IMG/VR virus record: IMGVR_UViG_3300028188_000029
Span: 1 to 22,027 of that record
Strand: one strand, 5' to 3'
Length of the DNA stretch: 22,027 nucleotides
DNA from: a virus
Under the pieces are notes generated by a model. The model saw only the letters and a list, made by a program, of their open reading frames with translations. It was not told the origin of the DNA and did no database searches. Of the stretch, positions 1 through 22,027 are shown in pieces (within the stretch, counting starts at the first letter, position 1; each line of letters begins with the position of its first letter). The position numbers were made by a program, and so were the translations under genes.

Positions 1-93
1 CCAATCAGTGGGATCATTAAACCCCACTGATAATCCATCAATTGATTTTGTAATACTTTTTCTAAACTTACTTACATCAAACGGTTTTGTCAT
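1..93 (-). CDS. uvsX: UvsX/RecA-like recombinase, N-terminal 31 codons (runs off the window)
   Basis: Reading from the ATG at 93 to the window edge gives 31 codons. They end in a stretch reading LSVGFNDPTDW, which I recognise as the N-terminal region of UvsX proteins of marine T4-like phages, where it precedes the Walker A domain. UvsX is the phage RecA homologue: it forms filaments on single-stranded DNA and carries out strand exchange in recombination-dependent replication and repair, working with gp32. The start overlaps the gp32 stop codon as ATGA, and an AAAGGAG ribosome binding site lies about 9 nt upstream inside gp32. This implies translational coupling of two proteins that compete for the same DNA. 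The catalytic part is outside the window, so the call rests on a short N-terminus plus the gp32 neighbour. Confidence 0.72.
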   Translation of the reverse strand, partial: MTKPFDVSKFRKSITKSIDGLSVGFNDPTDW

Positions 94-1106
94 ATCCAAT
101 TACTCCTTTTAGCTCTAATTTCTGCTAAAACATTTACCGAATCCAATGCAGTTGCTACTGGCTTTTCTTCTACCGGTGGCACCGTTTCAAAAGGAATTTC
201 ATCTACCGTCTCAGCCACTTCATCTGGAGATGCTGGAGATACTGGAGATACTGGAGCTGGATGCGTTGGCGTTGGCGTTAGTTTTGGTTTTGGTTTTGGC
301 ACTGCTGTTACATCAGGTTTGTTCATTCCATACGGACGGTAATACTGAGCCCAACGGTCTGGATCATATGCTTCACCATCAACACTTGCTTCAAACATTT
401 CCTTAATGATCTGCAATTCAACATCACCAGGTTTTTTAGGTAAGAAGTCACTAAGGACATTTAGTTTATATTTTTCAATATGACCTAGTTCTACTTCATT
501 AAGTGCCGTTTCCTTGCGTGACCAATTACTCGTTGAATAATCAGCATATCCACCCTTGCTAGTCTTAACAATACGAAGATCTAATCCTTGTGAATAATCA
601 GTTGGTAATTCTTCCATTTCTGGATCCATAAGACTACTTTGAATAATCTTAAAAATCTGCGGACTAATCATAAACCTGCGAATTGGATTCTCAGGTGGGG
701 ATTCTTCACCCATTGGATCTTGATGAACCAACCCTTGGAATAAATAACTACGCTTCTTCCAATATGTACGTCCCATATCTTCCATTCCCGTTACTTTAAA
801 CCAAGGCCGAACCTCAGCAAGCACTGGGCAGGTTTCATCTGGTCCGTACATTTCCATACACGGAACTTGCACTAGTATTTTTTTACCATCGCCATCTTTA
901 ATACCATTAAACGGTAGCTTAATCATTGCACGTTCTACCCAAAAGAATGGGTTGGATGTATCTCCATCCGGTAGGAACCGCAATGTTGCCGTATCCCCCT
1001 CGTCAATGTTCCAATGTGCATAAACTGTATTATCACCTGAAAAGGTTGATGATTTTGTGTTTTCCTGTGCTGCTAAACGAGCACGAATATCTGCTAAATT
1101 TGCCAT
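90..1106 (-). CDS. gp32: gp32 single-stranded DNA-binding protein
   Basis: The 338-residue protein coats single-stranded DNA during phage replication, recombination and repair. The N-terminus (NLADIRARLAAQENTKSST, 3-21) matches the cooperativity (B) region, with the basic/Ser-Thr LAST-like element at 18-21. The core (about 30-260) holds the conserved blocks VPCMEMYGP, EVRPWFK, DMGRTYWKKRSYLFQG and RWAQYYRPYG. In T4, zinc is held by one His and three Cys. Here C83 and C93 keep the T4 spacing of 10, but the third Cys (CPVL instead of CxxC) and the His are not evident, so the zinc site looks lost or remodelled. The tail (about 266-315) is rich in Pro, Lys and Glu, and the last residues NVLAEIRAKRSNWI echo the N-terminal motif. 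ATG at 1106 has a good AGGAG site. A sigma70-type promoter and a hairpin lie upstream. The gene overlaps uvsX by 4 nt. Confidence 0.92.
   Translation of the reverse strand: MANLADIRARLAAQENTKSSTFSGDNTVYAHWNIDEGDTATLRFLPDGDTSNPFFWVERAMIKLPFNGIKDGDGKKILVQVPCMEMYGPDETCPVLAEVRPWFKVTGMEDMGRTYWKKRSYLFQGLVHQDPMGEESPPENPIRRFMISPQIFKIIQSSLMDPEMEELPTDYSQGLDLRIVKTSKGGYADYSTSNWSRKETALNEVELGHIEKYKLNVLSDFLPKKPGDVELQIIKEMFEASVDGEAYDPDRWAQYYRPYGMNKPDVTAVPKPKPKLTPTPTHPAPVSPVSPASPDEVAETVDEIPFETVPPVEEKPVATALDSVNVLAEIRAKRSNWI
224..299. repeat. Short tandem repeats in the gp32 Pro-rich linker
   Basis: Three adjacent microsatellite-like tracts occur inside gp32. On the plus strand they are four copies of a 9-bp unit CTGGAGATA with minor variants (224-259), two copies of GTTGGC (265-276) and three copies of TTTTGG (282-299). 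They encode the SPVSPASP and PKPKPK type linker between the DNA-binding core and the C-terminal tail. All units are multiples of 3 bp, so slippage would change linker length without breaking the frame. Confidence 0.75.
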
Positions 1107-1153
1107 AAATTTTCTCCTATATTAGACCTATGTTTCTTTTTAAGTTTTGCCTA

Positions 1154-1183
1154 GTTCAAATCAACCTTCCTGGTTGTTTGAAC
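1154..1183 (-). promoter_or_regulatory. Leader hairpin upstream of gp32, possible autoregulatory operator
   Basis: GTTCAAA(T)CAACC pairs with GGTTGTTTGAAC around a 5-nt loop, a 12-bp stem with one bulged base. It lies 48-77 nt upstream of the gp32 start and downstream of the predicted promoter, so it is in the mRNA leader. No T run follows on the minus strand, so it does not look like a terminator. T4 gp32 represses its own translation by binding a structured leader and the adjacent single-stranded RNA. This hairpin plus the AT-rich stretch after it could play the same role, which is inference. Confidence 0.45.
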
Positions 1184-1205
1184 AATTATGCATTCCTTGT
1201 TACCA

Positions 1206-1234
1206 AGTATAGCATAAGTCTATTTATCTTGCAA
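1206..1234 (-). promoter_or_regulatory. Sigma70-type promoter for gp32-uvsX
   Basis: On the minus strand TTGCAA (1234-1229) is followed by a 17-nt spacer and TATACT (1211-1206). TGC directly before the -10 box gives an extended -10 element. Transcription would start near 1200 and cover the leader hairpin and gp32. It lies in the only intergenic space upstream of gp32, which suits early or middle expression by host polymerase. Confidence 0.6.
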
Positions 1235-1248
1235 TTAGTTTTTGTACT

Positions 1249-1560
1249 TTAATCTTGATCTAAAAATAATAGCAATTTGGTTCTAATATCTTTTAATGAT
1301 ATATTCTCGAACCATTCACCACGAACATGGTTTTTTTGGAATTGCAGATGTAGATACTTCTCTGCCTTATGTGGGTTTTTTCGTTCATCTAAGTATTCTA
1401 ACTGCAATGGACAAGGGTTACCAGTTTGCAACGCTTTCATCCTACGTTCTATATTGTTAGTAACCCCTATTTTAAATAAATTACCCGCTGATATCACATA
1501 AAGATGGGTGTGCTTAGACGGTTTCTTTACTCTAATTTTTATTTCAGCATAATTTTTCAA
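1249..1560 (-). CDS. Small GIY-YIG-type nuclease (T5orf172/MUG113 group)
   Basis: The 103-residue protein is a single compact domain. THLYVISAGNLFKIGVTNN (18-36) supplies the GIY/YIG-like strands, ERRMKALQTGNPCPLQL the following helix with the basic residue, and KAEKYLHLQF plus RGEWFENIS the conserved Glu and C-terminal motif. This is the layout of the T5orf172/MUG113 branch of the GIY-YIG nuclease superfamily, often found as free-standing mobile genes in phages. No extra DNA-binding domain is present. The first usable start is TTG at 1560, directly after the TAG stop of the 777-residue gene (TAGTTG), so translation probably depends on coupling. It sits between a structural-type gene and gp32, a typical place for a homing gene. 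Target and activity are unknown. Confidence 0.7.
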   Translation of the reverse strand: MKNYAEIKIRVKKPSKHTHLYVISAGNLFKIGVTNNIERRMKALQTGNPCPLQLEYLDERKNPHKAEKYLHLQFQKNHVRGEWFENISLKDIRTKLLLFLDQD

Positions 1561-3894
1561 CTACTGACCTGAATGGTAGTCCTTGGCAGCAACTGCCTTT
1601 GGGTTAATCTCTGATGAATGATTTACTTGAGTCGTCTTATTTAACCCTGCTAGCCTAAGCATATCATTGATTTCAGCATCTTCTCCCAACGACTTTGATT
1701 TGGTTGCACGTTTTTTGTTAAAATCCGTTAAGCAATCACGCGGATCACCCAAGCATCCCTGTTCTGCACGGTGTGCTTCGTATGAATCACCAGCAATGCC
1801 TCGCAAACGTTTCATGTCAGCATCCCATCTCTCGTTATTATTATCTGCTTTCTTGTTAAACGAATCCCATGGCGAGGTAATCCAATCACCCAAAGAGGGG
1901 TCATTATCAAAACCTTCCTGCATACCCTCTTCATCCGATCCATCCGATTCAACATCGTTTATTAAATCATCTACCTGATCACCACCAGCAACCTCTTGAT
2001 CTTGTTCGTATCCTAATCGATCAGCAACATAATCATACCCATTCTCATATAACCAATCTACTATAATAGGACGGGCATCCGCTTCTGGATCACTCTCTGC
2101 GACATCAGCTAATTGTGCCATTAACTCTTCTTCGTCAACTAATTCATCTAACATTTCTTGTACATTCAATGCATTCACACCAACTGGGATAGGTTCCTTG
2201 AACTTTTCTGCTAATTGTTCTGTGGGGAATGGGGTATTGGAAATATCTTCACCCAATCCAATTTGTTTTAATGCATTGGATAACTCATTGGTTGGTTCAT
2301 CTATTACAGTAGATAAATCTACCATTCCTTTGAACTTTCCGTTATTTTCTTTAATCCATTCTATTATAGTAGGTCTTACATCCATAGTGGGATCTATCTC
2401 ATTTAACGCATCCAATTCATCAAACAAGTCATCATCACCAATGATATGGTATATTATGGTTCCCGCATCTGACGCAGGAATTGGTTTACTCAATACTTGA
2501 CGTAATTGTTCTAATTGTGTATTTGTTTTTGGTATTACCCAAGTTCCTTCTGTTATATTTTTATTCTTTAAGTGGTGATTAAACCGATTTACATACATTT
2601 CAGCCTTTTCTCTAGATATATTACCAATTGCTACACGCTGATTGTCTGCTGTAACACCGACTATTCTAACACTAACATTAGGATCTTTATCAAAATATAC
2701 CACTTCAAAATGTTCGAAATCTTCTACTTCCCCTGACATTTCAGAATCTGCTGTTACTACCTCTTGTGTGTTCGAATTCCACATTGGCATTAATTTTTCA
2801 ACATTAGAAGCAGGTGGATTTACTACTCTGTTATTAGTCCACGGTCCCTGTATTACCTCACCTTCTGTGACTTTGTGCGCCCAGTCGTTAAATTCATCTA
2901 TTTGCTTCATATCTTTGTTCTCTCTTGTGTGTTCAGTTGTTAACTGCCCCGGCATCACATCACCTTCTGCCATTTGTTGCAATCGTGATATCAATGGCAA
3001 TGCATTTTCAATCTTTTCATTTACTGGATCTTTAATGAATACATTGCGCAACGCATCAGTAATCGCTTCATTTTCTTCTATCTGCAATGGTTTCCACGAT
3101 TCAGCATATTTTTTATAGCCACGCTTACTAGACAACGATCTCATCTTGCTTCGCAACCCATTATAATGTTCTTTACATTTTTCACGAATCTGGTTAATTT
3201 CACCCTCTTGTTCATTAAGTGATCTTATTCTCAAAAATCCACCCATAGTAGCAATATCCTTTACTGTTTCAGATATATGAACACCAAATTGGTCATATGG
3301 ATTTCCACCCTCTGATACATGCCGTGCCATTGCTCTAGCACCACCTACATTCACGAACGGTAATTTAAATCGTTCACCATCACCATTTTCAACGAATAGT
3401 GATTTAATATTGCGAAATCTAGCGTCGTCTTCGCCTAGTCGTTTATTATGTTTCGCAATAATGCGAACTTTTTTGGATTGTGGATTATAACTTGTTTTAG
3501 ATGTTCCAGTCCATTTCCCTTCAAACAAGCCCTCTTTAATAGCCGCAATGCCTTGCATATTGTATTTCATTTTATTCATATTTGATGGTTTGAATTTTTT
3601 AAGATGCCGTATTGAGAACTGTTTCAGAATATAAAGAAAATCATACCAATAGTTTTTGTCTTTGCCACGCATTGACTTACCAATGTTATCACCGAAGAAT
3701 AACTCAAAATTTGATTCATCATCTATTAGAATTACAGCAGTGCCATAATTATTCTTGCCAACCGTGAAGTCAAACCTGAATATACTAGCATCCTCTACAT
3801 CTAGCACGGATTTGCCACCAGAATCAAAAGTCTTTACTTCAAAATCTTTGCTTATTAATAAATCAAATAAGTCTTTGGATATACTATCACTCAT
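1561..3894 (-). CDS. Unknown 777-residue acidic phage protein with an internal duplication
   Basis: I do not recognise a named family. The N-terminal third (1-260) is mixed and basic in places, with a globular look (FRFDFTVGKNNYGTAVILIDDE). The middle and C-terminal parts are acidic and probably partly disordered. A repeat is visible: residues 471-519 (PIPASDAG...RPTIIEWIKENNG) match 568-619 (PIPVGVNA...RPIIVDWLYENG). Both carry acidic helices, then DP...A/V-RPxIx-[ED]W[IL]xEN. The C-terminus has two Cys (714, 721) and EINDMLRLAGLN (741-752), a motif resembling one in the 309-residue protein at 10200-11129. There is no signal peptide or membrane segment. The gene follows the terminase cluster, and TAAATA lies 6 nt before the ATG with no Shine-Dalgarno sequence. 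A virion or packaging-related role is possible but unproven. Confidence 0.8.
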   Translation of the reverse strand: MSDSISKDLFDLLISKDFEVKTFDSGGKSVLDVEDASIFRFDFTVGKNNYGTAVILIDDESNFELFFGDNIGKSMRGKDKNYWYDFLYILKQFSIRHLKKFKPSNMNKMKYNMQGIAAIKEGLFEGKWTGTSKTSYNPQSKKVRIIAKHNKRLGEDDARFRNIKSLFVENGDGERFKLPFVNVGGARAMARHVSEGGNPYDQFGVHISETVKDIATMGGFLRIRSLNEQEGEINQIREKCKEHYNGLRSKMRSLSSKRGYKKYAESWKPLQIEENEAITDALRNVFIKDPVNEKIENALPLISRLQQMAEGDVMPGQLTTEHTRENKDMKQIDEFNDWAHKVTEGEVIQGPWTNNRVVNPPASNVEKLMPMWNSNTQEVVTADSEMSGEVEDFEHFEVVYFDKDPNVSVRIVGVTADNQRVAIGNISREKAEMYVNRFNHHLKNKNITEGTWVIPKTNTQLEQLRQVLSKPIPASDAGTIIYHIIGDDDLFDELDALNEIDPTMDVRPTIIEWIKENNGKFKGMVDLSTVIDEPTNELSNALKQIGLGEDISNTPFPTEQLAEKFKEPIPVGVNALNVQEMLDELVDEEELMAQLADVAESDPEADARPIIVDWLYENGYDYVADRLGYEQDQEVAGGDQVDDLINDVESDGSDEEGMQEGFDNDPSLGDWITSPWDSFNKKADNNNERWDADMKRLRGIAGDSYEAHRAEQGCLGDPRDCLTDFNKKRATKSKSLGEDAEINDMLRLAGLNKTTQVNHSSEINPKAVAAKDYHSGQ

Positions 3895-3900
3895 AAATTG

Positions 3901-3906
3901 TATTTA
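3901..3906 (-). promoter_or_regulatory. TAAATA late-promoter-like box 6 nt before the 777-residue gene
   Basis: The minus strand reads GCTAAATACAATTT then ATG. The start has no Shine-Dalgarno sequence. It is the 6-nt member of a recurrent TAAATA-spacer-ATG arrangement in this window. Confidence 0.4.
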
Positions 3907-3915
3907 GCTAAATTA

Positions 3916-4098
3916 TTATTCATAGTCTTCATCTTCCATTCCTTCATAATAGTATCCACGGTCATCCCAAATTTTGTTTGCAACCATAAAATCTGCTAAA
4001 TTATCAAATGTGATCCAGTCATCGGATTCTTCCATCCCCATATTAGCTATTATCTCCAGAAAGAACTTACTTGGTATCAAAAACCCATATACTGCCAC
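3916..4098 (-). CDS. Small acidic protein, C-terminal part after a +1 frame break
   Basis: This frame encodes FFLEIIANMGMEESDDWITF... and ends in an acidic tail YYYEGMEDEDYE. The only in-frame start is GTG at 4098, with no ribosome binding site. The first 11 codons overlap the end of the ORF 4067-4183, which has a much better start. Removing one base from the T5 run (A5 on the plus strand, 4079-4083) would fuse both into one 88-residue protein, with the junction reading GSIWVLIPSKFFLEII. I therefore read this as the C-terminal half of one gene with a frame break, not as an independent gene. Its function is unknown. Confidence 0.5.
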   Translation of the reverse strand: MAVYGFLIPSKFFLEIIANMGMEESDDWITFDNLADFMVANKIWDDRGYYYEGMEDEDYE

Positions 4099-4183
4099 GA
4101 TGTGCGACTACCGTGGTTCCTTCACCGGCTGTGCGGTGGCGAATGATCATTTCATTCAGTGGTATTAATTCTTCAATAAGCAT
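4067..4183 (-). CDS. Small protein downstream of terminase, N-terminal part (38 codons)
   Basis: The ORF starts MLIEELIPLNEMIIRHRTAG at the ATG at 4183, 12 nt after the terminase stop, and ends at TAA (4067-4069). It continues sensibly in the +1 frame into the ORF 3916-4098. TAAATA-TCGGT-ATG precedes it, and the leader is nearly identical to that of the terminase N-terminal gene. Together the two parts form a small acidic phage protein that I cannot assign. It could also be a genuine short gene followed by a second one, but the second has no good start. Confidence 0.5.
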   Translation of the reverse strand: MLIEELIPLNEMIIRHRTAGEGTTVVAHRGSIWVFDTK

Positions 4184-4188
4184 ACCGA

Positions 4189-4194
4189 TATTTA
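4189..4194 (-). promoter_or_regulatory. TAAATA box exactly 5 nt before ATG 4183
   Basis: The whole 12-nt gap after the terminase stop reads GTAAATATCGGT. There is no Shine-Dalgarno sequence at useful spacing. Late-promoter geometry would place +1 at the A of the ATG. Confidence 0.45.
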
Positions 4195-4195
4195 C

Positions 4196-5581
4196 CTAAA
4201 ACATAATAAATGGCATTGGGGATATTGAAACATCCCCATGATCTTGCATTTGGGCACTAAGTCCAGAATCATACGTTTTTAGTTGTTGCATCATCCGCAC
4301 AATTATCAACAATGACATCACCAAGTCATCATTTTCCCCTTGCTTTGCTTCGTAACTAACACCCTTGCTAATAAAAACCTTTAATTCACTTATTAACGGT
4401 TTGCTATAAATGGTTAATCTATCTGATTCAACTAACGATTTTAACTTAGAACATGCTTCTGTTTTTGTGGTTTTATTTGTATTGAATCCTTTCCTTGCTA
4501 TTCTAGTACTACGTGTTTTTTTTGTTTCTGATACAAAAATACCACCCATATTCTCTTCACCAAATTCATCAATGGAAATTAATGCAGCTTCACCCACCGT
4601 GTTATTCTCAACACTAAAATATATATTGTTTTTATTGACAGGGGTCTTTTCATCAATATAATGCATTATATCACTCATTATCTTTATCTGTGCTGGAATA
4701 GGTGTCATATTATGCTTCCATTCTGCAACTTGTGTTGTGGTATTAGCCTCAAACACTTGTATACCTGCATAATCCCCACCAGTGCCTATACTCGGATCTA
4801 ACGATATGCAATATATAGTATCTTTTCTGGGTTCTTTATACCACCTAACTTGTCCTTGCATTCTGATTGGGTCAATGCCTTGCATCTCTGATAAAACCAT
4901 TGAATTTATTAAAGTTTCTTCAAACGACACAAATTTACAGTTGTGTTCACGTTCGAATTGATCAGGTTCCATTTTAGCCCTTTCTTTTTTCTCCCATGCA
5001 GCATCACGGTCAGGATGATCACTCCATATCGCTGAATATGGTCTATATCCATTAATTCCCAATTCGGTTGGGTTTCCGTATTCATCCTCTTGCTTGTTTG
5101 CCCCTTTCCATATAGTAGCGAACTGATCTTCATCATTATTGGGTGTACTAGTAATCATAGATTTACCACCAGTTGACAATGTAGGCGAAATAGAAGTCCA
5201 AAATAATTTGGCAATATTTGGTGGCACGAAGGAAAATTCATCTAGATACAAACAATTGTGAACAATTATATTATTAGCCACAAACGAATTCGTATCCTTG
5301 ACATTTAACAAATCCGAGACTTCTTGCACACCGACATATTCAGTGCCAATACATCTCTCTTGACCTGACGCAGTTTTTATATTATCACCTATTGAAATAT
5401 CATTAAACTCAACCCATTCATTTGATGTGATAGAAAAAAATAAATGATCTTGCGTGCATTCTATCGATGATTCTTCTAATAATAACCTATATGTTTCTTT
5501 TACACTTACAGATATTCCTTCAAAATCTTTAAATCCATCATCTGTTAGTACTTCGAATCTACTATTTTTTTCTACGACCAT
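4196..5581 (-). CDS. gp17: Intein C fragment fused to the C-terminal half of large terminase gp17
   Basis: Residues 1-109 are the C part of a split intein. Block B is CTQDHLF with T43 and H46. The C-terminal blocks are DTNSFVANN and IIVHN, ending at H108-N109. Cys110 is the +1 extein residue. Residues 110-461 are terminase: CLYLDEFSFV with Walker B D114 and catalytic E115, the coupling motif ITSTPNN (about 143-149), then the RNase H-like nuclease with acidic D262 (SLDPSIG), E325 (SVENN) and D418/D419 (ENDDLVMSLL). The protein should trans-splice with the product of 6405-7019 to give gp17, which pumps DNA into the prohead and cuts concatemers. ATG 5581 overlaps the 3' end of the homing endonuclease gene and has an AGGAAAGG site just upstream. 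No conserved terminase block appears to be missing. Confidence 0.9.
   Translation of the reverse strand: MVVEKNSRFEVLTDDGFKDFEGISVSVKETYRLLLEESSIECTQDHLFFSITSNEWVEFNDISIGDNIKTASGQERCIGTEYVGVQEVSDLLNVKDTNSFVANNIIVHNCLYLDEFSFVPPNIAKLFWTSISPTLSTGGKSMITSTPNNDEDQFATIWKGANKQEDEYGNPTELGINGYRPYSAIWSDHPDRDAAWEKKERAKMEPDQFEREHNCKFVSFEETLINSMVLSEMQGIDPIRMQGQVRWYKEPRKDTIYCISLDPSIGTGGDYAGIQVFEANTTTQVAEWKHNMTPIPAQIKIMSDIMHYIDEKTPVNKNNIYFSVENNTVGEAALISIDEFGEENMGGIFVSETKKTRSTRIARKGFNTNKTTKTEACSKLKSLVESDRLTIYSKPLISELKVFISKGVSYEAKQGENDDLVMSLLIIVRMMQQLKTYDSGLSAQMQDHGDVSISPMPFIMF
5255..5581 (-). other. Split intein C fragment (109 residues)
   Basis: The fragment begins at its own start codon and ends at the Asn before the extein Cys (codon at 5252-5254). 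It carries blocks B, F and G and contains no endonuclease domain. Starting so early in the fold, it holds most of the HINT domain. Confidence 0.87.
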
Positions 5582-5816
5582 AACCTTTCCTATATCCTTC
5601 TGGAATTACTTCCCCTTTTTTCAGCATCTTTACTTCCAATGTGCTAGCTGAATGGATATAAAAACATCCTTTATTATTAGGTCCTCTTGCTTTGGCGGCT
5701 AAAGACATTTTTTTCTTAGCTTCCGCACTTCTCTTCATTCCTTTGTGTTTTTCTGCTGTTTTTCTTATTTTCTCAGGATCTGTATTTTGTGGGTTTCTTC
5801 TGCTAATACCTACCAA
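5562..5816 (-). CDS. GIY-YIG homing endonuclease, C-terminal part (NUMOD-type) after a frame break
   Basis: The frame is open upstream of the TTG at 5816 and continues to about 5910. The upstream codons encode REILAISAKERFSG and TQEHRKKISDALVGISRRN, typical NUMOD3-like DNA-binding repeats. It then runs KAEKHKGMKRSAEAKKKMSLAAKARG and ends in KGYGRRKK. It is the natural continuation of the ORF 5881-6396, displaced by +1. Deleting one base from the A4 run (plus strand 5904-5907) would restore one 277-residue protein. The TTG is therefore unlikely to be a true start. The last codons overlap the start of the intein-C/terminase gene. Confidence 0.6.
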   Translation of the reverse strand: MVGISRRNPQNTDPEKIRKTAEKHKGMKRSAEAKKKMSLAAKARGPNNKGCFYIHSASTLEVKMLKKGEVIPEGYRKGYGRRKK

Positions 5817-5880
5817 TGCATCTGAAATCTTTTTTCTATGTTCTTGGGTTTTAGGGACACCACTAAACCGCTCCTTGGCA

Positions 5881-6396
5881 CTAATTGCAAGAATTTCTCT
5901 TAATTTTATTCTTATGTTCTTCAGATAGTGTCCATTGAGATCGTTCTTTTGATAGTAATTCTTTGCGTAATATACCAGCTTCAGTATCCCAGTATTCGTT
6001 TCTTTTTTGTTGTTCTTCAGGGCTTCTAACTCTTCCAGACAATTTTTTAGATATTAGTTTTTTAGTAGCCGATGTATGTTTCTTTCCATAAAAACCATTA
6101 TCTTCCCCAAATAATATAGGTGTTTTGGATGCTATTATATTATAATATTCATCTGATTCAGCTACATTCCGATTTTGTAATTCATCATATTCTGTATCAG
6201 ATAACTCAGTAGCCGTTGCACACCAATGAAGTATACTGCGTTCAAAGCTGTTAGTTCCATATTTGTTAATTGCATTCTTAATTACTTTTCCAGAGCCCCA
6301 ATAAAAATCATCAAAGGTAGATGATGCCCGCATTCCTACATATTTCTTATTATTAATTTTATTTGTTATTAAATAAACATATCCATAATTTTCCAT
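5881..6396 (-). CDS. GIY-YIG homing endonuclease, catalytic N-terminal part
   Basis: GYVYLITNKINNKKYVGMR (5-23) is a clear GIY-YIG motif with catalytic Arg23. FYWGSGKVIKNAINKYG and ELSDTEYDELQNRN (Glu72) complete the nuclease domain of about 80 residues. After it come NUMOD3-like DNA-binding repeats (GEDNGFYGKKHTSATKKLISKKLSGR, and WTLSEEHKNKI just before the break). The gene begins 8 nt after the terminase/intein-N stop with a strong GGAGAAAGT site. It lies exactly between the two intein halves, where a LAGLIDADG or HNH domain would sit inside a contiguous intein. It probably moves the intein by cutting intein-free terminase genes, which is inference. The frame ends early at TAG 5881 because of a +1 shift, so the product may be inactive as sequenced. 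Confidence 0.82.
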   Translation of the reverse strand: MENYGYVYLITNKINNKKYVGMRASSTFDDFYWGSGKVIKNAINKYGTNSFERSILHWCATATELSDTEYDELQNRNVAESDEYYNIIASKTPILFGEDNGFYGKKHTSATKKLISKKLSGRVRSPEEQQKRNEYWDTEAGILRKELLSKERSQWTLSEEHKNKIKRNSCN

Positions 6397-6404
6397 ACTT
6401 TCTC

Positions 6405-7019
6405 CTATTGCATACCTCTATTTAACTGGATAAGCTCGTTAATGGTAATTTGCATAACATTTCCAGTTTCTTTATCTCGTACTGTAACTTTGCTATTCTG
6501 CGTTGAAACACATGTTATAGATAGCCCGCGCCCTGTGTTCTCTGTGGTTGCTTGAGAAATTATTCTGCTACCATTATCGAATTCAATTGAACCTTTGTTG
6601 TAACTGGTAGCACCAGCCCTGATATGATCTGGACATAATTCGTATGCATAACGAATACGTTGCATAATTTCTAAAGCACCATCGTATTTGTGTGCTGCAA
6701 TTAAAATAGTCGATGATGGTTTAAACATTGCAAACCACAACAAATAGCCAGACGCTGCTGTAGTTTTTCCCAATTGCCTGCCAAGTAACGCTATCGAATG
6801 ATCATAGTTATGATATGTATCTACTAATCCTATCTGAAATGGATAAGGATCATACATTAGTTTTCCCTTAGTGGGATGCTGTATCCAGAAGAAGTTCTTC
6901 ATAAAGTAATGTGGTCCACTTACTGGATTAACACACTCAACAAAGTCAGTAATTTGGCCATCGGTGTATGCCGTTTTGACATGTGCTTTTTTAGTTAATA
7001 CACCATCCAATGATTTCAT
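6405..7019 (-). CDS. gp17: Large terminase gp17 N-terminal ATPase half fused to an intein N fragment
   Basis: Residues 1-169 are the terminase ATPase N-terminus. YDPYPFQIGLVDTYHNYDHSIALLG leads into the Walker A GRQLGKTT (80-87), followed by SSTILIAAHK and SIEFDNGSRIISQATTENTGRGLSIT, the conserved approach to Walker B. At Cys170 the terminase sequence stops and a 35-residue intein N fragment (CVSTQNSKVTVRDKETG... to Gln204) follows, ending in TAG. The rest of the ATPase resumes at 5254 on a separate gene. Unspliced, neither half has a complete ATPase site. The start lies 12 nt after the radical SAM stop, and that gap is GTAAATAACCGC, with no Shine-Dalgarno sequence. Confidence 0.9.
   Translation of the reverse strand: MKSLDGVLTKKAHVKTAYTDGQITDFVECVNPVSGPHYFMKNFFWIQHPTKGKLMYDPYPFQIGLVDTYHNYDHSIALLGRQLGKTTAASGYLLWFAMFKPSSTILIAAHKYDGALEIMQRIRYAYELCPDHIRAGATSYNKGSIEFDNGSRIISQATTENTGRGLSITCVSTQNSKVTVRDKETGNVMQITINELIQLNRGMQ
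6408..6512 (-). other. Split intein N fragment (35 residues)
   Basis: The fragment has the nucleophile Cys as residue 1 and a block A pattern, with beta strands VTVRD and VMQITINEL around a Gly turn. It is far shorter than the roughly 100-residue N fragments of DnaE-type split inteins and close in size to the AceL-TerL type (about 25 residues). The block B His is on the C fragment instead. Confidence 0.85.
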
Positions 7020-7024
7020 GCGGT

Positions 7025-7030
7025 TATTTA
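7025..7030 (-). promoter_or_regulatory. TAAATA box exactly 5 nt before terminase ATG 7019
   Basis: TAAATA-ACCGC-ATG fills the gap between the radical SAM stop and the terminase start. The 19 bases around it match the leader at 4181-4199 at 16 positions. Confidence 0.45.
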
Positions 7031-7031
7031 C

Positions 7032-7448
7032 CTAACCACCACAATTATCATTGCAAATTACTAGCTTTCCATCTTCAAATGTGTTTTTAGTCCAAGTATT
7101 AGATACATTAGAAAACCATTCAATACATTGTCCTATCGAATACTTAATAGCATTATTATACTGGATTAGATGCTTAAATTGATTGTTTGCTGCTTGATGG
7201 TAAATGCCATTGCCATATGTTTTTGGTTCAAACCCCAAATAGCAACATGGATAAACATCTCCCAATGATGATATATATATTTCATTGGTATGTTTAATTT
7301 CACAGTCTATTTTTCTAGGAGTTTTTTTATCCACTATATCTTCCAACAGGACTTCACTGGTTTTTCGATGTTCTATTGAGTAAGGATAGTTAACATCTTC
7401 ATTATCTTGTATCAAATGAATCTGTCCCCCCCCTCTTATTATGCACAT
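7032..7448 (-). CDS. Radical SAM/SPASM protein, C-terminal part after a frame break
   Basis: This frame carries the auxiliary cluster region. RKIDCEIKHTNEIYISSLG and DVYPCCYLGFE form the typical SPASM/twitch signature, followed by GQCIEWF and a terminal CNDNCGG, seven Cys in all. In the SPASM families these bind one or two extra [4Fe-4S] clusters. The apparent start at 7448 lies inside the upstream ORF and has no ribosome binding site. The real relation is continuity with 7402-8031: removing one G from a G8 run (C8 on the plus strand, 7426-7433) gives one 332-residue protein reading NKRGGQIHLIQ across the join. The stop lies 12 nt before terminase. Confidence 0.65.
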   Translation of the reverse strand: MCIIRGGGQIHLIQDNEDVNYPYSIEHRKTSEVLLEDIVDKKTPRKIDCEIKHTNEIYISSLGDVYPCCYLGFEPKTYGNGIYHQAANNQFKHLIQYNNAIKYSIGQCIEWFSNVSNTWTKNTFEDGKLVICNDNCGG

Positions 7449-8031
7449 TCAAATCATGTCTTGTATTATGCACTAAATTAAACGCACTGAATCCTATATT
7501 TTCAGTTATTTGGCGGATTTCATTGCGTTGTGTTTTATTATAAGCAAAATCAATTGTACTACAAATAGCTTTACCACCTGCATTTATAAATACTTCGGCA
7601 TTTTTTAAAATAACATTAAGAGATGTATTTTGTCTATATATTACATGTGTGTCATATAACCCATCAATACAGAACGATATAGTTATTCCTAATTTACCTA
7701 GTCTTTCCCAGAAATCAGTTCTTCTCCCTGAACCATTAGTAGATACAAATACAGCAATATTGCCATTTTGTTTTAATAACCATTCTATAATATCGGCACT
7801 TTCTGGATTCATTATAAAATCACCAAAGTTACCATTAATTCTTATCCGTTTTATTTGGTCAAGGAAATTATTATCAAATATTGACTGGACATCAGCCAAT
7901 GTTAGGTTACGTTCAATATATCCATCATTGTATGGCTGTCCATAAAAATTACGAGGACATCCAGAGCATCGCGCATTGCACAATGATGAAAGTTCAAGGT
8001 GGATACGGGCAATATCATTAACTAGTAACAT
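7402..8031 (-). CDS. Radical SAM protein, catalytic N-terminal part
   Basis: HLELSSLCNARCSGCPRN contains the radical SAM CxxxCxxC motif (C18, C22, C25) that binds the [4Fe-4S] cluster used to split S-adenosylmethionine. IRINGNFGDFIMNPE takes the GGE-motif position, and VFVSTNGSGRR and ISFCIDGL are the next barrel strands, as in SPASM-type radical SAM enzymes. The frame ends shortly after the G8 run where the C-terminal domain continues in +1. The substrate is unknown. Family members modify peptides, sugars or other small molecules. It follows the 392-residue possible glycosyltransferase after a structured spacer and terminator, and its start is TAAATA-ACCAT-ATG without a Shine-Dalgarno sequence. 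If the break is real, the protein lacks its auxiliary clusters. Confidence 0.82.
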   Translation of the reverse strand: MLLVNDIARIHLELSSLCNARCSGCPRNFYGQPYNDGYIERNLTLADVQSIFDNNFLDQIKRIRINGNFGDFIMNPESADIIEWLLKQNGNIAVFVSTNGSGRRTDFWERLGKLGITISFCIDGLYDTHVIYRQNTSLNVILKNAEVFINAGGKAICSTIDFAYNKTQRNEIRQITENIGFSAFNLVHNTRHDLNVHNKRGGTDSFDTR

Positions 8032-8036
8032 ATGGT

Positions 8037-8042
8037 TATTTA
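8037..8042 (-). promoter_or_regulatory. TAAATA box exactly 5 nt before radical SAM ATG 8031
   Basis: The box follows 10 nt after the T run of the terminator at 8053-8076, so a new transcript would be needed for efficient expression of the gene. This makes the promoter reading more likely here than elsewhere. Confidence 0.5.
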
Positions 8043-8052
8043 ATCAAATAAC

Positions 8053-8076
8053 AAAAAACCTACTAGAAAGTAGGTT
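8053..8076 (-). terminator. Rho-independent terminator upstream of the radical SAM gene
   Basis: The minus strand reads AACCTACT, loop TTCT, AGTAGGTT, then a run of T, giving an 8-bp perfect stem. It closes the transcript coming from the 392-residue gene and the structured region 8092-8150. Confidence 0.75.
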
Positions 8077-8091
8077 CAGTCTCGTTTTTCA

Positions 8092-8150
8092 AGTACGCTG
8101 GTAGCGAAAGCGTACTATGTGGTGGTTAGCACCGTCATAACCCTAGCGGT
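8092..8150 (-). ncRNA. Structured intergenic RNA: hairpin plus possible pseudoknot, ahead of a terminator
   Basis: In the 126-nt gap, AGTACGCT pairs with AGCGTACT around a 9-nt loop (8092-8116). Next to it, on the minus strand, ACCG, GGTTA, CGGT and TAACC occur in the order expected of an H-type pseudoknot (8150 to 8124), with short 4- and 5-bp stems. A terminator follows directly. This could be a small RNA or a stabilising 3' end of the upstream mRNA. I could not fit it to a tRNA. Confidence 0.35.
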
Positions 8151-8157
8151 CCCAAGG

Positions 8158-9336
8158 TTAAACTTTTTCTTTCATTTTGCCCTCAATTATATCATTGGCT
8201 CGTTTAACCGTTCTTACATCGATCCCACCAGTTACTGCCTGTATTAAATTGCTACCAACTAAATCACTAAATTCGTTGCTTAAAAATACATCGGGGTTTT
8301 CATTCAACCATCGGATGGCATCTATCATTGCCGTGTATCTTTCTTCATGATCTTTAATAAAATCAAACTGCTGTAAATGTGTCGGTAACAAATTCCACGC
8401 AGTATAAAAATTATTTTCATTCAGTAATGTGTTAATGTTTGATCCACCGAATGCAAAAGGTAAACTTTTAGCATAAAAACACTTGAGGGTTTTTTCTGTT
8501 ATGGTTAACTCATCGTTCTGCCATGCTGTTTCTGGGTATATCACGCAAGAATTGACAAAGTATATTGGTAAAACAGAATATCCAGGTGGGATTTTTCCAA
8601 ACTTCGCATTGATGCCTACATTTAGTTGGGTATCGTAATATGACTGCTGCCTTCCATCCGTTTCATCAACCCACACATCAATTTCATCTCTGTATTTAGA
8701 TTCCAACATACACCTAAAAGTGGTATCCTCATCGGTCTCCCAATACGAATGATTTGTGTTAACTACCTCCGATGCGTAAGTCGAATTAAAAATATTAACA
8801 TTTGTATTGTCTTTTATCTTATTAAAAAAATGATGCCTCCATGTTCTGTTTTGACCGTTAATTGCAATTATAGTTGGTTCTTTTTTTATAGTGCTAGCAT
8901 TCTTGCAATTTTCATAAAAATGAGGATAAAATTTACTAGTGAAATAGTCATTGGTATTTGATGCATCCGCCACAGAAGAAATTACTTTGTCGTATAATAA
9001 ATGCGTCTTACTTAAAATACTCTCAACCACATAATAAACATTATCAAAATCCTGAACTTTGTGCATGGCATCAGTCGAAACCCACAACGGTTCACTAGCA
9101 TTGCTTACGAATATTAAATCGAACTTTTTAATATACTCATTTGGTATATCATCGCTAGGCATACTATCAAACAGAATATTAATATCTGCATTCTCGTTAA
9201 AATCACTGAAATTTATTTGCCAATCTGATTCATAGCTATTATCACAATGTAGATGCTGTCTATACGCATACAATGCGTCAAATATCTGCAAAGAAACACT
9301 GGTATTGGAAACCTGCACGTTGATTACTCTATTCAT
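8158..9336 (-). CDS. Unknown 392-residue protein, possible glycosyltransferase
   Basis: The protein has no signal peptide or membrane segment. The N-terminal half has alternating strands and helices (INILFDSMP, FDLIFVSNAS). The C-terminal half contains NSCVIYPETAWQN and then LTITEKTLKCFYAKSLPFAFGG (about residues 277-298). That resembles the donor-binding segment of fucosyltransferase/exostosin-like enzymes, where TEK...ALxAGxxPI is conserved. The resemblance is by eye and weak, so the function is tentative. A sugar-transfer role would fit a neighbour of a radical SAM enzyme in a virion gene cluster. It is preceded by a 6-bp hairpin and TAAATA-TCACG-ATG without a Shine-Dalgarno sequence, and followed by a structured spacer and terminator. 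Confidence 0.7.
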   Translation of the reverse strand: MNRVINVQVSNTSVSLQIFDALYAYRQHLHCDNSYESDWQINFSDFNENADINILFDSMPSDDIPNEYIKKFDLIFVSNASEPLWVSTDAMHKVQDFDNVYYVVESILSKTHLLYDKVISSVADASNTNDYFTSKFYPHFYENCKNASTIKKEPTIIAINGQNRTWRHHFFNKIKDNTNVNIFNSTYASEVVNTNHSYWETDEDTTFRCMLESKYRDEIDVWVDETDGRQQSYYDTQLNVGINAKFGKIPPGYSVLPIYFVNSCVIYPETAWQNDELTITEKTLKCFYAKSLPFAFGGSNINTLLNENNFYTAWNLLPTHLQQFDFIKDHEERYTAMIDAIRWLNENPDVFLSNEFSDLVGSNLIQAVTGGIDVRTVKRANDIIEGKMKEKV

Positions 9337-9341
9337 CGTGA

Positions 9342-9347
9342 TATTTA
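9342..9347 (-). promoter_or_regulatory. TAAATA box exactly 5 nt before ATG 9336
   Basis: The minus strand reads GATAAATATCACG then ATG. It abuts the hairpin at 9349-9366. Confidence 0.45.
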
Positions 9348-9348
9348 T

Positions 9349-9366
9349 CGATGAGAACCTTCATCG
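9349..9366 (-). other. Small hairpin just before the TAAATA box
   Basis: CGATGA pairs with TCATCG around a 6-nt loop on the minus strand. There is no T run, so termination is unlikely. It occupies most of the 43-nt gap after the 88-residue gene. Confidence 0.4.
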
Positions 9367-9379
9367 GTAAAGTTGTGTC

Positions 9380-9646
9380 CTAAACTTTAAATCGTACTAC
9401 AACTTCACCACTCATAGTTTCATCAATATCCCATTGAACTGGTGATGATTCTAACCATTCGTTGAATTCTGCATATGCATCGGGTGCATTAGCATTATGT
9501 TTCGGGTTGCGCGGTGGGATATTAATATCAATAGTATTATTCGAAGAATATCTTTCGTTGCCGCCGATGTGCCTTGGTGCTTCATTTAATGGTTGGTATG
9601 GATCTACTGTTTCCATCAATTGCTTCATATTATCATGGTTATTCAT
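9380..9646 (-). CDS. Small unknown acidic protein (88 residues)
   Basis: I do not recognise it. The N-terminal half is polar and probably flexible (DNMKQLMETVDPYQPLNEAPRH, SNNTIDINIPPRNPK). The second half looks folded, with AYAEFNEWLESSPVQWDI and a final strand VVVRFKV. It begins 2 nt after the TAA of the 104-residue gene (GATTAAATATG), so it is translated from the same message, probably by coupling. It belongs to a run of six small unknown genes between the terminase small subunit and the 392-residue gene. Some may be minor virion or regulatory proteins. Confidence 0.65.
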   Translation of the reverse strand: MNNHDNMKQLMETVDPYQPLNEAPRHIGGNERYSSNNTIDINIPPRNPKHNANAPDAYAEFNEWLESSPVQWDIDETMSGEVVVRFKV

Positions 9647-9648
9647 AT

Positions 9649-9963
9649 TTAATCTCTGTTAAAAACTTCTCTATTACCTAATGTACCAAATGGTTGTTCG
9701 TATACACTATGTAGTACTGGTGAATTATCAAACTTGTGGTCTAATTCTTGAACAAACTTTTCAGCTTGTGCCATTATTGCTTCATCATCGGAGTCCCACA
9801 TACGCATCGAGAATTCAACAACATACCGTTTTTCGCGTGATGCTTCCGTTAATTCTGGATTAAGATCATCTTCCGTTATTTCCGAAAATGTCGGATTCTC
9901 GTTTAAAATTTCATCTCGATTGATTATATCCTGATATCTTTTTATCATGTCGGCTTCATTCAT
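9649..9963 (-). CDS. Small unknown acidic protein (104 residues)
   Basis: The protein is acidic and unassigned. The first 45 residues are helical and charged (ADMIKRYQDIINRDEILNE). Then YVVEFSMRMWDSDDEAIMAQ and AEKFVQELDHKF suggest a small alpha/beta domain. An AAGGAA ribosome binding site sits in the end of the preceding 78-residue gene, whose stop lies 3 nt before this ATG. Confidence 0.7.
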   Translation of the reverse strand: MNEADMIKRYQDIINRDEILNENPTFSEITEDDLNPELTEASREKRYVVEFSMRMWDSDDEAIMAQAEKFVQELDHKFDNSPVLHSVYEQPFGTLGNREVFNRD

Positions 9964-9966
9964 TTT

Positions 9967-10203
9967 CTATTTTTCCTTGATTGCATGCAATAATTCTTTG
10001 TCGGCTTTGTTATTATACAGTTCACCTACAATCTTGTTAGTTCTGGATAATTCCCTTTCCCATTCTTCTTTAGAAACTAAATCTCTTTCCATTTGGTCTA
10101 ATCTTTCATCATGTCTAGCGAAATTGTTCATAAACATTTTAAAAAAGAACCCAATTACTGGAAAAGCAACCAATGCTAATAGCCACTCTGCTTCAATACT
10201 CAT
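9967..10203 (-). CDS. Small membrane-anchored protein (78 residues)
   Basis: Residues 8-27 (LLALVAFPVIGFFFKMFM and neighbours) form one hydrophobic segment after a short N-terminus. The rest is a charged helix (NFARHDERLDQMERDLVSKEEW and on), likely a coiled coil. This is a single-pass inner-membrane layout. Holins and other lysis accessory proteins can look like this, but so do unrelated small phage membrane proteins, and no lysis gene is next to it. The start overlaps the stop of the 309-residue gene as ATGA, which points to translational coupling. Confidence 0.7.
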   Translation of the reverse strand: MSIEAEWLLALVAFPVIGFFFKMFMNNFARHDERLDQMERDLVSKEEWERELSRTNKIVGELYNNKADKELLHAIKEK

Positions 10204-11129
10204 TTGACTCTAGTTTCCGGACCTACCCACGTTTTACGCCCAGCTTGGTCATCCGCTTTGCGTTGAAGATACCTACCCCTTTCCCCATCTGACATTTGTT
10301 CTAGGTGTCGTGCCCTCATACGTGCCTTATTTTGCATCATTCTTGTATTGCTTGCCTTGCGATCGTGATATTCTGGGGGCTGGTTTGCTTCCCAGTCAGG
10401 GCCAAACGGATCATCTTCATTTAATCCATCACTTTCTAATGCCATTGGGTTATCACCCCCAGCAACAGGGTGGTATGATTTTGAAGGACTATTCAGCCCA
10501 CCCGACATACTCATTTGTAAATCTGCATCACCATATACTTCATCTGGTGCATTTGCATAGTCAGTGTCTTCATCCATATCACATCCACAATCAGTACACC
10601 CTTCATCGCCCAAGTCAACTATATCAAGCAACCCTGACATATCACCAACAGCATCCATCGGTGCGATAGATGTGTCTGGTTCAAATTCTATCTCTTGGTA
10701 TGCCGGTTCATTGCTTGTTCCAATCCCTGCCATTTTCAGCATACTCATTAATTCATTTGCATCTGCATCTTGTGCATTTACTTTAATACCATCTATTTCA
10801 TCTGGGTTATCACTTGTATTTGTAGTAATAGTAATTGTTTCATTTAATGCATTTTCATACATTTCTTCTAATTTAGTCATAGTTTTATCCTGTTCTTTGC
10901 TCTCTGTCGGCAATTCGGTAGCCGCTAATGCTTGTTGCATTTGTGTTTGTTGTTCCGATGCTTTTTTTTGCGAAACACTTAAATTTTTGTGATGTTTATA
11001 CATATACTGTTTTGATGCTTTTAATCCTTCTGGACTACGCGGAAATGATTGTATAGTCTTCCCATCCTGATCTTTTACATGATGTCCATTTATATCACTT
11101 GTTACCGTTGGTGTTTCAAAAAGTTGCAT
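10200..11129 (-). CDS. Unknown acidic low-complexity protein (309 residues)
   Basis: No family is recognised. The N-terminal 60 residues are basic and polar. Residues 82-95 (KTMTKLEEMYENAL) form a helix. DANELMSMLKMAGI (123-136) resembles EINDMLRLAGLN at the end of the 777-residue protein. The middle is very acidic and contains a Cys cluster, GCTDCGCD (C178, C181, C183). The C-terminus (about 255-309) is rich in Arg (NKARMRARHLEQMSDGER). Opposite charge at the two ends and disorder in between suggest a scaffold, chaperone or internal head protein, but this is speculation. AAAAGG precedes ATG 11129, which overlaps the last base of the upstream gene. Confidence 0.72.
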   Translation of the reverse strand: MQLFETPTVTSDINGHHVKDQDGKTIQSFPRSPEGLKASKQYMYKHHKNLSVSQKKASEQQTQMQQALAATELPTESKEQDKTMTKLEEMYENALNETITITTNTSDNPDEIDGIKVNAQDADANELMSMLKMAGIGTSNEPAYQEIEFEPDTSIAPMDAVGDMSGLLDIVDLGDEGCTDCGCDMDEDTDYANAPDEVYGDADLQMSMSGGLNSPSKSYHPVAGGDNPMALESDGLNEDDPFGPDWEANQPPEYHDRKASNTRMMQNKARMRARHLEQMSDGERGRYLQRKADDQAGRKTWVGPETRVK

Positions 11130-11707
11130 TATACCTTTTCTCTATTGTCCTGTGTAAATGGACTTTTAGTTCCTTGCGGTAGGTCATTAGTGGTCTTTGC
11201 CCTAGGAGTCTTGCCACCAGCTACTGTATATTCATTTTTGGCACGATTTTGTATCGCATCAGCTTGATAAGAATCACCATAGTCTTTATTAGCTTTTTTG
11301 TGTTCTGCTGAATCATTCGGCAAATCTCTGCCTAGCAAACCATCGTTGTCTGATTTTTCTTTATTGGATTCTTCATCATTCATACTATCATCGAATGCTT
11401 TGTTAAGAACAATAATTCTATTCGCTGCCACACCGCATTGTTTTGCAATTTCTACAAATTGTTCGGTGGAAGCTGGATAACTAAATGTTGCATCTAATAT
11501 ATTAACTGTTTCGTTCTCTAAACCGTTGAACCCCAATGGTTTTTTAGTAACTGGTGTCTTTTTTGGTCCAGTTAGGTTAACCAAATCAAATGCCGCAAAT
11601 GCTTTCTCCAGTTGATCTACTGTTTCGTCTGATAAATCACCAGCGATTTTTATTCTATAACTATAATCTTGTTTCGATTCTATTAAATATTCATTTAATG
11701 ATTTCAT
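11129..11707 (-). CDS. Unknown protein with a small folded N-terminal domain (192 residues)
   Basis: Residues 1-105 look like a compact alpha/beta domain: MKSLNEYLIES, YRIKIAGDLSDETVDQLEKAF, NETVNILDATFSYPAS, then helix TEQFVEIAKQCGV and strand NRIIVLN. The fold pattern beta-alpha-beta-beta-alpha-beta is ferredoxin-like. The last 85 residues are polar and probably disordered (SNKEKSDNDG, VAGGKTPRAKTTNDLPQ). The gene overlaps the next one by 1 nt. The leader contains a late-type TAAATA box about 36 nt upstream inside a hairpin, and AGGA about 10 nt before the ATG. Its role is unknown. Confidence 0.72.
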   Translation of the reverse strand: MKSLNEYLIESKQDYSYRIKIAGDLSDETVDQLEKAFAAFDLVNLTGPKKTPVTKKPLGFNGLENETVNILDATFSYPASTEQFVEIAKQCGVAANRIIVLNKAFDDSMNDEESNKEKSDNDGLLGRDLPNDSAEHKKANKDYGDSYQADAIQNRAKNEYTVAGGKTPRAKTTNDLPQGTKSPFTQDNREKV

Positions 11708-11729
11708 TTTTTATAAATCCTGTCTGTTT

Positions 11730-11753
11730 AATGCTTATATTATATTTAGCATT
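11730..11753 (-). promoter_or_regulatory. Hairpin with an embedded TAAATA box upstream of the 192-residue gene
   Basis: AATGCT pairs with AGCATT (6 bp) around an AT-rich loop. GCTAAATA at 11743-11750 on the minus strand would start transcription near 11737 and leave a leader of about 29 nt with an AGGA site, a conventional late-promoter arrangement. Confidence 0.4.
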
Positions 11754-11768
11754 AGTTTAATACTTTGT

Positions 11769-12101
11769 TTACCAATCTTCATCGTATGCGTCACCATAGT
11801 CACCATATGAATTAACCAACACAATTCCTCCACCGTTATCTGATGTTGCTTGTTCTACCCCAGTAATAAGTGCATAATCATCCATATACAAATCCTTTTG
11901 GGTGGAGTTATCCCCATTTAATAGCCACTCTTCAATATCGTAATCTCTTTCCGCATCGTAATCGGAGAAATAATTATGTTGCATTGCTAATTCTGATTGA
12001 GCCTTGTATTCTGCAATCATGCTATCTAGCATCCCTGCCATAACACTGCCTTCGTCATATAGTAATGATTCCTTGTCATTGTGATACTTGTATAAATTCA
12101 T
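11769..12101 (-). CDS. Small very acidic unknown protein (110 residues)
   Basis: The protein is strongly acidic, rich in Asp and Tyr, and ends in NSYGDYGDAYDEDW. It starts MNLYKYHNDKESLLYDEGS and has one helical stretch (AGMLDSMIAEYKAQSELAMQ). No known family is recognised. The start codon overlaps the stop of the small terminase gene (TAATG), so it is co-translated with gp16. A packaging accessory role is possible from position alone. Confidence 0.7.
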   Translation of the reverse strand: MNLYKYHNDKESLLYDEGSVMAGMLDSMIAEYKAQSELAMQHNYFSDYDAERDYDIEEWLLNGDNSTQKDLYMDDYALITGVEQATSDNGGGIVLVNSYGDYGDAYDEDW

Positions 12102-12568
12102 TAACTAGCATCCCCTTTGCCGTTAATCAATCGTTCCAACAATTCATTCCTGTCTAATATAGTGCCTTCTTCTGTCGGGAATTGATCCACACCTGTTTGA
12201 TCCAATTTTGCTTTTTTAAGTTGCAAATCAATCATTTTTAATTTTTTGTTTATTTTAGCAGTTCTTGCAGTAATAGCATGCCCTAGCATAGAACCAGCAG
12301 AATTAAATATTTCACTAGACCATCTTGCTTCCACATTCATTCCCAAGTCCATCAAGTCTTTATAACTTTCTGTAGCAAGGGTGGCAAGTGCGTCCATTTC
12401 TGAATCGCTTGATTCTAACCCACGAACCATAGGCAATGCTGATTCAATTTTATCTATGCTAGATAATATATCCACCGACATTATCTCACTTACCTTCTCC
12501 GATTCAGGAACTACCTCATCCAACAAAACATCAGTTGGCAAATTAAATAATTCTTCTAATTTTTTCAT
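12101..12568 (-). CDS. gp16: Small terminase subunit gp16
   Basis: The 155-residue protein is close in length to T4 gp16 (164). After an acidic N-terminus (NLPTDVLLDEVVPESEKV) it is almost all helical. The central coiled-coil region, EMDALATLATESYKDLMDLGMN and SSEIFNSAGSMLGHAITARTAKINKKLKMIDLQLKKAKLD, corresponds to the oligomerisation core conserved in gp16 of T4-like cyanophages. The small subunit forms a ring that recognises DNA and regulates the ATPase and nuclease of gp17, which lies about 5 kb downstream here instead of next door as in T4. The ATG is preceded by TAAATA-TCAGT, whose TAA is the stop codon of gp4. There is no Shine-Dalgarno sequence at useful distance. Confidence 0.8.
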   Translation of the reverse strand: MKKLEELFNLPTDVLLDEVVPESEKVSEIMSVDILSSIDKIESALPMVRGLESSDSEMDALATLATESYKDLMDLGMNVEARWSSEIFNSAGSMLGHAITARTAKINKKLKMIDLQLKKAKLDQTGVDQFPTEEGTILDRNELLERLINGKGDAS

Positions 12569-12573
12569 ACTGA

Positions 12574-12579
12574 TATTTA
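12574..12579 (-). promoter_or_regulatory. TAAATA box exactly 5 nt before gp16 ATG
   Basis: CTAAATATCAGT precedes ATG 12568. The first TAA doubles as the stop codon of the gp4 gene. Confidence 0.4.
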
Positions 12580-13014
12580 GTAACTTTTCCTACCGTTATG
12601 GTAAAGCTGATCTTCTGTTACCACACGGAATGTGATGCTATGCAATGCACACCATTTCACCGCCTGTTCCCATTTGGCATGATTCAATTGAACTATCATC
12701 CGATCCTTGCTATTGGATTTCTCAGTGATCATACTCTGCTTCTTTGGTTTTATTTCAATCAGTTCCACTACGATAATGTTTTGTTTGTTCTTGTACTTGA
12801 TAAGCAAATCTGGAACATATGTTGTTTTTTTGCCCTTGAACGGATTAAAATATGGAATTCTTATAGGTTCACTTGCCCATTCTAAAATATGCGGATTAGT
12901 ATCACAAAATCTGAACATATCCAATTCCCACGATGATCTGTACTTTGGTACTCCTTTACCAACATATTTTTTAGTATTTTTTACTGTGTAATCCCCTTGG
13001 GAAAACCTACCCAT
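12577..13014 (-). CDS. gp4: gp4 head-completion nuclease-fold protein
   Basis: The 145-residue protein matches T4 gp4 (gene 50/4, 150 residues) in order of motifs: KYRSSWELDMFRFCDTNP, ILEWASEPIRIPYFNP, GKKTTYVPDLLIKY, VVELIEIKPKK, and a C-terminal WEQAVKWCALHSITFRVVTED. E30, D69 and the EIK at 87-89 form a restriction-endonuclease-like (TnsA-type) active site. In T4 the protein is needed to complete filled heads before tails join. The exact biochemical step is not settled. The gene overlaps its upstream neighbour as TAATG. Confidence 0.83.
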   Translation of the reverse strand: MGRFSQGDYTVKNTKKYVGKGVPKYRSSWELDMFRFCDTNPHILEWASEPIRIPYFNPFKGKKTTYVPDLLIKYKNKQNIIVVELIEIKPKKQSMITEKSNSKDRMIVQLNHAKWEQAVKWCALHSITFRVVTEDQLYHNGRKSY

Positions 13015-13487
13015 TAGATTACGATATTTCTAGCTGTATAATGATTTGGTGTAATTATATTATGAACCCCAAATAACACATGTTTTGACCTTAGCTTATT
13101 CAAAAAATAAGCCATTATACCTGTAATTGATAACTTATCTTGATCTTTCATAGTATCAACTATAGACATAACTGGTGTTTGCGAATACTTTGATATTTTA
13201 AATAGGTACATAGTATAAACATCAGCAATGGTATCATCATTCATCTTCTGCTTAAAGAATGAATTTATAATATCATATTCATTTGCACCTGTGCCTGTTG
13301 GACCAGATTTTGGGGAGTTGTCTGTTTGGGAATCATCTACCTGATATGGGGTTGATGCTTGTACTGGATTATAATCTATGTCATACATAAATTCATCATC
13401 AAAAACATCAGCATTAGCCTGCTTTAAAAAATCATTGTAGATCAATACATTTTTGTCTTGGAACGAAGGAATATTAATAGTTGCCAT
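13014..13487 (-). CDS. Unknown protein in the tail gene cluster (157 residues)
   Basis: The N-terminal 80 residues are acidic and partly low-complexity (TPYQVDDSQTDNSPKSGPTG). The C-terminal half is a likely folded helical domain: YDIINSFFKQKMNDDTIADVYTMYLFKISKYSQTPVMSIVD, LSITGIMAYFLNKLRSK, ending NIITPNHYTARNIVI. It reminds me of a conserved virion-type protein of marine T4-like phages but I cannot assign a T4 gene number. It lies between the tube-like protein and gp4 with a gap of 3 nt and an overlap respectively, so it is part of the late morphogenesis operon. Confidence 0.75.
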   Translation of the reverse strand: MATINIPSFQDKNVLIYNDFLKQANADVFDDEFMYDIDYNPVQASTPYQVDDSQTDNSPKSGPTGTGANEYDIINSFFKQKMNDDTIADVYTMYLFKISKYSQTPVMSIVDTMKDQDKLSITGIMAYFLNKLRSKHVLFGVHNIITPNHYTARNIVI

Positions 13488-13490
13488 AAT

Positions 13491-14900
13491 TTAATAATAC
13501 TGTGATTGACTTGCCTTAATTTCTGCATCAGTCATTTTAGAACCATCTGCGTTAGTCCATGCCTGATCTCCACCAACATTCATATTACCCAATGATTGAG
13601 TTAAATCTCCATCCATGCTCGGCCATTTGGATGGAAGATTGCCTTGTACGCTAGCCATACTCATTCCACCAAGTTTATAATCCTTCATCTCACTAGAACC
13701 AAAGAAATTCTTCAATTGGGGGGTTTGTGGGGTCACAGGTAATTTAGCACTCTTCAACACATCAGGCATTGATCCACCAAAAGAGAAGTTACTAGCCGCA
13801 TTGCTAATACCTGGTCCTTTTAGCATACTTAACCCTTGGGTGATGCCTTCATTAACTAAATCAGTGCTTATTACCTCACTTAGATTAGCATTCTTAAATG
13901 TTTCATATACACTGCCACTTTTTTGAATAGCACCCAATATATTACCATTTGCTAAATCTTCATATATTCCAGATCCTGCATCTGCCAATCCCCCTTGTCC
14001 AAATAAACTAGCAGTTGACCCAGGTTTAGATAATTTACTAGGAGAGGTATCATACATCGCTGGGTCTTGGTAACCCATAACACCTTCGCCAATCTTACCA
14101 CGACTATATTTCACCGTTTCATACACCATACTCATTGTATGTTGCATAACTTCACCGCCAGCAGAATAATCATAGGTATCATGCTCCCACGATGTTATAG
14201 ACGGATTTACCAATGTATATTGAACAAAGTTGCCCCTGTTAAAACCATATATCGTTATATCTTGGAAAAAATGAGGTTTAACATCCCCTCCACCTATCGC
14301 ATTATTTGGACCTTGTCCATTATAACCCCAATCAGTCTCGACTTGATGATTATCATACATATCACGTGCTGTATATGCTTGTCCACCCGAACCAGGTTCA
14401 TATCTACTGCCAGAATCATGATAGTAATAATTGTAGTAGTTATACCACATTGATCTAATCTTATCACTCCCATCATCATGCATTGTAACCTGCACTGGTT
14501 TATATTCTATTTTCTTCTGGATGTATCGTTTACGATTATATTGATTTACTTCATCTACTTCTATATCAAATGACGGCAATGTTATTGTTTTAACTAACAT
14601 ACCCAATGTTGCTTTTTCAACTGGACTTCCCATTATCTTTGATAATCCAGGAATTCCGGCAGTGTTTAAATTAAAGTAAACATGAAAAAGAAATTTGTTA
14701 TTCGGTGCTAACGCATACCCATCCGAAACGAATGTTTTAGATGCATGCTTGTAATCTTTTAAATCATCCGCACCAAAAAAGCCTTGTGCAACCCCACCAG
14801 CAAATCCGCTGAATTGGTCACCTAATTGGCTACCGAAGTTGTTAGCGATTCCGCTGATTTTATCACCAGCAAAATCACCAACTTTGTCTAATAAACCCAT
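13491..14900 (-). CDS. Tail-tube-like structural protein (gp19 paralogue, 469 residues)
   Basis: Residues about 66-270 align by eye with the tail tube fold of gp19. NKFLFHVYFNLN matches LKYRFRVIFENF. KTITLPSFDIEVDEVNQYNRKRYIQ matches the gp19 stretch SVSFDPIDIEIYNSRVK. YKPVQVTMHDDGSDKIRSMWYNYY matches WDDLTVNLRDDAS. A Tyr-rich insertion (YYNYYYHD) and an extra C-terminal region of about 200 residues, low in complexity and rich in Gly, Ser and Met, are absent from gp19. T4 has gp19-fold paralogues (gp48, gp54) that start the tube on the baseplate. This protein may be such a tube-initiator or a tube decoration protein. It starts 1 nt after the gp19 stop and ends 3 nt before the next gene. Confidence 0.75.
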   Translation of the reverse strand: MGLLDKVGDFAGDKISGIANNFGSQLGDQFSGFAGGVAQGFFGADDLKDYKHASKTFVSDGYALAPNNKFLFHVYFNLNTAGIPGLSKIMGSPVEKATLGMLVKTITLPSFDIEVDEVNQYNRKRYIQKKIEYKPVQVTMHDDGSDKIRSMWYNYYNYYYHDSGSRYEPGSGGQAYTARDMYDNHQVETDWGYNGQGPNNAIGGGDVKPHFFQDITIYGFNRGNFVQYTLVNPSITSWEHDTYDYSAGGEVMQHTMSMVYETVKYSRGKIGEGVMGYQDPAMYDTSPSKLSKPGSTASLFGQGGLADAGSGIYEDLANGNILGAIQKSGSVYETFKNANLSEVISTDLVNEGITQGLSMLKGPGISNAASNFSFGGSMPDVLKSAKLPVTPQTPQLKNFFGSSEMKDYKLGGMSMASVQGNLPSKWPSMDGDLTQSLGNMNVGGDQAWTNADGSKMTDAEIKASQSQYY

Positions 14901-14901
14901 A

Positions 14902-15519
14902 TTAACCTGTTACAATATCACCCAACGTTCTGCCAACATCCGCACCAACTCCATTTCCAATCGGGGTCTGTACTGCATTGTCAAATCGCATAGTCATTGC
15001 AATAGTTACTGGTTCACTTGCACCATAGTTCAAATCACCATAGTTTACATTGGATAGATAACATCCATAAATTTCCCAAGTTTCTAAAACTGTTGGTTCG
15101 TGTGCTCCATTTCCACCATCCAAGATCTCACATCTAGTATTGAATTTATAATCAATGCCACTCGCTGCACTAGCTTGTTCCATAAAGTCTAATTGCTTCT
15201 GCAATTGTTCACCTGCTAATTTAGAAACTGCACCAGATGCATCATCACGAAGATTAACAGTAAGATCATCCCATGTATGTTTGCCTGCTAACTTCACCCG
15301 TGAATTATAAATCTCAATATCAATTGGATCAAATGAAACACTCGGCCGTGTGAAATCAATAACTTGCTTAGTCAATTCTGTGCGTGGAGTTCCTACACCA
15401 AAGTTTTCAAATATCACCCTAAAGCGATATTTTAGTTTTGGCATTAATAATCCTTGGCTAGAACTAGATTGGTCACTAGCCAAAGGTACTGTCATTTTTG
15501 ATAATGATGCTGTTGTCAT
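14902..15519 (-). CDS. gp19: Tail tube protein gp19
   Basis: The 205-residue protein is slightly longer than T4 gp19 (163). After a Ser-rich N-terminus come PKLKYRFRVIFENFG, the tube beta-barrel strands with SVSFDPIDIEIYNSRVKLAGKHTWDDLTVNLRDD, and a C-terminal ETWEIYGCYLSNVNYGDLNYG and EPVTIAMTMRFDNA, all typical of gp19 in marine T4-like phages. The protein forms the inner tail tube through which DNA passes. It has the best late promoter in the window (TATAAATA, 25 nt upstream of the ATG) and a clear TAGGAG ribosome binding site, as expected for an abundant structural protein. A homing endonuclease gene separates it from the sheath gene. Confidence 0.9.
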   Translation of the reverse strand: MTTASLSKMTVPLASDQSSSSQGLLMPKLKYRFRVIFENFGVGTPRTELTKQVIDFTRPSVSFDPIDIEIYNSRVKLAGKHTWDDLTVNLRDDASGAVSKLAGEQLQKQLDFMEQASAASGIDYKFNTRCEILDGGNGAHEPTVLETWEIYGCYLSNVNYGDLNYGASEPVTIAMTMRFDNAVQTPIGNGVGADVGRTLGDIVTG

Positions 15520-15543
15520 CTTATTACTCCTATATTTAATTAG

Positions 15544-15551
15544 TATTTATA
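15544..15551 (-). promoter_or_regulatory. Consensus T4-type late promoter of the tail tube gene
   Basis: The minus strand has the exact octamer TATAAATA. With T4 spacing, transcription would start about 15538 and give a leader of about 19 nt containing the TAGGAG site. Confidence 0.75.
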
Positions 15552-15573
15552 CAATTACAGGTCATAAAAAACA

Positions 15574-17133
15574 CTATTTCCTCCATATATACTTGGAACT
15601 TCCACAATCATATATCCGTAAATACCCCTCTGATAACCTCAATTCCCTCTCAGTATCAACACAACCACTTGGTTTCCTTAATGCATACCTATGAATTCTA
15701 TTCATCTCATTAGGCAATATATACCAATAATTGGGAACAGTGTCCTTGGTATGATCAAATCCTAACTTTTCGTAGAATGGAGAAACAGCACTCCATCGCC
15801 TATCAGCATATGAGATTACTGTTTCTGTATTATGATGGCGTGTAAAATATTTGAACAATTTAGATGCACCTCCAACCACAGTAACCCCAGATTTATTACA
15901 AAAACGGTTCAGTTCCCAATCAGTAATCCCTTTGCTAATATCCCCATTCAAAAAAGTCATAACAGCTACCAATTCAGAATCATTCCATAACCCTAGATGC
16001 ACATTTGCACGACCTGATCCCTGTATATGATATCTCTTTATGAATGCATTAGCCTCCGTTGGTTTAATCGTTTTGACTTCGCATTTCCTAGCATATATTC
16101 TTTTATTAATACCCAACATATTCTTTAATCGGTCTTTTACTATGGTAGGCGTATTCTCATACTCATCTTCAAATACATGAATTAGCCTCACACCATTTTC
16201 TAAACACTTATTGGTCTTATCAAGATGATAGTTTTTATCCTTCCTTAATTCATTATGCCAATACAAGCCATTATATTCAATTGCAACCTTGTACTCAGGA
16301 AGATAGATATCCAACTCTAGTGGCGGTATTATACTCCGGTCGTTTCTTGATACATTGGTATACTGTTCTAACCAATCAGCTATTTCTCTTTCTGCTTTGC
16401 TTGTGCCAATCAAGGGTGGGTAACATTTTGGGCACAATTCATAGGTAATCTTACTCTTTGATGCATATTGATATGTTCTGTTAAAAATGGTATCGCATTG
16501 ATTGCACTTAACATCCATGTATGTATCTTCGATTTTGATAACTGAGTACCCATATTCTCCCATTCGCAATACTGCTTCTTTTTGTGACTGTGCCGTGCGA
16601 ATTTTGTGATGTTCAATGGATTTTTTGGAAATTAGTTTCTTCGACTCATCCGAATGTGTTTTACCACGAAAGAATGCTAGGTCATATCCTCTATCCTTTT
16701 TTGTCTGAATAGCTTTCATTACAGACTCGGTGGTTATTGCCTGATTCGCCCTAGCTTTTTTTATTTTGTCTCTCACCTCTGGTGATCGCTTTGAACCTAC
16801 ATTCGGATGAGTGCCATTCTCTCTCCAAACTCTATTTCGTGCTAATGCTTTCTCTGATAGAATCTTCTTCTGTTCAGCCGACAGTGCAATCCCCTTATTG
16901 TGTGCTACTCTTCCTTTGTTTGATTCAGAAATTCTTTGTTTAGCTGCCTCGGTGTGCTTCTTACCATAATTTGGATTGTTCTTTCCTGAAACGCGATCAC
17001 GTATTCGTTTCTTTAGTTCATCGGGAAACATCTCACCATATGTATTTTTGTATTCATCACTTGATATATTATGACTTTTTAAGTGCTTTCCTGTTATTGC
17101 CTTGAATTCTTTCCCACATACTCCACATTTCAT
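15574..17133 (-). CDS. EDxHD (Vsr-like) homing endonuclease with zinc fingers and NUMOD repeats
   Basis: The 519-residue product counts from ATG 17133, which has an AAAGGA site. The TTG at 17160 is less likely. Residues 3-21 form a Cys2His2-like finger (CGVC...HLKSH). Residues 48-175 hold NUMOD3-type DNA-binding repeats (NPNYGKKHTEAAKQRIS, RGKTHSDESKKLIS). CNQC and CPKC at 210-237 form a zinc ribbon. The nuclease domain is Vsr/EDxHD-like: SKAEREIADWL, LELDIYLPEYKVAIEYNGLYWHNE (D275, E286, H293), LDKTNKCLENGVRLIHVFEDEY. This family includes I-Bth0305I and was described with fractured genes and split inteins. A C-terminal domain (346-475) with FIKRYHIQGSGRANVHLGL and VVGGASKLFKYF is often attached to such enzymes. 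It lies between the sheath and tube genes. Codons are intact, so it may be active. Confidence 0.85.
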   Translation of the reverse strand: MKCGVCGKEFKAITGKHLKSHNISSDEYKNTYGEMFPDELKKRIRDRVSGKNNPNYGKKHTEAAKQRISESNKGRVAHNKGIALSAEQKKILSEKALARNRVWRENGTHPNVGSKRSPEVRDKIKKARANQAITTESVMKAIQTKKDRGYDLAFFRGKTHSDESKKLISKKSIEHHKIRTAQSQKEAVLRMGEYGYSVIKIEDTYMDVKCNQCDTIFNRTYQYASKSKITYELCPKCYPPLIGTSKAEREIADWLEQYTNVSRNDRSIIPPLELDIYLPEYKVAIEYNGLYWHNELRKDKNYHLDKTNKCLENGVRLIHVFEDEYENTPTIVKDRLKNMLGINKRIYARKCEVKTIKPTEANAFIKRYHIQGSGRANVHLGLWNDSELVAVMTFLNGDISKGITDWELNRFCNKSGVTVVGGASKLFKYFTRHHNTETVISYADRRWSAVSPFYEKLGFDHTKDTVPNYWYILPNEMNRIHRYALRKPSGCVDTERELRLSEGYLRIYDCGSSKYIWRK

Positions 17134-17205
17134 ATTATGTCCTTTACATAGATATAGCAATTAAACCACATGACACTATTTAGGCAAAGGGAGAGATGAT
17201 GTAAT

Positions 17206-17240
17206 AAAAAAGGGATTACACAAAATGTAATCCCTTTTTT
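17206..17240. terminator. Strong bidirectional Rho-independent terminator after the sheath gene
   Basis: AAAAAAGGGATTACA pairs perfectly with TGTAATCCCTTTTTT around a CAAAA loop, giving a 15-bp stem with A/T runs on both sides. It lies 20 nt after the sheath stop and isolates sheath transcription from the endonuclease gene. Confidence 0.92.
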
Positions 17241-17259
17241 ACCGATGTGAGTGAGTTAT

Positions 17260-20200
17260 TTACCCACCAGATATTTCTCCAGTGTTCTTAATTCTCACAG
17301 GAATGTAAATAAATTCAGTAGCTTTTACTGGTTCAATTGCTATATCAACATACAATTCATTACGATCTATCCTAGATGGAGTGTTGTTACTTTTGTCACA
17401 AATTACCAGGTAGTCATACACCCCTCGCTTGGCAACCAAATCATTCATTATCCCTTCCATTGACATTTTAATTTCATTACGGGTAATCTCATCATTTGGT
17501 TCAAATAAATATCCTTTCGCTGCTGAATCAACCATTAGGCGAATATAAGCAACTAAGCGTGATACATTTATTCTATCCAACGCTGAACCAGAGACAGTGG
17601 TTTTATTACCAAAGTTTACCAATCCTGTGCCAGGAATAAATGTTAATGGGTTTACATTATTTTCATATAATGTATCTCTGACACCTTGACGAATTGATGT
17701 TTGACGGAATTCACCCTCACCTGCATCAATGTACCCCAGTGCAGAAACATTATCAATTCCACCACGTCTTGCACCAGCGGGTGCTAACCAAGGATATGAC
17801 ATATCATCACTATGAATCATAGTTCTTAACATCATATAACTAGGAGGTACTATGATTTCAGCACCAGATAAGTCACTTGCTTTGCCACTTGGATAGAATA
17901 CAGCCAAATATTCATCATTTGCCGGTAAACCATCGCCAGTTGGTGTTCCTAAGCCACTATTATTAGTAGCCCATGTAATTAAATCTGAACCAGTTGCTGG
18001 TAATCTCATAGGAGAATCACCAACAACAAATGCTGTGTTATTTCGTTCATTATTCAACGCAACCATATTAGGAATTAGTTCTGGATATCCAGGACATGCC
18101 ATAAGATTAAATCTTCGTTCATCTTCCCTGATATCAGTATTAGAATCAATCCCCGCCTTTAGTGCTTGAATAACAATAGCACGCTGTGCTAAACGACCCA
18201 TAAATGGACTACCATCATCCTTTAATCCACTAGCAGTAACCCATGCATTTTTTTCAGTTGGCATTGCACCTTCAAAATCAGCAGAGTTAAAGTAATTCAA
18301 CTTAAATGATTTAACATTATATCCACTTCTACGGGTATTAAATAATAATGTTCCAGTTGGGTATAAATTCTCATCTGGTGCATCTAAATCAAGATAGTCA
18401 CTTGTTAATAAACTCGCAATTGTTGGAATATCATCACTAATTGGATCAGTATTGCTATTCCCAGCCCATCGTGCATCAGCAAATACGATACCATTCTCGG
18501 TTGATTGATCGGCTGTATCAATGGATACCCACTGGTCTACACCCTCAACTGATTGCCAACGATTAATCATTGGGTAATTTTCCAAATCACTAGTATCTAG
18601 CCAAAGATCACCATAGACCAATGCAGTATCATCTGATTGTGTTGTCGGTGCAGAAGCCCCAACTAATGGACCAGCAGGGTCAGTTGCAGTTAAATCAAAA
18701 CCACGAACATCATTGGATACATTTTGATATCCTTTCCATCCAGTGCCATCATGAATCATCATATCAACTTCATCAACTGAACTATAATACCATTTTGTGC
18801 CTTCAATTGGGTCTTGTCCTGGCTGAACATTGCCAGCACTATACGGGCTAGTTGTGCTTGTTGCCAATACTTCCCAATTACTCAATACAACATCACTATC
18901 ATTTCCTGTTCTTACATTATCAACAGAATCTTGGAAGCCAGCATCAGCTACTGGATTACCAGAAGTGTCTTTCAACACAATCACACCACCCTGTGTATGT
19001 GTAATTTTAATAGCACCCGAATCCAATACGGCTATTGATACATTTGTAACACCAGCACCCAATATATCAGTGGCAAATGTTTGTGCTGTTGTTCCTGTCA
19101 TAGTGACGGCAACTGCACTAGTTAATGCAACCTCATTGTTTGTACTTGCTTGAATTGTAAATGTTTCGCCAATTGTAAATGACGGGGAAGTCTGGTTTCC
19201 TGTAATCTCGGTTGCACCTGATGATGTTCTGCGGTAAACTTTTAATTTAGCTGTATCATCTTCTTCTGAATCAAACATTGCATATGTAGTTCCTGATGCA
19301 ATCGTGCTTCCGCCCGCCGATGGGTCTAATTCTTTATTCGCAGTCTGATCATTCTCATAAATTGGACATGATTGACCAACAAAACTTGCGACCGCTGCGC
19401 TATACTGTTTAAGTGAAATATTAGCACCTAAATTAACAGCCGTCGTCTTTTGCCACAATGACCCAGTAGGTCTTGGGATAGCATCAGTTGATCTCCACGT
19501 TGGATTCTGTGTATGTGTACTCTGTTGCAGTGATGGTGCATAATATGTAGCTGGTACTATACCCAAATCAGCCAATGGGGTAAGCGTAACTTCTGCCAGT
19601 ATAGCAGCGGCATCGGTAGCAGTAGAATCAATATAAATTTCCAATCTATTACTCACAGCAGCTGCTGTCACACCAGTAACCGCTACTGTATTAATCGCAG
19701 ATGCAATATTAGCCACGGTTGGTGCTACTGGTAATGTCACATTGGTTCCGTTAATGGAGAAGACATCCGCCGATGTTAGGTTTGCTGGGTTTGCATCACT
19801 AGTTACCGAAGAAAGACTATTTTGCCATTCATTCGTTCCAACTAGCATCCATTCGTTGCTACGATTTTTGTAAAAAAGCGGTGTATTTGCATTCGTCGCA
19901 TTAATCGCATAATCACCAATTGCACCAATGCTTGCCAGTGGGTAGCTAGTAGCTACATCAATGTCACTTGCATTAGTGATAACCGTTGGTCCCTTGTTAG
20001 CAAAAGCAGCAGTGGTTTGATTCCATTCGAATAGGCCCCATTCGGTTTCTGCTGTATCTAGCCAATATGTGCCATTATCTGGATTTCCAGCAGGACGTGT
20101 TAACGAAGCAGATAGTTCTGCTAAATCAATATCTACGCGTTGCACATATGCACGGTTGCTGATACCTAATGTAGAATATGCAGTCATTAATCCATACTCA

Positions 20201-20472
20201 TTTAATTCATAACCATGTAGCGATGTGCCACCTGATGTTTTGTAGAAGAACGGATTGCCAAATGTATTGACTAGTTCGCGCTGACTTGCAACTAGATATG
20301 TATCATTTGTGGTTGATGCTAATGTACCTGGGGCTACAGCAGTGCCTGCCCCATTTACTTTATTCTGTGCAGTAGCAATCAAGATATAAGGCACAGTCGC
20401 AGCTGATGCTGATGGATATGCACTTTCATCTACTATTGAGACGGAGACTCCTGGGGAAACTAAAATAGCCAT
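17260..20472 (-). CDS. gp18: Contractile tail sheath protein gp18, enlarged (1070 residues)
   Basis: The sheath polymerises around the tube and contracts to drive the tube into the host. The N-terminus VSPGVSVSIVDESAYPSA and VPYILIATAQNK, the segment AYVQRVDIDLAEL, and the C-terminal part (ERRFNLMACPGYPE, LAPAGARRGG, RLVAYIRLMVDSAAKGYLFEPND, VDIAIEPVKATEFIYIPVRI) are gp18 signatures. T4 gp18 has 659 residues. The extra length lies in about 130-720, which holds two related beta-rich units rich in Ala and Thr (about 224-305 and 424-515) and several short G-x-x-W modules (134, 337, 558, 621). These insertions probably sit on the outside of the sheath. The gene has an AAAGGAA site, a likely late promoter and its own terminator, so it is expressed as one cistron. 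Confidence 0.92.
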   Translation of the reverse strand: MAILVSPGVSVSIVDESAYPSASAATVPYILIATAQNKVNGAGTAVAPGTLASTTNDTYLVASQRELVNTFGNPFFYKTSGGTSLHGYELNEYGLMTAYSTLGISNRAYVQRVDIDLAELSASLTRPAGNPDNGTYWLDTAETEWGLFEWNQTTAAFANKGPTVITNASDIDVATSYPLASIGAIGDYAINATNANTPLFYKNRSNEWMLVGTNEWQNSLSSVTSDANPANLTSADVFSINGTNVTLPVAPTVANIASAINTVAVTGVTAAAVSNRLEIYIDSTATDAAAILAEVTLTPLADLGIVPATYYAPSLQQSTHTQNPTWRSTDAIPRPTGSLWQKTTAVNLGANISLKQYSAAVASFVGQSCPIYENDQTANKELDPSAGGSTIASGTTYAMFDSEEDDTAKLKVYRRTSSGATEITGNQTSPSFTIGETFTIQASTNNEVALTSAVAVTMTGTTAQTFATDILGAGVTNVSIAVLDSGAIKITHTQGGVIVLKDTSGNPVADAGFQDSVDNVRTGNDSDVVLSNWEVLATSTTSPYSAGNVQPGQDPIEGTKWYYSSVDEVDMMIHDGTGWKGYQNVSNDVRGFDLTATDPAGPLVGASAPTTQSDDTALVYGDLWLDTSDLENYPMINRWQSVEGVDQWVSIDTADQSTENGIVFADARWAGNSNTDPISDDIPTIASLLTSDYLDLDAPDENLYPTGTLLFNTRRSGYNVKSFKLNYFNSADFEGAMPTEKNAWVTASGLKDDGSPFMGRLAQRAIVIQALKAGIDSNTDIREDERRFNLMACPGYPELIPNMVALNNERNNTAFVVGDSPMRLPATGSDLITWATNNSGLGTPTGDGLPANDEYLAVFYPSGKASDLSGAEIIVPPSYMMLRTMIHSDDMSYPWLAPAGARRGGIDNVSALGYIDAGEGEFRQTSIRQGVRDTLYENNVNPLTFIPGTGLVNFGNKTTVSGSALDRINVSRLVAYIRLMVDSAAKGYLFEPNDEITRNEIKMSMEGIMNDLVAKRGVYDYLVICDKSNNTPSRIDRNELYVDIAIEPVKATEFIYIPVRIKNTGEISGG

Positions 20473-20507
20473 GGTTAAAAATTCCTTTAATATAATATGT
20501 TTATAGT

Positions 20508-20515
20508 TATTTATT
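20508..20515 (-). promoter_or_regulatory. Late-type promoter of the sheath gene
   Basis: AATAAATA on the minus strand is one base from TATAAATA and would give a leader of about 30 nt with the AAAGGAA site at 20482-20488. A second, weaker TATAAACA lies just downstream. It follows a terminator, so the sheath gene needs its own promoter. Confidence 0.5.
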
Positions 20516-20540
20516 AGATTATGGTGATTTTTGCACTTTT

Positions 20541-20560
20541 AAAAACCCTTTTAAAGGGTT
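20541..20560 (-). terminator. Rho-independent terminator between the neck and sheath genes
   Basis: The minus strand reads AACCCTT, TTA-type loop, AAGGGTT, then TTT. Read on the plus strand, the same palindrome is a hairpin 18 nt before the HNH-type gene and could fold in its leader if transcription starts upstream. Confidence 0.65.
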
Positions 20561-20564
20561 GCCA

Positions 20565-20570
20565 TAAATA
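20565..20570 (+). promoter_or_regulatory. Late-type box CATAAATA 7 nt before the plus-strand gene
   Basis: CATAAATA-CTTGATT-ATG lacks a Shine-Dalgarno sequence. It is the plus-strand counterpart of the TAAATA boxes on the other strand and gives this antisense gene its own transcription signal. Confidence 0.45.
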
Positions 20571-20577
20571 CTTGATT

Positions 20578-20928
20578 ATGAAAGATAAAAGACCATTGTG
20601 TAACAGGTGTCAGCAACGACCATGCGCTATAAACTATTACGATAATGATGGGAACGTACATTACCGAACTAAATGTGACCCTTGTGCTACAAAAAAGAAA
20701 CCCTCATTGAATCCCAAATGGAGGAAATCAGGTTATAGGAAGAAAAAAGTATGTGATAAGTGTGGGTTCAGATCAGTACACAATGAACAAATTGTTGTAT
20801 TTCACATAGATGGCAATCTAAATAATACTGTAATTAGTAATTTAAGGTCAGTATGCCTTAATTGTATAATAGAAGTGCAGAAAGAAGATTCACTTTGGCG
20901 ACAAGGGGATCTAATTGCGGATTTCTGA
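20578..20928 (+). CDS. Small HNH/zinc-binding nuclease-like protein on the plus strand
   Basis: The 116-residue protein starts at ATG 20578 (MKDKRPLCNRCQQRPC). The upstream ATG 20521 would read through the palindrome and is less likely. CNRC and CDPC (early) and CDKCGF with CLNC (late) look like zinc-binding pairs. The C-terminal part follows the HNH layout: VVFHIDGNLNNTVISNLRSVCLNC, with the His, the Asn before NL, and the C-terminal CxxC knuckle. Such proteins are frequent in marine T4-like phages, where they may be free-standing endonucleases or DNA-binding regulators. It is the only convincing plus-strand gene, convergent with the neck gene (25 nt between stops). Confidence 0.75.
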   Translation: MKDKRPLCNRCQQRPCAINYYDNDGNVHYRTKCDPCATKKKPSLNPKWRKSGYRKKKVCDKCGFRSVHNEQIVVFHIDGNLNNTVISNLRSVCLNCIIEVQKEDSLWRQGDLIADF

Positions 20929-20953
20929 TAATGACCTGCCTATTTGAACATTT

Positions 20954-21709
20954 TTATCCAATAACCCATGTCAATGGCTGTGATCCATCAACATAATTTC
21001 TCAAATCTTCTATCAATTGTGTCATTTCAGCCTGTGCTTCTGATTTTAGCTGTGACCCATTAAGACTAGTTCCACCCTGTGGACCGGCAATACTTGCGAA
21101 CTTTTCACGAACTTCACCTAATATTTGTTTAGAAGCTGCATATGTATAATCCTTTAACCACTGACTTGTCATACTGTCTTGTAATAATGTAGTCTCTGGT
21201 TTATGATTATATGTCCATAACAAAATAACTTCACCCGATCCCTTGGGACTTCTGATCAATTGCAACTCCTTTGTAACAGCATTGAATGTATAATTCAGAT
21301 ATGCACCAAACATTCTTGCGGCTGTCTCGACATACCCAGTATATAACTCATATGTTGCCAATCCACCAGAATAAGTGAAATTCAATAGATATACATTCAA
21401 TGTTGCTGAACTAAACGGATCAAAACTAGTACTAGATGGTCCCATATTACTACCCATTGTTCTGCGATATATTTGCCTAACATGTGTAATCTCATCTGGC
21501 AATGTATAAACACTTTGGTTATTCTGTAATTCTACCCATGCATAACTCTCTTCAGTTGATGCTTGTGCTCGCTGTCTATACATTCCCAATGCGTGTTCAT
21601 ATGCAGTGGCATAGTGATCCTGCGTCATTTCAACATCGACTATTCCTGCACCCAATCGCATTGCAGCATAATCATACACACCTTGTTTTAATTCTGTTAG
21701 AGTTGCCAT
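20954..21709 (-). CDS. Neck/head-completion-type structural protein (gp13-like)
   Basis: The 251-residue protein starts LTELKQGVYDYAAMRLGAGIVDVEMTQDHYATAYEHALGMYRQR. This helix-LG-x-x-I-V-D-V-helix layout is shared by gp13/gp14 neck proteins of T4-like marine phages. YTLPDEITHVRQIYRR, an aromatic-rich middle (LLNFTYSGGLATYELYTGYVETAARMFGAYLNYTF) and LLWTYNHKPET follow. It would sit at the head-tail connector. T4 gp13 has 309 residues, so this one is shorter, and assignment to gp13 rather than another connector protein is uncertain. An AGGAA site and a CATAAATA late-type box 22 nt upstream serve it. The next feature downstream on its strand is a terminator. Confidence 0.6.
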   Translation of the reverse strand: MATLTELKQGVYDYAAMRLGAGIVDVEMTQDHYATAYEHALGMYRQRAQASTEESYAWVELQNNQSVYTLPDEITHVRQIYRRTMGSNMGPSSTSFDPFSSATLNVYLLNFTYSGGLATYELYTGYVETAARMFGAYLNYTFNAVTKELQLIRSPKGSGEVILLWTYNHKPETTLLQDSMTSQWLKDYTYAASKQILGEVREKFASIAGPQGGTSLNGSQLKSEAQAEMTQLIEDLRNYVDGSQPLTWVIG

Positions 21710-21730
21710 TTATATTCCTATTATTCTAAT

Positions 21731-21738
21731 TATTTATG
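21731..21738 (-). promoter_or_regulatory. Late-type promoter CATAAATA of the neck gene
   Basis: It is one base from TATAAATA. The predicted start near 21725 gives a leader of about 16 nt with the AGGAA site. Confidence 0.5.
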
Positions 21739-21743
21739 TATTT

Positions 21744-22013
21744 TCAATGCACTCTTAATATGATTAGATGTTCATTAAATCTACCGGTTAGTTTGATATC
21801 TACCGTTTCAATGCCAGCAAATATCTTTCTTGCATTAGCCTTATTCACTTGTATTATCTGTTTAAGCTGATCTGCTGGCTTTCGTAAAGTCTTACCAGCT
21901 GATTTGGCTTCACTGAACCCAGCAATCGTGTTGTTTTTTACTCCCAATCCACCAGATTGGGAATCTGCCACATAATAATGCAATTTTCTTTTTTTAGAAT
22001 CATACACATACAT
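21744..22013 (-). CDS. Small unknown basic protein (89 residues), start near the window edge
   Basis: The protein is basic and unassigned. YDSKKRKLHYYVADS is followed by a Gly/Ser-rich stretch, a helix KPADQLKQIIQVNKANARKIFAG and final strands VDIKLTG and HLIILRV. ATG 22013 is preceded by AGG at 11 nt, a weak site. The frame stays open to the window edge, so a longer protein cannot be excluded. It lies upstream of the neck gene and may be another morphogenesis gene. Confidence 0.6.
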   Translation of the reverse strand: MYVYDSKKRKLHYYVADSQSGGLGVKNNTIAGFSEAKSAGKTLRKPADQLKQIIQVNKANARKIFAGIETVDIKLTGRFNEHLIILRVH

Positions 22014-22027
22014 CTCTATTGCACCTA

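What the first reader, a model, noticed from the sequence alone, without database searches (positions are those of the whole stretch)
4196..7019. Fractured large terminase gene: split intein with a free-standing GIY-YIG endonuclease between the halves
Two separate genes encode the two terminase halves, each carrying intein sequence at the break. Cys170 starts a 35-residue N fragment, and a 109-residue C fragment ends His-Asn before Cys110. Read together, the exteins give GRGLSIT-CLYLDEFSF, a correct terminase Walker B region. Between them lies a GIY-YIG homing gene with its own ribosome binding site. Fractured genes with split inteins and a free-standing endonuclease are known from environmental phage sequences, where the reported enzyme was EDxHD-type. 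A GIY-YIG enzyme in this position in terminase is, as far as I know, unusual. Genome packaging would depend on protein trans-splicing.
Basis: partly seen in the sequence, partly recalled or inferred. Interest (0 to 1): 0.92.

Follow-up and report, generated by a model that had tools for sequence, protein, structure and literature searches.

The report
Split-intein terminase with broken homing endonuclease
This phage encodes its DNA-packaging motor protein as two separate genes, each carrying half of a self-splicing protein that should join them, with a homing-endonuclease gene between the halves; the arrangement is real but belongs to a large family already present in cultured phages and metagenomes, and in this contig the endonuclease gene itself is broken.

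Summary
TerL is encoded as two ORFs carrying a 35-aa IntN and a 109-aa IntC. The exteins join without a missing residue (GRGLSIT|CLYLDEFSF), and 78 of 80 close TerL relatives are contiguous there. Three near-identical contigs show the same split. The IntC profile matches the consensus atypical split intein CatC (E 1.6e-20); the predicted fold matches VidaL and Cat.

One correction: the GIY-YIG ORF is a fragment. The window lacks 79 nt present in the other three contigs, where the gene is an intact 304-aa ORF. The claimed rarity does not hold. Fractured TerL with an endonuclease between intein halves occurs in cultured phages (Yersinia TG1, E. coli HY03, Providencia PSTRCR_127, Campylobacter CP21) and dozens of IMG/VR contigs, many with GIY-YIG enzymes, several at exactly this site. 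A fractured gene with GIY-YIG is published (AceL NrdHF).

A further result: the endonuclease's C-terminal module (NPEKIRKTAEKHRGMKRS-like) is shared by GIY-YIG and HNH enzymes and lies next to TerL in every IMG/VR locus retrieved (about 100 distinct). This points to a recognition module dedicated to TerL.

New member of a known kind. Trans-splicing is very likely but untested.

The parts
6513..7019 (-). TerL N-extein, 169 aa, with Walker A (GRQLGKT); ends TENTGRGLSIT
   Evidence: Pfam Terminase_6N E 3.2e-9; PHROG terminase large subunit E 9.4e-45
6405..6512 (-). IntN, 35 aa CVSTQNSKVTVRDKETGNVMQITINELIQLNRGMQ and stop codon; Cys1 nucleophile
   Evidence: homologous IntN in L286 at the same point (69% over the junction)
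5881..6396 (-). Homing endonuclease ORF, N-terminal part (171 aa): GIY-YIG catalytic domain and NUMOD3; frame ends early because of a 79-nt deletion
   Evidence: SegE_GIY-YIG E 7.9e-10, NUMOD3 E 2.7e-5; intact 304-aa gene in L082-L084
5899..5917 (-). Deletion junction: 79 nt present in three sister contigs are absent here
5562..5909 (-). Remainder of the endonuclease gene, out of frame with its first part
   Evidence: NUMOD3 E 3e-4
5565..5804 (-). C-terminal module (SRRNPQNTDPEKIRKTAEKHKGMKRS...), inferred DNA-recognition module found only beside TerL in IMG/VR
5255..5581 (-). IntC, 109 aa, with block B T43-Q-D-H46 and C-terminal VHN109; its start codon lies inside the end of the endonuclease gene
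   Evidence: A5 profile to CatC 6dsl E 1.6e-20; AF2 pLDDT 87.8 and Foldseek matches VidaL, Cat, gp41-1; conserved columns
4196..5254 (-). TerL C-extein, 352 aa, begins Cys+1 CLYLDEF (Walker B) and includes the nuclease domain; plus stop codon
   Evidence: Terminase_6C E 1.2e-8, Terminase_6N C-terminal part E 4.5e-6
6397..6405 (-). Ribosome binding site of the endonuclease (GGAGAAAGT), touching the IntN stop codon
5582..5591 (-). Ribosome binding site of the IntC-TerL-C gene (AGGAAAGGTT), inside the endonuclease coding end

Best explanation
A T4-type phage large terminase gene broken by a naturally split mini-intein of the atypical (short IntN) type, with a homing-endonuclease gene between the halves. 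Steps: (1) the two TerL halves are translated from adjacent cistrons; (2) the 35-aa IntN binds the 109-aa IntC and completes a HINT fold; (3) class 1 splicing through Cys1, block B His46, Asn109 and Cys+1 joins TerL 169 + 352 aa and restores the Walker B region; (4) in intact copies of the element, the endonuclease cuts intein-free TerL alleles near the Walker B codons, guided by its C-terminal module, and the whole cassette is copied in. Steps 1 to 3 are inferred from complete, conserved sequence features; step 4 is inferred from gene context. In this contig the endonuclease is frame-broken, so this copy is probably unable to home and is kept because TerL needs the intein.
For: Split in four contigs with the same stop and start. 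Exteins join without gap or loss against contiguous relatives. All catalytic positions are present and conserved. CatC E 1.6e-20, gp41-1 and VidaL among the next; predicted fold matches VidaL, Cat and gp41-1. Cys at +1 where the contiguous relatives have Leu or Met, as splicing would require. Sister phages L286/L287 keep both intein halves at this site while their endonuclease is reduced to the C-terminal module: the intein outlasts the endonuclease. In Campylobacter Fletchervirus isolates the TerL-N+IntN and IntC+TerL-C genes are about 26 kb apart on opposite strands, which leaves trans-splicing as the plausible route to a whole TerL in propagating phages. The endonuclease module is beside TerL in 74/74 and 66/66 retrieved loci, against 2 of 77 generic GIY-YIG loci.
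Against: No splicing or cleavage was measured. The endonuclease frame is broken in the window itself. TerL halves might in principle assemble without ligation. The position of the window intein in the larger tree is poorly resolved beyond its pairing with L286.
Confidence: 0.93

Rival explanations
1. The two halves are not spliced; TerL works as a two-piece enzyme by non-covalent assembly, and the intein pieces are inactive remnants.
For: [quoted passage not shown] mentioned in PMC10448857).
Against: Every splicing residue is intact and conserved over very divergent relatives. The break lies four residues before the Walker B Asp, so an unspliced product would carry 35 and 109 extra residues at the ATPase centre. 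Inteins persist where the endonuclease has decayed.
Confidence: 0.04
2. The stop and start between the halves are assembly errors and the true gene is one contiguous intein with an in-frame endonuclease.
For: The window does contain one large indel relative to its sisters.
Against: Three independent contigs have the same ORF boundaries, and there the endonuclease is a full ORF in a frame of its own with its own ribosome binding site. Dozens of relatives share the fractured layout.
Confidence: 0.01
3. On the endonuclease only: the 79-nt deletion is an assembly collapse and the phage really has an intact endonuclease, so the element is fully mobile. (This does not compete with the splicing explanation.)
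For: 3 of 3 sister contigs are intact; the junction lies between short A/T-rich similar stretches.
Against: No reads are available here. Endonuclease decay does happen in this family (L286/L287; L206 with a fused remnant).
Confidence: 0.5
4. The insert is a group I intron or a mixed intron/intein, as proposed for phage IBB_35 TerL.
For: PMC3322345 described the similar IBB_35 locus as intein plus intron.
Against: No Rfam match in the window; the intein halves and the endonuclease ORF account for all of the sequence between the exteins.
Confidence: 0.01

Closest known systems
AceL-TerL, GOS-TerL and the consensus Cat-TerL atypical split inteins (PMC13014065, PMC11766414)
   Same: Split inteins of TerL with a short IntN (25, 37, 30 aa; here 35) and long IntC (104, 115, 104 aa; here 109); CatC is the best solved-structure match.
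   Different: Sequence only distantly similar (28% to Cat in the structure alignment). The insertion point here is Thr|Cys, four residues before the Walker B Asp; that AceL-TerL sits at a CEFL site is from memory and was not tested.
Fractured genes (Dassa et al. 2009, NAR 37:2560; paper not held, cited through PMC7891396 and others)
   Same: Conserved enzyme gene broken by a split intein with a free-standing endonuclease ORF between.
   Different: Half of the 2009 loci had Vsr-like EDxHD enzymes (from memory of the abstract); here GIY-YIG, broken in this contig.
AceL NrdHF (PMC7891396)
   Different: Class 3 intein, 98+48 split, in ribonucleotide reductase; here a class-1-type intein, 35+109 split, in TerL.
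TerL loci L200, L202, L208, L210 and sister L286/L287 (IMG/VR)
   Same: Same insertion site, same order TerL-N+IntN / endonuclease / IntC+TerL-C, same C-terminal endonuclease module.
   Different: In L286/L287 the endonuclease is reduced to the module; the catalytic domain of the window enzyme groups with free-standing GIY-YIGs rather than with L200-L210.
Yersinia phage TG1, E. coli phage HY03, Pseudomonas phage PspYZU05 (cultured Straboviridae)
   Same: Fractured TerL with an endonuclease ORF between split-intein halves.
   Different: Insertion site DE|CAF just after the Walker B acids; endonuclease is TnsA-like / phage endonuclease I-like.
Providencia phage PSTRCR_127 (cultured)
   Same: Fractured TerL with a SegE-type GIY-YIG between the halves.
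   Different: Different insertion site (KQEH|C).

Membership tests
Fractured gene with split intein and free-standing endonuclease | Host enzyme encoded by two ORFs whose products carry complementary intein halves | tested here: met
Fractured gene with split intein and free-standing endonuclease | Separate endonuclease ORF between the halves | tested here: met
   Intact 304-aa ORF in L082-L084; broken in the window itself
Fractured gene with split intein and free-standing endonuclease | Trans-splicing restores the enzyme | not testable with these tools
   needs expression
Atypical split intein (AceL-TerL/GOS-TerL/Cat/VidaL type) | IntN of about 15-37 aa with a long IntC (104-115 aa in the TerL examples) | tested here: met
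   35 + 109 aa; ranges from PMC13014065 and PMC11766414
Atypical split intein (AceL-TerL/GOS-TerL/Cat/VidaL type) | HINT-fold IntC homologous to the family | tested here: met
   CatC E 1.6e-20; Foldseek VidaL, Cat
Class 1 intein | Cys/Ser1, block B TxxH, penultimate His, terminal Asn/Gln, Cys/Ser/Thr+1 | tested here: met
   Cys170, T43QDH46, H108 N109, Cys110
Class 3 intein (as AceL NrdHF) | No nucleophile at position 1, internal Cys of the WCT triplet | tested here: not met
   Cys at position 1
GIY-YIG homing endonuclease, SegE/NUMOD3 type | GIY-YIG domain with conserved Tyr, Gly and Glu, followed by NUMOD3 | tested here: met
   (Y19, G21, E69 invariant)
GIY-YIG homing endonuclease, SegE/NUMOD3 type | Complete reading frame | tested here: not met
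   79-nt deletion in the window; intact in L082-L084
GIY-YIG homing endonuclease, SegE/NUMOD3 type | Cleaves the intein-free TerL allele | not testable with these tools
   needs a cleavage assay
Group I intron | Intron RNA structure | tested here: not met
   no Rfam match at gathering threshold

The most novel reading that the evidence does not exclude
The C-terminal module of this endonuclease (consensus NPEKIRKTAEKHRGMKRS plus about 20-60 residues) is a recognition cassette dedicated to the terminase gene: it is joined to two unrelated nuclease folds (GIY-YIG and HNH), travels mostly with split inteins at the Walker B codons of TerL, and in some phages sits just upstream of an intact TerL. 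Exchange of nuclease domains on one target-bound module would explain how different endonucleases keep re-invading the same essential gene.
Probability: 0.6. Interest if true: 0.6.

Novelty: new member of a known kind. Interest (0 to 1): 0.42.

Why it matters
The window adds a natural split intein with a short N fragment, a candidate for protein ligation work, and with its relatives shows three stages of one homing cycle at one codon position: intact endonuclease (L082-L084), frame-broken (window), nuclease domain lost (L286/L287). If the TerL-dedicated module is confirmed, it offers a simple way to study how endonuclease specificity is tied to one essential gene while the catalytic domain is exchanged.

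Tried and rejected
Sequencing-error origin of the split: rejected by three sister contigs. Intron: no Rfam match. One clade of same-site inteins including the window: neither shown nor rejected in the first set (p-AU 0.333); with more loci the window pairs with L286. AlphaFold of the 304-aa endonuclease from a single sequence was useless (pLDDT 49). IntN alone finds no meaningful PDB match, as expected for 35 residues. The Dassa 2009, Bachmann 2015 and Stevens 2018 papers are not held, so whether GIY-YIG or TerL were among the 2009 loci could not be checked. A radical-SAM frame break next to TerL was suspected to be an assembly error but is the same in L083 and L084. The module scan of GTDB genomes found no relative.

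Full report
What is there. The window is a 22-kb IMG/VR virus record from a T4-type myovirus whose TerL is, among isolates, nearest to PA5oct-like phages (62% and 48% identity of the two halves). TerL is encoded in two ORFs on the minus strand, 7019..6405 and 5581..4196. Pfam's Terminase_6N profile breaks between them. The first ORF ends with a 35-residue IntN from Cys170; the second starts with a 109-residue IntC ending His-Asn before Cys110. Joining the exteins gives a TerL of 521 residues with GRGLSIT-CLYLDEFSF; of the 80 best relatives in IMG/VR, 78 are contiguous there with no residue gained or lost.

The split is real. Three further contigs, L082, L083 and L084, are 99.2-99.9% identical to the window and have the same stop and start codons and an identical IntC. 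Both the endonuclease and the IntC ORF have clear ribosome binding sites.

The endonuclease is broken here. The window lacks 79 nt near 5899-5917 that all three sister contigs have. Since 79 is not a multiple of three, the 304-aa endonuclease of the sisters becomes a 171-aa fragment and an out-of-frame remainder in the window. The intact gene has a GIY-YIG domain of the SegE type and NUMOD3. Whether the deletion is biological or an assembly collapse cannot be settled without reads.

The intein. A profile of 14 IntC sequences finds CatC, the consensus atypical split intein, at E 1.6e-20, with gp41-1 and VidaL among the next. The AlphaFold model of the window IntC (pLDDT 87.8) matches VidaL, DnaB, Cat and gp41-1 inteins in the PDB. 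Cys1, block B TQDH, the conserved Asn103, His108, Asn109 and Cys+1 are all present. The +1 residue is Cys in the window although the contiguous relatives have Leu or Met there. Fragment lengths of 35 and 109 lie within those of the natural atypical TerL inteins AceL-TerL 25/104 and GOS-TerL 37/115 (PMC11766414; PMC13014065).

It is not rare. Searching with the IntC finds 77 GenBank phage records, mostly in TerL. Cultured Straboviridae such as Yersinia TG1, E. coli HY03 and Pseudomonas PspYZU05 have TerL-N / endonuclease / TerL-C in the same order; the TG1 enzyme is TnsA-like. Providencia PSTRCR_127 has a GIY-YIG enzyme between the halves. Campylobacter CP21 has a T5orf172 enzyme. A profile scan of IMG/VR yields several dozen more, inserted at several points: Walker A; six, four and one residues before the Walker B Asp; just after Walker B; and at a C-x-F-L-G-S motif further on. 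GIY-YIG enzymes lie between the halves in at least 11 distinct loci of that set besides the window. L200, L202, L208 and L210 have the window's insertion site and a GIY-YIG enzyme. TerL as an intein hot spot near ATPase motifs is known from mycobacteriophages (PMC5050341), and a fractured gene with a GIY-YIG enzyme is published (AceL NrdHF, PMC7891396).

Closest relatives and decay. L286 and L287 carry the same split intein at the same codon (IntN junction region 69%, IntC 59%, exteins 62% and 57% identical), but their endonuclease is reduced to the 75-aa C-terminal module. L206 has a contiguous intein with a GIY-YIG remnant fused in frame; L189 has the split intein with no endonuclease at all. 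The intein thus outlasts the endonuclease, as expected if TerL depends on it. In Fletchervirus isolates of Campylobacter jejuni the N half with IntN lies about 26 kb from the C half with IntC and on the other strand.

A TerL-dedicated module. The C-terminal part of the endonuclease (NTDPEKIRKTAEKHKGMKRS) recurs in the enzymes found at sites near Walker B. In the set selected by IntC alone, 8 of 10 endonucleases inserted within six residues before the Walker B Asp carry it, and 0 of 21 at other sites (Fisher p 6e-6; sites and families; shared ancestry is not corrected for). A scan of IMG/VR with this module returned 80 loci; all 74 tested new ones encode TerL beside or around it, and a second scan with a different starting sequence gave 66 of 66, including 26 with new module sequences. 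Of 77 loci found with the GIY-YIG catalytic part, only 2 showed weak TerL matches. The module is carried by GIY-YIG and by HNH enzymes. Of 86 loci, 54 are at exactly the window's site, 16 two residues before it and 4 three residues after it. In a few phages it stands just upstream of an uninterrupted TerL match (L280, L282, L285, L288, L311, L327, L333). It was not found in 84,980 prokaryote genomes. The one weak relative in isolates, Acinetobacter phages Henu6 and W16 at 40%, is not beside TerL in Henu6. The catalytic domain of the window enzyme groups with free-standing GIY-YIGs, not with the same-site enzymes, which fits exchange of nuclease domains on a conserved recognition module. The module resembles NUMOD3, so it is a specialised form of a known domain type; its DNA target is inferred from context only. 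Retrieved loci include near-duplicates, and only the best 80 per scan are kept.

Verdict. Observation confirmed; interpretation right in mechanism, wrong on rarity and unaware that the endonuclease is broken. New member of a known kind. The most interesting by-product is the TerL-dedicated module.

Noticed in passing
L264-L342, L344-L409; window 5565-5804: Endonuclease C-terminal module (NPEKIRKTAEKHRGMKRS-like) shared by GIY-YIG and HNH enzymes and beside TerL in every IMG/VR locus retrieved (74/74 and 66/66); no relative found in GTDB genomes.
   Followed up: yes
L166, L167, L178 with L256-L258 (Campylobacter Fletchervirus): TerL-N+IntN and IntC+TerL-C genes are about 26 kb apart on opposite strands, without an endonuclease between: a terminase that seems to depend on trans-splicing from unlinked genes in cultured phages.
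   Followed up: partly
L173 and L261 (Salicola phage SCTP-2): TerL seems to be in three pieces: an N piece ending in an IntN at Walker A far away in the genome, a middle piece with IntC and a second IntN at LLY|C, and a C piece not located here.
   Followed up: partly
L171 (Campylobacter phage CP21): TerL carries three inteins: one contiguous in Walker A, a fractured one at RGFS|C with a T5orf172 enzyme, and a mini-intein after the Walker B DE.
   Followed up: partly
L206:796-2364: Contiguous TerL intein at the window's site with a truncated GIY-YIG domain fused in frame: possibly a rejoined fractured gene.
   Followed up: no
L187, L191, L200, L202, L210 IntC ends: Many inteins at the window's site end in Gln instead of Asn before Cys+1.
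   Followed up: no
window 7032-8031 (-): Radical SAM and SPASM parts of one likely gene lie in two overlapping frames; the radical SAM ORF ends at the same place in L083 and L084, with a 9-nt difference beside it.
   Followed up: partly
window about 8166-9381: ORF 8158..9336 (392 aa, no family match) is missing in L084, which is otherwise nearly identical: a variable gene next to the packaging genes.
   Followed up: no
window 15574-17160 (-), 1249-1560 (-), 20521-20928 (+): Three more likely endonuclease genes in 22 kb: a 528-aa NUMOD3/PHROG 3339 homing endonuclease between tail tube and sheath genes, a T5orf172/MUG113 protein, and an HNH-like ORF on the opposite strand.
   Followed up: partly

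What the first reader, a model, noticed from the sequence alone, without database searches (positions are those of the whole stretch)
5255..6512. Atypically early intein split (35 + 109 residues)
Only block A is on the N fragment, while blocks B, F and G are on the C fragment. Canonical DnaE-type split inteins break at the old endonuclease site, after about 100 residues. AceL-TerL (about 25 + 104) is the known precedent, also in a phage terminase. This sequence is an independent, divergent member with a longer N fragment.
Basis: partly seen in the sequence, partly recalled or inferred. Interest (0 to 1): 0.7.

Follow-up and report, generated by a model that had tools for sequence, protein, structure and literature searches.

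The report
Early-split terminase intein, decaying homing gene
A phage DNA-packaging gene is encoded in two halves that an intein, itself cut unusually early, should join at the protein level; the early cut is normal for this known family, but relatives suggest such cuts are caused by a parasitic endonuclease gene and can be undone when that gene is lost.

Summary
On the minus strand a T4-type terminase large subunit (TerL) gene is cut into TerL-N+IntN (35 aa) and IntC (109 aa)+TerL-C, with Cys1, Thr43, His46, His108, Asn109 and Cys+1 all present. No central segment is missing: the nearest relative (L178, same insertion site) is a contiguous 154-aa intein that aligns end to end with only a roughly 10-residue linker at the split. 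It folds confidently as an intein, closest to VidaL.

The early split is not unusual for this family. AceL-TerL (25+104) and GOS-TerL (37+115) bracket it, and I found more than 30 TerL inteins at several sites split at the same loop, including in cultured T4-like phages. It is a new member of a known kind (AceL/GOS-type intein in a 'fractured gene').

New here: a GIY-YIG homing endonuclease gene (HEG) sits in the split. In this window it is broken by an 80-bp deletion; near-identical contigs keep it whole. Some HEG-less relatives keep an out-of-frame remnant of the HEG 3' end next to IntC. In L085 (strong) and L178 (weaker) it lies inside the linker of a contiguous intein, suggesting the split can be reversed. 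Splicing itself is untested.

The parts
6513..7019 (-). TerL N-extein (169 aa, ATPase domain with Walker A GRQLGKT), ends GRGLSIT
   Evidence: Pfam Terminase_6N E=3.2e-9; 62-72% identical TerLs in IMG/VR
6408..6512 (-). IntN, 35 aa: CVSTQNSKVTVRDKETGNVMQITINELIQLNRGMQ (Cys1, block A, first helix); stop TAG 6405-6407
   Evidence: Translation; 58% identity to the N part of contiguous intein L178
5908..6396 (-). Homing endonuclease gene, 5' part: GIY-YIG domain and NUMOD3; reading frame stops at 5881
   Evidence: Pfam SegE_GIY-YIG E=7.9e-10, NUMOD3, GIY-YIG; intact 304-aa version in L002 and L004
5907..5908 (-). Junction of an 80-bp deletion (frameshift) relative to L002/L003/L004, at short direct repeats AAAATAAG / AAAATTAAG (position approximate to a few bases because of the repeats)
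   Evidence: Alignment of the HEG region
5562..5907 (-). Homing endonuclease gene, 3' part, now out of frame; its last bases overlap the start of IntC
5255..5581 (-). IntC, 109 aa, ATG 5581; T43xxH46 (block B), D90 (block F), H108-N109 (block G)
   Evidence: CatC 6dsl E=1.3e-5; AlphaFold2 pLDDT 94.6, Foldseek VidaL 1.8e-6, gp41-1, Cat
4196..5254 (-). TerL C-extein (352 aa plus stop), begins C-LYLDEF: Cys+1, Walker B LYLDE, then nuclease domain
   Evidence: Pfam Terminase_6N C-part E=4.5e-6 and Terminase_6C E=1.2e-8; 11 of 12 codon differences to near-identical contigs are synonymous

Best explanation
It is a naturally split, class-1-type intein of the AceL/GOS-TerL ('atypical', S2-split) kind, in a fractured T4-type terminase gene. 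TerL-N-IntN and IntC-TerL-C are made from two ORFs; the 35-residue IntN docks into the nearly complete IntC, and Cys1/Cys+1 chemistry plus Asn109 cyclisation join GRGLSIT to CLYLDEF, rebuilding the Walker B strand. The cut lies in the loop after the first helix because a GIY-YIG homing endonuclease gene occupies that point. The endonuclease gene is the selfish part: it is intact in near-identical phages and broken here, while intein and terminase stay conserved. Shown: gene order, residues, fold by model and homology, gap-free spliced product, HEG deletion. Inferred: actual trans-splicing, former HEG activity, and the order of evolutionary steps.
For: Both halves carry the expected blocks. The ligated TerL aligns without gaps around the junction to 147 of 149 intein-free-at-this-site TerLs, which have Leu (140) where the window has the obligatory Cys+1. 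Contiguous sister L178, at the same TerL site, aligns end to end with a roughly 10-aa linker (tree support 99/91), models at pLDDT 92 with low confidence only around residues 31-50, spanning the split loop just after helix 24-32, and matches VidaL at Z 19.5, rmsd 1.8 A over 136 residues. Window IntC matches CatC by sequence and fold. A clade at the same site has the same split and a GIY-YIG gene between. Intact 304-aa HEG in L002 and L004, with the same 80 bp also present in L003. 11 of 12 codon changes in TerL-C are synonymous.
Against: No splicing or protein data. The two-chain complex could not be modelled; the fold of the joined form rests on L178. IntN is short and its similarity alone is weak. 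The 80-bp deletion is in one assembled contig and could not be checked against reads. Direct identity to CatC is only about 28% (fold alignment).
Confidence: 0.92

Rival explanations
1. The gene is split at RNA level (group I or II intron carrying a GIY-YIG endonuclease), not by an intein.
For: GIY-YIG endonucleases in T4-like phages often live in group I introns (general knowledge).
Against: No Rfam family matches 4000-8200 even at E<=1. The flanks encode intein blocks with catalytic residues, and the contiguous homologue encodes the same intein in frame.
Confidence: 0.02
2. terL is simply broken by an endonuclease insertion and the halves are dead or work unjoined.
For: The HEG in this window is itself broken, and genes-in-pieces that work unjoined are known in phages (cited in PMC10448857).
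Against: Intein residues are conserved on both halves, the junction is gap-free, TerL-C is under purifying selection, and the same layout recurs in cultured T4-like phages.
Confidence: 0.04
3. Contiguous inteins are the ancestral form and each was cut independently by endonuclease insertion; no split intein was ever re-fused. (Rival on the evolutionary order only.)
For: Reviews give this direction: a split intein may evolve by a break in a mini-intein (PMC7765530). Some contiguous members (L015, L180) show no clear HEG remnant.
Against: L085 is nested among split, HEG-bearing relatives, and its linker DNA is 50/60 identical to the 3' end of their HEG, read in another frame (profile score 22.8 bits, 0 of 20000 shuffles). 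L178 shows the same more weakly (9.2 bits, 2 of 20000).
Confidence: 0.25

Closest known systems
AceL-TerL, GOS-TerL and consensus Cat inteins (atypically split, S2)
   Same: Phage terminase large subunit; short IntN and long IntC; cut after the first helix; Cys+1; CatC is the best PDB sequence match to window IntC.
   Different: Only about 28% identical to CatC; apparently another TerL insertion site (C-LYLDE before Walker B, versus a site with Glu at +2 for Cat); IntN 35 aa, between 25 (AceL) and 37 (GOS).
VidaL intein (6vgv)
   Same: Best structural match of both models; naturally and atypically split.
   Different: VidaL is cut after strand beta2 (S1, IntN 16 aa); this one is cut after the first helix (S2) (PMC13014065).
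Fractured genes with split inteins (Dassa et al. 2009; known from citations and memory, text not held)
   Same: Conserved phage gene cut by a split intein with a free-standing endonuclease gene between.
   Different: Endonuclease here is GIY-YIG/NUMOD3 and is disrupted; whether that paper had terL or GIY-YIG cases was not checked.
T4-like cultured phages (HY03, phiR1-RT, PspYZU05, JK32, G2494)
   Same: terL halves with the intein cut at the same loop and an endonuclease next to or fused with IntN.
   Different: Inserted 5-6 residues downstream (YIDE|C), with a TnsA-like endonuclease.

Membership tests
Naturally split intein (class 1) | Block A Cys1, block B TxxH, block G HN with Cys/Ser/Thr +1, on two separate ORFs | tested here: met
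Naturally split intein (class 1) | HINT fold of the assembled halves | tested here: inconclusive
   IntC alone and the contiguous sister L178 model as inteins; the two-chain complex could not be run
Naturally split intein (class 1) | Protein trans-splicing activity | not testable with these tools
   Needs expression of both halves
AceL/GOS/Cat atypically split TerL inteins | Split after the first helix (S2), IntN roughly 25-37 aa, in TerL | tested here: met
   L178 model: helix 24-32 then disordered linker where the window is cut; lengths from PMC11766414 and PMC13014065; TerL by Pfam
AceL/GOS/Cat atypically split TerL inteins | Sequence homology to the characterised members | tested here: met
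   CatC 6dsl, E=1.3e-5; fold match E=2.0e-5
AceL/GOS/Cat atypically split TerL inteins | Same insertion site in TerL | tested here: inconclusive
   Cat construct has Glu at +2, as at the EH|C site of L083/L087; window has C-LYLDE. Native AceL/GOS exteins were not seen
Fractured gene (split intein plus free-standing endonuclease) | Endonuclease ORF between the two intein-bearing halves | tested here: met
   GIY-YIG/NUMOD3 gene, intact in L002 and L004 and disrupted in the window
Canonical (DnaE-type) split intein | Cut near the old endonuclease site, IntN about 100 aa, IntC about 35 aa | tested here: not met
   35 + 109
Group I/II intron | Match to an intron covariance model | tested here: not met
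   No Rfam match at E<=1 in 4000-8200

The most novel reading that the evidence does not exclude
Split TerL inteins run a reversible homing cycle. An endonuclease gene settles in the loop after the first helix and fractures the gene; it decays (this window), is deleted leaving an out-of-frame 3' remnant (L151, L183, L081, L230, L233), and in some lineages the two ORFs fuse again into a contiguous intein whose linker is read from the remnant (L085, probably L178). Split and contiguous inteins would then be interchangeable states of one element.
Probability: 0.6. Interest if true: 0.65.

Novelty: new member of a known kind. Interest (0 to 1): 0.45.

Why it matters
Few atypically split inteins with short IntN have been characterised, and they are sought after for protein labelling; this window and its relatives supply many natural ones, with several per protein in some phages. 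The set also catches different stages of gain, decay and loss of the endonuclease gene, so the question of how split inteins arise, and whether they can revert, becomes directly testable.

Tried and rejected
Missing central segment: rejected by alignment to contiguous L178, L085, L180 and L015. Intron: rejected, no Rfam match. Sequencing frameshift as the sole cause of the broken HEG: rejected as a simple one-base error, since it is an 80-bp deletion at short repeats; an assembly error is not excluded. A scan with the L178 intein found only L178's own contig again. HEG remnants in L227, L180 and L015: looked for, not found or unclear. Two rows of the table (L163 and L231, site EH|C) and the L013/L017/L018 rows are paired or placed uncertainly and are not counted. 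The Dassa 2009 and Sekar 2022 texts are not held, and Thiel 2014 was not read. One genome search failed on wrong coordinates.

Full report
What is there. On the minus strand the window carries one terL gene in two ORFs. The first (7019..6405) is 169 residues of T4-type terminase ending GRGLSIT, followed by 35 intein residues and a stop. The second (5581..4196) starts with 109 intein residues ending IVHN, followed by CLYLDEF and the rest of the terminase (Pfam). Between them lies a GIY-YIG/NUMOD3 endonuclease gene, which the finding does not mention.

The endonuclease gene is broken here. Three near-identical IMG/VR contigs (L002, L003, L004) carry 80 bp more inside it; L002 and L004 were read as one 304-aa ORF. 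In the window those 80 bp are missing, between AAAATAAG and AAAATTAAG, which shifts the frame; the product would stop after 171 residues, keeping the GIY-YIG domain and one NUMOD3. The terminase halves are the same except for nearly always synonymous changes (11 of 12 codon differences). The HEG end overlaps the IntC start in both versions.

It is a complete intein. The best evidence is L178, a contiguous 154-residue intein at the same TerL site (GRGMSIS|CAYLDEF) in another viral contig. Window IntN+IntC aligns to it from end to end, with only a roughly 10-residue linker at the split, and the two are sisters in a tree of 47 IntC sequences (99/91). AlphaFold2 gives L178 pLDDT 92, with low confidence only around residues 31-50, the stretch from the end of helix 24-32 across the split loop. 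Its best structural matches are inteins, VidaL first (Foldseek 5.8e-9; Z 19.5, rmsd 1.8, 136 residues). Window IntC alone: pLDDT 94.6, matching VidaL, gp41-1 and Cat. The two-chain complex could not be modelled with the tools given.

Splicing is inferred, not shown. The joined protein aligns without gaps around the junction to 147 of 149 TerLs that have no insertion at this site; they have Leu in 140 cases where the window has the Cys+1 that splicing needs. No intron model matches.

How unusual is the split? Characterised AceL-TerL is 25+104 and GOS-TerL 37+115, both cut after the first helix, and natural short IntNs run from 15 to 37 aa (PMC11766414; PMC13014065). I surveyed TerL loci from IMG/VR and phage records. 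TerL inteins occur at several sites: before Walker B (window; L178; L200 and L219-L234), a few residues further on (L163, L179, L180, L182, L183; T4-like phages), after Walker A, and at an EH|C site. Among rows with trusted pairing, IntN is mostly 29-51 aa (one outlier of 72, L185) and the cut is in the same loop. So 35+109 is ordinary for the family, and cultured T4-like phages have it in deposited genomes.

At the window's own site there are 13 distinct rows: 12 split and one contiguous (L178). Nine of the split ones have an endonuclease-sized gap; L227, L230 and L233 have none. The gap genes of L200 and L220-L234 that were read are GIY-YIG-like. The window is thus one of a recurrent arrangement at this site, though its closest sequence relative is L178, and the tree does not join the window/L178 pair with the other eleven.

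Endonuclease types differ by site: GIY-YIG (window, L200, L185, weakly Serratia 92A1), HNH-like (L083, weak), DUF7487 (L080, L163), TnsA-like (HY03), DUF559 (L081).

Remnants of lost endonucleases. In split relatives without the gene, the DNA just upstream of IntC still encodes, in another frame, the last part of the related endonuclease: L151, L183, L081 and L230 clearly by eye, L233 more weakly. In the contiguous intein L085 the linker DNA does so too: EFKENTQPEEFNRGRISKK against QFKENQQLEGFVRGRITKK of L166, 50/60 nucleotides identical. A profile of endonuclease tails scores L151 30.0, L085 22.8, L230 12.7, L178 9.2 and L233 6.2 bits; own-composition shuffles reach those scores 0, 0, 1, 2 and 48 times in 20000. 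Part of the L085 match overlaps sequence also conserved as IntC, so the independent part is about 30 nt. Since L085 is nested among split HEG-bearing relatives, the simplest reading is that the gene was lost and the two ORFs re-fused. The same probably holds for L178. The library searched held no report of this, but subscription papers are largely absent.

Verdict. This is a new member of a known kind. The added value is the decaying endonuclease and the evidence that fracture may be reversible.

Noticed in passing
L183:2286-5671 (also L184): TerL appears to be encoded by four consecutive ORFs joined by three early-split inteins (after Walker A, next to Walker B, and EH|C).
   Followed up: partly
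window 7032..8031 (-): A radical SAM ORF (7402..8031) continues in another frame (7032..7448) across a G8 tract; the same tract is in L003 and L004, so it is not a private sequencing error.
   Followed up: partly
window 15574..17160 (-): A 528-aa ORF with NUMOD3 motifs and a Mom-like C-terminal part lies between the tail sheath and tail tube genes; looks like another mobile endonuclease-type gene.
   Followed up: no
window 1249..1560 (-): Small T5orf172/MUG113 ORF directly downstream of the 777-aa gene.
   Followed up: no
L005:1245-2996 and L016:1745-3496: In Krischvirus phages G2494 and JK32 the TerL-N+IntN half is fused in frame to an endonuclease-like tail (583 aa), so IntN is followed by the nuclease in one protein.
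   Followed up: partly
L096, L098, L104: Intein-free TerLs read LLYCDEF, with a Cys where L163-type inteins insert; possible empty or vacated sites.
   Followed up: no
L183 and L211, EH|C site: Near-identical IntCs, one with the endonuclease gene (L211) and one with only its tail left (L183): a second gain/loss pair.
   Followed up: partly
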